Assembly: GCF_000384655.1 (NCBI RefSeq)
Contig: NZ_ARQI01000124.1
Location: forward strand, 1-64,000
Direction: 5' to 3'
Length of the DNA: 64,000 bases
DNA from: Brachyspira innocens ATCC 29796
Lineage (GTDB): Bacteria; Spirochaetota; Brachyspiria; Brachyspirales; Brachyspiraceae
Of the stretch, positions 1 through 64,000 are shown one piece after another. The notes under the pieces are model-generated. The model was given only the letters and a program-made list of their open reading frames with translations. It had not been told where the DNA came from and ran no database searches. The first letter of the stretch is position 1. Each line of letters starts with the position of its first letter. The position numbers and the translations under genes were made by a program.

Positions 1-362
1 ATGATAAAATAGAATATTTAAAAGATTTTAAATTCAATATATGTCCAGAAAATACTATTAGTGACGGATATATAACTGAAAAACTTTTTGATGCTTTTAA
101 AGCAGGATGCATACCTATATATAATGGTGATGAAAACATAGAACTAGATTTAGTTAATAAAAATGCACTGCTATTTTTTAAAAAAGATGAAGATAATGAA
201 GAACTTATAAAAGAAATAGAAAAACTCCATAAAGATGATAAATTATTTGATTCTTTTCAAAAACAAATAAAAATATATGACTCTATGGTAGATTATATTT
301 GGGAGAGAAGAGTAAAAATAATAAGCAAACTTGAAACTCTTATTAATGAAAGATTAAAATAA
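1..362 (+). CDS. GT10-family (fucosyltransferase-like) glycosyltransferase, C-terminal part
   Basis: The gene enters from the left edge; 119 sense codons are visible in the frame starting at base 3, ending with TAA at 360-362. The fragment contains NICPENTISDGYITEKLFDAF followed by AGCIPIYNGD, the nucleotide-sugar binding signature of GT10 alpha-1,3-fucosyltransferases. By family knowledge such enzymes add fucose or a related deoxysugar from a GDP donor to surface glycans, in the cytoplasm or at the inner membrane. The last 50 residues are a charged helical tail. The exact sugar and acceptor cannot be told, and the N-terminal acceptor domain is outside the window. Confidence 0.85.
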   Translation, partial: DKIEYLKDFKFNICPENTISDGYITEKLFDAFKAGCIPIYNGDENIELDLVNKNALLFFKKDEDNEELIKEIEKLHKDDKLFDSFQKQIKIYDSMVDYIWERRVKIISKLETLINERLK

Positions 363-377
363 ATATTTCTGATTATT

Positions 378-1784
378 TTATTTATTTGTTGGTATTCTTA
401 AAAATATCTCCATACCAATAGAAAGTACATTACTATTAAGCCTGTTCCAAGCCTTTATTTCGGATATATCTATATTAAATCTTCTTGCAATTATCCAAAG
501 AGTATCTCCAGACCTAACATGATACATTATATCTTTATATTCATAATCAGGAGGAGGCAAAGATTCAAAATAAACAAATTTACCTTCTCTTATTCTCTCT
601 TGTTCCTCTTCATACTGAGCTAAATCAACCTGCTTTGCATTATCAAGACCCTGAATAGGTATCATAACCTGCTGACCTATATTAAGACTTTTTGATTTTA
701 ATTTATTTATTTCTACAATGGCATTTATAGGAACACCATAAAATTTAGAAAGATGAGAAAGTGTTTCATTCATTTTTACTTCATGACGTCTAAAAGTAAC
801 TCTCTCACTTGCGGGTATTTTAGCAAATGTTTCATTAAATTTATCACCAAGTCCTTCAGGAACTCTTAAAGGATATCTCACCATACCAGGAGGTGTTACC
901 CCTCTTGCCAAATGAGGATTTAAAGCCTTTAAATCTTCAGTATCAACTTCTATCATCTTAGCTATAACAGATAAATCAGCCGCATCATCTACATAAACTA
1001 AATCACCTTGAGGAAAAACAACTTTAGGCTTATTAACTTTAAAACCAAATCTTTCAGGGTTCTTTGCAATAATAACAGCGGCAACATATTTTGGTATATA
1101 CTCTTCAGTCTCTTTTGGAAGCACCCCTGCCTCAAGCAAATCTTCAAAATCATTACTCTTTACTTCACGTATAGCTTTTGATATTCTTCCGCCTCCTGCA
1201 TTATAAGCTATTAATGCAATTACCCAAGATTTGAAATTTTTATCAAGCCTCACTAAATGATCAGCAGCAGCCTTTGTAGAACGCTCAGGGTCAAATCTGT
1301 CATCAGACCAATAATTTACTTTAAGATTATATATAGCCCCAGTCATAGGCATAAACTGCCAAAGACCAGCTGCCCCTGCATGCGAAACTGCCTGAGGATT
1401 AAAATCGCTTTCTATTATGGGCAAATATACCAAATCTTCTGGAACACCTTTCTCTGCAAATACTTCTTTAATATAAGGCAAATATATTTGGGCTCTGTCT
1501 ATAATTTTCTGCATATAAGGTTTCCAGCTTCCCTGATATCTATTTATATAATAAGAAACTCTGTCATTTCTAAAATCATTTACATCAAAACCTCTAAGCT
1601 CAACTACTTTTATATCTCGCCCTAAAGATTCCCCAAACACGCTAAGCTCGTAAAGATTAACTCCTTCAAGTGCTTTTCTTATGTACATATCAAATGTATC
1701 ACAAGAGTTAACAAACAACATTATTATTACAAGAAAAATAACTATTATAGTCTTCTTTATTTTTTTAATAATAAACAGCCCCAA
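378..1784 (-). CDS. mltD: Membrane-bound lytic murein transglycosylase with two LysM domains (MltD type)
   Basis: A 468-residue envelope protein that should cleave the MurNAc-GlcNAc bond of peptidoglycan. The N-terminus is basic, then hydrophobic, and ends in the lipobox-like FVNSC with Cys28, so a lipoprotein is likely. The SLT domain spans about 100-230: the catalytic glutamate is Glu125 in PIIESDFNP, followed by SHAGAAGLWQFMP and IALIAYNAGGGR. Two LysM repeats follow at about 338-386 and 421-465, the second with YHVRSGDTLWIIARRF. The first codon is TTG with no clear ribosome-binding site; an in-frame stop lies just upstream, so the start is uncertain. It is transcribed convergently with the GT10 gene. 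Confidence 0.9.
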   Translation of the reverse strand: MGLFIIKKIKKTIIVIFLVIIMLFVNSCDTFDMYIRKALEGVNLYELSVFGESLGRDIKVVELRGFDVNDFRNDRVSYYINRYQGSWKPYMQKIIDRAQIYLPYIKEVFAEKGVPEDLVYLPIIESDFNPQAVSHAGAAGLWQFMPMTGAIYNLKVNYWSDDRFDPERSTKAAADHLVRLDKNFKSWVIALIAYNAGGGRISKAIREVKSNDFEDLLEAGVLPKETEEYIPKYVAAVIIAKNPERFGFKVNKPKVVFPQGDLVYVDDAADLSVIAKMIEVDTEDLKALNPHLARGVTPPGMVRYPLRVPEGLGDKFNETFAKIPASERVTFRRHEVKMNETLSHLSKFYGVPINAIVEINKLKSKSLNIGQQVMIPIQGLDNAKQVDLAQYEEEQERIREGKFVYFESLPPPDYEYKDIMYHVRSGDTLWIIARRFNIDISEIKAWNRLNSNVLSIGMEIFLRIPTNK

Positions 1785-1986
1785 AATTATTTATTTTTTT
1801 AATTAGTATATTTAACATTATTATTTAAAGATTTGCAACTTTTTTAACATTTAAAAAATCGGATATCATGCTAAATAAGTTTAGATTTTATTTAAAAAAG
1901 TATATATTTATATATTGATTTTGTAAATATTTAGTGAATAAATTATAATCATACATAAAAAAATAATATATAATGTAAAATTAATA
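1785..1986. other. AT-rich intergenic stretch
   Basis: No ORF, RNA gene or clear promoter is seen between the transglycosylase start and the oppA terminator. Confidence 0.5.
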
Positions 1987-2023
1987 TAAAAAAACAGGCA
2001 GTATAAATTAAATATACCGCCTG
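1987..2023 (-). terminator. Intrinsic terminator of the oppA-type gene
   Basis: On the minus strand CAGGCGGTATA pairs with TATACTGCCTG (one G-U) across an A/T loop and is followed by a run of seven U. It lies about 20 nt past the restored stop codon of the oppA-type gene. Confidence 0.75.
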
Positions 2024-2044
2024 CTAATTTCACATAACTTTACA

Positions 2045-3672
2045 TTATTTTTCTAAATATGCATAGAAAAACTTATGGAAACCTAATGGATTATACACAA
2101 CATCTTTTAATTTAGGATTAACAAGCAAAGGTTCTGTAAAGAAATAAAGAGGTATAGCTCCCATATCTTCCTGTATAAGTATTTTTCAGCCTCATGCATA
2201 GCTTTCATTCTTATATTATTATCATCAGTAGACATAGCCTCACCTATAAGCTCATCATATCTTTGATTGCTGTATCCGCCATTATTTTGAGTATTGTAGC
2301 TAGTAAACAAACTCATCATAGACATAGGATCACTGTAATCAGCAGACCAATATAGTCTTCCTATCATAAAGTTTTTTTCAAGTAAAGTCTGACCTAATAA
2401 TGCATTATCTATTTGAGTAATAGTAGAATCTATATTAAGATGTTCTTTCCACATTTGCTGTACTGCTTCAAAAATACCTACATGATTACCTGGATCAGTT
2501 TTAAACTCTATTACTGGAAAACCTTCTCCATTAGGATATCCTGCTTCAGCCAAAAGCTGTTTAGCAATTTCTACGTTATTGGAATACCCTTCTTTTGATA
2601 CATCATACAAATCGCCGCCATTTATTCTAAAATCGCCGTCAACATCATTAACTGCATAAGGCACCCAGCCGCTTGCAGGTTTTTGTCCGCCTTTAGTAAC
2701 ATTTTCTACTATATAGTTTCTGTCTATAGCCAAAGATAATGCCTTTCTTACTCTAGGATCTTTTAAATATTCATTAGTTACATTTATAGGATAATAATAA
2801 GTAGCTATAAGAGGCTTAATCTGTATTAATCCTTCCTCCAAAAGTGTAGGAATATCCTGCTGAGGAGGTTCATAAGCCATATGCAAAGATCCGTCTTTTA
2901 TACCAGCTACAGCAGCTGCACCATTTTGCATAAATACAAATGTTATTTTTTCAGCAACTATACTGTCAGCATTCCAATAATTAGGATTTTTTACCATTAT
3001 AATATTTTCATCAATATTGCGTTCAGACATAACATATGGACCATTTCCTATATAAGTTTCAGGCTTCAAAGTCCAGCTGTCGCCGTATTGTTCTATTATA
3101 TCTTTTCTCAAAGGGGAAAATGTAGGAAATGCTGCTACCTCCAAGAAATAAGCAGTAGGAGCTTCCAATTCCACAACCAAAGTATGATCATCAAGTGCTT
3201 TAACACCCAAAGAATCTACAGGCATCTCTCCTCTTGTAATAGCCATAGCATTTTTTACTGGTTCATGCTGATAACTATATTCGCTTGCAACTTTTGGGTC
3301 AACTTGTCTCTGCCAGCTGTAAACAAAGTCTTCAGCTACAACTGGTTTCCCATCTGACCAAGTAGAATTAGTTCTAAGGTAAAATGTATAAGTTTTTCCA
3401 TCTGGACTTATTTCCCAATCTTCAGCAACACCTGGTGCTATTTTATTATTTCTATCTCTTACAGTCAAACCTTCAAATACATGAGAAATATAAATTACTC
3501 CGTATATCTGTGCATTCAAGCTCGGGTCTATAGTCTTTGGTTCAACACTAAGATTAACTATAATTCCGTCATTTTCATTTTTGCCTTTAGAACATGATAT
3601 CGAAGAGAGCATCAGCAATATCACTAAGCCAATGCTAATAACAGATGATAAAAATACCCTTTTAGCTTTCAT
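2045..3672 (-). pseudogene. oppA: oppA-type peptide ABC transporter substrate-binding lipoprotein, one-base frameshift near the C-terminus
   Basis: An extracytoplasmic solute-binding protein of the SBP family 5 (OppA/DppA). The start at 3672 is chosen because GGAG lies 6 nt upstream. The signal peptide ends in LMLSSISC, lipobox Cys27. The mature part has IVNLSVEPKTIDPSLN and VYSWQRQVDP, typical of OppA. The reading frame is intact to AEKYLYR (about 2171), then runs out of frame to a stop at 2107. One base lower, the expected end continues as EDMGAIPLYFFTEPLLVNP and on to a stop at 2045-2047. Restoring one G in the AGG at 2169-2171 (CC on the plus strand) repairs the whole gene, giving about 542 residues. 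No permease or ATPase genes are adjacent, so it is an orphan binding protein. It is either a sequencing error or a recent inactivation. Confidence 0.85.
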
Positions 3673-3810
3673 AATAAACTCCATAAAATTAAACTATTTC
3701 TATAATTTTAATTAACTACCTTAAATAATAATCAATCAAAACTATGTAAAAATATTTTATATAATTTTATAAACTTAGTCAATTAAAAAAATAAAAAGTT
3801 ATTAAATAAA

Positions 3811-4806
3811 TTAAGACTTTATTATTTTGTTTATGCATTTTCCTGTATTCATAAATTCAAATATATTATCAATAGAAATAGTTACCATATTAAGCAGTGC
3901 CTCATCAGTATAAAATGCATAGTGAGGAGTTATTATAACATTATTCATTTTAAACAATTCTTCTATAATATTATCTTTTAAAACTATATCTTTTATATCT
4001 TTATTGGCATATTCTATTTCATTAGTATACACATCCAAAGCTGCTCCTCCAATATGTCCGCTCTTTAAACCATCAAGCAAATCTTCATTATTAACTATCC
4101 CTCCCCTGCTTACATTGATAATATAAACGCCTTTTTTCATTTTATTTATAGAATCCTTACATACCATATCTTTAGTTTCTTTGCTTAATGGTATATGATA
4201 TATTATAACATCGCTCTCTTTATATAGTTCATCTAAACTTACATACTCAGCATAATTTTTTATTTCATCTTTCTCTGTTCTTGAATACACAAATATATTT
4301 TTCGGACAAAAACCTTTAAGATGTTTTATAGTTAGAGTGCCTATCCTTCCTGTTCCTATAACTCCAATATTTAAATTTCTCACTTCTTTTGCTACAAGCC
4401 CGTTTCTTATAAAATTTCTATTGTATCCGTTTATAATCAAATTATTATAATTTTTAATAAGAGCAAGAAGAGAAAGTATAGTAAACTCGCTTACAGAATT
4501 AGGAGAGTATGAAGGAACATTTGCTATTTTTATTCCTATTTTATTAGCGTAATCAATATCAATATTATCATAACCTGCAGATCTTGTACTCATATATTTA
4601 ATACCAAATTCTTTTAATCTGTCAAGAACCTTATTATTTATTTCATCTCTTGCATTAATAACTATACTATCAAAACCTTGAGTTTCTTTAACAGTATCAA
4701 TATTTAAATAATGTTTATAGAATGTAAATTTTGTATTATATTTTTTTTCCATTAATTGAAAAAATTCTAATTCATCATTTAAAAGAGAATATACAGCTAT
4801 TTTCAC
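3811..4806 (-). CDS. ldhA: D-lactate dehydrogenase / D-2-hydroxyacid dehydrogenase
   Basis: A 331-residue cytoplasmic NAD-dependent dehydrogenase of the D-isomer-specific 2-hydroxyacid family. By family knowledge it reduces pyruvate (or a related 2-oxoacid) to the D-hydroxyacid. The Rossmann motif GTGRIG is at 151-156. The catalytic set is in place at D-LDH spacing: Arg234 in NVSRGG, Glu263 in YTNEIEY and His295 in ITPHYAF. Length and these positions fit fermentative D-LDH well. It stands alone, with no partner gene; D-lactate formation would re-oxidise NADH during fermentation. A D-2-hydroxyisocaproate dehydrogenase specificity cannot be excluded. Confidence 0.88.
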   Translation of the reverse strand: MKIAVYSLLNDELEFFQLMEKKYNTKFTFYKHYLNIDTVKETQGFDSIVINARDEINNKVLDRLKEFGIKYMSTRSAGYDNIDIDYANKIGIKIANVPSYSPNSVSEFTILSLLALIKNYNNLIINGYNRNFIRNGLVAKEVRNLNIGVIGTGRIGTLTIKHLKGFCPKNIFVYSRTEKDEIKNYAEYVSLDELYKESDVIIYHIPLSKETKDMVCKDSINKMKKGVYIINVSRGGIVNNEDLLDGLKSGHIGGAALDVYTNEIEYANKDIKDIVLKDNIIEELFKMNNVIITPHYAFYTDEALLNMVTISIDNIFEFMNTGKCINKIIKS

Positions 4807-4936
4807 AATTATTTCCTTCGTACATAATATTATGATAATAATACAAAATAAATAATTTTTTTAACAATAGATTATTAAAAAATAATAATCTATAGAAAAA
4901 CTATAAAATATATAAAAAAATTTAATACAATAAATT

Positions 4937-5962
4937 TTAAACTTGGAAAAAGAATACATATATTATAGCAGCAAAAAGAATGAGTATAACAGCTCCCATT
5001 CCAATCATTACAATTTTAAATGTATTCATTTTTGAAAAAAGTCTGCTTATTAATGAAGGTTTCTTATCAGCATCATTATCCTCACCTTCAACATATACAT
5101 CTCTCGTAGGATTAAACATTTTTAATTTGATAGGTTCTAATTCTTCTATTAAACAACAATATCCATCTATTAATTTTAATAGTATCTTAATAGACTTTTC
5201 TTCAACATGCTTTTCCAAAACTTCAGCAGGCACTATATATTTTGAATATTTATCCTTCTTACCTTTAAGTTCAAGATATATTATATTTTCTTCAACAGTA
5301 TTAGAATTAATGCTTACCATAACCTTATCACCTATATTTATATCATTTATAGATGTTCCTCCTATTGGGTCAACTATAAATGAAGCATTGATTAACTTAT
5401 AGCTAGGTGCTTCCGGCTGTTTAGATGCTTCAGTATTTTCTTCAGATGAATCAGGAGCATAAGCAGTATGCATAGCAGCTGTATTTTCCAATTCTTTGGC
5501 TACATTATCCAAAGCATTAGAAACATCTTCAAAACTAAGTACTTTATGAGCTATATCAAAAGTACCTATATGAAAATCCATAAATTTATTCATACTGCTT
5601 GCAAATATATCAATAATAGAAATAGTATTATTATTGCTTTGATATATTATAATATTATTAATGTTTTTATTATCATTAAAAATATCGCTTATAATTTTTT
5701 GAAATTTATCAAATGATGCATTATTTTCATTATTGAGTTTATTGTATATTTTTATATGTTTATAAAGGGCTAATAAATCTGTATACGAGTTTAAAAATTT
5801 AAGAAGTTTATTGTCATTAGATATAACAAATGCAATGTCCATAATTTTACTGTCATACTTATCTATAAAAAATACCATATATATATATTTTTTTAAATCG
5901 CTGTATTCTGCTAATATTTTTATAGCTAATACTTCTTTAGAATCTATTTTTTGAGGAGACAT
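4937..5962 (-). CDS. Unknown spirochaete-type protein with C-terminal membrane anchor
   Basis: 341 residues, start ATG at 5962 with AGGTGA upstream. I do not recognise a catalytic domain. Residues 1-160 are predicted alpha-helical and charged. A low-complexity linker rich in Ala, Glu and Ser lies at about 160-185 (AYAPDSSEENTEASKQPEAP). A beta-rich section at about 190-280 contains VDPIGGTSINDINIGDKVMV, which resembles a small beta-barrel of PilZ or translation-factor type, but no diagnostic motif is present. One transmembrane helix ends the protein (KIVMIGMGAVILILFAAIIY), so the bulk would be cytoplasmic and tail-anchored. It is transcribed divergently from the TPR gene at 6150. Confidence 0.6.
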   Translation of the reverse strand: MSPQKIDSKEVLAIKILAEYSDLKKYIYMVFFIDKYDSKIMDIAFVISNDNKLLKFLNSYTDLLALYKHIKIYNKLNNENNASFDKFQKIISDIFNDNKNINNIIIYQSNNNTISIIDIFASSMNKFMDFHIGTFDIAHKVLSFEDVSNALDNVAKELENTAAMHTAYAPDSSEENTEASKQPEAPSYKLINASFIVDPIGGTSINDINIGDKVMVSINSNTVEENIIYLELKGKKDKYSKYIVPAEVLEKHVEEKSIKILLKLIDGYCCLIEELEPIKLKMFNPTRDVYVEGEDNDADKKPSLISRLFSKMNTFKIVMIGMGAVILILFAAIIYVFFFQV

Positions 5963-6149
5963 ATATCAATCACCTATATACAAATTTTAACAGTAATTAT
6001 AAATAAACAATAATAAAATTTCAACCATATTATAGAAAATAATATATAAAATAATTATGAAATAAACACTTGATTTTTTTAAGTTTAATTATTATAATGG
6101 ATTATTAAAAATAGCTTTTATTGAAACAATTAATTTTAAGAGGATTTTT

Positions 6150-6842
6150 ATGTCTGAAAATACAAATAAAATACAAAAAAATGCTGAGTTAATATTCACA
6201 TACGTATATAATAATAGAATAATATTCATATCAGGCTTTGTGCTGTTAATAGTAATAATAGCTGGCATTTTAATATATAAAGCTAATATAGAAAGTCAGG
6301 ACTCTGCAAGAAACACTGAGTTTGAATCTGCTTTGGCATTGTATAATGTATATCAAAATGCTCAGTTGCCAGAGGAACAATTAAATGCTCCTGCATTAAT
6401 TATTGATATTACTTCAAGATTTCAGAAAGTATACTCAGCTGCTAAAGGCAAAAACTTAAAATTAAGAAGTGCATATGCTTTAGGCTGTGTTTACTACGAT
6501 ATAGAAAATTTCACAGAAGCTGAAAAGTACTATCAGGAAGTGGCAAATGCAAGAGGTTTTTATTTACAGGATAGTGCAATGTATAATTTGGCAAATACTC
6601 AGATAGAATTAACCAATTATACTCAGGCCGCCTCTACTTTAGAAAATTTTACAAAAGCATATTCCAAAAGCTATTTGATACCTCAGGCTACTTTAACATT
6701 ATCTGATGTTTATTTAGCACAAAATGATAAAACTAAAGCATTAAATGTGTTAAAATCATGGGTTAGTCAGAATACTAATAATATAGAATATCTTAATATA
6801 TTTAGAGAAACTATTTCATTAATAGAAAATAATGTTTATTAA
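6150..6842 (+). CDS. Membrane-anchored TPR protein (YfgM/BamD-like)
   Basis: 230 residues with AGAGGA 8 nt before the ATG. A short cytoplasmic N-terminus is followed by one transmembrane helix at about 29-47 (IIFISGFVLLIVIIAGILI). The rest is built of TPR helices, for example SAYALGCVYYDIENFTEAEKYYQ and SAMYNLANTQIELTNYTQAASTL. This topology (single TM then periplasmic TPRs) is that of YfgM-type envelope chaperone/scaffold proteins. That role is inference; the sequence only shows an anchored protein-interaction solenoid. It is followed 71 nt later by the XPB helicase gene. Confidence 0.65.
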   Translation: MSENTNKIQKNAELIFTYVYNNRIIFISGFVLLIVIIAGILIYKANIESQDSARNTEFESALALYNVYQNAQLPEEQLNAPALIIDITSRFQKVYSAAKGKNLKLRSAYALGCVYYDIENFTEAEKYYQEVANARGFYLQDSAMYNLANTQIELTNYTQAASTLENFTKAYSKSYLIPQATLTLSDVYLAQNDKTKALNVLKSWVSQNTNNIEYLNIFRETISLIENNVY

Positions 6843-6913
6843 TACCTAATGTTAATAAATTTATTAAATAAATATATACAAATATATCCATACTTTAATT
6901 AAAGGAAAAAAAA

Positions 6914-8608
6914 TTGAACAAAAATGCTCCTCTCATAGTTCAGGGCGATGGTACTATTCTTTTGGATGTCAGCACAAAACATTTTGAAGAAATCAGAAAT
7001 TTTATGCTTGTATTTGCCGAACTTGTTAAAAGTCCTGAATATATACATACTTATAGAATAACATTAGTATCATTATGGAATGCTGCAAGTTTAAACTACA
7101 CTTCAGAACAAATAATCGGATTTTTAAAGAAATATACCTCTTATGAAATCCCAAAAAACATAATAAAACAAATAGAAACAAGTATTGAAAAGTATGGAAG
7201 AATAAAAATTATCAAAGAAAATGAAAAATATTATCTTATAAGTGAAGACAAAAACATAATAGATGAAATACTTCACTATAAACTTATGACCAAATATATA
7301 AAAGCAGAAATTAATAATAACAAATTAGAGATAGATGCCACATACAGAGGTCATATAAAATTAGCACTTATAAATATAGGATATCCAGTACAGGATTTAG
7401 CAGGTTATAAAACTGGAGAGCCTTATCATTTTAATATGAGAACAAAATTACCTTCTAATGGTGAGGATTTTGCTTTAAGAGATTATCAGAAAAACTCTGT
7501 TGAAGCATTTTATGCAGACGGCAAGCCAGAAGGCGGTGCTGGGGTAATAGCACTTCCATGCGGTACTGGTAAAACTGTTGTAGGTATTGCGGCAATGTAT
7601 AAAACACAAACTAGAACACTTATTATAGTTACTGGTGTCACAGCATGCAGACAATGGCGAGATGAAATACTTGATAAAACTGATATACCTCCTGAAGATA
7701 TAGGTGAATATAACGGACTAAATAAAGAAATTAAGCCTATAACAATAGCTACTTATAAAATTCTTACATACAGAAAAAATAAAGAATCTCCTTTTGTGCA
7801 TTTTGAATTATTTTTCCAGCATAATTGGGGACTTATAATATACGATGAAGTTCACTTGCTTCCAGCACCTATTATAAAACTTACAAGTGAAATTCAAAGT
7901 ATGAGAAGATTAGGCCTTACTGCTACTCTAGTACGTGAAGATGGACTTGAAAAAGATGTTTTCTGTCTGATAGGTCCTAAAAAGTTTGATATACCTTGGA
8001 GAGAGCTTGAGGAGAAAAAGTTTATTGCTGAAGCATACTGCTATGATATAAGAATACCTTTAGATGAAAGCCATAGGTCTGATTATGTTGTATCAAGTGA
8101 TAAAGTAAAATTTAGAATAGCAAGTGAGAATGTTCTTAAATATACAGTAGTAAAAAAGATTATAGAAAAACTTCAGGGTAAAAATATACTTATAATAGGT
8201 CAGTATTTGGATCAGTTAAATGAGATGAAAAAAAGAACTGGATATACTATTATTACTGGAAAAACCCCTCAAAGTGAAAGAGATATTATATATAAAAAAT
8301 TTAAAACAGGTGAAATTACAACTTTGATAGTAAGCAAGGTTGCTAATTTGGCCGTTGATTTACCCGATGCTAATGTATTAATACAAATATCTGGAACTTT
8401 CGGTTCAAGGCAGGAAGAAGCTCAAAGGCTTGGAAGAGTATTGAGACCAAAAAAAGGTGAAAATAAAAGTTATTTCTTCTCTATTATTACTACAGATACA
8501 AAAGAGGAAGACTTTGCTCATAAAAGACAATTATTCCTTACAGAGCAGGGTTATCATTATGAGTTGCTTGATAAAGATTCTTTTGAAGAGCTTGAATTTA
8601 ATAATTAA
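6914..8608 (+). CDS. XPB/ERCC3-type superfamily 2 DNA helicase
   Basis: 564 residues, TTG start with AAAGGA 7 nt upstream. An N-terminal XPB-type domain (to about 150) precedes the two helicase lobes. Motifs: Walker A LPCGTGKT with Lys220, DEVH at 311-314, TAT at 336-338, the XPB-specific RED motif at 341-343, and motif VI QRLGRVLR around 504-511. By family knowledge bacterial XPB is a 3'-5' ATP-dependent helicase or translocase thought to act in DNA repair, often with a Bax1-like nuclease; no such partner is seen here. The stop codon lies inside a perfect 36-nt palindrome. Confidence 0.9.
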   Translation: MNKNAPLIVQGDGTILLDVSTKHFEEIRNFMLVFAELVKSPEYIHTYRITLVSLWNAASLNYTSEQIIGFLKKYTSYEIPKNIIKQIETSIEKYGRIKIIKENEKYYLISEDKNIIDEILHYKLMTKYIKAEINNNKLEIDATYRGHIKLALINIGYPVQDLAGYKTGEPYHFNMRTKLPSNGEDFALRDYQKNSVEAFYADGKPEGGAGVIALPCGTGKTVVGIAAMYKTQTRTLIIVTGVTACRQWRDEILDKTDIPPEDIGEYNGLNKEIKPITIATYKILTYRKNKESPFVHFELFFQHNWGLIIYDEVHLLPAPIIKLTSEIQSMRRLGLTATLVREDGLEKDVFCLIGPKKFDIPWRELEEKKFIAEAYCYDIRIPLDESHRSDYVVSSDKVKFRIASENVLKYTVVKKIIEKLQGKNILIIGQYLDQLNEMKKRTGYTIITGKTPQSERDIIYKKFKTGEITTLIVSKVANLAVDLPDANVLIQISGTFGSRQEEAQRLGRVLRPKKGENKSYFFSIITTDTKEEDFAHKRQLFLTEQGYHYELLDKDSFEELEFNN

Positions 8609-8638
8609 AGTTTAATAATATATTATTAAACTTTAATT
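8603..8638. terminator. Perfect 36-nt A/T-rich palindrome at the end of the XPB gene
   Basis: Two 18-nt halves are exact reverse complements, centred between 8620 and 8621, and include the XPB stop codon. It lies between convergent genes and may stop transcription in both directions, though no clean U-run follows on the plus strand. The role is inference. Confidence 0.5.
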
Positions 8639-8668
8639 AAAAAACCCTTTATGCAGAATTATAAATAT

Positions 8669-8926
8669 TTATAGAGCTGTAACCCCTAGTTTTATCATTT
8701 CATCATAAACTGGCTTAACATTTTTGCCCAATACTATTTGATACTGACCTGCATTATAAAAAACACCTGTTACACCGTCTATCTTTTCTACATTTTCATC
8801 TTTAATCTGTTCTCTATTTTTTACTATTAATCTTAATCTTGTAGCACAAAAAGAAGCCGATTCTATATTATCTTTTCCAACATTAGAAATTATATCCTCT
8901 GCTGTTTTTTTGTAATTTAGTTCCAT
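8669..8926 (-). CDS. Orphan PTS EIIB domain, glucose family
   Basis: 85 residues, a complete single EIIB domain of the Glc superfamily. The phospho-acceptor is Cys27 in SFCATRLRLIV, the standard C-x-TRLR context, and GVTGVFYNAGQYQIVLG matches the family end motif. In normal PTS transporters this domain is fused to EIIC and sometimes EIIA; here no EIIC or EIIA is near. It could serve an incomplete transporter in trans or be a regulatory phospho-relay. Function beyond the domain assignment is not shown. Confidence 0.82.
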   Translation of the reverse strand: MELNYKKTAEDIISNVGKDNIESASFCATRLRLIVKNREQIKDENVEKIDGVTGVFYNAGQYQIVLGKNVKPVYDEMIKLGVTAL

Positions 8927-9054
8927 AAAAAACCTCTATGATTATAATATTTAATTAAATTATATATATTTATGAATATTTTTCAAATAAATAATAAAAT
9001 AATAATCATTTTTATTATTTAAAGTTATAAACTTAGCTATACTAAAAAAAATAT

Positions 9055-9405
9055 TTATCCTATTTGAGTACCATTCTCACAGTCTTCTTTAGTAGTTAAT
9101 AATACCACTTCTCCATTATCTTTTACAGCACCTAAAACTAAACATTCAGAGAAAAAATTAGCTATTTGTTTTTTAGGAAAATTCACAACTGCAATTATTC
9201 TCCTTCCTATTAAATCCTCTTTTTTGTATAATTTTGTTATCTGTGCTGATGATACCTTTATACCTAATTGACCAAAATCAATTTTTAATTTATATGCTGG
9301 TCTTTTAGCTTTAGGAAAATCTTCGGCTTCTATTATAGTACCTGTTCTGATATCAAGTGCTAAAAAGTTATCAAATGAAGTTTCATCTTTAATATTATTT
9401 TCCAT
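9055..9405 (-). CDS. csaA: CsaA-like tRNA-binding/chaperone protein
   Basis: 116 residues forming one OB-fold of the tRNA-binding (EMAP-II/Arc1/MetRS C-terminal) family. It holds FLALDIRTGTIIEAEDFPKA near the N-terminus and GRRIIAVVNFPKKQIANFFSECLVLGA, both hallmarks of stand-alone CsaA. By family knowledge the dimer binds tRNA and has export-chaperone-like activity. Length is typical (about 110). It stands alone on the minus strand. Confidence 0.88.
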   Translation of the reverse strand: MENNIKDETSFDNFLALDIRTGTIIEAEDFPKAKRPAYKLKIDFGQLGIKVSSAQITKLYKKEDLIGRRIIAVVNFPKKQIANFFSECLVLGAVKDNGEVVLLTTKEDCENGTQIG

Positions 9406-9604
9406 TTTATAATCTCCAAAAAATTATTTACTAATATTCTATTTGCATATAAAAAATTGTCAATTAGTAATATTAATAATAAGAAAATAATATTTTTAGC
9501 ATAATAAAAAAATTTAAAATTCTTTAGTTTGGTATTAAAATTTCGATATTAATAGCACTATATAAAATGGAATATTTTAAAATGAATAAAAAGGCAATAC
9601 TAAA

Positions 9605-11776
9605 ATGAAAGGTAAACGCATAATAATAATAGGAGCAGGACTATTACAGGTACCTGCCATACAAATAGCTCAGGAAATGGGACTTTACACAATAGTATTT
9701 GATTATAATAAAGATGCACATGGAATGAAAATAGCAGATTATCCTATGGTAGTTTCTACCAGAGATGTAGACGGAAGTGTAAGAGCGGCAAGAGATTTGA
9801 GCCAAAAAATGGAAATTAATGGGGTTATCACTGTAGGTACAGATGCTTCTACAACTGTAGCTGCCGTTGCCAATGCTTTGGGGCTTCCTGGAAACCGATT
9901 TGAAGATGCATATGCTGCTTCAAATAAAATAAGAATGCGTGAAAGATTTAAAAAAAATAATGTACCGCAGCCTAATTTCTTTCCAGTATGGAATTATGAT
10001 GAGGCAATAGATGCATACAGACATTTAAATACCCCTGTCGTAGTAAAACCTGCTGATAATATGGGAGCTCGCGGTGTAATGAAGGTATCAAATGAAAATG
10101 ATATACTTGCAGCATTTAATAGAGCAAAAAGTGCATCTCCATCAGGCGAAGTTATAATAGAAGAGTTTATGGACGGTCCAGAACTATCTATAGATATGCT
10201 TATATATAATGATGAAATATATGTTACTGGAGTAGCCGACAGAATAATAGAGTTTCCGCCATTTTTCATAGAGACTGGACATATTATGCCTTCTGCTTTG
10301 GAAAAAGAAAAGTTAGATGATGCTATTAATGTAATGAAAGCTGGTATAAAAGCATTAAATTTAAAAATAGGTGCAGCTAAAGGTGATATAAAAGTTACAA
10401 AAAATGGTGCTATGGTAGGAGAAATTGCTGCAAGACTTTCAGGCGGATTTATGAGTGCTTATACCTACCCTCTTTCTACTGGTGTAAACTTGATAAAAAA
10501 TGCCATAGAAATAGCATTGGGTAATCCTCCAAGCGATTTAAAACCTAAATGGAATAAAGTTTCTATTGAAAAAGCATTTCTACCCGGTACTGGCATTATA
10601 GAATCTATTGAAGGCGTTGAAAATGCTAAAAAAGTTGAAGGTATAAAAGAAGTATTTATAAAAACAAAAGCTGGGGATATACTTGTTACCCCTACAAATA
10701 ATTTGGAAAAAGCTGGTAATATTATTGCTGTAGGAAATACTAGAGATGAAGCAATAGCAATAGCAAATAAAGCTATGAACCTTGTACATTTTAAACTTAC
10801 AGATGAAAAAAGTATTACAGCTGAAGAAATAAATAGAATAGCACATGAAAAATTAGCTTCAAAACAAAGTGCTAATTATCTATTTAAAGGCGATACCGAT
10901 GAAAAAACAGGTCTTTCTCATTACTCCTTTAATCCTAGTATAATTCATGAAGAAAAACAAGTTAATTTAGAAACTAATATATTTAATATGCATCTATCTC
11001 AGCCAATTATACTAGACACTATATATAATTTGCCTGAAGTAATAGATGGAATAATGGATATAAGAGAATATTATGAAATAGTACTAGATGCAGCTTCTAA
11101 TTGTGAGGTATTGGCTATATTAAATGATTTTAATAATGAGGAATTATTTGAGCTTTCAATAAGAACTATAAAAGGAAACAAAAGAGGAATTATTATGATA
11201 GATGGTAATAATCCTCAGGAAGTTATTTTACAAAGATTAAGAGCTGCAGAAAAAAATGGTGCTTGTGCCGTTGGAATAGATCTCTCATACTGCTATAATA
11301 TCACTTCTCATAATAAAATATATGTAAAAAGTGAAAAAGAATTATCAAAAATTATAAAAGAAATAGATATTCCTATAATAATTAAAGGAATATCAAATGA
11401 AAATGACATTCATAATGCCAATTCTTCACGTGCAAATAGTATATATTTTTCAAATAATAATAAGTATGCATTAAAAGGTATGGAAAAAGTTGCCGATACT
11501 ATAAATAGAGTAGCATGTAATTTGTATAATAATCATAAAATGCAGTTAACATTGCTCGCAGAATCTCCTAGATATGGAGCTGATACTTTTAAATATTTTA
11601 TGTTAGGAGCTAATGCTGTTTGTATAACAGAAGAAAGCTTTATTGCTGCTGTAAGTAAAGGCGAAAAAGGTCTTGAATATGCACTATATTCTAATAAATT
11701 GGAATTAGAAAAAATAATGAAAATATTCGGACAAACTGCCTTAAAATATAACAATGCAATATGGCGAAAGAACTAG
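9605..11776 (+). CDS. ATP-grasp ligase fused to a degenerate FMN-dehydrogenase-like barrel
   Basis: 723 residues. Residues 1 to about 400 are an ATP-grasp carboxylate-amine ligase: Rossmann-like GAGLLQVPAIQIAQ, the nucleotide-binding VVKPADNMGARGV, and the metal-binding region GEIAARLSGGF. The C-terminal part (about 440-723) resembles the TIM barrel of FMN-dependent alpha-hydroxyacid dehydrogenases: RAAEKNGACAVGIDL, then IPIIIKGI, then a phosphate-loop-like AESPRYGADTFKYFMLGANAV. The catalytic HGGR segment expected between them is absent (FSNNNKYALKG), so the barrel is probably not an oxidase. The substrate is unknown. The next ORF overlaps its 3' end. Confidence 0.75.
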   Translation: MKGKRIIIIGAGLLQVPAIQIAQEMGLYTIVFDYNKDAHGMKIADYPMVVSTRDVDGSVRAARDLSQKMEINGVITVGTDASTTVAAVANALGLPGNRFEDAYAASNKIRMRERFKKNNVPQPNFFPVWNYDEAIDAYRHLNTPVVVKPADNMGARGVMKVSNENDILAAFNRAKSASPSGEVIIEEFMDGPELSIDMLIYNDEIYVTGVADRIIEFPPFFIETGHIMPSALEKEKLDDAINVMKAGIKALNLKIGAAKGDIKVTKNGAMVGEIAARLSGGFMSAYTYPLSTGVNLIKNAIEIALGNPPSDLKPKWNKVSIEKAFLPGTGIIESIEGVENAKKVEGIKEVFIKTKAGDILVTPTNNLEKAGNIIAVGNTRDEAIAIANKAMNLVHFKLTDEKSITAEEINRIAHEKLASKQSANYLFKGDTDEKTGLSHYSFNPSIIHEEKQVNLETNIFNMHLSQPIILDTIYNLPEVIDGIMDIREYYEIVLDAASNCEVLAILNDFNNEELFELSIRTIKGNKRGIIMIDGNNPQEVILQRLRAAEKNGACAVGIDLSYCYNITSHNKIYVKSEKELSKIIKEIDIPIIIKGISNENDIHNANSSRANSIYFSNNNKYALKGMEKVADTINRVACNLYNNHKMQLTLLAESPRYGADTFKYFMLGANAVCITEESFIAAVSKGEKGLEYALYSNKLELEKIMKIFGQTALKYNNAIWRKN

Positions 11777-12822
11777 GTACTATTATGGAAGATAAACAAA
11801 TAAACTTATCTAAATCATATATATACGGCTTTTTTGCTGCTATGATATGCACTTTAATATACAGTGCTGTTATTATTCCTATTTACATACTTTTAATATC
11901 ATCAAACCCTCAAAATTTCTTTGTGTATTTGCTTTACGCTCTTGATGTTTGGGTATGGATATGGATAGGCATTTCTATATTATACGCTTTTATTATAGTA
12001 ATGATGCAGCCTACTAAAAAATATACTAGTTTATCAAAAACCATAGAAAACTTACTTTTCTTTATAGTTACTTCTGTAATACTTATACTATCTCTTAGCT
12101 ATGTACCAGAAATACAAAAACTTTTATATAAAAAAGATTACACATTTTACAGTACAATATTAGCTGTAGGTTTATTTTTTATATCAATACAATTATCATA
12201 CTGCATAAAGAAATTTATTATATTTATGTATAAAACTATATTATATAATTTGGGATACACTATTGAAGATGAAATAATAGATGATGATGAAGATGAGTAT
12301 AAAACAGAAAATTATGAAGTTATAAAAATTAATAAATCAGAGTATGAAATATTTTCTAGTACTATAAAAAATATAATAGCATTCTCTCAAAGATATAAAC
12401 ATGCCATAGGTATTATAGCATTTAAAATATCAAATAGTAATTCTATTATAGATGAATATGGAAACTCTGCTTATAGAAAGCTTCAAGATGAGCTAATAAA
12501 GGCAATAAAGAAAAATGCCAGAATAGGTGAAAATCAATGTTTACTTTATGATAATATTATATACTCTGTAATTTTTGCAAATGAGGACGAGGCTTGGAAG
12601 GCTACTAAAAGATATTTTAAAGCCTTGAAAAATTATAATTTTGAATATAATGGTGAAAGCGTAGATATTAATGTATCTATGGCTGTAAGCGGCTTTGATT
12701 TTTCTAGTAATAGATCAAATAAAATGTCTGTATACGTTGTAAAAGACAGTATGATGAGAAAAATTAAAGATGCTTTAAATGAATCAGAAGAAACTGGAAG
12801 TCCAGTTATATATTATGAATAA
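11761..12822 (+). CDS. Membrane protein with degenerate GGDEF-like domain
   Basis: 353 residues if the ATG at 11761 (overlapping the previous stop) is used; an ATG at 11785 is an alternative and neither has a strong ribosome-binding site. Four hydrophobic segments fill residues 20-160. The cytoplasmic C-terminus (about 195-350) has the helix/strand pattern of a GGDEF nucleotide cyclase (HAIGIIAFKISNSNSIIDEYG then YRKLQDELIKAIKKNARIGENQCLLYDNIIYSVIF), but the GG(D/E)EF active-site signature is missing. It is more likely a sensory or binding pseudo-cyclase than a c-di-GMP synthase. It is followed 14 nt later by the TPR gene. Confidence 0.6.
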   Translation: MAKELGTIMEDKQINLSKSYIYGFFAAMICTLIYSAVIIPIYILLISSNPQNFFVYLLYALDVWVWIWIGISILYAFIIVMMQPTKKYTSLSKTIENLLFFIVTSVILILSLSYVPEIQKLLYKKDYTFYSTILAVGLFFISIQLSYCIKKFIIFMYKTILYNLGYTIEDEIIDDDEDEYKTENYEVIKINKSEYEIFSSTIKNIIAFSQRYKHAIGIIAFKISNSNSIIDEYGNSAYRKLQDELIKAIKKNARIGENQCLLYDNIIYSVIFANEDEAWKATKRYFKALKNYNFEYNGESVDINVSMAVSGFDFSSNRSNKMSVYVVKDSMMRKIKDALNESEETGSPVIYYE

Positions 12823-12836
12823 AAGGGATTAGAATC

Positions 12837-14198
12837 GTGGAAGCTTCATTAATCGTAATATTAGTTTTAATTGTTTTATTAGGTTTTGCCACTCAGTACG
12901 TTATTAAAAGCGGCTCATACCCTATTAAACTAAAAAAAATAGTTCAGGCCTACAATGAACAAAATTATGATGTAGCTATGAGAGAAATTAATACTCTAGA
13001 TCCTAAATATAAAAAAGACGCAAATATATTATGGATGACTGCTAATATGTATTATAAACAGCAGCAGTACATACTTGCTATGGCAGCATTACAAAATATG
13101 ATAGACGGGGCATATTTTACTAAAGAATTAACTGAATTAACTGTAAGAGAATTTTTAGCTAGAATATATGAGCAGACAGGAAATACAAAAAAAGCTATAG
13201 ATGAATATGATATGATTACAAAAATAAGAGACAATGATTATGACTCTTTATTCAAAGCTGGTTCTGTTTGCTATCAATACGGAGAATGGGTGCAGGCTCA
13301 GAAATACCTTTCTTTAGCTGCAGCTCAAAATGACAGTAATCCGCAGTTATTGTATATGCTTGCTGAATGTTTTTATAAAATACGTTCTTATCATGCAGCT
13401 CAGCAGCAAATAGAAAAAGCTATTGCTTTAGACAGTACTAATGCTCAATACCACTTATTATTAGGAGAAATATTATCTTCAAGCAGAGATTTCCAAAATG
13501 CGATTAAAGAATTAGAAATAGCATATGAGAGTAATGAAGTATCTGATAAAGACACCATATCTTTAAACCTTGCTAATTCATACTATGAGCTTGGAAACTA
13601 TACAAAAGCAAGAGAATATTACGGACAGGTACTTACTAAAGAAAATATACCTAATGAAAAAGTTGTTGATGAAAGATACAGATATGCTGAAACTTTGGTA
13701 AAAAACAAACAGTTTGAAGCGGCTGTTAAACAATGGGAAATAATTAAATCAGTAAGAAATATATATTTGGATGTAGACCAGAAATTAAAAACATACAGTT
13801 CTATCATAGCAAACAATGCATTCAGAACTGCTTTAGAAATGGATATTATAGAATATTTGGAAAAATACTTCTACAGAATATTAACATTAAATGGATATGT
13901 AGTTACAGATCATACTAAAAAATCTGATACTTTGGTATTCTTTGTTACCATTAAGAAATTTGGTTCTGAAGGTCAGTCATACAAAAGTACATTTGCTTTG
14001 GACACTTCTGGATATCCTATGCGTCAGGATACAGTGGATCAGTTTATGGAATATGCTAGACAGTACAAAAGTGCTCACTCTTTCTTAATAAGTATAGGAG
14101 ACTTCGCACCTAACTTGAAAGTAGATGATACTGTAATGATTATCGAACCAGACAGATTCGAAGCGATTATTGAAGGTGTAATATCATTCAGCGACTAA
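12837..14198 (+). CDS. Membrane-anchored TPR protein with C-terminal unknown domain
   Basis: 453 residues; GTG start with AAAAGGG 8 nt upstream. One N-terminal transmembrane helix (SLIVILVLIVLLGFATQYVI) precedes at least seven TPR-like units to about residue 330, such as DSLFKAGSVCYQYGEWVQAQKYL and AQYHLLLGEILSSSRDFQNAIKEL. The last 120 residues form an alpha/beta domain (IEYLEKYFYRILTLNGYVVTD to FLISIGDFAPNL) whose pattern recalls Mrr-like restriction-endonuclease folds, but no catalytic D-(D/E)xK set can be picked out. It is probably a scaffold; it appears to form one unit with the preceding gene. Confidence 0.6.
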   Translation: MEASLIVILVLIVLLGFATQYVIKSGSYPIKLKKIVQAYNEQNYDVAMREINTLDPKYKKDANILWMTANMYYKQQQYILAMAALQNMIDGAYFTKELTELTVREFLARIYEQTGNTKKAIDEYDMITKIRDNDYDSLFKAGSVCYQYGEWVQAQKYLSLAAAQNDSNPQLLYMLAECFYKIRSYHAAQQQIEKAIALDSTNAQYHLLLGEILSSSRDFQNAIKELEIAYESNEVSDKDTISLNLANSYYELGNYTKAREYYGQVLTKENIPNEKVVDERYRYAETLVKNKQFEAAVKQWEIIKSVRNIYLDVDQKLKTYSSIIANNAFRTALEMDIIEYLEKYFYRILTLNGYVVTDHTKKSDTLVFFVTIKKFGSEGQSYKSTFALDTSGYPMRQDTVDQFMEYARQYKSAHSFLISIGDFAPNLKVDDTVMIIEPDRFEAIIEGVISFSD

Positions 14199-14237
14199 TA
14201 AGATTAACTCATTTATATTTATACTCTTTTATTTAAT

Positions 14238-14277
14238 AAAAGGCTGTGATTTTTTATAAGTCATAGCCTTTATTTTT
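14238..14277 (+). terminator. Intrinsic terminator after the TPR gene
   Basis: AAAGGCTGTGA pairs with TCATAGCCTTT (one G-U) and is followed by TATTTTTA. It lies 40 nt after the stop at 14198. Confidence 0.7.
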
Positions 14278-14293
14278 ATATTGCATATATTAT

Positions 14294-14331
14294 AATAAAA
14301 AAGCAGACTGCTATTAAAAATAACAATCCGC
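14294..14331 (-). terminator. Intrinsic terminator of rpsB-tsf
   Basis: On the minus strand GCGGATTGTTATT pairs with AATAGCAGTCTGC using several G-U pairs and is followed by a U-rich run. It sits about 30 nt past the tsf stop. Confidence 0.65.
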
Positions 14332-14359
14332 TTAATTTTTATTTTAAGTAATTATTAAA

Positions 14360-15214
14360 TTATAAACCTAATGAAACAATTACAAAGTTTTTAATAGTGG
14401 CAGTAGAACCTGCTTCTTTAGAGATTTCATCTATCAAACTTTTAATAGAGATTTTGTTGTCAGTGAATAATTTTTGGTCTATAAGAACGCTTTCAGAATA
14501 CCAAGAACTCATTTTACCATCAACTATTTTTTCTATCATGTTTTCTGGTTTGCCAGCATCTCTAACTTGTTTTTCAAATATTTCTTTTTGTTCTTTAACA
14601 GCGTTAGGGTCAATTCCTTCCCTATTCAAAGCCAAAGGTTTTTCACTAGCAACATGCATAGCTATTTGATCTGCTATTTCTATACATCTACCTTTTGGTT
14701 TAACATCAAATTCTACTATAGCAACAAGTTTATTATTGAAGTGGCAATAAGTACCGAAGAAACCATCTGTTTTCATAACTTTAGCTTCGGCAAGTACTGT
14801 TTTTTCTCCCCATTTTTGTATGCCTTCATTTATCATACCTTGAATAGTGTCGCCATTAGAACCTTTAGCATTTAAAAGAGAATCTACTGATACATCATCA
14901 AATCCCATAGCAGTATTAGCAATTTCTTTAGCTAAATTGATGAATAATTCATTTTTAGCAACAAAATCAGTTTCGCATTGAAGTTCTATGCATGCAAGTT
15001 TGTTTTTATCATCATTAACACAAAAACCTATAGAACCTTCTTTAACTGTACGTTCATTTTTTTTAGCAGCAACAGCCGCACCTTTTTCTTTAAGAAGGCG
15101 AATAGCCTTGTCCATATCACCGTCAGTCTCTTGAAGAGCTTTTTTACAGTCCATAATACCTACGCCTGTACGTTCTCTAAGCTCCTTAATAATATCCATA
15201 TTAATATTTGCCAT
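14360..15214 (-). CDS. tsf: Translation elongation factor Ts
   Basis: 284 residues. The N-terminal UBA-like domain contains IKELRERTGVGIMDCKKALQETDGDMDKAIRLLKEKG, and the conserved TDFVAKN motif follows. The dimerisation core continues to the C-terminus. It exchanges GDP for GTP on EF-Tu in the cytoplasm. It lies 44 nt downstream of rpsB in the usual bacterial order and shares its promoter, leader and terminator. Confidence 0.97.
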   Translation of the reverse strand: MANINMDIIKELRERTGVGIMDCKKALQETDGDMDKAIRLLKEKGAAVAAKKNERTVKEGSIGFCVNDDKNKLACIELQCETDFVAKNELFINLAKEIANTAMGFDDVSVDSLLNAKGSNGDTIQGMINEGIQKWGEKTVLAEAKVMKTDGFFGTYCHFNNKLVAIVEFDVKPKGRCIEIADQIAMHVASEKPLALNREGIDPNAVKEQKEIFEKQVRDAGKPENMIEKIVDGKMSSWYSESVLIDQKLFTDNKISIKSLIDEISKEAGSTATIKNFVIVSLGL

Positions 15215-15258
15215 TGAAAATTATCCTTATATATTTAATTTTATTATTTTTAGTTTAA

Positions 15259-16074
15259 TTACTCATCATCTTCTTGAGAAACACCGTATTGTTCAGCAAT
15301 AGCTTCAGCAGCTTCAGTAGCACTATTATCATAAACTTCTTCTTCTGGTACTTCGCTTGAAGAGTCATGTTTAGCTAATGTTTCTTTACCTGCTTCATTT
15401 TGTCCTTCTATAACAGCAGAAGCAACAACTCCAGCAAATAAACTTATAGCTCTGATAGCATCATCATTACCAGGTATTGGGTGATCAATTACTTCTGGGT
15501 TACAGTTAGTGTCTACTACAGCAACTACAGGTATTCCTAATTTTCTAGCTTCGCTTACAGCAATAGCTTCCTGCATAGGATCTATTACAAAAAGCATATC
15601 TGGTAAGTTTTCCATATCTTTAATACCAGCAAAGTTTTTTTCTAATCTTTCTTTTTCTTTAAGAAGTAAAATAACCTCTTTTTTAGGAAGTTTATCAAAT
15701 GTACCATCAACTTCTTCTTTTTCTATTCTTTTAAGTCTAGCAATACTTTTTTTGATAGTAGCAAAATTTGTAAGCATACCGCCAAGCCATCTGTTATTAA
15801 CATAGTACATATCACATTTTTCAGCAGCTTCTTTTATGCTTTGTGAAGCTTGTTTTTTAGTTCCTACAAAAAGAACATTTCCGCCGTTTCTAGCCATTTC
15901 TTTAACTGCATCATATGCTTTTTTAACATAAGTTAAAGTTTTCATAAGGTCAATGATATAGATATCATTTCTCTCTTGGAAAATAAATGGTTTCATTCTA
16001 GGATCCCATTTTCTAGTTGGGTGTCCGAAATGTACGCCTGCCTCTAAAAGGTCTTTCATAACTGGTAATGACAT
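15259..16074 (-). CDS. rpsB: 30S ribosomal protein S2
   Basis: 271 residues from the ATG at 16074, chosen because AAAGGA lies 7 nt upstream; a second in-frame ATG six bases earlier is less well placed. The family N-terminus is clear: [22 protein letters not shown], then [11 protein letters not shown] and [10 protein letters not shown]. The C-terminus has an acidic tail of about 45 residues rich in Glu, common in spirochaetal S2. First gene of the rpsB-tsf operon; a hairpin in its leader may allow autogenous control (see leader entry). Confidence 0.97.
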
Positions 16075-16097
16075 AATCATATCCTTTAAAATAAAAT

Positions 16098-16119
16098 AGA
16101 GTACCGACTACGGCACCCT
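16098..16119 (-). promoter_or_regulatory. rpsB leader hairpin
   Basis: On the minus strand AGGGTGCCG pairs fully with CGGTACTCT (two G-U pairs) around a TAGT loop. This 9-bp stem ends about 10 nt before the rpsB ribosome-binding site, in otherwise A/T-rich sequence. S2 is known to repress its own operon in E. coli; a similar role here is inference. Confidence 0.5.
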
Positions 16120-16425
16120 ATCCATAAATTTCATACATTATAAAAACATTAGTATTATTAAAAATCATAATGCTTTGATTACTTAAAATTAAAGTAACAA
16201 CGTCTTTTTTAATTATTAAAAAGATATTTAATAAATTAAGATCGTTTTGCTATTATGGAAAAGTTTACCAATATAATCGGCTTGATATATAGTATCATAC
16301 TATAAAAAAAAGTCAATGATTTTATAACCAAATATTTTATAATAAAAAGTTAACTGATATTCCAAAAAATACAATTAAATATATAATTATACAATAACTT
16401 AAAATAAATTAAAAAAGAAATAAAA
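16120..16425 (-). other. Long rpsB 5' leader and promoter region
   Basis: A stretch without genes between rpsB and the GNAT gene. It holds the rpsB promoter, a hairpin at about 16178-16199 (TTACTT/AAGTAA) and otherwise plain A/T-rich DNA. From the predicted start site the rpsB leader would be about 200 nt. Confidence 0.5.
16289..16316 (-). promoter_or_regulatory. Probable rpsB-tsf promoter overlapping a 17-nt palindrome
   Basis: TTGACT (16316-16311), 16 nt, then TACTAT (16294-16289). The palindrome TATAGTAT-C-ATACTATA at 16288-16304 covers the -10 box and half of the spacer and could be an operator. Confidence 0.5.
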
Positions 16426-16998
16426 ATGAAAATAAGATTAGCTAATGCAGAAGATACTTTATCAATACTAAAAATATACTCTCAGTATATTGACACACCT
16501 ATTACTTTTGAGTACAAACTCCCAACTGAAGAAGAGTTCAAAAAAAGAATAGAAAATATAACTAAAAAATATCCGTACCTAGTATGCGAAGATGAAAACG
16601 GTAAAATAATAGGATATGCTTATGCTAATAAGTTTATGGAAAGAGAAGCATATAACTGGAATACTGAGCTTTCAGTATATATAGATAATTCAAGCACTTC
16701 TAAAGGCATAGGTAAAAAATTATGTTTTATAATTATAGAGATTTTGAAATATCAGGGAATAAGAAATGTATATTCTAAAGTTACTCTGCCTAATGAAAAA
16801 AGCGAAAAACTTCATTATTCTTTGGGATTTAATCTTATAGGTACTTATCATAATGTAGGATACAAAAATGGCAATTGGTACAATGTAGGACTATTTGAAA
16901 AAGAAGTCTCTAAAAGTCTTGATAAACCTAAAGATGTTATAAATATAAAAGAAATTCCAAATGAAAAATTAATAAATATTATAAACAATTTTTTATAA
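16426..16998 (+). CDS. GNAT acetyltransferase, phosphinothricin-acetyltransferase-like
   Basis: 190 residues. The N-terminus MKIRLANAEDTLSILKIYSQYI followed by TPITFEY, and later ELSVYIDNSSTSKGIGKKL (acetyl-CoA pyrophosphate loop) and YSKVTLPNEKSEKLHYSLGFNLIGTY, match the PAT/YwnH branch of GNAT enzymes. Such enzymes acetylate amino-acid-like amines (for example methionine sulfone or sulfoximine). About 30 extra residues at the C-terminus are not part of the fold. It is followed 34 nt later by msrB on the same strand. A shared role in methionine-derivative handling is inference. Confidence 0.8.
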   Translation: MKIRLANAEDTLSILKIYSQYIDTPITFEYKLPTEEEFKKRIENITKKYPYLVCEDENGKIIGYAYANKFMEREAYNWNTELSVYIDNSSTSKGIGKKLCFIIIEILKYQGIRNVYSKVTLPNEKSEKLHYSLGFNLIGTYHNVGYKNGNWYNVGLFEKEVSKSLDKPKDVINIKEIPNEKLINIINNFL

Positions 16999-17032
16999 TT
17001 TAAATAAATATAAAAGGAGGTAAAAATATACT

Positions 17033-17395
17033 ATGGAAAAAAGAGAGCTAACACAAGAAGAAAAAAATGTAATAATTTTTAAAGGCACTGAATATCCGTT
17101 TACAGGAAAATATAACGACTTTTTTGAAGAAGGAGTATACTGCTGCAAACAATGCGGTGCCGAATTATACCGTTCAGAAGATAAATTTAAATCACATTGC
17201 GGCTGGCCTAGTTTTGATGATGAGATAAAAGGGGCTGTAAGAAGATCATTAGATGAAGACGGATACAGAATAGAGATAACCTGCAGTAATTGCGGCGGAC
17301 ATTTAGGCCATGTATTTCAGGGAGAACATCTTACTAAAAAAAATACAAGACATTGCGTAAACTCTATATCATTAATATTTAAACCTAAAAAATAA
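17033..17395 (+). CDS. msrB: Peptide methionine (R)-S-oxide reductase
   Basis: 120 residues, single MsrB domain, with a strong AAGGAGGT upstream. The zinc site is two CxxC pairs (CKQC and CSNC), the substrate region is SHCGWPSFDDEI, and the catalytic cysteine is in RHCVNSISL, so it is a cysteine rather than selenocysteine form. It reduces methionine-R-sulfoxide in proteins using thioredoxin. It is slightly short but complete. The cytoplasmic location follows from the lack of a signal peptide. Confidence 0.95.
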   Translation: MEKRELTQEEKNVIIFKGTEYPFTGKYNDFFEEGVYCCKQCGAELYRSEDKFKSHCGWPSFDDEIKGAVRRSLDEDGYRIEITCSNCGGHLGHVFQGEHLTKKNTRHCVNSISLIFKPKK

Positions 17396-17427
17396 AATTA
17401 TACTAGTATATTATTTAGGATATTATT

Positions 17428-18195
17428 ATGGAAAATGAAAATATTATAAATTTAATAAAAAGCCTTGATATAAATAACTCAATTAATGAAACATTAAATA
17501 TAAATAATGCAGTATTTTATAAAGATACTAATGCTTTAATGTTATCCTCTTATTTCGGATTTACAGATATAGCAGAAGAGATAATAAAAAAAGGAATTAA
17601 TATCAACAAAAAAGATATTAACGGTAAATCGGCTATAATGTTTGCTATAGAAAATGATAAAATAGATATAATAAATATACTGATAAAAAATGATGCTGAT
17701 ATAAACATACAAGATAAAAAAGGCATAACACCTATTATGTGGGCGTCTGGAAATGGAAAAATAGATGCTGTTAAAATATTATTAGATAATAACGCTGATA
17801 TAAATATAAAAAATACATACGGAGAAAAACCTATTATATGGGCAGCAAAAAAAGATAATCCAGAAGTTATACAGCTATTAATAGATAATGGAGCAGATGT
17901 TAATGAAATGGACGAAGATAAAAGCAATTGTGCTATGTGGGCTGCATATAATAATCTCTATAATAACATGAAAGTTTTGATAAAAAACGGGGCAGATATA
18001 AATGCCAAAAACAGCGATGGAAATAACTGTTTAATGCTTGCTGCAGAATGCGATAGTATTGATGTATTAAAACTATTATTAGAAAATGGAAGCGATTTAT
18101 ATGAAAAAGATAATTATGGAACTACTGCATTAATGTGGGCAGAAATGCTTGATAATAAAGAGTGTGTAAAAATATTAAAGGAATATATAAAATAA
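17428..18195 (+). CDS. Cytoplasmic ankyrin-repeat protein
   Basis: 255 residues with AGGA 8 nt before the ATG and no signal peptide. About seven 33-residue ankyrin repeats run from residue 25 to the end, for example DINIQDKKGITPIMWASGNGKIDAVKILLDNNA. The repeats favour IMWA or LMLA in place of the common LHLA. It is a protein-binding solenoid with unknown partner. It is unrelated in its N-terminus to the two ankyrin lipoproteins near 58-60 kb. It faces the BCCT gene, with a shared terminator between. Confidence 0.88.
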   Translation: MENENIINLIKSLDINNSINETLNINNAVFYKDTNALMLSSYFGFTDIAEEIIKKGININKKDINGKSAIMFAIENDKIDIINILIKNDADINIQDKKGITPIMWASGNGKIDAVKILLDNNADINIKNTYGEKPIIWAAKKDNPEVIQLLIDNGADVNEMDEDKSNCAMWAAYNNLYNNMKVLIKNGADINAKNSDGNNCLMLAAECDSIDVLKLLLENGSDLYEKDNYGTTALMWAEMLDNKECVKILKEYIK

Positions 18196-18226
18196 AAGAG
18201 AGCTTATAAAAAATAAACTCTCTCTT
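18196..18226. terminator. Shared terminator between ankyrin gene and BCCT gene
   Basis: GAGAG (18198-18202) and CTCTC (18219-18223) close an A/T loop, with AAAA before and TTAT after. It can serve both converging units. Confidence 0.55.
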
Positions 18227-18259
18227 ATAAATTATATTATTTATATAAAAATATATTGA

Positions 18260-19744
18260 TTAAATATAATCTTTTTGTAAAACCTTTACTATTGATATCA
18301 TAGCAAATATCATAATAAATGCAAATGGGAATGCCACAGCTATGGAAGCAGTTTGAAGCATTTGAAGTCCGTTAGATGTACCTATCATTAAAGCTAAAGT
18401 TAATCCAGACTGCAATATACCCCATAAAATCTTTTTAGGACCTGTAGGATTCAAATCCCCATTAGAGCTAAACATAGCCAATACAAATGTGGAAGAATTT
18501 GCAGAAGTAACAAAGAAAGTTACAAGCAGACAAACACATATCATAGAAATAATGTTTCCGAATGTATAATTACTCAATACGCTGAATAATGTGGTAGGAG
18601 TAGATTTTATAGCCTCTTTAGCAAATTCTAATCCCTGCTCTATACCCATAGTACCAGCTATAACAAACCATATAAAAGAAGCCAAAGAAGGAGCTATTAA
18701 TACACCAATAATAAACTCTTTTATAGTACGTCCTTTTGATATACGTGCTATAAAAGTACCTACAAAAGGTGCCCAAGCTATAAACCAAGTAAAATAAAAT
18801 ATAGTCCAAGAACCATACCATTTTTTATTAAAGAAAGCTCCAGTTTCTAAACTGCTTCCTATAAATGTCTGTAAATAATCTCCAGTAGCTTCTATCATAG
18901 TATCCAATATTTTAATACTAGGACCTATTAAAAAACAAGCTATAATAACAAAAGTAAATATATAAACATTAATATTAGACAAATGCTTAATACCGCTGTC
19001 TAATCCTGTAACGGTAGAAAAAATATATATTATAGTAATTATTATAACTATACTTAACTGTACAGAAACTGTTTCTGGAACATTAAATAAGAATTTCAAA
19101 CCGCTGTTAATTTGATAAGTACCAAGACCTAAAGAAGTAGCAATACCTGCAACAGTAGCAAATATTGAAAATATATCTATAATTTTTCCAATAGGTCCGT
19201 TTACCCTTTTCTCCCCTATAAGAGGAATAAATACACTGCTTACCATTCCGGGTTTATTATATCTAAACTGCATTAAAGCCAATGCCAAAGCTAAAATAGC
19301 ATAATTAGCCCAAGGGTGAAATCCCCAATGCAAAAAAGATTTCTGCATAGCAAATTGTGCAGCTTCAGGAGTTCCGGGTTCGGCTCCTAGAGGTGCTACA
19401 AAATAATTCATAGGTTCAGCTGCTCCCCAGAATACTAATCCTATACCCATACCAGCTGAGAATAACATAGCAAACCAAGTTAAAAAACTATATTCAGGTT
19501 TAGAGTCCTGAGCTCCTAATCTTACATTTTTATATTTGCTGAAAAAACCTATCCATACAGCAAACACTACAAAACTCATCATTGTAATAGTATAGAACCA
19601 TCCGAATTTATCTACTAAAAAACCGAACATAGTATTTGCAACTGTTTCAAAAGTTTTTGGAGAAGCCATACCCCATATAACAACTAATAGAGTAACTATA
19701 ATAGAAATTATAAAAGTATAATTAATTTGTTTCTTGTCGCTCAT
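18260..19744 (-). CDS. BCCT-family betaine/choline/carnitine transporter
   Basis: 494 residues with 12 predicted transmembrane segments. The family signature is MGIGLVFWGAAEPMNYF, followed by the aromatic region WAPFVGTFIARISKGRTI. BCCT proteins carry quaternary ammonium compounds with Na+ or H+, or exchange them. It is the last gene after grdI and grdH, 89 nt downstream of grdH with a hairpin in between. That context makes glycine betaine (or a related methylated glycine) the probable substrate, feeding the reductase. The C-terminus is short, without the long osmosensing tail of BetP, consistent with a catabolic role (inference). Confidence 0.92.
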   Translation of the reverse strand: MSDKKQINYTFIISIIVTLLVVIWGMASPKTFETVANTMFGFLVDKFGWFYTITMMSFVVFAVWIGFFSKYKNVRLGAQDSKPEYSFLTWFAMLFSAGMGIGLVFWGAAEPMNYFVAPLGAEPGTPEAAQFAMQKSFLHWGFHPWANYAILALALALMQFRYNKPGMVSSVFIPLIGEKRVNGPIGKIIDIFSIFATVAGIATSLGLGTYQINSGLKFLFNVPETVSVQLSIVIIITIIYIFSTVTGLDSGIKHLSNINVYIFTFVIIACFLIGPSIKILDTMIEATGDYLQTFIGSSLETGAFFNKKWYGSWTIFYFTWFIAWAPFVGTFIARISKGRTIKEFIIGVLIAPSLASFIWFVIAGTMGIEQGLEFAKEAIKSTPTTLFSVLSNYTFGNIISMICVCLLVTFFVTSANSSTFVLAMFSSNGDLNPTGPKKILWGILQSGLTLALMIGTSNGLQMLQTASIAVAFPFAFIMIFAMISIVKVLQKDYI

Positions 19745-19772
19745 AAATATACCTTCCTAATGATTTTTTTGA

Positions 19773-19808
19773 ATGCAGTACATCAATATAATTATTAATG
19801 CACTGCAT
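19773..19808 (-). repeat. Intercistronic hairpin between grdH and BCCT gene
   Basis: ATGCAGT and ACTGCAT form a 7-bp stem, extended by ATG/CAT past a one-base mismatch. No U-run follows. It may stabilise the upstream mRNA or tune expression of the transporter. Confidence 0.45.
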
Positions 19809-19833
19809 ATGATTAATGAAATTTATTTAAAAA

Positions 19834-21156
19834 TTATATTTTTACTTCAAATACAGTTTGTTCTTTTATATCTGTACATAAAGCATCAAGAGCAACACTA
19901 ACTCTGTGATAACGTAAAGCCCATTGCTCTTCTTTAGTAGTGGCAGGATCTCCCAAAGGATATGGTATAGATATAGCAGGAACCATTCTGTTAGCACCAA
20001 CACTTTTTGCAACAGGTATCAAGTTGGCAATCTGAACTATAGTTATTCCAGCTTTTTCTATTTCTTTTGTCATCGTTGCACCGCAACGAGTACAAGTTCC
20101 TCAAGTAGAAACAAGTAAAGCAACTTTTATTCCAGCTTCCACTAATTCATCAGCAATTTCTCTTCCCATACGTGCAGCTTCGGCCTGAGTAGTACCAGTA
20201 CCAACTGTAGAATAGAAATATTTATATACTCCGCCTATTTTTCCTTCTTTCTGATAAGCTCTTAAAACATCAAGCGGAACAATTCTGTCTGGGTCTTCAT
20301 TAGCAGCAGCAGGATCGAAACCAGCATGTATAGTCATATACTCGCCTTCTACCAAATCATCTAAATTAGATATATCATATTTACCCCATTTAGTAGCAGA
20401 TGCAGACTGTATTCTGTCTGGGTTTCCTACTGGAACTATACCACCGCTTGTTACTATAGCTACTTCCAATTTCTTTAATTCTTCTTTTGTTACAGCTTTT
20501 GCTATAGGTACTAATTCTTTTTTAGGTATAATAAGTTCAGAAGTAAATGCCTCTCCTTTAATCTTTTTAAGAAGCATATCCATAACTCTTTCAGTAGCTG
20601 GAACATTATCTTTTGTCCAAATTTGTTTTCTAACACCTCTTCCGAAATAGCCCTCTTCTGAAGCAGGTAAAGTCTCTTCACCTTTTAAGAGTTTAATTGC
20701 AAACTTACTCATAGCTAAAGTATCTTTAGGCATAGCAGCAGCAGAAGCACCGCCTTTAAATATGTACATATCTTTTTTGAACATATCAACGCCAGGGTTT
20801 TCATCATTCATAGAAGTGATTACAGGAACTTTGAATTGTTCTTTTACGGCCTTACACACTTTACCGCATGCAACACCATAACGTCCTGCTCTGAAAGCTG
20901 GACCTGCAAAGAATATATCAAACTCTTTATCTTTTAAAAATCCAATTATAGTATTCAAAGCTTCATCTGGATTACTTCCAATGAAATTATCACCGCATAT
21001 AATAGTATGAGTAATTTCTACCTCTCCTTTAAGATGCTTAGAAAATGCCATAGCAGGTCCTACTAATTCCGCTCTAATTTCTGGCTTATAATCAGCCATA
21101 TCTTCTCCGCCTACTCCGGCAAAAAATTGATTTATATATAAAATACCTTTTTTCAT
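19834..21156 (-). CDS. grdH: Betaine-reductase-type component B selenoprotein (UGA recoded as selenocysteine)
   Basis: 440 residues when the in-frame TGA at 20101-20103 is read as selenocysteine 352, in the context LLVST-U-GTCTRCGATM typical of GrdB/GrdF/GrdH proteins. An SECIS-type hairpin lies 12 nt after the UGA. Component B binds the substrate and transfers its carboxymethyl group to the selenoprotein GrdA; the selenocysteine is the attacking group. It follows grdI by 11 nt and precedes a BCCT transporter, which points to betaine (GrdH) rather than glycine; a sarcosine enzyme (GrdF) is the alternative. It is a clear paralogue of grdB at 28810-30108 but longer in the N-terminal half. A naive gene caller would split it at the UGA. 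Confidence 0.9.
20074..20088 (-). promoter_or_regulatory. SECIS hairpin of grdH
   Basis: On the minus strand CGTTGC-GGT-GCAACG forms a perfect 6-bp stem with a GGT loop, starting 12 nt after the UGA. The GGU apical loop at this distance matches bacterial SelB-binding elements. The same bases recur after the grdB UGA. Confidence 0.8.
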
Positions 21157-21167
21157 TTATAAGCTCC

Positions 21168-22489
21168 TTAAAACTCTGCCATAGTTTTTGTAGACCAGCC
21201 TACAACCATATCACCGCAGAACATAGCATTATTTTCCATAATAATAGAACCATCTTCTCTAACTGAAGGACCTAACACAGCATCGTTGCTCCATCCGCCT
21301 GATAATCCGTCTCTTGCCAATGATTCCAATTCTCCTATAACTGTAGGCATAGGAGGAAGTTCTATCATCTCAGATACATTTCCGCATGATACTATAGCAT
21401 CTGCTTTTTCATCTAATGTTACTAATGGCTGAGAAGCTCCGTCTCTTCCAGTACATTCATTAGTCAAACCAACAGTTTTTACTTTAGCATCTTCTAAAGC
21501 AACTATACATGCAATAAAGTCTGCATCTGGGTTACCGTATCCTTCTTCAGCTACTATAGCAGCATCAGCACCTATATTATTAGCTATTTGTGCTACGAAT
21601 AATGCAGCTCTTTCTTTTTGGTCTAAAGCAACATTAAGATTGGAAAAAATAACTCCTAAAAAGTTAATAGTTTTTCCATGTTCTGAAAATAATTTCTTAA
21701 TCATTGGGAAATTTTGAAAATCATAAGTTGACCATTTAGAAGAACAAGGCATAAATGAACCTGATATAACAGCTCCGCCTAATATTTCATTAGGATGCAT
21801 TAAAGTTGGAAGCATTCTGTTTGTATCCCAGCCATAAACTAAATCATTATATCCGTCATTTTCCATCTGAGATTGTGCCTGAAGTACTAAAGCTACTTTA
21901 GGTAATTTAGCATCTCTTGAAGCATCTGTTATACTTGGAAGAGAATAAGTTTCTACTTCTTCAGGTTTTTGATCTTTTACACAATTTCCTAAATATTCAG
22001 CAAGTCTCATACCAGCCCAGCGAAGTGCTTTGTTTTTCTTTTGCTGTTCTCTTTTCTCAAACTCTTCATCGGTATCAGCAACCAAACATACATTTAAAAG
22101 ACCTGAATAATATGTATATTTAGCACCTTCTCCTCCCATATCTATTAATCCGTCTTGGAATCCGCCCCAATGTTTTCCTACAGCCAATACACTGCAGTTT
22201 TTAAGAGCATGCATAACTCCGTCACCTGCTCTGTACATAGGACCTAAAACCCCGGAAAAATAGTTTTACCATCTAAACGGCATCTTGGCTCTATAGCTTC
22301 CTTTACAGGAACTATTCTAACCATATCACCGGGCTTAACAATAATAATATCAGCCTCGGTAATATGACTATCTTCTTTAACAATACTTAAAGCTTCTTCT
22401 TTATTGATTGTTAAAGTAGAGTTTTCAAATTTGGTCTTATCACCAAATTTGATGTCTTTTACATAAAAGTTTCCAATATGTAATTCCAT
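21168..22489 (-). pseudogene. grdI: Betaine-reductase-type component B proprotein (GrdE/GrdG/GrdI family), one-base frameshift
   Basis: Start ATG at 22489 with GGAGAG upstream. The first 80 codons (MELHIGNFYVKDIKFGDK to RLDGKTIFPG) align with GrdE and then meet TAG. In the -1 frame the protein goes on as VLGPMYRAGDGVMHALKNCSV to a stop at 21168. Restoring one G in the GGGG run (22250-22253) gives about 440 residues. By family knowledge the proprotein is cleaved to alpha and beta chains with a carbonyl group. The Asn-Cys pair present in GrdE at 241-242 is Ser-Phe here, with a Cys four residues further on (Cys249). First gene of the grdI-grdH-BCCT unit. It may be intact in the cell if the frameshift is a sequencing error, or be rescued by -1 slippage on the G run. 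Confidence 0.82.
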
Positions 22490-22728
22490 AATTCTCTCCT
22501 TTTTTATTTTATTTATAAAAAATAGTAGATATTTTTAATATGAAAAAATTGATTATTATGATTATTAGACTTTATCACGACCTTTATTTAATAAAATGAC
22601 ATTTTATATTATAGAACAAATATATGCTTTGTCAATTAATCTAAATATGTAAATATATTTTTTTATATAAAAAAATCTGTTTTCATACTAATATCTTACA
22701 ATTCGTCCGTAATCATAATAAACTAAAA
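22490..22728 (-). other. Leader and promoter region of the grdI unit
   Basis: Gene-free A/T-rich DNA. It holds the consensus promoter given separately and a 5' leader of about 110 nt. No UGA-containing leader frame like the one before grdE was found here. Confidence 0.5.
22608..22635 (-). promoter_or_regulatory. Consensus sigma-70 promoter of grdI-grdH-BCCT
   Basis: Perfect TTGACA (22635-22630) and TATAAT (22613-22608) boxes with a 16-nt spacer, pointing to grdI. Confidence 0.8.
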
Positions 22729-24138
22729 TTATTTATTTTTATTCTCTTTTTCTTTTTTAAATTTTTTATAATCCTTTGCAAGCGAAGAAACTAATGGACT
22801 TAATGCTAATATACCTAGAAGGTTTGGTATAACCATTAATCCATTAAAGCAGTCAGCCAAAGCCCATACTAAATCCACTTTAAGTGTGGAACCGATAAAT
22901 ATAAATACAACAACAACTAATGCATATACTTTAGCAGCCTTTTTTCCAAATAAATATTTTATATTCTGCTCTCCAAAAAAATACCAAGCAATAATTGTTG
23001 AAAAAGCAAAGAACAGCAGACATAAAGCTATAAATATTACTCCAATATGTCCGAATTTCATTTCAAATGCTTTCTGGGCTAATCCTATTCCTTTCAAAGT
23101 TTCGGGGATTAAACTTGGAGAACTCAAATGATAAATTTGTTCTTCTAATATTCCAGATGTTAATATAACTAGAGCAGTTAATGTTAATACAATAAAAGTA
23201 AAAAATACTCCCATCATAGCAACAACACCCTGCTCACAAGGATGATCTACTTTAGCAATAGCATGGGCATGCGGAGTAGATCCCATACCTGCTTCATTAG
23301 AAAATAATCCTCTAGCTATACCAAAACGCATAGCCTGCTGAATTCCTATACCTAGTGAGCCTCCTATAACGGCCTGAGGATTAAATGCTGATACGAATAT
23401 CATATAAAATGCATGAGGAACTTTTGTTATATTAAGAATTATTAATACAATAGCACCAACTAAATAAGATATAGCCATTATAGGAACTATTTTTTCTGTA
23501 AAAGATGCTATTCTTTTTACCCCTCCTAAAAATATAAATCCAGAAAGAACTGCCACAATTACGCCTATAACTTTTGTATTAACTGGAAAAGAATTAGAAA
23601 ATGCTGATGATATAGAATTAGACTGCACCATGTTCCCCATTATACCTAAAGCTAAAATAATAAGTACTGCAAATATAACTGATATAACTTTACCTAAAGT
23701 TCCTTTATAAGCAGCCTGTATATAATAAGCAGGACCGCCTATTATATGACCGTCTTTATATGTTTTAAATTTCTGTGCTAAAGTAGCCTCTGCAAATATT
23801 GTAGACATTCCCAAAAAAGCAGATACCCACATCCAAAATATAGCACCAGGTCCTCCTGCTACCAAAGCTGTTGCAGCACCAGCCAAATTTCCAGTACCAA
23901 CCTGAGCTGCTATTGAAGTTGCTAAAGATTGAAAAGAACTCATACCATGTTCATCGGCGGCATTCCCTTTTAATGATACTGAGCCAAATGTAGATTTGAA
24001 ACTGTCTTTAAACTCTCTTATCTGTATAAATCTCAAACGTATAGTAAAATATAAACCTGTACCGCATAAAAATATAAGTAATGTATAATCCCATAAAAAT
24101 GAATTAATTCTCGAGACTAATTGTTCAATAATATCCAT
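22729..24138 (-). CDS. Alanine/glycine:cation symporter (AgcS), paralogue 1
   Basis: 469 residues from the ATG at 24138, picked because GGGAG lies 5 nt upstream (an ATG 12 nt earlier overlaps that site). The AgcS signatures are present: CGTGLYFTIRLRFIQ, MSSFQSLATSIAAQVGTGNLAGAATAL and GLFSNEAGMGSTPHAHA. It imports Ala or Gly with Na+ or H+ across the inner membrane. Compared with paralogue 2 it lacks one residue: GVFF-TFIV instead of GVFFDTFIV, removing an Asp that is usually conserved in the family. It sits between the glycine and betaine reductase units, so glycine import is the likely task. Confidence 0.92.
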   Translation of the reverse strand: MDIIEQLVSRINSFLWDYTLLIFLCGTGLYFTIRLRFIQIREFKDSFKSTFGSVSLKGNAADEHGMSSFQSLATSIAAQVGTGNLAGAATALVAGGPGAIFWMWVSAFLGMSTIFAEATLAQKFKTYKDGHIIGGPAYYIQAAYKGTLGKVISVIFAVLIILALGIMGNMVQSNSISSAFSNSFPVNTKVIGVIVAVLSGFIFLGGVKRIASFTEKIVPIMAISYLVGAIVLIILNITKVPHAFYMIFVSAFNPQAVIGGSLGIGIQQAMRFGIARGLFSNEAGMGSTPHAHAIAKVDHPCEQGVVAMMGVFFTFIVLTLTALVILTSGILEEQIYHLSSPSLIPETLKGIGLAQKAFEMKFGHIGVIFIALCLLFFAFSTIIAWYFFGEQNIKYLFGKKAAKVYALVVVVFIFIGSTLKVDLVWALADCFNGLMVIPNLLGILALSPLVSSLAKDYKKFKKEKENKNK

Positions 24139-24252
24139 CAATTCTCCCATAATAAATGCAAAAAATATCCATTCTTACATTTATAAATAAATTAAGATAA
24201 AAATATTACTAATAAAATTATTAGCAAATAGAATGTAAATATAATATTAGAT

Positions 24253-24292
24253 TTAAAGTGTCTGACAATAAAAAATATGTCAGACACCTTAA
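24253..24292 (-). terminator. Strong hairpin after AgcS paralogue 2
   Basis: TTAAGGTGTCTGACA pairs over 15 bp with TGTCAGACACTTTAA (one G-U) around a 10-nt loop. The U-tract is weak, so it may also act as an mRNA 3' stabiliser before the second agcS. Confidence 0.6.
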
Positions 24293-24337
24293 AATCAATA
24301 AAGTATAATTTTTTGAATTAATAAGAAACTATATTTA

Positions 24338-25738
24338 TTATTTTTTATTTAAATCATTATATTCTTTAAATAAAGCAGAAGCAACTCCGCCTAAAGCTAA
24401 AAGACCTAATAGGTTTGGTATAACCATTAATCCATTAAAAGTATCTGCTAAAGACCATACTAAATCAACTTTTAATGCTGAACCTAAAAGAACGAAACAA
24501 ACAACTAAAACAGCATATACTTTAGTAGCTTTTACACCAAATAAGTATTTAATATTTTGTTCTCCAAAGAAATACCAACCTACTATTGTAGTGAAAGCAA
24601 AGAAGAACAAACATACGGCAACAAATACTACTCCAAAGAATCCAAAACCCATTCTAAATGCTTCCTGAGGCAAACCTACACCTTTTAATATTTCTGGTAT
24701 ATCAGCTGCAGAAGCTAAAGGATATATTTGAGTTTGTAATATGTTAGAAGTAAGTATTACTAATGCAGTTAAAGTTACAACTATAAATGTATCAAAGAAT
24801 ACACCTATCATAGCAACAACACCTTGTTCGCAAGGATGTTTAACTTTAGCCAAAGCATGGGCATGAGGAGTAGAACCCATACCAGCTTCATTAGAGAATA
24901 AACCTCTAGCAACACCGAAACGCATAGCCTGCTGAATTCCTATACCTAATCCGCCGCCTATAACAGCCTGAGGATTAAAAGCACCTGTGAATATTAAAGC
25001 TATAGAACTAGGAAGATTTTTAATATTCATTATTACAATTATTACAGAACCTATAATATAGAATAAAGCCATTATAGGAACTATTTTTTCTGTAAATGAT
25101 GCTATTCTTCTTAATCCTCCTATAAATATAAATGCAGCAATTACAGCACATACTATACCAACATAAATAGGTTTAACACTAGGAAAAGCATTAACAAAAG
25201 CTCCGCTTATAGAGTTAGACTGAACCATATTTCCCATAAATCCCAAAGCTAGTATAATAAATATAGCAAATAAACCAGCTAAAAATTTACCAAAAGCTCC
25301 TTTATAAGCAGCACTTATATAATAAGCAGGTCCCCCTATAACATGACCATCTTCTGTTGTAGTTTTGTATTTCTGACCCAAAGATGCCTCAACAAATATT
25401 GTTGCCATACCAAAGAATGCAGACATCCACATCCAGAAAATAGCACCAGGTCCTCCTGCTATCAAAGCTGTTGCAGCACCTGCTAAATTACCAGTACCTA
25501 CTTGAGCAGCAATTGCTGTTGCTAGAGACTGGAAAGAACTCATACCTTCTTTGTCTGCTGCCTTACCTTTTAAAGAAAGTCCGCCGAAAGTTCTATTCCA
25601 GCCATCTTTAAACTTAACTATTTGCACGAACTTAAGTCTGATAGTGAAGTAAATACCTGTTCCGCATAGCAGAATTATCAACAAATAATCCCACAAAATA
25701 CTGTTTACTTTAGCTACTATGTTTGATATAACTTCCAT
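24338..25738 (-). CDS. Alanine/glycine:cation symporter (AgcS), paralogue 2
   Basis: 466 residues from the ATG at 25738, which has GGAG 6 nt upstream; a longer frame to 25789 has no such site and covers the upstream terminator. It contains CGTGIYFTIRLKFVQI, MSSFQSLATAIAAQVGTGNLAGAATAL, GLFSNEAGMGSTPHAHA and the intact GVFFDTFIVVTLTALV. It is very close to paralogue 1, so a tandem duplication is likely. It lies directly downstream of the grd operon terminator and should supply glycine for the reductase. Confidence 0.93.
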   Translation of the reverse strand: MEVISNIVAKVNSILWDYLLIILLCGTGIYFTIRLKFVQIVKFKDGWNRTFGGLSLKGKAADKEGMSSFQSLATAIAAQVGTGNLAGAATALIAGGPGAIFWMWMSAFFGMATIFVEASLGQKYKTTTEDGHVIGGPAYYISAAYKGAFGKFLAGLFAIFIILALGFMGNMVQSNSISGAFVNAFPSVKPIYVGIVCAVIAAFIFIGGLRRIASFTEKIVPIMALFYIIGSVIIVIMNIKNLPSSIALIFTGAFNPQAVIGGGLGIGIQQAMRFGVARGLFSNEAGMGSTPHAHALAKVKHPCEQGVVAMIGVFFDTFIVVTLTALVILTSNILQTQIYPLASAADIPEILKGVGLPQEAFRMGFGFFGVVFVAVCLFFFAFTTIVGWYFFGEQNIKYLFGVKATKVYAVLVVCFVLLGSALKVDLVWSLADTFNGLMVIPNLLGLLALGGVASALFKEYNDLNKK

Positions 25739-25771
25739 AATAAACTCCTCTGATTTTAATATTTTAATGAA

Positions 25772-25821
25772 AATAAAAAATGGAAACACTAGATATTATT
25801 TTTTAAATCTAATGTTTCCAT
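25772..25821 (-). terminator. Terminator of the glycine reductase operon
   Basis: On the minus strand ATGGAAACATTAGAT pairs with ATCTAGTGTTTCCAT (one G-U) around an A/T loop and is followed by TTTTTTATTTT. It lies about 70 nt past the grdD stop and separates the operon from agcS. Confidence 0.85.
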
Positions 25822-25887
25822 AATTTGCAAATTTAGTAAAAAAAGTTACTATAATCGTAATTAGTCTTTACAGCAGATAATCTTAAC

Positions 25888-27063
25888 CTAAGATATAAAT
25901 CCGCCTTTTCTCAAAATATTCTCTGCATTTTCTTTGTTCTTATCACTCACTAATATGATAGGTCCAGTACAGCCCATACCAGACTCAGCATATATACCAT
26001 TTTCCATAACCAAATCAACAGCTGCATCCAAATCCATAACTTCAACACCAGGGATTTGTGCAGTTACAACTTCTTTGGCTACAGAAGGTTTTGCTTTTTC
26101 TCCGCCTGAAGAAGCATTTGCTTTAGGTTTTAAACTATCTAAAATAGCATCAAAACCATATTTTTTTACTTCTTCTTCTTCTTTGTTCATAACATCTATT
26201 AAATTACCGCTTATACATTGATAAGCATATTCAATAGCACCAGCAATAACATTAGAACCAGAAGCTCTTGAAATAATGAATATAGGTGTTTTAAATCCGA
26301 ATCCTATACCAGGACCATAACCATATCCTATAGCCTCATAGCTTCCGCCGCTGTTGAATGAGGAGAACATTTTTATAAGTATGTTTCCAGTAAGAGAGTC
26401 GCATACAACAACATCAACAGCACCAGTTATAAGGTCATTTCCTCTCAAAACGGCACCGCCATCAGCACGGTTAGAAGCTCCGAATTTAATATTATAACCG
26501 TTAGAAGCTAATTCTTTTAAAGCTCTCTCTACAGTACGTGCAGAATCAATATTTAATATACCAACTGTTGGTTCTTTAATACCGCAGACTTTTGCTGTTA
26601 TTATTCCGTAAATAGCATTTTTAAACATAGCCTGATCTCTGACAGTAGCAGAAGTACCTGTAGTAGTAGCTATATATGTTTCTTTTCCATTAGCCTGAGA
26701 TATAACTCTTCCTACAGTAGATACTCCTATAGGGAAAGGATAATGCATAGTAACACAAGCATCCAATTCTCCTTTAGAGAGCATTTCTTCCATTATTTTA
26801 TGAGCTTTCTCATCGCAGTCAGTTTCTATTGTTTGTAATCCTGTAGAGTTTTTCTCACCAATTAAAACAACTTCAACATTTTTGTTTCTGCTCATAGCTA
26901 TTACACCGCCAAGAGATACTGCCTCTGCACCATGCTCAGAACCTCTATTTGTAATACCAACACGTACTTTTTTTCCGAATTGACCTGTTTCTAAAGCATT
27001 AGCAAGTGAAAGGAAAGTTTCACCTATCATAGATTTTATAGCTGAATTAGAAGCATCACTCAT
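25888..27063 (-). CDS. grdD: Glycine reductase complex component C, subunit alpha
   Basis: 391 residues of the GrdD family, related to the PlsX/phosphotransacetylase-like fold. It carries VRVGITNRGSEHGAEAVSLGG, LDACVTMHYPFPIGVSTVG with Cys103 as the likely acetyl-carrying cysteine, and GYGYGPGIGFGFKTPIFIISRASGSNV. With GrdC it converts the selenoprotein-bound carboxymethyl group to acetyl phosphate. It lies 12 nt after grdC and is the last gene of the operon. Cytoplasmic. Confidence 0.94.
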   Translation of the reverse strand: MSDASNSAIKSMIGETFLSLANALETGQFGKKVRVGITNRGSEHGAEAVSLGGVIAMSRNKNVEVVLIGEKNSTGLQTIETDCDEKAHKIMEEMLSKGELDACVTMHYPFPIGVSTVGRVISQANGKETYIATTTGTSATVRDQAMFKNAIYGIITAKVCGIKEPTVGILNIDSARTVERALKELASNGYNIKFGASNRADGGAVLRGNDLITGAVDVVVCDSLTGNILIKMFSSFNSGGSYEAIGYGYGPGIGFGFKTPIFIISRASGSNVIAGAIEYAYQCISGNLIDVMNKEEEEVKKYGFDAILDSLKPKANASSGGEKAKPSVAKEVVTAQIPGVEVMDLDAAVDLVMENGIYAESGMGCTGPIILVSDKNKENAENILRKGGFIS

Positions 27064-27074
27064 CTAATACCTCC

Positions 27075-28676
27075 TTACTCGCCTAACATGCTTTTAGCGA
27101 AATCTCTCATAGCATTAGCAATAAGTTTATTAACTTCTTCTTTTGAAACACCTTCGCTTGTACCTTTATCACCGCTGTTTTTTTCGATAATAACAGATAT
27201 ACCGTCAAAAAGATTAGTCATTCTTCCTAAGAATAATGAACCTTTACCTATAAGCATTACACGATTAATTTTACCAGACATAATGTCCTCAATAGCATAA
27301 CCCAAATAAGGTACTCCAGATGGTATATGACCTTGAGTTGGAGCCCAACCAGACATACCATGTTTATCAACAAATTCAGCTATTTGACTTCTTTCTAGGT
27401 CTCCTTTTTTTACACCGATGGCAGCTATCATTTTATAATTAGCTTCTGGAACATCACCAGCACCAGCAGGTTTAGTTACATCAGGGTTTTGCATTTCTAC
27501 AGTATATTTATCTATATCTGTAACTTTTAAGTTTGCTTTTTCCAAAGGATTTACTATCAAAGATGTCATAACTGCCTGAGGAGCAGAACCAGTAGCAACG
27601 GTGTGTCTTCCAAGTACATCTGTTCTTATAACAGGGTGTACTCCGTCATTCTCACTGATAAGTACAGCAAAAGCACCTAATATATCTTCGATAATAGGAA
27701 GATTTTTAGTTACATGGCTTTTACCATTCATACCCAATTTAGCAGTAGCACCTCCTGCAACTATTACTACATTTTTATAAGAACCAGCTTTTACTAAAGA
27801 AGCAGCAGTTACTAAAGCATGTGAAGGAGCGGCACAGAATCCTCTAATATCAAAACCTGTAGTGTTAGGTATTCCAGCAACTTCAGCTATACTTTTAGCG
27901 AAGTTACCGCCACCTCTTTGGTTCATATCACCGCAAGCCTCTTCAGAACATTCAATAACCAAATCGATTGTTTTAGGATCAATATTTTTCTTTCTAATAA
28001 GTTCTTTTAAAGCCATAATACCAGAAGCTTTAACTGCTAAGTTTTCAAAGATAACATGTGCACTCAAGTTAATATCAACATCATGTGCTCTTTTTATACA
28101 GCCTACTAATTTTTCATTGAAATATAAACCTTCAGCATGTTCTTCTTTTATTAATCTTTCTATTTCATCGATTTTAGTTTCGCATTTTACCTGAGCTAAA
28201 TCTTTTTTAATTTCATCTTCTGTTTTATATTTAGATTCTGAAGCAATATAAGCATCTCTCATTTTTTTCTCAAATTCAGCTTCTAAATATACTAATTCAA
28301 ATACATCAGATATTTTCATCATAAAGATAAATTCATCTTCAGCGAAAATTTCACCGAATTTACCGTTTCTTTCACCTTTACAAGGCACACCTATCCAGCT
28401 TCCTCCTGCTTTTTTTACTTCTTCAGAAACTTGAGATGCAAGTTTTTTTAATTCTTCAGGGTGAAGATTACCAATATAAGTTTGGTTAGGGGCATAATTT
28501 ACAACATCTTCAAAAGGTCTAAGATGTTCTTTAAGTTTTTTTAAATAGTCCGAATCAGGATTAACTTCTCTTTCTACTGTTTGCGTAGTACCGTTATTGA
28601 CTACCATATCAGGTGCATGTACTATAGCATAAGCAGCAGCTTTTAATACAGCATAACTCATCTTTTTAATCTCCAA
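27075..28676 (-). CDS. grdC: Glycine reductase complex component C, subunit beta
   Basis: 533 residues; GGAG before the ATG. The central part is thiolase/FabH-like: VIECSEEACGDMNQRGGGNFAKSIAEVAGIPNT and GFDIRGFCAAPSHALVTAA, then GMSGWAPTQGHIPSGVPYLGYA near the C-terminus. It receives the carboxymethyl-selenoether from GrdA and, with GrdD, releases acetyl phosphate. It is separated from grdB by a stable hairpin, which may set its level apart from the upstream genes. Confidence 0.95.
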   Translation of the reverse strand: MEIKKMSYAVLKAAAYAIVHAPDMVVNNGTTQTVEREVNPDSDYLKKLKEHLRPFEDVVNYAPNQTYIGNLHPEELKKLASQVSEEVKKAGGSWIGVPCKGERNGKFGEIFAEDEFIFMMKISDVFELVYLEAEFEKKMRDAYIASESKYKTEDEIKKDLAQVKCETKIDEIERLIKEEHAEGLYFNEKLVGCIKRAHDVDINLSAHVIFENLAVKASGIMALKELIRKKNIDPKTIDLVIECSEEACGDMNQRGGGNFAKSIAEVAGIPNTTGFDIRGFCAAPSHALVTAASLVKAGSYKNVVIVAGGATAKLGMNGKSHVTKNLPIIEDILGAFAVLISENDGVHPVIRTDVLGRHTVATGSAPQAVMTSLIVNPLEKANLKVTDIDKYTVEMQNPDVTKPAGAGDVPEANYKMIAAIGVKKGDLERSQIAEFVDKHGMSGWAPTQGHIPSGVPYLGYAIEDIMSGKINRVMLIGKGSLFLGRMTNLFDGISVIIEKNSGDKGTSEGVSKEEVNKLIANAMRDFAKSMLGE

Positions 28677-28701
28677 TGTTTATTTTTTATTTAATAATGA
28701 A

Positions 28702-28749
28702 ATAAGGGGGGACATACAAGTATAATTAAATATTTGTACTCCCCCTTTA
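28702..28749 (-). repeat. Stable hairpin between grdB and grdC
   Basis: On the minus strand AAGGGGGAGTACAAA pairs with CTTGTATGTCCCCCCTT with small internal mismatches. No U-run follows, so an mRNA processing or stabilising element is more likely than a terminator. Confidence 0.55.
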
Positions 28750-28809
28750 TTTAATAAATTATTTTTTATTTATATATAATAGTATATATAAATATTTTCA
28801 ATTTTCAAA

Positions 28810-30108
28810 TTAATCTTCAAAAACTGTTTGTGTATCTACAGGAGTTGTCAAAGCTTTTAATGCTCTTTCAACTAATGTACGTCTTAATTTTTTCTCATCT
28901 TCTTTAGACAAATTAGGATTGCCTAGAGGGTGAGGTATAGCAACTGCTGGAACTATTCTGTTAGCACCAACTGTTAAAGATATAGGAACAATAGTACAAA
29001 TATGGACTACAGGTATTCCAGTAGCTTCTATTGCTTTAACCATCGTTGCACCGCAACGAGTACAAGTTCCTCAGGTTGATGTTAATATAACAGCCTGAAC
29101 TCCGTCTTTAACTAAAGTTTGAGCAAATTCAGTAGCAAATGCTTTAGAACTTTTTACTGAAGTACCATTACCAGTAGTAGTATAGTAATAAGGATAAAGC
29201 TCTCCTATTTTACCTTCTTTCTGTAAATCTTTTAATACATCAACAGGTAATACTCTGTTAGGGTCTTGGTTAGCATAAGTAGGGTCATAACCGCCATGTG
29301 CTGTTTCTCCCATATCATCTATAGAGTATCTTCCATATTTAGAAGCTGAAGAAGATTCTATATGGTCTGGGTTTCCTGATGGTACTATACCGCCGCTTGT
29401 AACCAATGCTATTTTAGCTTTAGTGATATCTTTAATAGCTTCACCTGGTGTTACTCTATCAAAGTCTGGCATTGGATATTCTGTAGTAAATGCTTCACCT
29501 TTAATTTTTTGTATAAGCATATCAACAGCTCTTTCAGCACCGCTTTTTTCTCTGAATAATACTTTACGTATTCCTCTTGGTATATAGCCTTCAGCATCTG
29601 GAGTTCCCAATTCTTCTTTTTTAAGAAGTTTAGAAGCTAATTTAGCTATAACTGGCAAAGCAGCTCTCATACCTGCAGCAGAATCTTTAGTAGAAACGAT
29701 ATAAACATCTTTCTTAAACATATCTGCACCAGGGTTTTCAATATACATACCAGTAACAGCTGGAATTTTTAATTCATCTTGTATCATTTTAGCAACAGTA
29801 CCGCAAGCTGTACCGTAACGTCCTGCATTAAAAGCAGGTCCTGCTATAACTAAATCTGGGCTGAAGCTTTTTATCATTTCTAAAACTTCTGCTTTAGCTT
29901 TATCTAGGTTTTCATTGAAATAAGAGTCACCGCATATAACAGTGCCTACTATTTGTGCATCAATACCTAGCTTCTTAAACTCGCCTTGTAATCCTGCACC
30001 AGGACCTACAACTCCGTCTCTTTTCTCTGGAGCTATATCAGCCTTTTCCTCTCCGCCGATATTAGCGAAGAACTGATTAATATAATGAACTATTTTATAT
30101 TCTGGCAT
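28810..30108 (-). CDS. grdB: Glycine reductase component B selenoprotein (UGA recoded as selenocysteine)
   Basis: 432 residues, AGGAGG before the ATG. The TGA at 29071-29073 is selenocysteine 346 in AVILTST-U-GTCTRCGATM, the GrdB active-site sequence. The SECIS hairpin follows 12 nt later. It forms component B with processed GrdE, binds glycine as a Schiff base and moves the carboxymethyl group to GrdA. It follows grdA by about 150 nt that contain a terminator-like hairpin. It has the residues shared with grdH around NQDPNRVLPVDVLK and SSSASKYGRYSI. Confidence 0.96.
29044..29058 (-). promoter_or_regulatory. SECIS hairpin of grdB
   Basis: CGTTGC-GGT-GCAACG on the minus strand, starting 12 nt after the UGA, in the same position and sequence as in grdH. 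Confidence 0.82.
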
Positions 30109-30169
30109 TTAAGCCTCCTAATTTTTTAATATAAGGCAACCAAATATTAAATATAAGGCTGCCGATTTT

Positions 30170-30192
30170 TTAAAAAAACCAAACTGGTTTTT
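30170..30192 (-). terminator. Terminator-like hairpin between grdA and grdB
   Basis: AAAAACCA pairs with TGGTTTTT around a three-base loop and runs into seven U on the minus strand. Partial termination here would give more grdA than grdB transcript, consistent with GrdA being a shared small component (inference). Confidence 0.6.
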
Positions 30193-30259
30193 AATTACAA
30201 TGGATTTTTTATTTTTAGAGAATTTGTTTTATCAAAAAATTATAAGTTTATATAGTGTA

Positions 30260-30736
30260 TTATAAATATTTGCAGTTTTCATCACGCATTTTTTTAATTT
30301 CTGCGATGATTTCATCTACGTTTAATGTCATTTCTGCCATACCAATCTGTTCATCATAAACAGCAGGATCTACTGCTTCTTTGAATTCTGGTTCTACGGC
30401 ATGGTAAGCTGCTAAGCCTAATTCTACTCCAGCTAAAGCACCAGCATAAGTAGGGTCTCCTATCATTACTGTTTCAGCTGCTAAACCTGTAGCTTCTGCT
30501 TCTGCAGCACCGAATAATACTACTATATTTTCTCCTCCAAATTTTTCTGTAAATTCTTTAATTCTCTTTTGATTCTCTAAATCCATCGCTCCTGCGGCTG
30601 TTCAAACAAAACACTCCGTAGCAGCAAACAAAACTTCTGCGTCTTGTACTGTTTCAACGCATGCTTTGATAGCTTCTCCAGGAATGCCGTCTCTATCGCC
30701 AATGATAATTACTTTTTTACCATTTAAAATACTCAT
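30260..30736 (-). CDS. grdA: Glycine/sarcosine/betaine reductase selenoprotein A (UGA recoded as selenocysteine)
   Basis: 158 residues, AGGAGG 6 nt before the ATG. The TGA at 30602-30604 is selenocysteine 45 in [16 protein letters not shown], the invariant GrdA motif, with Cys42 as its redox partner (CxxU). It accepts the carboxymethyl group on selenium from component B and delivers it to component C; the oxidised form is reduced by thioredoxin. Length is the family norm. A gene caller that stops at UGA would report only the last 108 residues from an internal Met. It sits directly after grdE and must also serve the betaine unit, which has no grdA of its own in this window. Confidence 0.97.
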
Positions 30737-30789
30737 GGCTTTCCTCCTAAAAATTTTGTTTATATTTTAAAAAATCAGCATTACAAAAC

Positions 30790-32076
30790 TTATAGTCCTG
30801 TAGCACTAAATTTATTAAAACCTAATTCGTTTGTAGCACCAGTTATAACCTGCAATTCTGCTTCAATAGAACCATCTGGTTTTAATGATCCGTCAAATCC
30901 GCCTGCTATTTTATCTGTATAATCTAACATACCTATTACTTTATCCATTTTTGGTAAATTAATAACTACATTAGCATTACCTGCTGTTACTACTGCATTT
31001 GCTGATACATCAGAATCTGCCAAAGACTGTGAAGCTCCGTCTCTTCCAGCATACTCATCTGTTATGATACAAGTTTTTATGCCGAATGCTTCTGCTTTTT
31101 TACAGTTCATTATTAAATCTGCATCTGGATTACCGAATCCTTCTTCAGAGATAATTACCGCATCTAATCCGAAGTATTTAGCTAATTTTGATGACCAATC
31201 TGATGAACGCATTTTATCTGCTAAAAATACATTTTCATTTGTTATTATAACACCCATAAAGTTAATATCTTTACCATGTTTTTCATATAAAGCTTTAATT
31301 ACTGGGTTATTCAAGTGGTGATAAGTTGTATTTTTATCACAAGCTGATACACAGTTACCGCTTACTATAGCACCGTCCATTACTTCTGTTGGATAAATAA
31401 ATGTAGGAACTATTTTTTTAGCGTCTACACCATAAACATAAGTATCATGTAATAAACCTTGAGTTTGAAGCATATATATATAGCCAACTTTTGGTAAATT
31501 AGGATACATTGCAGCTTGTTCAAATATAGGTTTAGTTTCATAGCTGTAAGTATTATCTGGTTTTAAATCTTTAGCTAATTTTCCCAAATAAGATGCTACT
31601 CTTAAACCTGCTCCTCTTACTGCTGCTTCATAATCATGTTTTTCTATAGGCTCTATTGGCTCTATAAGCAAACATAAATTATTAAGTTTAGAGAATGGAG
31701 TATAATCAGCTCCAGGTCCTGTCATATCTATAATACCTTCTTGGAAACCTACTATTTTACCGCAAGTAACAACAGCTGCACCTTTTAAAACATGAGTTTT
31801 ACCTTCTCCAACTGTATCTACTTTAGATATCATACCTGGAAATATACCGCCTCTGCCGTCAACTTTTACTCTAGGTTCAATTACATCTTTTACTGGAGTA
31901 ATACGTACTGATTCTCCAGGACGAGCTACATCAATTTTTACGCTTTTTAACTTATCGTCCTCAAGCACAATTTTTGTAACTTCTTCCTCATTTACATAGA
32001 GTACTCCGTTCTCGACTTTTGAAATTTTGTCAAGCTTTATATCTTTAATATAAATCTCGCCTATCTCTAACTTCAT
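30790..32076 (-). CDS. grdE: Glycine reductase component B proprotein
   Basis: 428 residues, AAAGGAG before the ATG. The N-terminal half (MKLEIGEIYIKDIKLDK to IVGFQEGIIDMTGPGADYTP) and C-terminal half (VIISEEGFGNPDADLIM, YAGRDGASQSL) are typical of GrdE. Cleavage in this family yields a carbonyl-bearing chain; Asn241-Cys242 in SGNCVSACDK is the probable site. With GrdB it makes the glycine-binding component B. It is the first structural gene after a regulated leader that contains a UGA codon and a terminator. Confidence 0.95.
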   Translation of the reverse strand: MKLEIGEIYIKDIKLDKISKVENGVLYVNEEEVTKIVLEDDKLKSVKIDVARPGESVRITPVKDVIEPRVKVDGRGGIFPGMISKVDTVGEGKTHVLKGAAVVTCGKIVGFQEGIIDMTGPGADYTPFSKLNNLCLLIEPIEPIEKHDYEAAVRGAGLRVASYLGKLAKDLKPDNTYSYETKPIFEQAAMYPNLPKVGYIYMLQTQGLLHDTYVYGVDAKKIVPTFIYPTEVMDGAIVSGNCVSACDKNTTYHHLNNPVIKALYEKHGKDINFMGVIITNENVFLADKMRSSDWSSKLAKYFGLDAVIISEEGFGNPDADLIMNCKKAEAFGIKTCIITDEYAGRDGASQSLADSDVSANAVVTAGNANVVINLPKMDKVIGMLDYTDKIAGGFDGSLKPDGSIEAELQVITGATNELGFNKFSATGL

Positions 32077-32119
32077 ATAGTCTCCTTTATATTTTTTATT
32101 TTTATATAATTTATATAAA

Positions 32120-32320
32120 TTAAATTATATCAACAAAAAAGAGCAGAAACATATTTTTAAAATATATTCCGCTCTTAAAATTACACAATAACTGATATAC
32201 ATGAATTTTAATCCCTGAGAAATTTAATGTTCGCAAATTATGTAATTCTGAAATAGAATTATAAAATACATTACTCATTGCACCGCAAGATAAATTATTT
32301 ACTCAGCTATTAAATTTCAT
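32120..32320 (-). CDS. Leader peptide with in-frame UGA, upstream of grdE
   Basis: A frame of 66 codons that starts ATG AAA TTT AAT AGC TGA (UGA at 32303-32305) and then stays open to TAA at 32120-32122. It has AAAAAGGA 9 nt before the ATG; an alternative ATG lies two codons earlier. After the UGA, 14 nt precede TTGC-GGT-GCAA, the spacing found in grdB and grdH, so residues Cys-Gly-Ala 12-14 match GrdB at the same place. The rest of the product matches nothing I recognise. About 20 of its last codons lie in the terminator hairpin. It may be a regulatory leader peptide, or a decayed grdB fragment. Confidence 0.5.
32134..32177 (-). terminator. Intrinsic terminator inside the grdE leader
   Basis: AAGAGC with following bases pairs with GCTCTT (outer 6 bp perfect, then G-U and A/T pairs inward) and ends in a run of U. 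It lies after the promoter and about 58 nt before grdE, so it must be passed for grdE expression from the local promoter and from grdX-trxB. Confidence 0.75.
32278..32288 (-). promoter_or_regulatory. SECIS-like hairpin in the grdE leader
   Basis: TTGC-GGT-GCAA on the minus strand, 14 nt after the leader UGA. Core stem and GGT loop equal those of the grdB and grdH elements; the outer C-G pairs are missing, so the stem is 4 bp. Confidence 0.55.
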
Positions 32321-32360
32321 TAACATATATCCTTTTTAATATTTTTATTTACACTATATA

Positions 32361-32388
32361 AATATAACAATTTTTTTATTATTGTCAA
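32361..32388 (-). promoter_or_regulatory. Promoter upstream of the grdE leader
   Basis: TTGACA (32388-32383), 16-nt spacer, TATATT (32366-32361). The predicted start near 32354 leaves about 30 nt before the leader ATG. It begins 23 nt past the trxB stop. Confidence 0.7.
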
Positions 32389-32410
32389 CATTTTTTAATT
32401 ATTTTTTTAT

Positions 32411-33370
32411 TTATTCAGTAAATTTTTCTTCTATATACTTGTTTGCTGAAATACCCGCTATTGCTCCGTCTGCTGCTGCAGTAATAACCTGTTTAAGCAT
32501 TTTTGGTCTTAAATCTCCGCAAGCAAATACACCCTCAACATTTGTTTTCATTTCTTCATCTGTAAGGATATATCCGTCCTGCATAGCAACTTTACCTTCA
32601 AACAATTTTGTCAAAGGAACATAGCCAACAAATATAAATACTCCAAATGTTCCGTCTTCTTCATCTGCCTTATATTCATATTTCTCGCCTGTTTCATTGT
32701 TCAAGAATATAGCAGATTCAACTATTCCGTCACCTTTAAGTTCCAAAAGTTCTGTTCTGAATTTTATTTCAATTTTTGGATTTGCTTTAGCTTTTTCTTC
32801 GATAGAATTAGCACAGCGTACATAATCTTTTCTTACTATAAGTGTTACTTTTCTAGCAAATTTAGATAAATACATAGCTTCTTCTACAGCTGTATCGCCT
32901 CCTCCAACGCAGAAAACTTCCATACCTTCAAAGAAATTAGCATCACAAGTAGCACAGTAAGAAACTCCTTTACCTGTGTATTCCAATTCACCTTTACAGC
33001 CTAATTTTCTAGGCTGAGCACCTGTAGCTATTATAACTACTTTTGATTGATAAACAGTTCCATCAGATAGAGTTACTTCTTTAATCTTTCCATCAAGTTT
33101 AACATCTGCAACTTCTTTATGTTCTATCTCAGCACCAAATTTTTTAGCCTGTTCTATCATTTTATTAATAAGATGTTTAGGGTGTCTTCCCTCTTCTGAC
33201 TCTTCATAAAAACCAGGGTAATTAGCTATTTCATCAGTTATGCTAATCTGACCTCCGAAACTTCCTTTTTCAAAAAGAACTGTTTTTAATCTGGCTCTAG
33301 CAGAATATATACCAGCGGCCAAACCAGAAGGACCGCCGCCTATTATAATACAATCATATAAATTACTCAT
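32411..33370 (-). CDS. trxB: Thioredoxin reductase
   Basis: 319 residues, AAGGAG before the ATG. FAD-binding GGGPSG at 11-16, redox pair Cys139 and Cys142 in SYCATCDANF, NADPH-binding GGGDTA at 156-161 and the C-terminal FAD motif GVFACGDLRPKMLKQV. It passes electrons from NADPH to thioredoxin, which by family knowledge re-reduces GrdA. It lies between grdX and grdE as in other glycine reductase loci. The trxA gene that often accompanies it is not in this window. Confidence 0.96.
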   Translation of the reverse strand: MSNLYDCIIIGGGPSGLAAGIYSARARLKTVLFEKGSFGGQISITDEIANYPGFYEESEEGRHPKHLINKMIEQAKKFGAEIEHKEVADVKLDGKIKEVTLSDGTVYQSKVVIIATGAQPRKLGCKGELEYTGKGVSYCATCDANFFEGMEVFCVGGGDTAVEEAMYLSKFARKVTLIVRKDYVRCANSIEEKAKANPKIEIKFRTELLELKGDGIVESAIFLNNETGEKYEYKADEEDGTFGVFIFVGYVPLTKLFEGKVAMQDGYILTDEEMKTNVEGVFACGDLRPKMLKQVITAAADGAIAGISANKYIEEKFTE

Positions 33371-33393
33371 ATATAATCTCCTTAAAATTCGTA

Positions 33394-33789
33394 CTATAAA
33401 ATACTTTCTATAGCTCCCGAAACAAGTTTGTAATCTATTAACTTAAAATCCTCATCTATGGTTTCAGTAAGTTTTCTTCTAGGCTTATCCAAAAAATTCA
33501 TAGTTAATGCTATAGAATTTTCTATCAATTCTAATGACTCCAAATCAAGTTCGCCGTTATTATTAGAAAGTGCTATACTTTTATACGGAGTCTCATAAGG
33601 CTTTATACTGCTCACTATTGGGTGAGTTAAAAGCTTATAGCATAAATGTATATAATCTCTAGCCTTATAAAGTATACCCATAAAATCCAAATCTGGCAAA
33701 TAGATTATCTGTATATTATTACTATTTACCTCATTAAATTTAGGATTATTTGTTATCAAAATATTTTTTTTATTGATATTCACGTCCAT
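33394..33789 (-). CDS. grdX: GrdX-family protein
   Basis: 131 residues. KNILITNNPKFNEV at the start, then YKLLTHPIVSSIKPYETPYKSI and LDLESLELIENSIA match GrdX, a small protein of unknown function found at the head of glycine reductase operons. No signal peptide or membrane helix. It ends 23 nt before trxB and begins the locus. The ATG lacks a clear ribosome-binding site, and a nearby promoter would give a leader of only a few bases. Confidence 0.85.
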   Translation of the reverse strand: MDVNINKKNILITNNPKFNEVNSNNIQIIYLPDLDFMGILYKARDYIHLCYKLLTHPIVSSIKPYETPYKSIALSNNNGELDLESLELIENSIALTMNFLDKPRRKLTETIDEDFKLIDYKLVSGAIESIL

Positions 33790-33802
33790 ATTACATGCGT
33801 AT

Positions 33803-33828
33803 GTTATATTATTTTAAATATTTGTCAA
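33803..33828 (-). promoter_or_regulatory. Possible grdX promoter
   Basis: TTGACA (33828-33823) with TATAAC (33808-33803) at a short 14-nt spacing, or TAACAT at 16 nt. Either would start transcription within about 10 nt of the grdX ATG. Confidence 0.35.
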
Positions 33829-33900
33829 GATATTATTTAAACAATATTTAATTTTATTTAAAAAATATTAAAATAAAACAACATATTACTATATATAATA

Positions 33901-33952
33901 TTACGGTACATAACTGTTTTTAAACACTTAAAAACAATATTATATACCGTAA
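33901..33952. repeat. Compound inverted repeat between APC gene and grdX
   Basis: TTACGGTA and TACCGTAA (8 bp) enclose a second stem TGTTTTTAA-ACAC-TTAAAAACA (9 bp, 33915-33936). It lies 13 nt past the APC stop and about 70 nt upstream of the grdX promoter, so it may be a terminator or an operator. Confidence 0.55.
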
Positions 33953-33964
33953 ATAGTACATTTT

Positions 33965-35250
33965 TTATGATTTTTTATTTGACATTTTCATTATAAAATA
34001 TACTATAGCTCCTATAACCAAACCACCCAAACCAAATATTATTTTTTTCAAGTCTGACTGTGATAATAGCCACAAACTAACAACTGTAGCAACTATTGGA
34101 ATAACTGGTCCAAAAGGAAGCACAAAACCTCTTTCCATATTAGGTGCTTTTTTTCTCATTACTGGAACTGCCAAACATGTTGGTATATATTGAGCAAAAC
34201 GTGATACTACCTTATAGCTGCTAATGTAGTAAAACTTCCTGTTAATGTTACTAAAGCTGTCAATACTACTGATATTATTACTGCTACATAAGGAACATCT
34301 TTTGAGTTTCTTTTTGAAATTATACTTGGAAGCTGATGTTCATCTGACATAGCAACGCCAGCACGAGGAGTTAAAAATGAAGAAGCTATATTTATACCGC
34401 CTATAGATATTAAAGTACCTGCTGTTACCATAGCACCAGCCCATTTTCCTAAAAACTTTTCTGCTGCTGTTGCAACTGGAGTGCTTGTTGTAGCAAGAGA
34501 AGCTCCCAATATACCTATACTATTTACCTGTATAAGTATATATATTATAGCCACCAATATTAAAACTATACATATAGCTAATGGTACATTCTTTTTGGCA
34601 TTATCCATATCTCCTGCCGCAACACCTATTGATTCAAAGCCTGTAAAAGCATAAAATATAAGTAGTGCCGCACTTCCAAAAGTACCTTTTAATACCACTT
34701 CTCCGCTTTCAGAAACTGGATTAACAAAGTTTTCGCCTTTTATAAAGAAAATACCTATAGTAACAAACAATATTAAAGGTATTAATTTACCAGTAGTTAC
34801 TATATTGTTCATTATTTTTGATATTTTTACACCCATTATATTCATTATACCAAGAAGTACAAGTATACTTATAGCTATAATTTTTTGAACTACTGGATTT
34901 TGTGCAGGAGTCCAAACAGCACCTAAAGCAGTAGGGAACCCCATAGCCATAGCTGCCCAAGCAATAATCATTATAGCCCATTTCATTATACCAACTTCAA
35001 AACCTACAAAATCTCCAAATGCATCTTTGGCATAAACGTAAGGACCTCCATTGCTTTTATACATTCCACCCATTTCAGCAAAACATAATGCTATACTGAT
35101 AACCAAAAAAGCATCAAAAACTATTACACCTATACTAGTTACTCCAACTTCAGCATATGCCTGATTTGGAAGCAAAAATATACCAGTACCTACTATTGCA
35201 TTTATACCTAATAATACTATACTAAACAATCCTAATTTATTTGATGACAT
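33965..35250 (-). pseudogene. APC-family amino acid permease, one-base frameshift
   Basis: ATG at 35250 with AAGGAG upstream. The first 347 residues have the APC pattern (LGINAIVGTGIFLLPNQAY, FYAFTGFESIGVAAGDMDNAKKNVP) and end at TAG after LAAIR. One base lower the frame continues VVSRFAQYIPTCLAVPVMRKKAPNMERGF with two more membrane helices to a stop at 33965. Adding one G at AGG (CC at 34210-34211 on the plus strand) restores about 428 residues and 12 helices. It is paired with the C26 hydrolase at 35272-36000, 21 nt away, suggesting import and hydrolysis of a gamma-glutamyl compound or amine; that is inference. Confidence 0.85.
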
Positions 35251-35271
35251 ATAAAAACTCCTTATTTAACA

Positions 35272-36000
35272 CTATTTCTTGGCCTTTGAAACCAATTTTT
35301 TAAAAATATCTAAAGCAAAATCATGATGGGCATGCATCATCTCTGGATGAAACTGCACCCCAAGCACAAATTTACCGTCTTCCATATATTCTATGCTTTC
35401 AACTATACCATCTTTGGAATATCCAGTAGCAATTAATCCTTTACCCAAATCTTTTATAGCCAAATGGTGAAAAGAATTAACCCTTACACTCTCACCTACT
35501 ATCTCTCTGATAATGCTTCCCTCTTTAGTTGTCATACTATGTGTAGCTTCATAAGGTTTGGCACTTTGAGAATGTTTGATATAGCAATTATCTATAAGCG
35601 ATAAATCCTGATACAAACTTCCTCCAAAAGCAACATTAATAATCTGACAGCCCCTACATATACCGAGTATAGGTTTATTCATTTCTAAAGCATATTTAAC
35701 TATCTTTAATTCATGATTATCTCTTCTTGGAAATATTCTACCTAATTTGGAATGAATTTCTTCGCCCCAATAAATAGGATCAACATCATACCCACCCGAT
35801 AACAAAACCCCATCAACATGCGACACTTGCTCCTTTATATCCTCATCATTGTCTATCATAGGTACAATATAAGGAATTCCGCCTGCTTTAGACACCGAAA
35901 GAACATAGTCATCATTAACATAAGCTCTCTCATATCCAGAAAATACCCCATCATTATCATTACTTAAAATACTTCCGCTTATTCCTATTATAGGTTTCAT
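35272..36000 (-). CDS. Gamma-glutamyl-gamma-aminobutyrate hydrolase family (peptidase C26)
   Basis: 242 residues, a class I glutamine-amidotransferase-like fold. The nucleophile elbow is GICRGCQIINVAFGG with the first Cys catalytic, and GVQFHPEMMH supplies the His and Glu. VLLSGGYDVDPIYWGEE is the usual substrate-side motif. Relatives hydrolyse gamma-glutamyl-GABA (PuuD) or similar gamma-glutamyl amides in the cytoplasm. It precedes the APC permease in one unit. Confidence 0.88.
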   Translation of the reverse strand: MKPIIGISGSILSNDNDGVFSGYERAYVNDDYVLSVSKAGGIPYIVPMIDNDEDIKEQVSHVDGVLLSGGYDVDPIYWGEEIHSKLGRIFPRRDNHELKIVKYALEMNKPILGICRGCQIINVAFGGSLYQDLSLIDNCYIKHSQSAKPYEATHSMTTKEGSIIREIVGESVRVNSFHHLAIKDLGKGLIATGYSKDGIVESIEYMEDGKFVLGVQFHPEMMHAHHDFALDIFKKLVSKAKK

Positions 36001-37137
36001 ATTAACTCCAATATTTTTATATATAGTTTAATTATAATAAATATATTATTCATATTCAAGCAATAATAACATAAATAATACTTTTTTATTTATTTTTTAT
36101 AATTTTATAATATTTTATAGGTAAAATATATTTACTTATAAAACATTATAAAGTATTACTTTTAATGATATTACTACAAATAAACAATTATAATATACCA
36201 AAAAATAAATTACATATCACAAAATATTATTAAATATAATTTTACTTAATATCCTTTTTATATTTCTTCTATTTTTTACATGTTTTTACATATATTCATA
36301 ATATATAAATATATAATAGAAGAAATAAATCTATTTTTTAATTTCAATAAATATTATTTATAGTAAAAATATCAGCTTATATTTTATCTTTATTTGTTAA
36401 CAAGAATTATATTTAATTATATTTATTAATACTTTTTACGATTTTTTATATACTCTAAAAATACTGCCTCTCATATATAACAATAATAATAAATAGGAAA
36501 TACCCCCTATAATAAAGATATGGTAGTTAATATTATTATGATAGTTAATATAAAGTAAGGTATGGTATTAACAAAAACTGCTATTATAAAAGAGATATAT
36601 TAAATTTTCATTATTTATATAAAATATAAAATTAATAATATACTTAAATAATTTTTTTAATAATTATTTTTGATGCACTTTTTACAGCATTCGCTCTGCG
36701 GGCTTATCCAAAATAAGAGGTGTGTATCATAAGAATGGTAACTCTGTAACTCTGTAACTTCAAATCCATGCAAATATTCAAAACAAATTTATTTTTGACA
36801 AAATATATTTGTTTAGGTATATACCAATATATTTGAAACATATAATGGTGCTGTTTAAGAATTATTTTAACAATATTTAAGCAGTTTATAAAGATAAAGA
36901 ACAATAAAAACCTCAAAAATTATTTATTAAAATAATATAATTATAAAAATTGTATGTAGGCAGGTTTTAAAATAAGTTTAATATTAATAAAAAACATAAA
37001 AAAACATGTATTATTTATATACAGTAATAGATTTTTACATATATAAATTTTATACAATCATATTTATTTTGATACAAAATTGAATATATAAAAATAAAAT
37101 AAACAGTATAAAAATAATACATAGTACAGTATTTATT
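36001..37137. other. Long A/T-rich non-coding stretch
   Basis: More than 1.1 kb without a convincing gene; the only longish frame (36704-36916, minus) looks random. Visible items: a small GC-richer patch at about 36680-36720 with CGCTCTGCGGGC, reminiscent of the GC hairpin elements elsewhere in the window; a tandem AACTCTGT repeat near 36740; repeated TAGTTAATAT near 36525-36555; and a possible plus-strand promoter at 36795-36823. An unannotated small RNA cannot be excluded. Confidence 0.5.
36795..36823 (+). promoter_or_regulatory. Possible orphan promoter
   Basis: TTGACA (36795-36800), 17-nt spacer, TATATA (36818-36823). Only an 11-codon frame follows, so if active it may drive a small RNA. 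Confidence 0.35.
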
Positions 37138-37153
37138 TGGCACATTTTTTGCA
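37138..37153 (+). promoter_or_regulatory. Sigma-54-type promoter of clpB
   Basis: TGGCAC-N5-TTGCA, preceded by T, matches the -24/-12 consensus including the invariant GG and GC 12 nt apart. It lies 113 nt before the clpB ATG. Confidence 0.6.
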
Positions 37154-37221
37154 TACATATAAGCATAGCAGTTAAATGCTAAAAACAAATTATTTAATTA
37201 AAACTTAAATAATTAATTTAT

Positions 37222-37253
37222 AAAGGAGTAAGGCGGTATTAAAAAAGCCGTCT
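37222..37253 (+). promoter_or_regulatory. clpB leader: distant ribosome-binding site followed by a hairpin
   Basis: AAAGGAG (37222-37228) is 37 nt from the ATG. Between them AGGCGG (37231-37236) pairs with CCGTCT (37248-37253). No nearer ribosome-binding site is seen. Folding would bring the site to about 14 nt from the ATG. Confidence 0.45.
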
Positions 37254-37265
37254 ATTAATTAGAAT

Positions 37266-39845
37266 ATGGATTATAATAAATATACAATAAAAGCCCAAGA
37301 AGCTATAAATGAAGCTGCAAATATAGCTAACGGTGAAGATCATAATGAAATAAAAAGCGAACATTTACTTCTAGCATTATTAAAACAAGAGGACGGACTT
37401 ATTCAGCCTTTAGTAGAAAGAATAGGTGTTCCTATAAATACATTAATAGATAAAACTCAGAGATTAGTTGATGAAAATGTAAAAGTAACTGGTGAAAATG
37501 TACAGCTGCATTTATCATCTAATGCTGGTAAAATCTTAGCAAAAGCAGAAAAAGAAGCCAATGCTTTAAAAGATCAGTATGTATCTACAGAGCATATATT
37601 TTTAGCACTTGTTGAAGCTGACAATAAAGCAGGAGACATGCTAAGAAAAAGCGGAATATCTAAAAAAGAAGTTTTGAGTGCATTAAAAGTATTAAGAAAC
37701 GGTCAAAGAGTTAATAGCCAAGACCCAGAAGCAAAAATGCAGGCACTAGATAAATACTGCCGCGATTTAACAGAATTAGCCAAAGAAGGAAAAATAGACC
37801 CTGTTATAGGACGTGATGAAGAGATAAGGCGTGTTATGCAGGTATTATCAAGAAGAACAAAAAATAATCCAGTACTTATAGGTGAGCCTGGTGTTGGTAA
37901 GACAGCTATTGTTGAAGGACTTGCTAGAAGAATAGTTTCTCAAGATGTTCCTGAAGGACTTAAAAATAAAAGATTATTAGCTTTGGATTTGGGTGCTTTA
38001 GTAGCTGGTGCTAAATTCAGAGGAGAGTTTGAAGAGAGATTAAAAGCTGTTATTACTGAAATAGAAAAATCAGAAGGTAACATAATATTGTTTATAGATG
38101 AGCTTCATACTTTAGTAGGCGCAGGTGCCACTGAAGGAGCAATGGACGCTTCTAATTTATTAAAACCTGCATTAGCAAGAGGCGAATTAAGAGCAATAGG
38201 TGCTACTACTTTAGATGAATACAGAAAATATATAGAAAAAGATAAAGCACTTGAAAGAAGATTCCAGCAAGTTTATTGTAAAGAACCTAGCGTTGAAGAT
38301 ACTATTTCAATACTTAGAGGCTTAAAAGATAAATACGAAGTTCATCATGGTGTAAGAATAAAAGATGATGCATTAGTTGCTGCTGCTGTATTGTCAAACA
38401 GATACATAACTAACAGATACCTGCCAGACAAAGCTATTGACTTGGTAGATGAAGCTGCAAGCCAATTAAAAATAGAAATAGACAGTCAGCCTACTGAACT
38501 CGATAAATTGGAAAGAAAAATATTACAGCTTAATATAGAAAAACAGGCTCTTTCAAAAGAAAATGATCCTGCTTCTAAAGAAAGATTACAAAAACTTGAA
38601 AAAGAATTATCCGAGCTTTCTGAAGAGCGTAATGCTATGAAGCTTCAGTGGGATAATGAAAAAGGAAGAATTGAAGAAACTAGAAAATTAAAAGAAGAAC
38701 TTGAAGAGCTTAATATAAAAGAAACTCAGTATACGAGAGAAGGAAATCTAGCAAAAGCTGCCGAAATAAAATACGGTAAAATTCCAGAACTTCAGAAAAA
38801 ACTTGATGAGGCTTCTAAAGCAATGGAAGATGCTAAAAACTCAGATAAAAAAAGATTATTAAGAGAAGAGATTTCTGAAGATGATATAGCAAGAGTTATA
38901 TCCGTATGGACTGGAATACCTGTAAGTAAAATGCTTGCTAGCGAAAAACAAAAATACTTACAGCTTGAAGAAGTATTACATAAGAGAGTTGTAGGACAAG
39001 ATGAGGCTATAACTTCTGTTGCTGATGCTATTAGAAGAAATAGGGCTGGACTTTCTGATGAAAATAAACCTCTTGGAAGTTTCTTATTCATAGGACCTAC
39101 TGGAGTTGGTAAAACTGAGCTTGCTAAAACTCTTGCGGATTTCTTGTTTAGTGATGAGAAAGCACTCACAAGAATAGATATGAGTGAGTATATGGAGAAA
39201 TTCTCTGTTACTAGACTTATAGGAGCTCCTCCGGGATATGTTGGTTATGATGAAGGCGGACAATTAACAGAGGCTGTAAGAAGAAGACCTTATTCTGTTA
39301 TACTTTTTGATGAGATAGAAAAAGCTCACCCTGATGTATTTAATGTACTTCTTCAGGTATTAGATGACGGAAGACTTACTGACGGACAAGGAAGAATAGT
39401 AGATTTTAAAAATACTATTATAATAATGACTAGTAATTTAGGTTCTGATTTAATTCTTGAAGCTAATGATATAAAAGACATAAAAGAAAAAATTCAGGAA
39501 CTACTTAAAATGTCATTTAGACCAGAGTTCTTAAACAGAATAGATGAGATAATAACATTTACTAGACTTGACAAAAAATACATTGCTGAGATAGTAAGAA
39601 ATCAAATAGCAAGAGTTGCAAACAGACTTAAAGACAGAAGAATAACTTTAGATGTAAGCGATGAAGCTATAGATTATATTGCTGATATTGGTTATGATCC
39701 TCAATTTGGAGCAAGACCATTGAAAAGAGCTATACAAAACTATATAGAAAATCCTCTAGCTAAAGAAATGCTTGCAGGCAAATATTTAGAAGGAGATACT
39801 ATAAAAGTTGTAAAATCAGGCGATAGTTTAGTATTTGAAAAATAA
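37266..39845 (+). CDS. clpB: ATP-dependent disaggregase ClpB
   Basis: 859 residues. N-terminal Clp domain (1-145), first AAA+ module with Walker A GEPGVGKT at 206-213, the coiled-coil M domain at about 400-530, second AAA+ module with GPTGVGKT near 600 and sensor/arginine-finger regions to the end ([19 protein letters not shown]). The middle domain separates it from ClpA/ClpC. It rescues aggregated protein with DnaK in the cytoplasm. It is a single-gene unit with a sigma-54-type promoter and an unusual leader, ending in a shared terminator. Confidence 0.97.
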
Positions 39846-39866
39846 CTTTTAATTATTTAATTTAAT

Positions 39867-39902
39867 AAAAGGCTTACTAATAATAATTAGTAAGCCTTAA
39901 TT
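39867..39902. terminator. Bidirectional terminator between clpB and the ROK kinase
   Basis: AAGGCTTACTAAT pairs perfectly with ATTAGTAAGCCTT, with A-rich and T-rich flanks on the two sides. Confidence 0.8.
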
Positions 39903-39941
39903 TATTTTAAATATTTTTTATTAAATATTTTTACTCAAAAT

Positions 39942-40898
39942 TTAATTATTTCTAAAAAATAAAGCAGCACAGCCTAAAACACCCGCATCATTACCCAAAG
40001 AAGCAGGTTTAATTTCAACATTATTAACCATCATTCTAAGTCCGTAATTTCTTACTCCTCTGTTAATATGCTCTATCATCATATCAAAATCCTTACAAAG
40101 CCCTCCGCCTATAAGAACTAAATCCAAATCAAGCATATTCAAAGCCTGTGCTATAGACATACCCAAATAATAAGAACACTCAGCAATAGTTTCTTTAGCA
40201 AGTTCATCGCCTTTTTTGGCAGCATCAAATAAAGCTTTCGCCTTACCTTTATCTAATTCTTCATAAGTAAGCGATGTAGGAATAACACCTTTATGAATCT
40301 TTTGCTTAGCCATAGCAATAAAACCTGTAGCAGAAGCATAACGCTCTATACAGCCGCTTGAACCGCAGTTGCATTTATCACCATCTGGAACTACAAATAC
40401 ATGTCCAATCTCTCCAGCTCCGCCCAAAGCACCTGTAAATAATTGTCCATTAAGTACAAATCCGCCTCCTACACCTGTACCAAGAGTAATAAACATTACA
40501 GACTGATACGCTTTTTCTTTACCGCTTCCATATTTAGCCTCTCCTAAAGCAGCCATACTAGCGTCATTAGCTGTTTTTGTAGGTAAATTAAATTTATCTC
40601 CTATGTCTGCAAACTTTAATCCTTTAAGACCAGGTATATTTTCTGCTCCTCCCATATGAAGAGTTTCTCTGTTCATAACACCTGGGCAATCTATTCCTAA
40701 ACCAACAGCTTTATAATCATTAGGAATATTACTTTTTAATTTTTCTACAAACTCAGAAATAACTTTTTTATGCTCTTCTGTAGTATGTTTTGGATCAACG
40801 TCAAAATTATCTTTATATAAGATATTTCCGTTTTCTTCTATAACAGCACCTTTCATAGAAGTGCCGCCTATATCTATGGCTATAACTACATCTTTCAT
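39942..40898 (-). CDS. ROK-family sugar kinase (glucokinase-like)
   Basis: 318 residues, GGAG before the ATG. Phosphate loop AIDIGGTSMKGAVI at the N-terminus; ROK signature LGTGVGGGFVLNGQLFTGALGGAGEIGHVFV, then the zinc-binding CNCGSSGCIERYAS with the conserved His. It phosphorylates glucose or an N-acetyl-hexosamine. It lies 73 nt after a PfkB kinase and near a sialidase, so N-acetylmannosamine kinase is possible, but glucokinase is the safer call. Confidence 0.9.
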   Translation of the reverse strand: MKDVVIAIDIGGTSMKGAVIEENGNILYKDNFDVDPKHTTEEHKKVISEFVEKLKSNIPNDYKAVGLGIDCPGVMNRETLHMGGAENIPGLKGLKFADIGDKFNLPTKTANDASMAALGEAKYGSGKEKAYQSVMFITLGTGVGGGFVLNGQLFTGALGGAGEIGHVFVVPDGDKCNCGSSGCIERYASATGFIAMAKQKIHKGVIPTSLTYEELDKGKAKALFDAAKKGDELAKETIAECSYYLGMSIAQALNMLDLDLVLIGGGLCKDFDMMIEHINRGVRNYGLRMMVNNVEIKPASLGNDAGVLGCAALFFRNN

Positions 40899-40971
40899 GT
40901 TTAATACTCCTAATTTATATTTATTATACTATTTTAGTACAATAATACGAATTGTCAACAATAAATTAAAA

Positions 40972-41994
40972 TTATCTCTGTATTCGTCCTGAAGCGTCCC
41001 CATTATAAACTGTCATAACCTCATCAACAGTTACAACATTAAAATCACCCTCTATAGAATGTTTTAAACAGCTGGAAGCCGCTGCAAACTCAAGTGCTTC
41101 TCTGTCATCTCTAGCATTTAAAAATGAATATATAAGTCCAGCAGCAAAACTATCTCCTCCCCCTACCCTATCTACTATTTTTATAAGATACTCTTTTGAG
41201 AAAAAATATTCACTGCCATTATAAAGCATACAAGACCATAGATTCTCACTAGCAGAAATTGAGCCTCTTAAAGTTATACCAACTTTTTTTATATTAAATC
41301 TATCTGCTATTTCTTTGGCTACTTCTTTATATCCTTCATGAGAGAGTTTGCCTTCTATTATGTTACTATCTTTTGCCTTTATACCGAATACTTTTTCAGC
41401 ATCTTCTTCATTAGCTATACATATATCAGCATAAGGCATTAATTTGCTCATAGTCTCATTAGCCTCTTTTGATGTCCATAATTTCTTTCTGAAATTCAAA
41501 TCTAAACTTACAGTCAAATTTTTTTCTTTAGCCTTTTTGCAGGCTTCAATACAAACTTCAGCAACATTCTTACCAAGTGCAGGCGTGATTCCTGTAATAT
41601 GAAACCATTTTGCATTTTCAAAAATTTTATCCCAATCAAAATCATCTTTAGTACATTTTGACATAGAAGAATTAGCCCTATCATATATAACTTTAGAGCC
41701 TCTTTGACTAGCACCTTTCTCTAAAAAATATATACCTATTCTATCTCCGCCGAAAACTATATTTGAAACATCAACCCCATATCGTCTTAATTCATTAATA
41801 CAAGCCTGAGAAATATCATTTTTAGGAAGTTTGGTTACAAATGAAGTATCAACTCCAAAATTTGATAAAGCAAAAGATACATTAGCCTCTCCTCCTCCAA
41901 ATCTTGCATCATAAGAATCAGTCTGTACAAATCTCAAATTAGAAGGAGGTGAAAGCCTTAGCATTATTTCCCCGAACGTTATAACTGAAGCCAT
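40972..41994 (-). CDS. kdgK: PfkB-family carbohydrate kinase (2-keto-3-deoxygluconate kinase type)
   Basis: 340 residues, AAAGGA before the ATG. N-terminal GEIMLRLSPPSNLRF and DARFGGGEANVSFALSNFG match the KdgK branch; the catalytic loop is VDRVGGGDSFAAGLIYSFL with the base Asp. It phosphorylates a ketodeoxy sugar acid or related ketose using ATP. It is followed by the ROK kinase, suggesting a small sugar-catabolism unit. No aldolase or dehydrogenase is adjacent, so substrate remains uncertain. Confidence 0.82.
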   Translation of the reverse strand: MASVITFGEIMLRLSPPSNLRFVQTDSYDARFGGGEANVSFALSNFGVDTSFVTKLPKNDISQACINELRRYGVDVSNIVFGGDRIGIYFLEKGASQRGSKVIYDRANSSMSKCTKDDFDWDKIFENAKWFHITGITPALGKNVAEVCIEACKKAKEKNLTVSLDLNFRKKLWTSKEANETMSKLMPYADICIANEEDAEKVFGIKAKDSNIIEGKLSHEGYKEVAKEIADRFNIKKVGITLRGSISASENLWSCMLYNGSEYFFSKEYLIKIVDRVGGGDSFAAGLIYSFLNARDDREALEFAAASSCLKHSIEGDFNVVTVDEVMTVYNGDASGRIQR

Positions 41995-42098
41995 AGAAAA
42001 TCCTTTAATAAATCACATAATTAACATAATTTAATTAACATAATAGTACATTATATTTATAATTATTTCAATGAAATTATATAAATAAAATCTGCAAA

Positions 42099-42132
42099 TA
42101 AAAAAGAAAGGAAATAACTTCCTTTCTTTTTA
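42099..42132 (-). terminator. Terminator of the sialidase gene
   Basis: AAAAAGAAAGGAA pairs with TTCCTTTCTTTTT around a short loop; on the minus strand the stem itself ends in a U-rich run. It lies 20 nt past the sialidase stop. Confidence 0.7.
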
Positions 42133-42151
42133 TAGTTTCATATAGTATAAA

Positions 42152-43618
42152 TTACCATTTTCTAAAAACAGTTTTATCAGGAACAGTATAAAAATCTTTA
42201 TCACTTTCTGGTAAATTATCAGTAAGCCATCTTAAATTGAACCTTCTAAATACAATATTATAAAGCTCTTTACTAGTTTCTGGCAATCCTTGTCCACCCT
42301 GTTCTTCAGCTAATGATACTATTGTTCCGTCCCTTAATCTTGCCAAAGCAGAGTACCCAGCTCTTCCAGAATTTAATACTCTTAATTTTTTCCAAGACTC
42401 TCCCTCATCGTAGCTTATGAAAGCTGTTAAATTTCTCCTATCTGAATTTGAATCTAATGCCAAATGTATAAGTCTGTTTTTATTATATCCTTCTTTTGTA
42501 GAAGTGAATAAAATACCCTCAGCATTGCAAGCTCCGTCATAAAAATTGCCATTAGGAGTAATCTCTTCCCAAGAAGATCCTATATCTCCCATAGATCTAA
42601 ACCATACCCTATTTTTTACAGCAGCTTTCCAATTCCCAGAACGTACAGATAATAAAATTCTTCCGTCATTTAATTGAGTAACTACTTTAGGTTCATCTTG
42701 TGTACCTAATTTTCTTTTAGCTATACTTCTAACTGTCCAACTATGTCCATTATCAGTAGAAACTATAACAGCAGCAGCGGCAGTATTATTTTTAGTTCCT
42801 TTATTTACAAGCATGGCACCCATTAAAGTACCATTAGCAAGTCTTGCTCCAGTACCTGAAGCAGCAAAACCTCTGTCATAATCTTTTAAAAGTCCCTGTC
42901 CGAAATTATTAATATTTCCTTCAGCAAGTTCCCAATCGCTCCAATTAAGACCATCATCTGTACTCCTTGATATCATAATTTTAGATTGACCGCCTATTTC
43001 CCTTGCATAACCTCCACCTGCAGCACATAAAACAACTAAATCGCCATTAGCACATGAAAAAAATAAAGAATCCCCATGAGCAGTTTTATTATCAGAAGCT
43101 ATAGGAGGTATAGTTATTTCTGTTCCCCAATTTATACCTCCGTCTGTACTTCTCCTTACAACAATATCTATTGCTTTTGAACCAGCAAAACCAACATCTT
43201 CATAACTATCCTTTCTATAATCAGCAACTGCTATTATTGTATTTTTTTCTGAAACTGTTATTCCCGGTATCCTATATATTTTTTTTGGTTTATTAGGTTT
43301 ATTATTTTCTATCTCACTTCTAAAAATTATAGTTTGCTCCATAAAAGGCTTAACTTGTTCTTCAGGAGCTAAAAACCATTCTGGTTCATCTTCTTCAACA
43401 ATATCCGGCGGTACAACAGGAGGTATAACGGGCGGTGCAACAGGAGGTACAGTAGGAGGCAATACATCATTACCTCCATCATTTTCCTGAGAATTCCCGC
43501 CAGAACTATTTACATTATTTGGGAAAAAAGGATTTAACCTTTTAGAACATGAAACTGCACCGAATATTAACATACCAATAACAATACTAATCAATAAGAT
43601 AAGATATTTCTTTTTCAT
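42152..43618 (-). CDS. Lipoprotein exo-alpha-sialidase (neuraminidase, GH33-like)
   Basis: 488 residues from the ATG at 43618 (GGCGG upstream). Signal peptide with lipobox FGAVSC, Cys24. A proline-rich stalk of about 25 residues follows (VPPVAPPVIPPVVPPD). The catalytic part begins with the RIP motif YRIPGI and contains four Asp boxes: STDGGINWG, STDDGLNWS, STDNGHSWT and SYDEGESWK. By family knowledge it releases terminal sialic acid from host glycans such as mucin at the cell surface. A potential host-interaction factor. Sialic-acid uptake genes are not in this window. Confidence 0.9.
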   Translation of the reverse strand: MKKKYLILLISIVIGMLIFGAVSCSKRLNPFFPNNVNSSGGNSQENDGGNDVLPPTVPPVAPPVIPPVVPPDIVEEDEPEWFLAPEEQVKPFMEQTIIFRSEIENNKPNKPKKIYRIPGITVSEKNTIIAVADYRKDSYEDVGFAGSKAIDIVVRRSTDGGINWGTEITIPPIASDNKTAHGDSLFFSCANGDLVVLCAAGGGYAREIGGQSKIMISRSTDDGLNWSDWELAEGNINNFGQGLLKDYDRGFAASGTGARLANGTLMGAMLVNKGTKNNTAAAAVIVSTDNGHSWTVRSIAKRKLGTQDEPKVVTQLNDGRILLSVRSGNWKAAVKNRVWFRSMGDIGSSWEEITPNGNFYDGACNAEGILFTSTKEGYNKNRLIHLALDSNSDRRNLTAFISYDEGESWKKLRVLNSGRAGYSALARLRDGTIVSLAEEQGGQGLPETSKELYNIVFRRFNLRWLTDNLPESDKDFYTVPDKTVFRKW

Positions 43619-43727
43619 TTTTAATCCGCCCTGTATAAAATATAGCATGTATTTTTCATAAATAAGTGATTTAAACATAACAAAAAAGAACAATAAGTAA
43701 AGTATTTTTTTTAAAAATATTTTTTTA

Positions 43728-43755
43728 TTGACTATAATTTTAAAATTATTAGTAT
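43728..43755 (+). promoter_or_regulatory. Promoter of the 223-residue envelope protein
   Basis: TTGACT (43728-43733), 16-nt spacer, TAGTAT (43750-43755), 37 nt before the ATG. Confidence 0.5.
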
Positions 43756-43791
43756 TATATAGTTAATATTAATAATTTTAATGGAGTTTAT

Positions 43792-44463
43792 ATGATAAAG
43801 AAAAGAATATTTACATTAATAATATTGCTTATAATGATATGTAAAACAACATTTACACAAGTTAAAGGCGGGTTTGAAGCAATAGTTAATGTTCCTATAG
43901 GTATGGGTATTACCATAATTCATAATAATGTAGAAGTTAAAGGAAATCCTAAAGGCAAAGTGAATTTTCAAGGCGGCATTGAGCTAAATCTAGGATATAT
44001 GTTTCAAATAAAAGAAAGAATGGGAATTAGTTTATTAGGGGTGATGGGATATAGTTATACTGAAACTAGATATTCCAAATATGATAATAAAGTGCACTAT
44101 CAATTTACTGATAATGATATATATTTTGGTATAATGCCTAAATTTGATTTTTATTCATGTTCAATAGGATTAAATATAGGGTATAAAATAACACTTACCC
44201 CAAACTCTTTATATTATAGTCCAGAAGCTGGAAATATAGAAATAAAACATGATCATTATGCCAGACTTTATATTAGAGGAACTTTTGATTATTCTTTTTT
44301 TGCAGGTATAGACTCAGCAATAAATCTAGGATTTTATGTAGGATATGACTTTGGAAGCTACTGGGCACAAACAAGTGAATATTTAAATGTGGTTAAAGAT
44401 GAAACATTCGGCAATGCAGATATAGGTATTCAATTAGGATACAGATACGGGCCTAAATTCTAG
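43792..44463 (+). CDS. Putative outer-membrane beta-barrel protein
   Basis: 223 residues with TGGAG before the ATG. A signal peptide of about 22 residues ends after KTTFTQ. The rest alternates polar and hydrophobic/aromatic residues in strand-like runs, many starting from Gly-Tyr (ELNLGYMFQI, GLNIGYKITL, NLGFYVGYDFG) and ends IQLGYRYGPKF, with a terminal Phe typical of outer-membrane barrels. About 8 strands seem likely. I cannot name the family or a ligand. It stands alone between divergent and convergent neighbours. Confidence 0.65.
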   Translation: MIKKRIFTLIILLIMICKTTFTQVKGGFEAIVNVPIGMGITIIHNNVEVKGNPKGKVNFQGGIELNLGYMFQIKERMGISLLGVMGYSYTETRYSKYDNKVHYQFTDNDIYFGIMPKFDFYSCSIGLNIGYKITLTPNSLYYSPEAGNIEIKHDHYARLYIRGTFDYSFFAGIDSAINLGFYVGYDFGSYWAQTSEYLNVVKDETFGNADIGIQLGYRYGPKF

Positions 44464-44480
44464 CAATAAAATTTAATACT

Positions 44481-44517
44481 AATAAAGCCCGAATTCTATT
44501 AAAATTCAGGCTTTATT
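44481..44517. terminator. Bidirectional terminator
   Basis: AATAAAGCC pairs with GGCTTTATT, with an inner GAATT/AATTC stem past one mismatch. It separates the converging barrel-protein and cysE genes. Confidence 0.75.
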
Positions 44518-44539
44518 AAACTATAATACACTTTTATAT

Positions 44540-45262
44540 TCACATATCATTATTAAGTGTTAACCTTTTATTTTCCTCAACTGATTCTAATACTATACAG
44601 TTAGCACCAATTATAGCATTTTCTCCTATAACGGTATTGCCTCCAAATATAGAAGCATTAGCATATATTGTAACATAATCACAAACTGTGGGGTGTCTTT
44701 TTAGTCCTTCCAAACTCCTGCCATTAGTTAAAGATAATGCCCCCAAAGTTACGCCCTGATATATTTTAACATGATGACCTATAACAGTGGTCTCTCCTAT
44801 AACAATTCCAGTACCATGATCTATAAAGAAGTAATCGCCTATAGTCGCTCCAGGGTGAATATCTATGCCAGTTTTTGAATGTGCAAATTCTGATATTGTT
44901 CTAGCTATTAAGTACTCATTTTGATTATAAAATATATGTGCTATTCTATAATGAAAAATAGCCCTAAATCCGGGATAAGTTAATACTATTTCATCATAAG
45001 ATTTTGAAGCAGGATCAGACTGATAGAAAAACTCTAAATCTTTCTGCAGACTTAATGTAATATCATCAAGCTGCTCTATAAAATCAAGCAAGTAAGAATC
45101 ATTAGTAACTATATTCATATAAAGTTTTGCTATATTTTTTTTTACAATATCTTTATTAGGACTCTCTCTAAAAAAATTAGGAAAAGCATAATCTCTAATA
45201 AGTTTAACAATCTCTTTTATATCTTTTTGATTAGGAAGTTCATTAAAAGTTTTGAGTTTCAT
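44540..45262 (-). CDS. cysE: Serine O-acetyltransferase
   Basis: 240 residues from the ATG at 45262, which has AAAGGA 7 nt upstream; an upstream TTG would overlap cysK and is not needed. Left-handed beta-helix: GIDIHPGATIGDYFFIDHGTGIVIGETTVIGHHVKIYQGVTLGALSL with the catalytic His residues, then HPTVCDYVTIYANASIFG. It makes O-acetylserine from serine and acetyl-CoA, the substrate of CysK encoded just upstream. The N-terminal region is of the EpsC/spirochaete type. Confidence 0.93.
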   Translation of the reverse strand: MKLKTFNELPNQKDIKEIVKLIRDYAFPNFFRESPNKDIVKKNIAKLYMNIVTNDSYLLDFIEQLDDITLSLQKDLEFFYQSDPASKSYDEIVLTYPGFRAIFHYRIAHIFYNQNEYLIARTISEFAHSKTGIDIHPGATIGDYFFIDHGTGIVIGETTVIGHHVKIYQGVTLGALSLTNGRSLEGLKRHPTVCDYVTIYANASIFGGNTVIGENAIIGANCIVLESVEENKRLTLNNDM

Positions 45263-45273
45263 AAATATATCCT

Positions 45274-46188
45274 TTAATTCCAAGAGTATCTCTCACCAGT
45301 GTCAGGCAAAATACAAAGCATTTTTATTTTTTTATCCGTTTCCTTTAATTCTTTAGATAAATCTATAGCGGCATAAACACTAGCTCCAGATGATATTCCT
45401 ACATATAATCCCTCATTAAAACAAATTTCTCTAGCTGTATTTATAGCATTATCATTTGATACATCTATTATCCTTGATATCACAGTTAAATCCAAAATTT
45501 CAGGTACAAAATTAGCACCTATACCCTGTATCTTATGAGGTGCTGCACGACCTTTAGTTAAAAGAGGTGAAGATTCAGGCTCTACTCCAATAACTTTTGT
45601 ATCTTTTTTATTATCTCTCACATACTGCCCAATTCCAGTTATAGTGCCTCCAGTACCAATACCTGCAAAAATATAATCAACGTCAAGCATATCTCTGAAT
45701 ATTTCAGGAGCTGTAGTTAAATAATGTGCCATAACATTAGACTCATTAACAAACTGACCTGGTATAACAGAATCTGGTATTTTTTTATTTAATTGATTAG
45801 CCCTTTCAACTGCTGCATCCATTCCGCCGTCAACCAATTCAAGTTTAGCACCATAATCTCTTATCAATTTTCTTCTCTCTTCCGACATAGACGAAGGCAT
45901 AACTATTATAACATTAAGTTTTAAATACCTGCCAATTGCTGCCATCGCAATTCCAGTATTACCAGATGTAGGCTCTATTATCGTAGAACCTTCTTTTAAT
46001 TTTCCATCTTTAAATAAATCCAATATTATTTGCTTTACAGCTCTATCCTTTATTGAACCAGCTGGATTACTCTTCTCAACCTTTCCATATAATTCCACAT
46101 TTTTATTTAAATTAAATTTTGATTCTATATTACTTAGTCTCAATATAGGGGTATTTCCTATTAAATCAAGTATGCTTTTATATACCAT
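45274..46188 (-). CDS. cysK: Cysteine synthase (O-acetylserine sulfhydrylase)
   Basis: 304 residues from the ATG at 46188 (GGAG 6 nt upstream). PLP lysine in NPAGSIKDRA, substrate loop PTSGNTGIAMAAIGR, PLP phosphate loop FAGIGTGGTITGIG and the C-terminal LPDTGERY. It makes cysteine from O-acetylserine and sulfide. It is 11 nt upstream of cysE in one unit. The supply of cysteine would also feed redox and Fe-S needs. Confidence 0.95.
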   Translation of the reverse strand: MVYKSILDLIGNTPILRLSNIESKFNLNKNVELYGKVEKSNPAGSIKDRAVKQIILDLFKDGKLKEGSTIIEPTSGNTGIAMAAIGRYLKLNVIIVMPSSMSEERRKLIRDYGAKLELVDGGMDAAVERANQLNKKIPDSVIPGQFVNESNVMAHYLTTAPEIFRDMLDVDYIFAGIGTGGTITGIGQYVRDNKKDTKVIGVEPESSPLLTKGRAAPHKIQGIGANFVPEILDLTVISRIIDVSNDNAINTAREICFNEGLYVGISSGASVYAAIDLSKELKETDKKIKMLCILPDTGERYSWN

Positions 46189-46255
46189 ATTACTCTCCAA
46201 AATAACATATACATCTAATATATATTAATATCTTAATAAAAACAATACCTATAAA

Positions 46256-46669
46256 CTAAACTTTACTTATATCAACATCTTCTTTACTTTTTACTTTTTT
46301 ATACTTTATCCAACCTCTATTTTGTATATAATGCATAAAGCGTATAAGTCTTATAAGAGCATCTTTAAAACTGTCATCAGTTTTTGCCTTCTGAAGTCTT
46401 GCTATCTCAAATATACATCTCTCTCCATCTATACTAAGCCAAGCAGAGGTTGAAAGAGCATCAAATTCTATATCTTTATTAATCTTCTTTTTTAAAAGCC
46501 AAGCAGAAATTTTGGTTATAGGGTTATTAGTTTCCAATATAAGAAGGACATTACCATTATCATTAATTTTCCAATTATTATGAATTATTTCTGGAACATA
46601 AAGTACAAAATTATGCTCATCTTTTTCTTTTAAAAAACTTTCTAATATATTATCTTTTTTTTCAGCCAT
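46256..46669 (-). CDS. PqqD-like small protein
   Basis: 137 residues. The region LSTSAWLSIDGERCIFEIARLQ followed by ALIRLIRFMHYIQNRGWIKY follows the PqqD pattern (helix, DG-x-R-T-like turn, helices, then a short C-terminal strand). PqqD domains bind peptide substrates for radical-SAM modification, but no peptide or radical-SAM gene is adjacent. It lies just upstream of cysK, 67 nt apart. Function unknown. Confidence 0.65.
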   Translation of the reverse strand: MAEKKDNILESFLKEKDEHNFVLYVPEIIHNNWKINDNGNVLLILETNNPITKISAWLLKKKINKDIEFDALSTSAWLSIDGERCIFEIARLQKAKTDDSFKDALIRLIRFMHYIQNRGWIKYKKVKSKEDVDISKV

Positions 46670-46722
46670 ATAATTTTCTCTCTAATGATATATATTATAT
46701 CAAAAAAACAATAAATTACTAT
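46670..46722. other. A/T-rich spacer next to the TIR element
   Basis: No gene. It carries the left copy of the 13-bp flanking repeat AATAAATTACTAT at 46710-46722. Confidence 0.5.
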
Positions 46723-47034
46723 AGACTTGTTTCAAAACTAAACCAATATATAATTACACTATTATATTTTTTAGTGTTTTTATTTTACAAGTGGGGCTTT
46801 GCCCCACACCCCACTTCTTTTGCCGCCTAGGCACCTACTCGGTGGTGACCCATACGAAGTACGCCTGCGGCGAGAAGCAGGCACAGCCCGCCGCTCTGCG
46901 TGCCTTCGGCAGCGAAGGACTGCATATTTATATATTAAAATAATAAATTATAAAACATATAAAACATTATTTTAATAATTTATAAATTATTAAATTTTAT
47001 ACATAATCTTGTCAAGTACTTTTGAAACAAGTCT
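46723..47034. mobile_element. MITE-like element with 15-bp terminal inverted repeats
   Basis: The left end AGACTTGTTTCAAAA (46723-46737) is the exact reverse complement of the right end TTTTGAAACAAGTCT (47020-47034). Directly outside both ends is the 13-bp direct repeat AATAAATTACTAT (46710-46722 and 47035-47047), as expected for a target duplication. The 312-bp body has no ORF of note and contains a GC-rich hairpin block. It looks like a non-autonomous insertion; the mobilising enzyme is not in this window. Confidence 0.7.
46791..46925 (+). repeat. GC-rich micro-hairpin element, copy 1
   Basis: It starts with the hairpin GTGGGGC-TTT-GCCCCAC, continues ACCCCACTTCTTTTG, then a run of short GC hairpins (CACC-TACTC-GGTG, TGCC-TTC-GGCA and others) and ends GACTGCAT. 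Copy 2 at 57624-57701 shares both ends with a different, shorter middle. Base composition is far from the surrounding A/T-rich DNA. Confidence 0.75.
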
Positions 47035-47065
47035 AATAAATTACTATTAACAATATTAAAAATAT

Positions 47066-47110
47066 ATAAAAAAATCATAATGCAATACCAAAAAGTAAAG
47101 CATTATGACT
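47066..47110 (-). terminator. Terminator of the OPT transporter gene
   Basis: TCATAATGC pairs perfectly with GCATTATGA and is followed on the minus strand by seven U, 22 nt past the stop. Confidence 0.75.
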
Positions 47111-47131
47111 TTTATAAATTATGTATTATAA

Positions 47132-49066
47132 TTATTTTTTATCTTTAGAAGTAGTATATTTGTATACCCAAGCACAGAATAAAGCAAATATAATAAATGT
47201 TATTAAATTGCTTTGAGGTACTATTTTTGCTCCAAAATTTATAGAAATATTCAATGCTGCCATTATACCTATAAATATACCTACTATAGCATCTCCAGCT
47301 ACCAATCCAGAAGCAAGTAATATACCTTTTTCTGAAGCCTCATTTTTATCTTCTTCATTGCCTTTAAATTTTATTTCTACTAACTTTCTTACAATTCCGC
47401 CTATAAATATAGCAGTACTTAATGTGATAGGCAAATAAAGTCCTAAAGCAACTGCAAGTATAGGAAGTTTTGCTATGGCACAAAATATTGCAATAGCAGC
47501 CCCTATTATAACCAAAGTCCAAGGAAGCTGGGCTGTCATTATACCTTCAACTATAAGTTTCATTAAAGTAGCCTGAGGAGCTGGAACTGCATCAGAACCT
47601 ATACCATAAGCGTTTTGCATAAGTATAACAGTGGCACCAGCACCTATAGAAGCAATACCTAATGCTATAAACATACCAAATTGAATTTTTTTAGGTGTTC
47701 CGCCTATAATGTATGTAGCCTTTAACGACTGAGCAACACCGCCAGCAACAGCAGTAGAAACACATACTATACCGCATACTAAAAGAGACATTCTTATACC
47801 GTCATCACCTACATTACCTGTTAATTTAAATATTGTTGCCACTATTAAAAGCGTAGCTATAGTCATACCAGAAACTGGATTATTACTAGCCCCTATAACT
47901 CCAACCATTCTTGCAGATACAACGGCAAAGAAAAAACAAAATATTACAGCCAATATACCGCCTATTATTCCGCCTCCAATGCTAGGTATAAGCCAAGTAG
48001 CCAAAAATCCAAATACAGCTGCCGCTATAAGCCATATAATAGGAGCATCCTGATTTATTCTATCTGTTTTTTTAGAAGAACCATGTTCGCCTTCCAACAT
48101 ACCTGCTAAAGATTTTCTAAAAGAACTAATAATTGTAGGCATAGATCTAGCCAAAGAGATAAATCCTCCCATAGCAACAGCACCTGCCCCAATATATCTT
48201 ATATAACTTCCCCAAACTTCCTGAGCTGACATATCAGTTATAGGTACAGATGAAGGAAAAACTGCTGTAGGGATAAAATTTCCAAAGTATTTAATCAAGG
48301 GTATAAGCCCAAGCCATGCCACAATACCTCCTGCAAACATAAGAGATGATGTTTCAAGCCCTATAATAAAACCTACTCCCAAAAGAGAGGCTAATGTATC
48401 TATACCAAGCATAGTCTTTTCATAAGGTTTTATTATATAGGTAGCACTCTCTTTCCAAAATCCAAATCCGCCTGAAAATAGTTTATAAAGCATTCCAGTT
48501 GCTATACCTGTTATCATATATTTAAAACCTTTACCACCCTCGCTTCCTATAACCAATACTTCTGACTGTGCCATAGATTCAGGATAAATCAAACTTCCAT
48601 GCTCTTCTACTATCAAATATTTTCTAACAGGAGTAATAAAATAACAGCCCATAAAACCGCCTATTATAGTAACTATAATAACAGTAAGCATAGAAAGACC
48701 CATTCCAAATAATATTAAAGCTGGAAGTATGAATATAATACCTCCCGCTATAGACTCTCCTACAGCAGCCAATGATGCAGTAAAGTTTGCTTCAAGAATA
48801 TTATTTCTTTTGAAAATGGCTTTAAATAATCCTGTTGCAAGTATAGCACCAGGTATACCAGCAGATATTGTAAGCCCTACTTTAAGCCCCAAATAAGTAT
48901 TGGCTGCTGCAAAAAGTATAGCAAACAAAATACCCAGTATTATTGAATAGCCTGTCATCTCTGGCATAACTACTGTTGATGGAATAAATGGAATATAATC
49001 CTCCCCTTTTATACCTCCATAAGCATCTTTTGATAATTTTCTAGCTTCTTTGTTTAAGTCTGACAT
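47132..49066 (-). CDS. OPT-family oligopeptide transporter
   Basis: 644 residues with about 15 membrane helices. Family features include MTGYSIILGILFAILFAAANTYLGLKVGLTISAGIPGAILATG near the N-terminus and ASNNPVSGMTIATLL with the NPV/SGM motif. Such proteins import oligopeptides (or in some branches metal chelates). It is 76 nt downstream of pepD, a dipeptidase, so peptide uptake followed by hydrolysis is a sensible pairing. AAGGAA precedes the ATG. Confidence 0.92.
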   Translation of the reverse strand: MSDLNKEARKLSKDAYGGIKGEDYIPFIPSTVVMPEMTGYSIILGILFAILFAAANTYLGLKVGLTISAGIPGAILATGLFKAIFKRNNILEANFTASLAAVGESIAGGIIFILPALILFGMGLSMLTVIIVTIIGGFMGCYFITPVRKYLIVEEHGSLIYPESMAQSEVLVIGSEGGKGFKYMITGIATGMLYKLFSGGFGFWKESATYIIKPYEKTMLGIDTLASLLGVGFIIGLETSSLMFAGGIVAWLGLIPLIKYFGNFIPTAVFPSSVPITDMSAQEVWGSYIRYIGAGAVAMGGFISLARSMPTIISSFRKSLAGMLEGEHGSSKKTDRINQDAPIIWLIAAAVFGFLATWLIPSIGGGIIGGILAVIFCFFFAVVSARMVGVIGASNNPVSGMTIATLLIVATIFKLTGNVGDDGIRMSLLVCGIVCVSTAVAGGVAQSLKATYIIGGTPKKIQFGMFIALGIASIGAGATVILMQNAYGIGSDAVPAPQATLMKLIVEGIMTAQLPWTLVIIGAAIAIFCAIAKLPILAVALGLYLPITLSTAIFIGGIVRKLVEIKFKGNEEDKNEASEKGILLASGLVAGDAIVGIFIGIMAALNISINFGAKIVPQSNLITFIIFALFCAWVYKYTTSKDKK

Positions 49067-49142
49067 AATATTTCCTTAAAAATTATTTTTTCGGTCATTT
49101 TCATAAATAATCATTTTGGAGATAAATTAAAATAAAAAATAA

Positions 49143-50582
49143 TTATTTTATATTTATAATTAACTCTTTTAAAACTTTCCACATTCTATCAACTGAAGAT
49201 ATACTTAAATGCTCTTTCGGAGTATGAACATCATATATATTAGGTCCCATACTAATCATATCAACATCAGCTAAAGGTTTTTTTAATATTCCGCATTCCA
49301 AACCTGCATGTATAGCCTCTATTTTTGCATCTTTTCCAGTAATTTTTTTATATGCATTAAGAGCTATATCTTTTACTTTAGAATTAGCATCATATTCCCA
49401 AGCAGGATATTCGCTTGCTCTTTGATAATTGGCATTTGTTCTTTTGGCAGCTGCCTCTACTCTTAAAGCTATTTCATTTGATGAACTTGATATTGAACTT
49501 CTTATTGATATTGTAAAAGTTAATTTATTATTTTCTTCTTTTAATATACCATTATTAGCACTTGTCTGAACTAAACCTTCAATATCTCTGCTCATATAAA
49601 GTACACCATCTGGGGAAAGCATAATAAAATCTATAACATTGCTGCTCAATTCTTTACTATAACATTCTTTTACATTATCAGCTTTTGAAACTGTTATTTT
49701 TATATCTGGATCTTCTACTCTGTATTCAGCTTTTATATTATTTGAAAGGTCTTCTATAATTTTTTGTACTTTTCCAGTATCTTTAGCAGTAATAACAGCA
49801 TCAGCATGTTTTGCTATAGCATTATGTTTAGCACCTCCTTCTATGCAGGCTATATTTATATCATCTTTCACAGCATATAAAAGTCTTCCCAAAACTTTAA
49901 TGGCATTAGCTCTTTGATTATTAATTTCTATACCAGAATGTCCGCCTTTAAGACCAGAAACTTCAATTTTTAATGCATCATTATTATTTGCTTCCTTTTT
50001 TATATCAAAAGATACTAATGTATTAAGTCCTCCAGCACAGCTTACCAAAAATATACCTTCTTCTTCTCCATCTATGTTAATTAATGTTTTACCGTCTAAA
50101 TGTTCAGCAGTAACAGCAGAAGCTCCATCCATACCTGTTTCTTCAGCAGTTGTAATCAATAATTCTAAAGCAGGATGCGGTATATCTTTAGAATCGAACA
50201 AAGCAAGTCCCATAGCCACAGCAATACCGTCATCGCCTCCCAAAGTGGTATCATTAGCTCTTAAAATATCACCTTCAACTATAAGTTCTATAGGGTCTTT
50301 TCTAAAATCATGTTTGGATTCTTTTGTTTTTTCACAAACCATATCCATATGTCCCTGTATTATAACAGGTTTAATATTTTCAAATCCGCTTGAAGCTTTC
50401 TTTTTCATAATTACATTATTTTCTTTATCCTGATAAACTTCAAGTCCTCTGTCCTTAGCAAACTTTACTAAAAAATCACTTACTTCTTTTTCATGTCCAG
50501 ATTCTCTAGGAATTTTACTAAGTTCAGAAAACCACCTGAAAACCTCTTTAGAATCAAGACTGTCAAAATTACTTAAACACAT
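49143..50582 (-). CDS. pepD: Aminoacyl-histidine dipeptidase (peptidase M20, PepD)
   Basis: 479 residues. Metal-binding regions: VIIQGHMDMVCEK, then NDTTLGGDDGIAVAMGLA, TAEETGMDGA, and near the C-terminus AIHAGLECGIL. The lid/dimer domain contains GGHSGIEINNQRANA. It cleaves a broad range of dipeptides, including Xaa-His, in the cytoplasm using two metal ions. It is co-directional with the OPT transporter. Its upstream region, shared with nrdB, has two palindromes. Confidence 0.95.
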   Translation of the reverse strand: MCLSNFDSLDSKEVFRWFSELSKIPRESGHEKEVSDFLVKFAKDRGLEVYQDKENNVIMKKKASSGFENIKPVIIQGHMDMVCEKTKESKHDFRKDPIELIVEGDILRANDTTLGGDDGIAVAMGLALFDSKDIPHPALELLITTAEETGMDGASAVTAEHLDGKTLINIDGEEEGIFLVSCAGGLNTLVSFDIKKEANNNDALKIEVSGLKGGHSGIEINNQRANAIKVLGRLLYAVKDDINIACIEGGAKHNAIAKHADAVITAKDTGKVQKIIEDLSNNIKAEYRVEDPDIKITVSKADNVKECYSKELSSNVIDFIMLSPDGVLYMSRDIEGLVQTSANNGILKEENNKLTFTISIRSSISSSSNEIALRVEAAAKRTNANYQRASEYPAWEYDANSKVKDIALNAYKKITGKDAKIEAIHAGLECGILKKPLADVDMISMGPNIYDVHTPKEHLSISSVDRMWKVLKELIINIK

Positions 50583-50910
50583 AAAAACTCCTTAAAATTA
50601 TTAATAATTTTTAACATCTAATATATGGTATAAAACAATAATTTTATACCATTGTTAAATTATGATACATAAAGCCATATATCATAACAAATATTTTTAT
50701 TTACTTATACTACGAATTTATATTATTAATACTTTTAATAAAACTATTCAAAGTCCTATATTATATAAATACTTCATAAATAATACTTAATTGTTCTATT
50801 TTATAACAATATAGATATGCAGTCAATAATAATGATGAATATTATAATTACAATTGTATAAATATATATGAAAAGTTAAATAAATTTATATTTACAGCAG
50901 TCAAAATTCC
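50583..50910. other. Divergent control region between pepD and nrdB
   Basis: Gene-free. Two palindromes lie on the pepD side: ATGGTATAAAA-CAATAA-TTTTATACCAT (50625-50652) and TTATGATA-12 nt-TATCATAA (50660-50687). A weaker TTGTT/AACAA pair is near 50790-50810. They may be operators or leader structures of pepD. Confidence 0.5.
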
Positions 50911-50939
50911 TTGACAAATATAAAAAAGAAAATTAGAAT
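50911..50939 (+). promoter_or_regulatory. Promoter of nrdB-nrdA
   Basis: TTGACA (50911-50916), 17-nt spacer, TAGAAT (50934-50939), 45 nt before the nrdB ATG. Confidence 0.7.
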
Positions 50940-50983
50940 AACTCATCGAATTTTAAATATGTATAAAAAGTTATGAGGGAATT

Positions 50984-52057
50984 ATGAAAGTAGTAGATAT
51001 AGATAAAAAACCAGAAAATGAGAAAATATTTTTTGGAGATTTCGGACATTATATAAGAATTGATTCTGTAAGTCATGAAATAGCAAGAAAATTAAAAGAG
51101 GCAAGCGAAGGTAATACTTGGTTTTCTAAAGAAGTTGACTACAAATCTGATAAAACTAGATTTTCTTCACTTCCCGAAGATGCTCAAAGGGCTTTCAAAC
51201 TCAATATAGCATATCAGACTTTAATGGACAGCGGTGTTACAAGCGGATTTTCATCTATATTAAACAGAATAGTTACAAGTTCAATATGGTCTATACTATA
51301 TGCAAGAATAGCCATAGAAGAAAATATACATGCAGAAAGTTATTCATACGGACTTTCTGAAGTTTTTGGTCATCAGGCCAGCGAAACATTAGATTTGGTA
51401 TATAATGATGAGTTTGTAAAGCATAGAATGGAAAAAGAAGTTGAATTATTCGGAAATGTTGATGAATTATGTAATATTGAAAACTCTAATGCCTCATTAG
51501 ATGAAAAAAAACAAGCTATATTAAAACTATTAATAGGAATATATTTACTTGAAGGTATAAAATTCCCATTCTCTTTTCTTGTAACTTTTACAATAAATAA
51601 CAGTTATGATAATGCTATAGCAGGATTTACAAAAACTATTAAACTAATAGCACATGATGAGCTTAATGTCCATGTACCTACTGGTAAAAATCTAATGACA
51701 ATATTAAGAAAAGAAGCTAATCAGGGATTTTCCCACCTATTTAAAAATGGCTGGTTTAATGATACAGCAAGAGCAATAACAGAGTATACAGTTAATGAAG
51801 AGATAAAATGGGCTAAATACCTATTTGACGGCAAAGAAGTTTCTGGAATTAACTCATCTATAAGTGAGCATTTTATTAAATATTGGGCTGGTATAAGATT
51901 AAAAGATATAGATGTAGAAACCGAATATTTATCTGAGAAGAAATCTGATATAATAGACTGGTTTAACAGCTATAGAGATATAAACAAACAAAATGCAGCT
52001 TTGCAGGAAACTACTAATACATCGTATCAAAAAGGTGCATTAAAAAACGATTTATAA
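50984..52057 (+). CDS. nrdB: Class Ia ribonucleoside-diphosphate reductase, beta subunit
   Basis: 357 residues. Metal and radical site by comparison with E. coli: Asp in AYQTLMDSG, Glu and His in EENIHAESY with the radical Tyr four residues after the His, and Glu in LLEGIKFPFSF. The last ligand segment reads IAHDELNVHV, where Glu and His are four apart instead of the usual three (ExxH). It generates the tyrosyl radical used by NrdA. It is followed 42 nt later by nrdA. Use of an oxygen-dependent class Ia enzyme is notable for a gut anaerobe. Confidence 0.93.
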   Translation: MKVVDIDKKPENEKIFFGDFGHYIRIDSVSHEIARKLKEASEGNTWFSKEVDYKSDKTRFSSLPEDAQRAFKLNIAYQTLMDSGVTSGFSSILNRIVTSSIWSILYARIAIEENIHAESYSYGLSEVFGHQASETLDLVYNDEFVKHRMEKEVELFGNVDELCNIENSNASLDEKKQAILKLLIGIYLLEGIKFPFSFLVTFTINNSYDNAIAGFTKTIKLIAHDELNVHVPTGKNLMTILRKEANQGFSHLFKNGWFNDTARAITEYTVNEEIKWAKYLFDGKEVSGINSSISEHFIKYWAGIRLKDIDVETEYLSEKKSDIIDWFNSYRDINKQNAALQETTNTSYQKGALKNDL

Positions 52058-52099
52058 TATAAATTTATAGTTAAAAGCAAAACTAATGGGATAAAAATT

Positions 52100-54415
52100 A
52101 TGATAGAACTTACAAAAGATAAGAAGCATATAATTATAAAAAGGGATGGAAGAGAAGAACCCTTTAATGAAGAAAAATTAAGAAAAGTTATTAATTGGGC
52201 TACTGGAGGAATAGATGCTTTTACCAATCAGCTTTTGGAAGGACTGAATATTAAAATTAATGATAAAATGAAAATAGAAGTATTGTATGATGAACTCATT
52301 AATACTGCTGTTAATATGATAAGTCCGCTTTATCCTGTATATGATACTATAGCAGAAAAACTATATTTAATGAAAATATATAAAGAAACATGCGGGCTTA
52401 AAAAAATTGGATCATACCCTCATATAAAAAATTTCCTAAAAAAAGGAATAAAATACAAAATATACGATAAAGATATAGTAAAACTATTTTCTGATAAAGA
52501 GTTAGATAAAATTAACTCTATGATAGATCCTAATAGAGATTTGCTTTTCACATATAAAGGTTTGGCAATATTTTATAAAAAATACTGTAAAAATATAGGT
52601 AATAAAAAATTAGAACTTCCTCAAATAACATATATGGCTGCTGCTATGTTTTCTTTTTATAATGATTATTATAAAGGTGAAAATAAAGATAAACTTGAAA
52701 TAAGCAAAGCTGAAAGATTAAAATACATAAAAAAAACTTATGATATGCTTTCAAGACATGAAGTTACATTTGCAACACCAAGAATAGCAAACAGTATGAC
52801 TATAAAAGCACAGTTGGCAAGCTGTATATTAAATACCCCAGATGATGATACTTGGAGTTTGAATCAGACTGACGGAAATATGGCATTATACTCAAAGTTT
52901 TCAGGCGGTATTGCTTATGATGCTTCATATATACGTGCTTCAGGGTCTACTATACAAACTAACAGGGGACGTTCTGACGGACCGATACCTTTTATAAAAA
53001 GAGTAGAACAAACTATATCATCATTTAATCAGGGAGGAGTACGTAAGGGAGCTTGCGTTATTACTTTTCCTTGGTGGCATTTAGATGTATTAGACCTTAT
53101 TATGCTTAAAGATGGCGGAGGAACTGAAGACACTAGAGCCAGAAAATTGGTTTACTCTATTAGAATAAGTAATATATTCAGAGAACGTGTTAATAAAGAT
53201 GGCTATGTAACATTATTTGACCCTAAAGAAACTCCGCTTCTTAATGAAGAATATGGAGAAAAATTTAATGTTGCTTATATGTATTATGAAAGTAAATCTT
53301 CTATAAGAAAAAAGAAAATTAAAGCTAAAGATTTACTCTTTCAAATATTAAAAGTAAGACAGGAAACAGGAAATTTATATCTTACTTTTGTAGACAATAT
53401 CAATGAACAGAATATGGTTAATAAATTTGTAGGGGCTTCTAACCTTTGTCAGGAAATTGTTATACCATCATATCCTTCAAAACTTATAGATGAAAAATAT
53501 GTTATAAATGAAGAAGGAGAATATGAAATTATACAAAGAAAAAAGAGCGGTGAAATAGGCATATGTAATTTGGTGTCTATAAATTTAATGTCTTGGGTAA
53601 ACTTTGATGAAGAAAAGAAAAAATCATTCTGCTATACTCTTTTAAGAGGCTGCGATAATATAATAGATACACAGTTTTATCCAGTTAAAGAGGGAGAAAT
53701 AGCAAATAAGAAAAACAGACCTATTGGTATAGGAGTTATAAACTACGCAAATCTTCTTGCTTCTAATAAATTAAAATACACTGACAGAGAGGCTTTGGAG
53801 TTTACAAATAAGGTATTTGATGATTTATACTATCATATATATCAAGCTTCAAATATACTCGCAAAAGAAAGAGGACCTTATAAAACATTTAATGAATCAA
53901 AATGGAAAGACGGACTTACTCCTTTTCATATGTCATTATTAAATAAAAGCAACAAACTAAATGTATCTTTAGATAAAGATAAATGGGATAAACTTGCAGA
54001 AGAAATAAAAACAAGCGGAGTACGTTTTTCATTCCATGGGGCTATAGCACCAACTGCTACATCAGGTAAAAGTGTATCTGCTACAGAATCAATAGAGCCT
54101 ATAGTAGATTTATTCTTTGTAGAAGAAGGTATACAAACTCTTCCTAGTTTAGTGCCTAATATAAAAAAGAACAGAGAATATTATCAGAGATGCTGGTCTA
54201 TACCTGCTAAAACTATTATAGAGCTTGCTGCTGTAAGACAAAGATATATAGATCAGTCTCAGTCATTAAATCTTTATTATGTAAAGCCTGATTCTGCCAA
54301 AGAGCTTTGGGACGATATTCAATATGCTATGGATTTGGGGCTTAAAACATTATACTATATGAAAACGCCTAAATCCAACTTTGAGCTAGAAGAAGTTTGT
54401 GAGTCATGTACATAA
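52100..54415 (+). CDS. nrdA: Class Ia ribonucleoside-diphosphate reductase, alpha subunit
   Basis: 771 residues. An N-terminal ATP-cone (about 9-100: KHIIIKRDGREEPFNEEKLRKVI) indicates allosteric activity control. The barrel has the active-site Cys in AQLASCILNTPDD, NLCQEIVIPSYPSK, and the radical-site Cys in GEIGICNLVSINL; the C-terminus EEVCESCT carries the two shuttle cysteines. It reduces NDPs to dNDPs. A strong terminator follows. Confidence 0.96.
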   Translation: MIELTKDKKHIIIKRDGREEPFNEEKLRKVINWATGGIDAFTNQLLEGLNIKINDKMKIEVLYDELINTAVNMISPLYPVYDTIAEKLYLMKIYKETCGLKKIGSYPHIKNFLKKGIKYKIYDKDIVKLFSDKELDKINSMIDPNRDLLFTYKGLAIFYKKYCKNIGNKKLELPQITYMAAAMFSFYNDYYKGENKDKLEISKAERLKYIKKTYDMLSRHEVTFATPRIANSMTIKAQLASCILNTPDDDTWSLNQTDGNMALYSKFSGGIAYDASYIRASGSTIQTNRGRSDGPIPFIKRVEQTISSFNQGGVRKGACVITFPWWHLDVLDLIMLKDGGGTEDTRARKLVYSIRISNIFRERVNKDGYVTLFDPKETPLLNEEYGEKFNVAYMYYESKSSIRKKKIKAKDLLFQILKVRQETGNLYLTFVDNINEQNMVNKFVGASNLCQEIVIPSYPSKLIDEKYVINEEGEYEIIQRKKSGEIGICNLVSINLMSWVNFDEEKKKSFCYTLLRGCDNIIDTQFYPVKEGEIANKKNRPIGIGVINYANLLASNKLKYTDREALEFTNKVFDDLYYHIYQASNILAKERGPYKTFNESKWKDGLTPFHMSLLNKSNKLNVSLDKDKWDKLAEEIKTSGVRFSFHGAIAPTATSGKSVSATESIEPIVDLFFVEEGIQTLPSLVPNIKKNREYYQRCWSIPAKTIIELAAVRQRYIDQSQSLNLYYVKPDSAKELWDDIQYAMDLGLKTLYYMKTPKSNFELEEVCESCT

Positions 54416-54443
54416 TTATATTTATCATATAAATTTAAAAAAA

Positions 54444-54473
54444 TGAGAGGCGGTTAATACCGCCTCTTTTTTA
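54444..54473 (+). terminator. Terminator of nrdB-nrdA
   Basis: AGAGGCGGT-TAAT-ACCGCCTCT type stem (9 bp, perfect) followed by six T. Confidence 0.9.
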
Positions 54474-54509
54474 ACCTCGTATATTATATTTTATGGAATT
54501 ATATAAAAA

Positions 54510-55043
54510 TTATCTATAATAGTAATATCTCATTCTATATGTGTTTAATTGCTGTAATTGTTCATCTGTTAGAACATCAAGCATAGAAACATCTTTTTCT
54601 ATTCTAAGATAGTCTATTTCTTTTTCTAGATCTTTCTTTTGACTTATTAAATCTTTTACTACATTTAAGTCTATATCTATTTTTTCTCTTTCAATTTTAA
54701 ATTTATAATCTATATTTCTTTTTTGATATTCTAGATCATTAATTTTTAGTTCATATTCATAAGCAATAGAACTCATTTCGTTAAGCTGTTCATCTGACAA
54801 ATATATACCAGCATTTCTGCACATTCTGTATATATCGCCTTTAGGTCCTCCTGCTCTAGGTCTTGGAGCTGGTTCTCTAACTCTAGTTTCTCTCTCTCTT
54901 GGTGCAGCTTCTCTTCTATCTCTTGGTTCTGCTTCATATCTTCTCCTATCACCAGCAGCAGGATCTGGAGGAGGCACTTGAGCAAAAACCATAGATGACA
55001 TTAAAGTTATAATAAGTGTTGTTAATAATATTTTTGTTTTCAT
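54510..55043 (-). CDS. Periplasmic Spy/CpxP-like coiled-coil protein
   Basis: 177 residues, GGAG before the ATG. Signal peptide of about 21 residues ending SSMVFAQ. Residues 23-68 are disordered and rich in Arg, Pro, Glu and Ala (RDRREAAPRERETRVREPAPRPR). The rest is helical with two LTxxQ-like turns (LSDEQLNEM and LTDEQLQQL) flanking a long charged coiled coil, as in Spy/CpxP proteins. By family knowledge these are envelope-stress chaperones or repressors. The C-terminus is YYYYR. Confidence 0.7.
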   Translation of the reverse strand: MKTKILLTTLIITLMSSMVFAQVPPPDPAAGDRRRYEAEPRDRREAAPRERETRVREPAPRPRAGGPKGDIYRMCRNAGIYLSDEQLNEMSSIAYEYELKINDLEYQKRNIDYKFKIEREKIDIDLNVVKDLISQKKDLEKEIDYLRIEKDVSMLDVLTDEQLQQLNTYRMRYYYYR

Positions 55044-55217
55044 TGATTAATCTCCTACTTTTAATTTTTTTATTTGATTGTTTCTATTTGCTTTATTAGA
55101 CGAACAGTATAAATAAAAGTTCCTAAAAAAATAAAAAAATTATAATGCTATTGATAAAAAATGAATATTGTTATATAGTAATACTCTATAGCAATATTAT
55201 TATAAAAGGTATTAATC

Positions 55218-57473
55218 ATGGAAATTTACGATATTGAAATGATAAGAAATTTTTATTCAAACTATTCTAACAAAGTTAATAATGTAAAACAAAAATTAAA
55301 CAGAGCATTAACATTATCAGAAAAAATATTATACGCTCACCTATACGATGAAAAAAATATAAAAGATTTTAAAAGGGGAGAAGATTACGCAGATTTTAGA
55401 CCAGACAGAGTGGCAATGCAGGACGCTACAGCTCAAATGGCATTACTTCAATTTATGAATGCTGGAAAAACATCTTCTGCCGTACCTGCTACAATACACT
55501 GCGATCACTTGATAGAAGCATGCAAAGGTGCTGAAGAAGATTTGAAAAATGCACTTAATATAAATAAAGAAGTTTATAATTTTTTGGAAAGTGTTGCAAA
55601 AAAATACGGACTTGGTTTTTGGGAAGCAGGTTCTGGTATAATACATCAAATAGTATTAGAAAATTACGCTTTTCCTGCAGGCATGATGATAGGTACAGAC
55701 TCTCATACTCCTAATGCGGGTGGACTAGGAATGCTTGCTATAGGTGTTGGCGGAGCTGATGCTGTGGACGTTATGACTGGAATGGAATGGGAATTAAAAA
55801 TACCTAATATAATAGGCGTAAAATTAACAGGTTCTTTAAACGGCTGGGCTAGTGCTAAAGATGTTATATTAAAATTGGCAGGCATTTTAACAGTAAAGGG
55901 AGGCACTAATTCTATTATAGAATATTTCGGAGAAGGTGCTTCTACCCTATCCGCTGCTGGAAAGGCTTCTATATGCAATATGGGTGCGGAAGTGGGAGCT
56001 ACTACTTCAATATTTCCTTATGATAATAATATAAAAGAATATTTAATTGCTACAGGACGTGAAGAGGTGGCAAAATTAGCAGAAGAAAATATTGACAACT
56101 TAAAAGCTGATAAAGAAGTATATGATAATCCAGAAAAATATTATGATAAAATAATAGAAATCAATTTATCCGAATTAGAACCGTACTTAAACGGACCATT
56201 TACCCCAGATGCTGCATGCACAATAAGTGAGTTCGCTAAAAAGGTAGAAGAAAATAAATACCCTACTGCTATGGAAGTCGGATTAATAGGTTCTTGTACT
56301 AATTCTTCTTATCATGATTTAAGTAAAGCTGCTTCTATTGCACGTCAGGTTATAGATAAAAAATTAAAAGTAAAATCAAAAATAATTATTAATCCCGGTT
56401 CTGAAGCGTCATATAATGCTGCATTAAGAGACGGTATAATAGATGACTTCAAAAAAATTGGTGCTGTTATAATGACTAATGCCTGCGGACCTTGTATAGG
56501 ACAATGGAACAGACAGGAGAAAGACAACACAAGAGCAAACTCTATAGTAACATCTTTTAATAGAAACTTTGCAAAACGTGCAGACGGTAATCCTAATACT
56601 CATGCATTTGTTGCTTCTCCAGAAACTGTAATGGCTTTGAGTATAGCAGGCGATTTGAGATTTAATCCACTTAAAGATACACTTACAAATGAAGAAGGAA
56701 AAGAAGTTAAACTCGATGCCCCTATAGGAATAGCTTTACCAAAAAACGGATTAAACACAGAAAATAAAAAAAGACAGAATAATCCAGACCAAAAAATTGA
56801 AATTGTAATAGATGAAGATTCTAAACGCTTACAATTATTAAAGCCTTTTGATAAATTCAATATTAATGATTTTAATAATATGCCTCTCTTAATAAAAGTT
56901 AAAGGTAAATGCACTACAGATCATATATCAATGGCTGGACCTTGGCTAAAATTCAGAGGACATTTAGAAAATATATCAGACAATATGTTAATGGGAGCCG
57001 TTAATTTCTTTAATGATAAAACAAACTCTGTATTCAATCAATTAAATAATGATTATGAAGAAGTTTCAAAAACAGCTAAAGAATACAAACAAAAAAATAT
57101 ATCATCTGTAGTAGTAGCAGAAGAAAATTACGGAGAAGGTTCAAGCAGGGAACATGCTGCAATGGAGCCTAGATTTTTGAATGTTAAAGCAGTTCTTGCT
57201 AAAAGTTTTGCTAGGATACATGAAACAAACTTAAAAAAACAAGGTATGCTTGCCATAACTTTTAAAGATAAAGATGATTATAATAAAATACAGGAAAAAG
57301 ACAAAATAACTATATTAGGACTTGATAATTTTAAGCCTAAACAAAACTTAACTGTTAAACTTATTCATGAAGATGGAAGAGAAGATACATTTGAGGTTAT
57401 GCATACATATAATGAAGCACAGATTGAATGGTTTAAAAACGGCGGGGCTTTGAACACTTTAATGAAAAATTAA
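55218..57473 (+). CDS. acnA: Aconitate hydratase
   Basis: 751 residues. Fe-S cluster cysteines: one in [12 protein letters not shown] and two in ACGPCIGQW. Substrate regions include [25 protein letters not shown] and the swivel-domain [16 protein letters not shown]. It isomerises citrate to isocitrate. With icd at 61446 and citrate synthase at 62782 it forms the oxidative TCA branch to 2-oxoglutarate, here interrupted by the ankyrin and Rpn genes. Mitochondrial-type length. AAAAGG before the ATG. Confidence 0.95.
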
Positions 57474-57795
57474 GTTTAAGTTATAAAGTTAATTAAATGT
57501 ACGGCATATCTTAAATGTAAGATTTAAGTTATTTGTATATTAGAGCTGTTGAAATTTTATAAATGTATACATCTAATTATAAAATATATAATATGATTTT
57601 ATCTAAATAAATAATATATAAAAATGCAGTCTTTTTGCTTCTTTGTGTCACGCCACAGGCGGACAGCGTCCAAAAGAAGTGGGGTTTGGGGCAAAGCCCC
57701 AATCATTAAAACTGTAAACATTATTTTAAATTTATTGTATAAACATATCATTATATGTATGTATAAAATTGTAACATATCTATTAATTTAAAAAA
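57474..57795. other. Intergenic stretch with a GC-rich repeat
   Basis: No gene. It holds a hairpin CTTAAAT-GTAAG-ATTTAAG near 57510-57530 and GC-rich element copy 2. Confidence 0.5.
57624..57701 (-). repeat. GC-rich micro-hairpin element, copy 2
   Basis: In minus orientation it starts TGGGGC-TTT-GCCCCA, goes on AACCCCACTTCTTTTG, has a short middle with the hairpin CGCC-TGT-GGCG, and ends AGACTGCAT. Both ends match copy 1 at 46791-46925; the middle is about half as long. No terminal inverted repeats like those around copy 1 were found. Confidence 0.72.
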
Positions 57796-57824
57796 TTGAC
57801 AAAGCAAAAATGTTTTACTATAAT
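57796..57824 (+). promoter_or_regulatory. Consensus promoter of ankyrin lipoprotein 1
   Basis: TTGACA (57796-57801), 17-nt spacer, TATAAT (57819-57824), 28 nt before the ATG. All twelve bases match the consensus. Confidence 0.85.
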
Positions 57825-57852
57825 TAGTAATATAAAAATTGGGGATCATTTT

Positions 57853-58938
57853 ATGAAAAAAATAATTATAACGGCTTTAATATTAATTGGTATAATAAAT
57901 ATAATAAGCTGCGGTTCTGGTAAAAGCGAAAAAACAAATAATTCAGAAGTAAATAATGAAAATAAATTAAATAATAATGAAGAAATCTATCAGGGATATG
58001 CTTCTAATGATATGTGGAGTATATATAAAACTACAATGTTAGAAGATGAAGAAAAATTATTTAATGAAATTGATTCTATAAAGGATAAAAAATCTTTCGA
58101 TGAATGGCAATTAAAAAATCCGAGTAAATCTTCTTTAGTATTTGCCATTGATAAATTTCCTACAGAAGAAAAAGCTATCGAATTAATATATTATGGTGCT
58201 GATGTAAATATGAAAGATGATAATGACAGTAGGACTCCTTTAGAATTAGCTTCAGAAAATGGATATTTGAAACTTGTAAAAGAACTTATCAAACAAGGTG
58301 CTGATGTAAATTTTAGAGAAGATGAAGGAGATATAGACGCTTTATATTATGCAGTAGAGTCTGAAAAAAATTATCATTTGGAAGTAGTGAATGAATTATT
58401 AAATGCAGGAGCAGACACTGATATTATTTATGGGACTAAAGAAGAAAATGAAGATAATATATTATATCCTGCTATAAAAAGATGCAATTTAGAAAAAGTT
58501 AAACTTCTTACTGAACATGGAGCTGATATAAATTATTCAAATTTTGAGTACGGTCCTGTAATTGCTTATGCTATTTCTCAAGAATGTATTGATATAGTAA
58601 AATATTTAGTTTCTCAAGGTGCTGACCCTGCTATGACATATACCAATGGTTATTCATATTCAGGTAAAAGTTATTCATTACTTAATGCTGCAGTAGGAAA
58701 TAAAACTACAGAAATAGCAGAATATTTAATAGAACAAGGTGCTGATATTAATACTCAAACTGATAGTGTTTCTGATTTACCTTTAATATTTATTGCTCTT
58801 AGAGCTAAAAATATTGAACTAACTAAACTTTTGATAGAGAAAGGTGCAGATACTTCTGTTGTTGATAAAGACGGAAAAACAATTTTTGATTTAGCTAAAG
58901 AACAAGGCTATGATGAGATTGCAGCTTTAGAGAAATAA
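57853..58938 (+). CDS. Ankyrin-repeat lipoprotein 1
   Basis: 361 residues from the ATG at 57853 (GGGG upstream); longer frames would start within the promoter. Signal peptide with lipobox INIISC, Cys20. An Asn/Glu/Ser-rich linker (about 21-50) is followed by six to seven ankyrin repeats to the end, for example SRTPLELASENGYLKLVKELIKQGADVNF. The C-terminus is the ALEK shared with the next gene. A surface or periplasmic binding protein of unknown partner. First member of a tandem duplication; signal peptide DNA of the two genes is almost identical. Confidence 0.88.
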   Translation: MKKIIITALILIGIINIISCGSGKSEKTNNSEVNNENKLNNNEEIYQGYASNDMWSIYKTTMLEDEEKLFNEIDSIKDKKSFDEWQLKNPSKSSLVFAIDKFPTEEKAIELIYYGADVNMKDDNDSRTPLELASENGYLKLVKELIKQGADVNFREDEGDIDALYYAVESEKNYHLEVVNELLNAGADTDIIYGTKEENEDNILYPAIKRCNLEKVKLLTEHGADINYSNFEYGPVIAYAISQECIDIVKYLVSQGADPAMTYTNGYSYSGKSYSLLNAAVGNKTTEIAEYLIEQGADINTQTDSVSDLPLIFIALRAKNIELTKLLIEKGADTSVVDKDGKTIFDLAKEQGYDEIAALEK

Positions 58939-58947
58939 TAAAGTGAG

Positions 58948-58994
58948 AAAAAGCCGCCTCGATAAGTCATTATCGAGGGGATCATAGGCTTTTT
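58948..58994 (+). terminator. Nested hairpin after ankyrin gene 1
   Basis: Outer stem AAAAAGCC/GGCTTTTT (8 bp) and inner stem CTCGATAA-GTCA-TTATCGAG (8 bp). The outer arm ends in a short U-run. Confidence 0.65.
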
Positions 58995-59013
58995 CGAGCA
59001 TAACAACAATAAA
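58995..59013 (+). repeat. 19-bp direct repeat, copy 1
   Basis: CGAGCATAACAACAATAAA, exact copy at 60376-60394. Each copy follows an ankyrin gene. Confidence 0.75.
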
Positions 59014-59026
59014 TAAAAAATCGAGC

Positions 59027-59050
59027 AGCTGATAACTTTAGTTGTCAGCT
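59027..59050. repeat. Inverted repeat between the ankyrin genes
   Basis: AGCTGATAACT-TT-AGTTGTCAGCT, 11-bp arms with one G-U/A-C position. Confidence 0.6.
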
Positions 59051-59074
59051 ATATTAAAAATAAAAAATTGAGCG

Positions 59075-59097
59075 TCTATCAGCTAAAAGCTGATAGA
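59075..59097. repeat. Perfect inverted repeat between the ankyrin genes
   Basis: TCTATCAGCT-AAA-AGCTGATAGA, 10-bp arms. It shares AGCTGATA with the neighbouring inverted repeat at 59027. Confidence 0.65.
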
Positions 59098-59213
59098 GAT
59101 TTTAAAGCTAGATTTTTTATATATAATAATAAGTTTATCAAAATTAGTATTTTATTTACTTTTATATTTAGTTGTGATATTATAATAAAAAATAATGATT
59201 AAGGGGTAATTAA

Positions 59214-60311
59214 ATGAAAAAAATAATTATAACGGCTTTAATATTAATCAGTATAATAAGCTGTAATTCTAAAAAAACTGATAGTACAGAAGTAACTGCA
59301 AACACTAATGCCGTTAATACCAATAATACAGAAATATCTAATAATGATGAATATGCTGAAGATAATAATACTGAGGAAATTAATACTGATACTGAAGAAA
59401 TTAGTGAAGTACCAGAATGGGATTTGGAGGCTTTTAATGATCTTAAAAATGTAAAAGATGCAGAGTCTCTAAAAAGCTGGGAAGAAAAACATGGGGAAAG
59501 AAGTTTAATAATGGCAGTAAAATACGGTGATAAAAAAATGGTTACTGAATTACTTTCTTATGGTGCTAATGCTGATCAGACTTATGTTGATAATGATAGT
59601 CCATTAAAAACAGCTTCTGCAAAGGGAGATTTAGAACTTGTAAAAGAGTTTATAAAAAGAGGGGCAAATGTTAATTTTAGAGGAGAAGGAAATATTGATG
59701 CTTTACATTTAGCAGTAATGTCTACAAATGAAAATAGTTTAAAAATAATGAAAGAATTATTAGATGCAGGTGCTAAAGTAGATATTGAGTACGGCTGGGA
59801 AGAACCTGTTCCTATATTATTTGAAACAATTGGATATGTTGGAGAATCAAAATGTTATTTAGAAAAATTTAAAATGCTTGCTGAATATGGAGCTGATATA
59901 AATTATGTTGATAATTATGGCGGATATCCTTTAATTCATTATGCTGTTCAGTCAGGCTGTTTAGATATAGTAAAATACTTAGTTTCAAAAGGCACTGACC
60001 CTGCTATGAAATATGAACTTGAAGAATACTATCCAAATGTAAATATCTCATTATTGGCTGGAACTCTTTATAATAGTGATACAGAAATGGCAAAGTATTT
60101 AATAGAGCAAGGTGCCGATGTAAATACTCCTATACCTTCAGAAGATGGTTATCCTTTACTGCTTCAGGCTATTGACAATGGAAATACATCACTCGTAAAA
60201 CTTTTAATAGAGAATGGAGCAGACACTACAGTTGTAAATAAGGAAAAGAAGACAGTATTTGATATAGCTAGAGAAAAAGGCTATGATGATATTGTAGCTT
60301 TAGAAAAATAA
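59214..60311 (+). CDS. Ankyrin-repeat lipoprotein 2
   Basis: 365 residues, AAGGGG 7 nt before the ATG. Lipobox ISIISC, Cys17. A Thr/Asn/Glu-rich low-complexity linker spans about 20-65. Ankyrin repeats follow to the C-terminus (SPLKTASAKGDLELVKEFIKRGANVNF, YPLIHYAVQSGCLDIVKYLVSKGTDPA), ending VALEK. It is a paralogue of the gene at 57853: signal peptides, repeat order and C-terminus match, the linkers do not. No strong promoter is visible, although TATAAT occurs about 35 nt upstream. Confidence 0.88.
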   Translation: MKKIIITALILISIISCNSKKTDSTEVTANTNAVNTNNTEISNNDEYAEDNNTEEINTDTEEISEVPEWDLEAFNDLKNVKDAESLKSWEEKHGERSLIMAVKYGDKKMVTELLSYGANADQTYVDNDSPLKTASAKGDLELVKEFIKRGANVNFRGEGNIDALHLAVMSTNENSLKIMKELLDAGAKVDIEYGWEEPVPILFETIGYVGESKCYLEKFKMLAEYGADINYVDNYGGYPLIHYAVQSGCLDIVKYLVSKGTDPAMKYELEEYYPNVNISLLAGTLYNSDTEMAKYLIEQGADVNTPIPSEDGYPLLLQAIDNGNTSLVKLLIENGADTTVVNKEKKTVFDIAREKGYDDIVALEK

Positions 60312-60418
60312 TATAAGCGAGCCTACCGAGTAGGTACCCTTTGGGTAGCCAGCAAATAAATTTATTTATTCATTGCGAGCATAACAACAATAAAAGGCTT
60401 TAGAGAAATAATGAAATT
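60312..60418 (+). other. Spacer with GC hairpins and a remnant of a third ankyrin gene end
   Basis: It contains hairpins CCTAC-CGA-GTAGG and TACCC-TTT-GGGTA, then the second 19-bp repeat (60376-60394), then GGCTTTAGAGAAATAATGA, which equals the last codons and stop of ankyrin gene 1 (GCTTTAGAGAAATAAT). A third copy was probably present and lost. Confidence 0.55.
60376..60394 (+). repeat. 19-bp direct repeat, copy 2
   Basis: CGAGCATAACAACAATAAA, identical to 58995-59013. Confidence 0.75.
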
Positions 60419-61348
60419 ATGAGCGAAACAAAAAATATTAATGTATTAAACGATTATTTTGTGAGATATCTATTCTCATCTAAAGATAGTAACCTTATAC
60501 TACTAGATTTTATTAATTCAACAATGCTTGATTCTGGTATGAAAACTTTTAGAAGTGTTGAGATTTTAACTCCGTCGCCAAAGGCGGGCAGTCGCCTTAA
60601 CTATAAAGAAAATTTTGAAGACAAAGAAAGTATAGCACCGAAGGTGGCACGCAAGGTGGACAGATGTCGCAGACGCCCAGATGTTAAATGCATCACCCAG
60701 AATGGAACTGTTGTTATTATAGAAATACAATTACAAGGCAATTCAAGGTTTCCAGAACGCATACTATATTATTGGGCTTCTAATTACAGTAAATTATTAA
60801 AACATGGTGAAAAATATGATGCTCTTACCCCAGTAATAAGTATTAATTTACTTGATTTCAATTTAGATGATTATGATAATATACATTCCTGCTATATGAT
60901 TTATGATACCAATAATAAAAGACTTCTTACAGATCATTTGCAGATACATATAATAGAATTAAAAAAGTTTAAATATAATTTACTCAAGCCTGATTTGAAT
61001 TGCTGGCTTAAATTTTTTACTATGAAAGATAATAGGGAGGAAATTATGTCTGAATTAGTTAAAGAAAAACCTATAATGGAAGAAGTACAAAAAAGATATA
61101 ACAACTTCATAAAAGACAGGCTAATGATGAATGAATATGATAAAAGACAGGCATATCTATACGGAAATCAAATAATGCTTGAAGAAGAACGAAGATTGGG
61201 AAAAGAAGAAGGTATAAAAGAAGGTATAAAAGAAGGAATCAAAGAAAATCAAATAACAACAGCAAGAAATATGAAAAATGATAAAATAGATTTCAATACT
61301 ATTTCAAAATATACAGGATTAAGTGTAGAAGAAATAGAAAAATTGTAA
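60419..61348 (+). CDS. Rpn/PD-(D/E)XK nuclease family protein (transposase-like) with GC-rich in-frame inserts
   Basis: 309 residues. N-terminus FVRYLFSSKDSNLILLDFINSTM and the core DVKCITQNGTVVIIEIQLQGN (Asp and E-x-Q) with YYWASNYSKLL match the Rpn/PDDEXK_2 family of recombination-promoting nucleases. The C-terminus has three GIKE repeats and a helical tail (FNTISKYTGLSVEEIEKL). Two GC-rich segments, about 60572-60598 and 60635-60679, interrupt the family sequence as PSPKAGSRL and APKVARKVDRCRRRP, each a multiple of three bases. They look like GC hairpin elements accepted in frame. Activity is uncertain. Confidence 0.78.
   Translation: MSETKNINVLNDYFVRYLFSSKDSNLILLDFINSTMLDSGMKTFRSVEILTPSPKAGSRLNYKENFEDKESIAPKVARKVDRCRRRPDVKCITQNGTVVIIEIQLQGNSRFPERILYYWASNYSKLLKHGEKYDALTPVISINLLDFNLDDYDNIHSCYMIYDTNNKRLLTDHLQIHIIELKKFKYNLLKPDLNCWLKFFTMKDNREEIMSELVKEKPIMEEVQKRYNNFIKDRLMMNEYDKRQAYLYGNQIMLEEERRLGKEEGIKEGIKEGIKENQITTARNMKNDKIDFNTISKYTGLSVEEIEKL
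60572..60598 (+). repeat. GC micro-hairpin insert 1 in the Rpn-family gene
   Basis: It contains CGCC-AAA-GGCG then GGCAGTCGCC. About 27 nt, in frame, GC-rich against an A/T-rich gene. Similar to CGCC-ACA-GGCG in element copy 2. Confidence 0.55.
60635..60679 (+). repeat. GC micro-hairpin insert 2 in the Rpn-family gene
   Basis: It contains CACC-GAA-GGTG, GGTGGACAG and GTCGCAGACGCC. About 45 nt, in frame, encoding Arg/Lys/Pro-rich residues foreign to the family alignment. Confidence 0.55.
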
Positions 61349-61376
61349 ATTTTTTATTAATAAATATAAATACTTA

Positions 61377-61416
61377 GTTGTTATAAAATAATAAAATCAA
61401 TTTCATTGATAACAAC
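61377..61416. repeat. Inverted repeat upstream of icd
   Basis: GTTGTTAT and ATAACAAC, 8-bp arms 24 nt apart, 30 nt before the icd ATG. It may be an operator or leader hairpin. Confidence 0.4.
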
Positions 61417-61445
61417 AAATTAATTAAAAGTAATAGGATTTTTAT

Positions 61446-62705
61446 ATGAGCAAATTAGAAATGAAAAACGGTAAATTAATAGTACCAAATCAAGTAACAA
61501 TACCTTTTATAGAGGGTGACGGAGTAGGAGCAGAAATCACACCTGTTTCGCAAATGATAGTAAATGAAGCTGTGAAAAAAGCATATAACGGAGAAAAATC
61601 TATTGAATGGAAGGAAGTTCTTGCAGGAGATAAGGCACAAAGAGAATTAGGCACTCCTCTTCCTAATGACACTATAAATATTTTTAAAGAATATCTTATA
61701 GGTATAAAAGGACCTTTAACTACTCCTGTTGGAGAGGGCATGCGTTCTTTAAATGTAACACTTAGACAGACTTTAGATTTATATGTATGTTTAAGACCTG
61801 TAAGATGGTTTAAAGGCACTTCTTCTCCTATAAAAGAGCCTAATAAAGTTAATATGGTGGTATTCAGAGAAAATACAGAAGATATATATGCGGGTATAGA
61901 ATGGAAAACAGGCACAGAAGAAGCTAAAAAATTTTATAACTTCCTAAAAAATGAAATGGGAGTAACAAAGGTAAGATTTCCAGAAACTTCATCTTTCGGA
62001 GTAAAACCAGTATCAGAAGAAGGTTCAAAAAGACTTATACGCTCTGCTATAGAATACGCTATTGAAAACAAACTTCCTTCTGTAACATTAGTTCATAAAG
62101 GAAATATAATGAAGTTTACCGAAGGCGGATTCAAAAAATATGGATACGAACTTGCAAGAAAAGAATTTGCTAATGAGACTTTCACTATGGAAGAATATGC
62201 CGAGATAAAAAAAGAGTTAGGCGAAGATAAAGCAAAAGCAAAATTAAAAGAAGCTAAAGAAAATGGAAAAATTATAATAAAAGATAATATTACAGACGCT
62301 TTTCTACAAAACACATTATTAAAACCTGAAGATTTTTCTGTAATAGCTACATTAAACTTAAACGGTGATTATATTTCGGATCAATTAGCAGCAATGGTTG
62401 GAGGAATTGGCATAGCACCGGGCGGAAATATTAATTATAAAACAGGTCATGCTATTTTTGAAGCAACTCATGGCACAGCCCCTGACATAGCTGGAAAAAA
62501 TAAAGCCAATCCTTGTTCATTGATACTATCTTCTGTTATGGCATTAGAGTATCTTAATATGAATAAGGCAGCAGAGTTAATAATAAATGCATTAGAAAGA
62601 TCTTTTGAAAGCGGATATGCTACTGAAGATTTGGCTAGCTTTATGAATGATGGAGTATCGCTTGGTACTAAAGAGTTTGGAGAAAAAATACTTTCTCTAT
62701 TATAA
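61446..62705 (+). CDS. icd: Isocitrate dehydrogenase
   Basis: 419 residues, AGGA before the ATG. VTIPFIEGDGVGAEITP at the N-terminus, substrate-binding LRQTLDLYVCLRPVRWF and FRENTEDIYAGIEW, and metal-binding LNGDYISDQLAAMVGGIGIAPGGNI. The length and the CLRPVR context fit the bacterial NADP-type enzyme. It converts isocitrate to 2-oxoglutarate. Citrate synthase follows 76 nt later on the same strand, so the two are probably co-transcribed for glutamate synthesis. Confidence 0.95.
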   Translation: MSKLEMKNGKLIVPNQVTIPFIEGDGVGAEITPVSQMIVNEAVKKAYNGEKSIEWKEVLAGDKAQRELGTPLPNDTINIFKEYLIGIKGPLTTPVGEGMRSLNVTLRQTLDLYVCLRPVRWFKGTSSPIKEPNKVNMVVFRENTEDIYAGIEWKTGTEEAKKFYNFLKNEMGVTKVRFPETSSFGVKPVSEEGSKRLIRSAIEYAIENKLPSVTLVHKGNIMKFTEGGFKKYGYELARKEFANETFTMEEYAEIKKELGEDKAKAKLKEAKENGKIIIKDNITDAFLQNTLLKPEDFSVIATLNLNGDYISDQLAAMVGGIGIAPGGNINYKTGHAIFEATHGTAPDIAGKNKANPCSLILSSVMALEYLNMNKAAELIINALERSFESGYATEDLASFMNDGVSLGTKEFGEKILSLL

Positions 62706-62781
62706 TTTTTATAATTTTATTTTTATTAAGAACAAACATTATATTTTATAAACTAAAAATTAATAATAAAAGGAGTTTATT

Positions 62782-64000
62782 ATGAAAAAAGAATACCTAC
62801 TATACAAACTATACGACCATTCAAGCAAACGTATAAAAATTGATAGCGAACTTTTTCAAAAATATAATGTAAAAAAGGGGCTTAGAAATGAAGATGGTAC
62901 GGGTGTACTTGTAGGTCTTACAAATGTAGGCGATGTTGTAGGATATGAAAAAGACGAAAATGGAAATGTATATCCTATAGACGGCAAACTATATTACAGG
63001 GGATACAGTATAAATGATATAGCCGAAGATATATTAAAAAATAAACGTTTCGGTTATGAAGAAGTTTGTTATCTGCTTCTTTCTGGAAAACTTCCAGATG
63101 CTGAAAGACTTCAATCTTTTAGAGAACTCATAGCGGAAAATATGTATTTGGATAAAAAAACTATTATGAATATAATAGATTTGGAAGGTCAGAATATTAT
63201 GAATATATTATCAAGAAGTGTTCTTGAAATGTATATTCATGATCCTAATCCAGAAGATTTATCATTAGATAATTTAATGCTTCAATCTATACAATTAATA
63301 GCAAGATTTCCAGCAGTTATTGCTTATGCTTACAATATGTATAAATATAGTGTCAACCAAAAATATTTGAATATTACGCTTCCTAAACCTAAATACTCTA
63401 TAGCTGAGAACTTTTTATATATGCTTAAACAAGAGTTCACACCTTTAGAAGCAAGAATGCTTGATTTATTATTAATACTTCATGCAGATCATGGCGGCGG
63501 TAACAACTCTACATTTACAGTACGCGTTACAAGCTCATCAAGAACCGATACCTATTCAAGCATATCCGCAGGAATAGGCTCTCTTAAAGGAGATTTGCAT
63601 GGAGGGGCTAATGCTAAAGTTATGGATATGTTTATTCATTTGAAAGAGGCTATAGATAATTGGGAAGACATAAATGAAATAGATGATTATCTTACAAAAA
63701 TGCTTAATAAAGAAGCATACGATAAAAGCGGTCTTATATACGGTATGGGACATGCTGTTTATACTTTATCAGATCCTAGGGCAGTTATATTAAAAGATTT
63801 AGCACGTCAGCTTGCTAAAGAAAAGAAAAAAGAATGCGAACTTCAATTTTTAGAATTAATAGAAGAAAGGGCTGTTGAATGTTTTATAAAAGTAAAAGGA
63901 GATAAAAAGAGAGTTTGTGCCAATGTAGACCTTTATTCTGGTTTTATATACGATATGCTTGGAATACCTAAAGAGATTTACACTCCATTATTCGCTATGT
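62782..64000 (+). CDS. gltA: Citrate synthase, 5' part
   Basis: ATG at 62782 with AGGAG 8 nt upstream; 406 codons are visible and the gene runs off the right edge. Features include GKLYYRGYSINDIAEDIL, the substrate-binding HADHGGGNNSTF, GIGSLKGDLHGGANAKVM and the catalytic MGHAVYTLSDPRA. It condenses acetyl-CoA with oxaloacetate. The N-terminal extension of about 45 residues (DHSSKRIKIDSELFQKYNVKKGLRNEDGTGV) fits the branch found in Clostridia and spirochaetes. It completes the acn-icd-gltA set. Confidence 0.94.
   Translation, partial: MKKEYLLYKLYDHSSKRIKIDSELFQKYNVKKGLRNEDGTGVLVGLTNVGDVVGYEKDENGNVYPIDGKLYYRGYSINDIAEDILKNKRFGYEEVCYLLLSGKLPDAERLQSFRELIAENMYLDKKTIMNIIDLEGQNIMNILSRSVLEMYIHDPNPEDLSLDNLMLQSIQLIARFPAVIAYAYNMYKYSVNQKYLNITLPKPKYSIAENFLYMLKQEFTPLEARMLDLLLILHADHGGGNNSTFTVRVTSSSRTDTYSSISAGIGSLKGDLHGGANAKVMDMFIHLKEAIDNWEDINEIDDYLTKMLNKEAYDKSGLIYGMGHAVYTLSDPRAVILKDLARQLAKEKKKECELQFLELIEERAVECFIKVKGDKKRVCANVDLYSGFIYDMLGIPKEIYTPLFAM

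Follow-up and report, generated by a model that had tools for sequence, protein, structure and literature searches.

The glycine reductase operon of Brachyspira innocens is preceded by a short open reading frame whose sixth codon is UGA and which runs into an intrinsic terminator. The best explanation for this arrangement, and one that we consider very likely, is that it constitutes the leader of a selenocysteine (Sec)-sensing, ribosome-mediated transcription attenuator. This proposal is well supported by the comparison of related sequences, and there are no bench data on expression, ribosome position, or selenium response. The window analyzed is a stretch of 64,000 nucleotides (nt) of contig NZ_ARQI01000124.1. 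Its minus strand carries the leader between trxB and grdE, the first gene of an operon with the order grdE-grdA-grdB-grdC-grdD. Both targets that require Sec, grdA and grdB, are located downstream from the leader, whereas trxB lies directly upstream of it and outside attenuator control. The gene order grdX-trxB-grdE-grdA-grdB agrees with that in the available part of a published description of the grd cluster (PMC2897892), which does not mention the leader.

Table 1. Features of the leader and the adjoining glycine reductase operon, with positions in the window
Feature	Position	Strand	Basis
trxB-like thioredoxin reductase gene	32411..33370	-	ORF list; NCBIfam TRX_reduct, 338 bits
Putative promoter TTGACA-16-TATATT	32361..32388	-	11/12 consensus matches, TG before -10
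Putative leader ribosome-binding site AAGGA	32330..32334	-	Sequence
Leader frame MKFNS-U-VNNLSCGAM...VDII*	32120..32320	-	UGA at codon 6, 60 codons after; open in 12/12 relatives
In-frame UGA, proposed Sec/stop decision codon	32303..32305	-	Invariant in 12/12 leaders
SECIS core TTGC-GGT-GCAA, flanking U-A and C-G pairs around a bulged U	32278..32288	-	Stem invariant in 12/12, one compensated pair
Putative intrinsic terminator: hairpin 32176..32139 and U-tract down to 32135	32135..32176	-	-15.7 kcal/mol; compensatory changes in 12 species
grdE ribosome-binding site AAGGAG	32082..32087	-	Sequence
grdE (component B alpha-type subunit), first gene under the proposed attenuator	30790..32076	-	ORF list, profile match
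grdA selenoprotein A, in-frame UGA, start approximate	30260..30720	-	Translation with TGA=U; NCBIfam reduct_selen_A
grdB selenoprotein B, own UGA 29073..29071 and SECIS_4	28810..30108	-	ORF list; Rfam; profile match
grdC and grdD (component C beta, alpha), operon remainder	25888..28676	-	NCBIfam reduct_C_beta, reduct_C_alpha

Several of these elements had been claimed from the letters of this DNA alone. The promoter named in that sequence-only reading is present and ranks best among the promoter-like sites in the 4 kb scanned. The ribosome-binding site and the UGA as sixth codon were also found as described, where codons are counted from the ATG at 32320, 9 nt after AAGGA; a second candidate ATG at 32326 is in frame and lies 3 nt after AAGGA. 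The claimed open frame of 60 sense codons through the terminator is likewise there, ending at a TAA (32122..32120) that is followed 43 nt further on by the grdE ATG at 32076. The distance between terminator and stop had to be corrected: the stop comes 16 nt after the fully paired stem, rather than 12 nt after the hairpin.

A grdE-type gene was found in 14 of the 26 genomes of the genus, and 12 of these carry the leader ahead of grdE. Every leader start is preceded by a purine-rich site. In eight leaders there is enough space for a separate promoter, whose layout is clear in six; the TTG...-16-TATAT(T/A) pattern is kept in L001–L003, L008, L010, and L011. In four closely related leaders with a GUU loop (L005–L007 and L009), the leader begins ∼25 nt past trxB, which leaves no room for a promoter. 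These leaders must therefore be read from upstream transcription, and the attenuator would act within a longer transcript.

In bacteria, UGA is read as Sec only if SelB–GTP–Sec-tRNA binds a SECIS hairpin located just downstream; otherwise, release factor 2 terminates translation. The sequence TTGCGGTGCAA (32288..32278, minus strand) begins exactly 14 nt past the leader UGA. As had been claimed, this core and this distance are the same in grdB (UGA 29073) and grdH (UGA 20103), both of which match Rfam SECIS_4. The pattern UGA-N14-TTGCGNNGCAA is kept in all 12 leaders, with the UGA, the spacer length, and TTGC...GCAA invariant. This arrangement meets the expectation for a bacterial SECIS site, which is an in-frame UGA with a hairpin at SelB distance, in 12 of 12 leaders and with a spacer identical to that of grdB. 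SelB is encoded in 26/26 genomes of the genus and tRNA-Sec scores above the cut-off in 25/26; the lone exception is an incomplete assembly. Judged by these genes, Sec decoding is genus-wide.

The hairpin itself is a weak point. The leader SECIS hairpin has a predicted stability of only about -2 to -4 kcal/mol versus -8 to -11.5 kcal/mol for those of grdB and grdH, its z score against shuffles is 0.13, and other local folds are more stable in some species. No match to the leader was obtained with the Rfam SECIS models at E values up to 10, and the SECIS of grdA also lacks an Rfam match at gathering level. The apical loop is GGU in seven leaders, GUU in four, and GGC in one. Among ∼70 grdB-type sites, GGU, GGC, and GGA loops are present and GUU is absent; in grdB, however, the loop GGN doubles as a glycine codon, so coding also fixes GGN. 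The glutathione peroxidase locus of Brachyspira, tried as an additional SECIS comparison, yielded no in-frame UGA motif.

The pattern TGA-N14-TTGCGNNGCAA has 32 matches in the 26 genomes, all of them grdB-type or leader when classed by the matched letters, and the reversed control has none. Genomes of the genus that lack grdE have zero matches. In 30 grd-bearing non-spirochaete genomes, the GGT-loop form of the pattern gives 41 matches, all grdB-type by the same judgment. Across 393 Spirochaetota genomes, matches to UGA-N14-TTGCGNNGCAA within Brachyspiraceae are grdB-type or leader only. Other spirochaete families have scattered matches, many unrelated to grdB, and the reversed control gives hits of a similar kind. 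One variant, TGATCGATTTGATAAGATTGCGGTGCAA, recurs outside grdB in four Treponema-type genomes (G045, G137, G167, and G173), which is probably a coding coincidence. The scan for the grdB-type UGA pattern also returned two unusual cores, ATTGAGTGTTT in L118 and GTTGTGGTGCA in L166; these could be SECIS variants or mis-hits of the pattern.

The reading frame that follows the SECIS core is free of stop codons as far as the terminator loop. Over this interval, the leader frame has 0 stops in 455 codons in the 12 genomes, whereas the other two frames have 35/443 and 73/443. For this one leader sequence on its own, a frame open up to the terminator loop arises in dinucleotide shuffles with P ∼0.04. 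This is weak evidence alone, and it is the comparison among genomes that decides. Near relatives differ by up to 47 substitutions (L001 to L004), and random placement of these leaves the frame open in 4% of trials. Changes in leader length between species stay in frame. Loss of the UGA, the 14-nt spacing, or the open frame among relatives had been set beforehand as grounds for refutation, and all three are kept in 12/12 leader-bearing relatives. One requirement for an attenuator, a short translatable leader with a ribosome-binding site, a start codon, and an open frame, is met throughout.

These data bear on the possibility that the leader is a relic, that is, a decayed grdB-like fragment that happens to lie beside an ordinary constitutive terminator. 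Its single origin, the in-frame TGC GGT GCA that it has in common with grdB, and the modest P value for one genome are all compatible with this idea. Decay, however, would not preserve the UGA, the spacing, and the openness of the frame in 12 species while the remainder diverges to a dN/dS of ∼1. Moreover, the shuffle P values taken per clade and multiplied over four deep clades give a figure of the order of 1e-7 (a figure that ignores shared ancestry), and the alignment contains compensated pairs. We consider a relic the least credible of the alternatives, with only a very slight chance of being correct. A remnant of a selenothioredoxin gene was considered separately and was rejected because the UGA position and the sequence do not fit.

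The predicted intrinsic terminator lies inside the open leader frame and has a z score of -6.0 against shuffles. A consensus terminator scanner did not detect this hairpin, probably because of its bulge. In six species, the leader stop codon falls within the apical loop of the terminator; in the other six, it is downstream from the hairpin, and it never precedes the hairpin. This distribution is as expected if a ribosome has to get as far as the 5′ arm of the terminator. The UGA is 87, 120, 129, 141, or 144 nt from the hairpin, and all of these distances are multiples of three as scored; in L004, the AAGAG motif itself begins one nucleotide later. The presence of an intrinsic terminator between the leader and the first structural gene satisfies a second requirement for an attenuator.

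A decision at the UGA could instead be conveyed by Rho-dependent polarity, mRNA decay, or translational coupling to grdE. In one genome (G021), the leader stop of L012 overlaps the grdE start codon (ATGA), and the stops of L005, L006, and L009 are 26–27 nt upstream of grdE, which would allow coupling. A strong, conserved terminator with a U-tract argues against all three routes. In addition, the stop of the six species that have it in the terminator loop is 75–86 nt from grdE, which is too far for coupling. It therefore seems improbable that the intrinsic terminator is bypassed in this manner, and slightly more so than for the two explanations considered below.

If the frame is maintained, then the peptide might be the reason. 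The leader could be a functional gene for a small selenoprotein that ends at the terminator by chance, since it has a realistic promoter, a ribosome-binding site, a UGA/SECIS, and ∼55–70 codons, and since a short NFSGIK/NLSGIK-like motif is common to 8 of the 12 leaders. The pattern of substitution does not fit this explanation. Values of dN/dS are ∼0.2–1.7 in all pairs but one (a value of 6 that derives from half a synonymous change), and the two unused frames do not have consistently higher values, so the expectation of purifying selection is not met. The peptide has no match to a Pfam or NCBIfam family, and its C terminus varies freely and often ends within the terminator loop. The invariant residues past the UGA coincide with RNA elements: C14 and A16 are specified by SECIS bases and K51 by the first bases of the terminator. 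We regard a small selenoprotein as a poor explanation with a small chance of being correct. A dN/dS near 1 indicates that it is translation that is conserved and not the peptide. The alignments show conservation of the RNA elements and of an uninterrupted frame, but not of the peptide.

In the alignment check proposed in the sequence-only reading, the covariation anticipated for the SECIS hairpin and the terminator was observed, and the peptide was not conserved. When RNAalifold was applied without constraints to a 297-column alignment, only the SECIS hairpin and the terminator were predicted, with five compensated pairs. No conserved antiterminator was found in this alignment of 12 leaders, and the classical trp-type criterion is therefore not met. 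A block with the sequence AATTT(C/A)TCAGG(G/T)ATT was observed ∼85–105 nt past the UGA (window ∼32200–32222) in 8 of the 12 leaders (L001–L007 and L009). This block and the region surrounding the UGA are complementary, and they pair in the single-sequence fold. Such pairing, as modeled, would mask the UGA and the start region; RNAalifold gives no genus-wide support for it.

The same data speak to a model in which SelB–Sec-tRNA binding to the SECIS controls termination or translation by itself, without read-through, as proposed for the SECIS-like element in front of E. coli selAB. The SECIS core is the most conserved element of the leader and SelB is present in every genome, as this model would require. 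However, binding alone has no need of a UGA in frame behind a start codon and ribosome-binding site, nor of a frame that is open into the terminator, and yet the latter is seen in 12/12 species. Furthermore, no conserved alternative structure joins the SECIS and the terminator. We judge that this model is about as unlikely to be correct as a small selenoprotein gene.

The leader-bearing genomes form one clade; neither the basal species of the genus nor the sister genus has the leader, and grdE loci elsewhere lack it too. In a midpoint-rooted grdE tree with outgroups, the 12 leader species group together with support of 81/82. The genome G010, which has trxB-grdE with no leader and a gap of only ∼27 nt, falls outside this group, and the leaderless sister genus is further out. 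One gain and no loss explains this distribution, and thus the 12 leaders are not 12 independent trials. A search ahead of grdE elsewhere (80 loci from the GTDB collection plus Spirochaetota, 139 scanned) revealed no hairpin at the right distance outside Brachyspira, and the remaining candidates look like chance matches, mostly within other genes. The leader was not found in Treponema, Clostridia, or the other taxa sampled, and it is absent from a second grdE lineage (66% identity) and from paralogs with 43% identity.

Some additional peculiarities of grdE genes were observed. In G007 (L181 3816–6032; C1 ∼1233815–1236031), codons for grdE amino acids 1–379 are fused in frame to a grdC-type gene to form a 739-codon frame. 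The operon of this genome has lost grdA and grdB, perhaps recently, and its upstream leader is intact. Upstream of a grdE paralog in G024 (L051 ∼1110–1240), there is a long array of tandem GCATC units. In the window, a grdE-like paralog with 43% identity (21279–22489, minus strand) is split into overlapping frames, 21279–22262 and 22247–22489, an arrangement that suggests a frameshift or an error of assembly. It is upstream of grdH, which has its own UGA and SECIS_4 at 20103.

The conserved UGA, spacing, and frame, the covariation, and the genus-wide presence of SelB and tRNA-Sec together support the earlier inference that the leader is a Sec-sensing attenuator, in the absence of selenium-response data. 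Its elements, their conservation, and their geometry can be read from the DNA, whereas Sec insertion, coupling of ribosome and polymerase, and a response to selenium are inferred. A regulatory UGA/SECIS codon is conserved before a selenoprotein operon, as an attenuator of this kind would require, and its actual decoding has not been demonstrated. Several weak points count against the attenuator: the thin SECIS hairpin, the lack of an Rfam match, the GUU and GGC loops, the single gain, and the G007 leader without grdA and grdB.

If the hypothesis is correct, then transcription would start at the leader promoter, or come from trxB in the four species without one, and a ribosome trailing RNA polymerase would translate the short leader frame. 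When SelB–GTP–Sec-tRNA is available, SelB would dock on the grdB-type SECIS and the UGA at codon 6 would be read as Sec. The ribosome could then run ∼48–61 codons into or past the terminator hairpin and cover its 5′ arm, the terminator would be disrupted, and transcription would proceed into the grd genes (ON). When selenium is short, release factor would end translation at the UGA, 87–144 nt ahead of the hairpin, and the terminator would fold (OFF). No antiterminator is needed because termination is the default state. The length of RNA that separates the UGA from the hairpin may determine how much time there is for Sec insertion before polymerase arrives at the terminator. Sec read-through in bacteria is slow and often inefficient, and so the response could be partial.

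The grd genes are probably switched on only if the cell can make Sec. The OFF state would avoid the production of grdE, grdC, and grdD, which are useless without the selenoproteins GrdA and GrdB. Since both of these proteins need Sec, there is a benefit in making the remaining components only when Sec-tRNA exists, a feed-forward arrangement. It is likely that the attenuator senses Sec-tRNA by UGA recoding in a leader with a grdB-type SECIS, that recoding is the decision and the peptide is irrelevant, and that the device arose once in Brachyspira and was kept in every sampled descendant. UGA recoding would be an ideal all-or-none readout of the supply of Sec-tRNA. If true, the proposal explains how a bacterium short of selenium avoids assembling a selenoenzyme complex that is costly in energy. 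It would also extend the regulatory roles of SECIS elements beyond selenoenzyme synthesis, provide a compact, naturally occurring selenium reporter, and constitute a genetic switch for the 21st amino acid.

The sequence-only reading knew of no described UGA/SECIS leader-peptide attenuator, and no earlier description of such a leader was found in the open-license PMC literature, a source that does not cover most papers in subscription journals. UGA-containing leaders of other selenoprotein operons may have been overlooked so far because gene callers stop at UGA and weak SECIS hairpins escape the Rfam models. Among the closest known elements is the grdB SECIS (Rfam SECIS_4, RF01990), with which the leader has in common the UGA, the 14-nt spacer, and UUGC-GGU-GCAA. 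The leader element differs in its shorter and weaker stem, in having no conserved product, and in falling below Rfam detection.

The SECIS-like element of E. coli selAB resembles the Brachyspira leader in that SelB/SECIS recognition in a 5′ leader ties expression to the supply of Sec-tRNA. The E. coli element reportedly lacks a UGA within a leader frame, and SelB binding to it is repressive. In contrast, Brachyspira conserves the UGA, the frame, and the terminator, and abundant Sec should activate. Autoregulation by E. coli SelB is cited as reference 26 of PMC8124441. A second likeness is to selenium-dependent nonsense-mediated decay of eukaryotic selenoprotein mRNAs, where the reading of UGA as Sec or stop sets the fate of an mRNA according to selenium. 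That decision takes place within the coding gene itself, whereas Brachyspira would use a dedicated non-enzyme leader and transcription termination rather than mRNA decay.

Leader-peptide attenuators are known for many standard amino acids. Those of the trpL, hisL, pheL, and ilv/leu type share with the Brachyspira leader a short translated frame, one or more codons for the sensed amino acid, an intrinsic terminator before the operon, and a ribosome that reads charged tRNA. Because no antiterminator was found, we do not class the Brachyspira leader as a trp-type attenuator. It would sense Sec-tRNA by means of a recoded stop codon and a SECIS, and its logic would be inverted, such that the presence of the amino acid turns the operon on. 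Finally, in the proposed mechanism the ribosome disrupts the terminator by arriving there and not by stalling.
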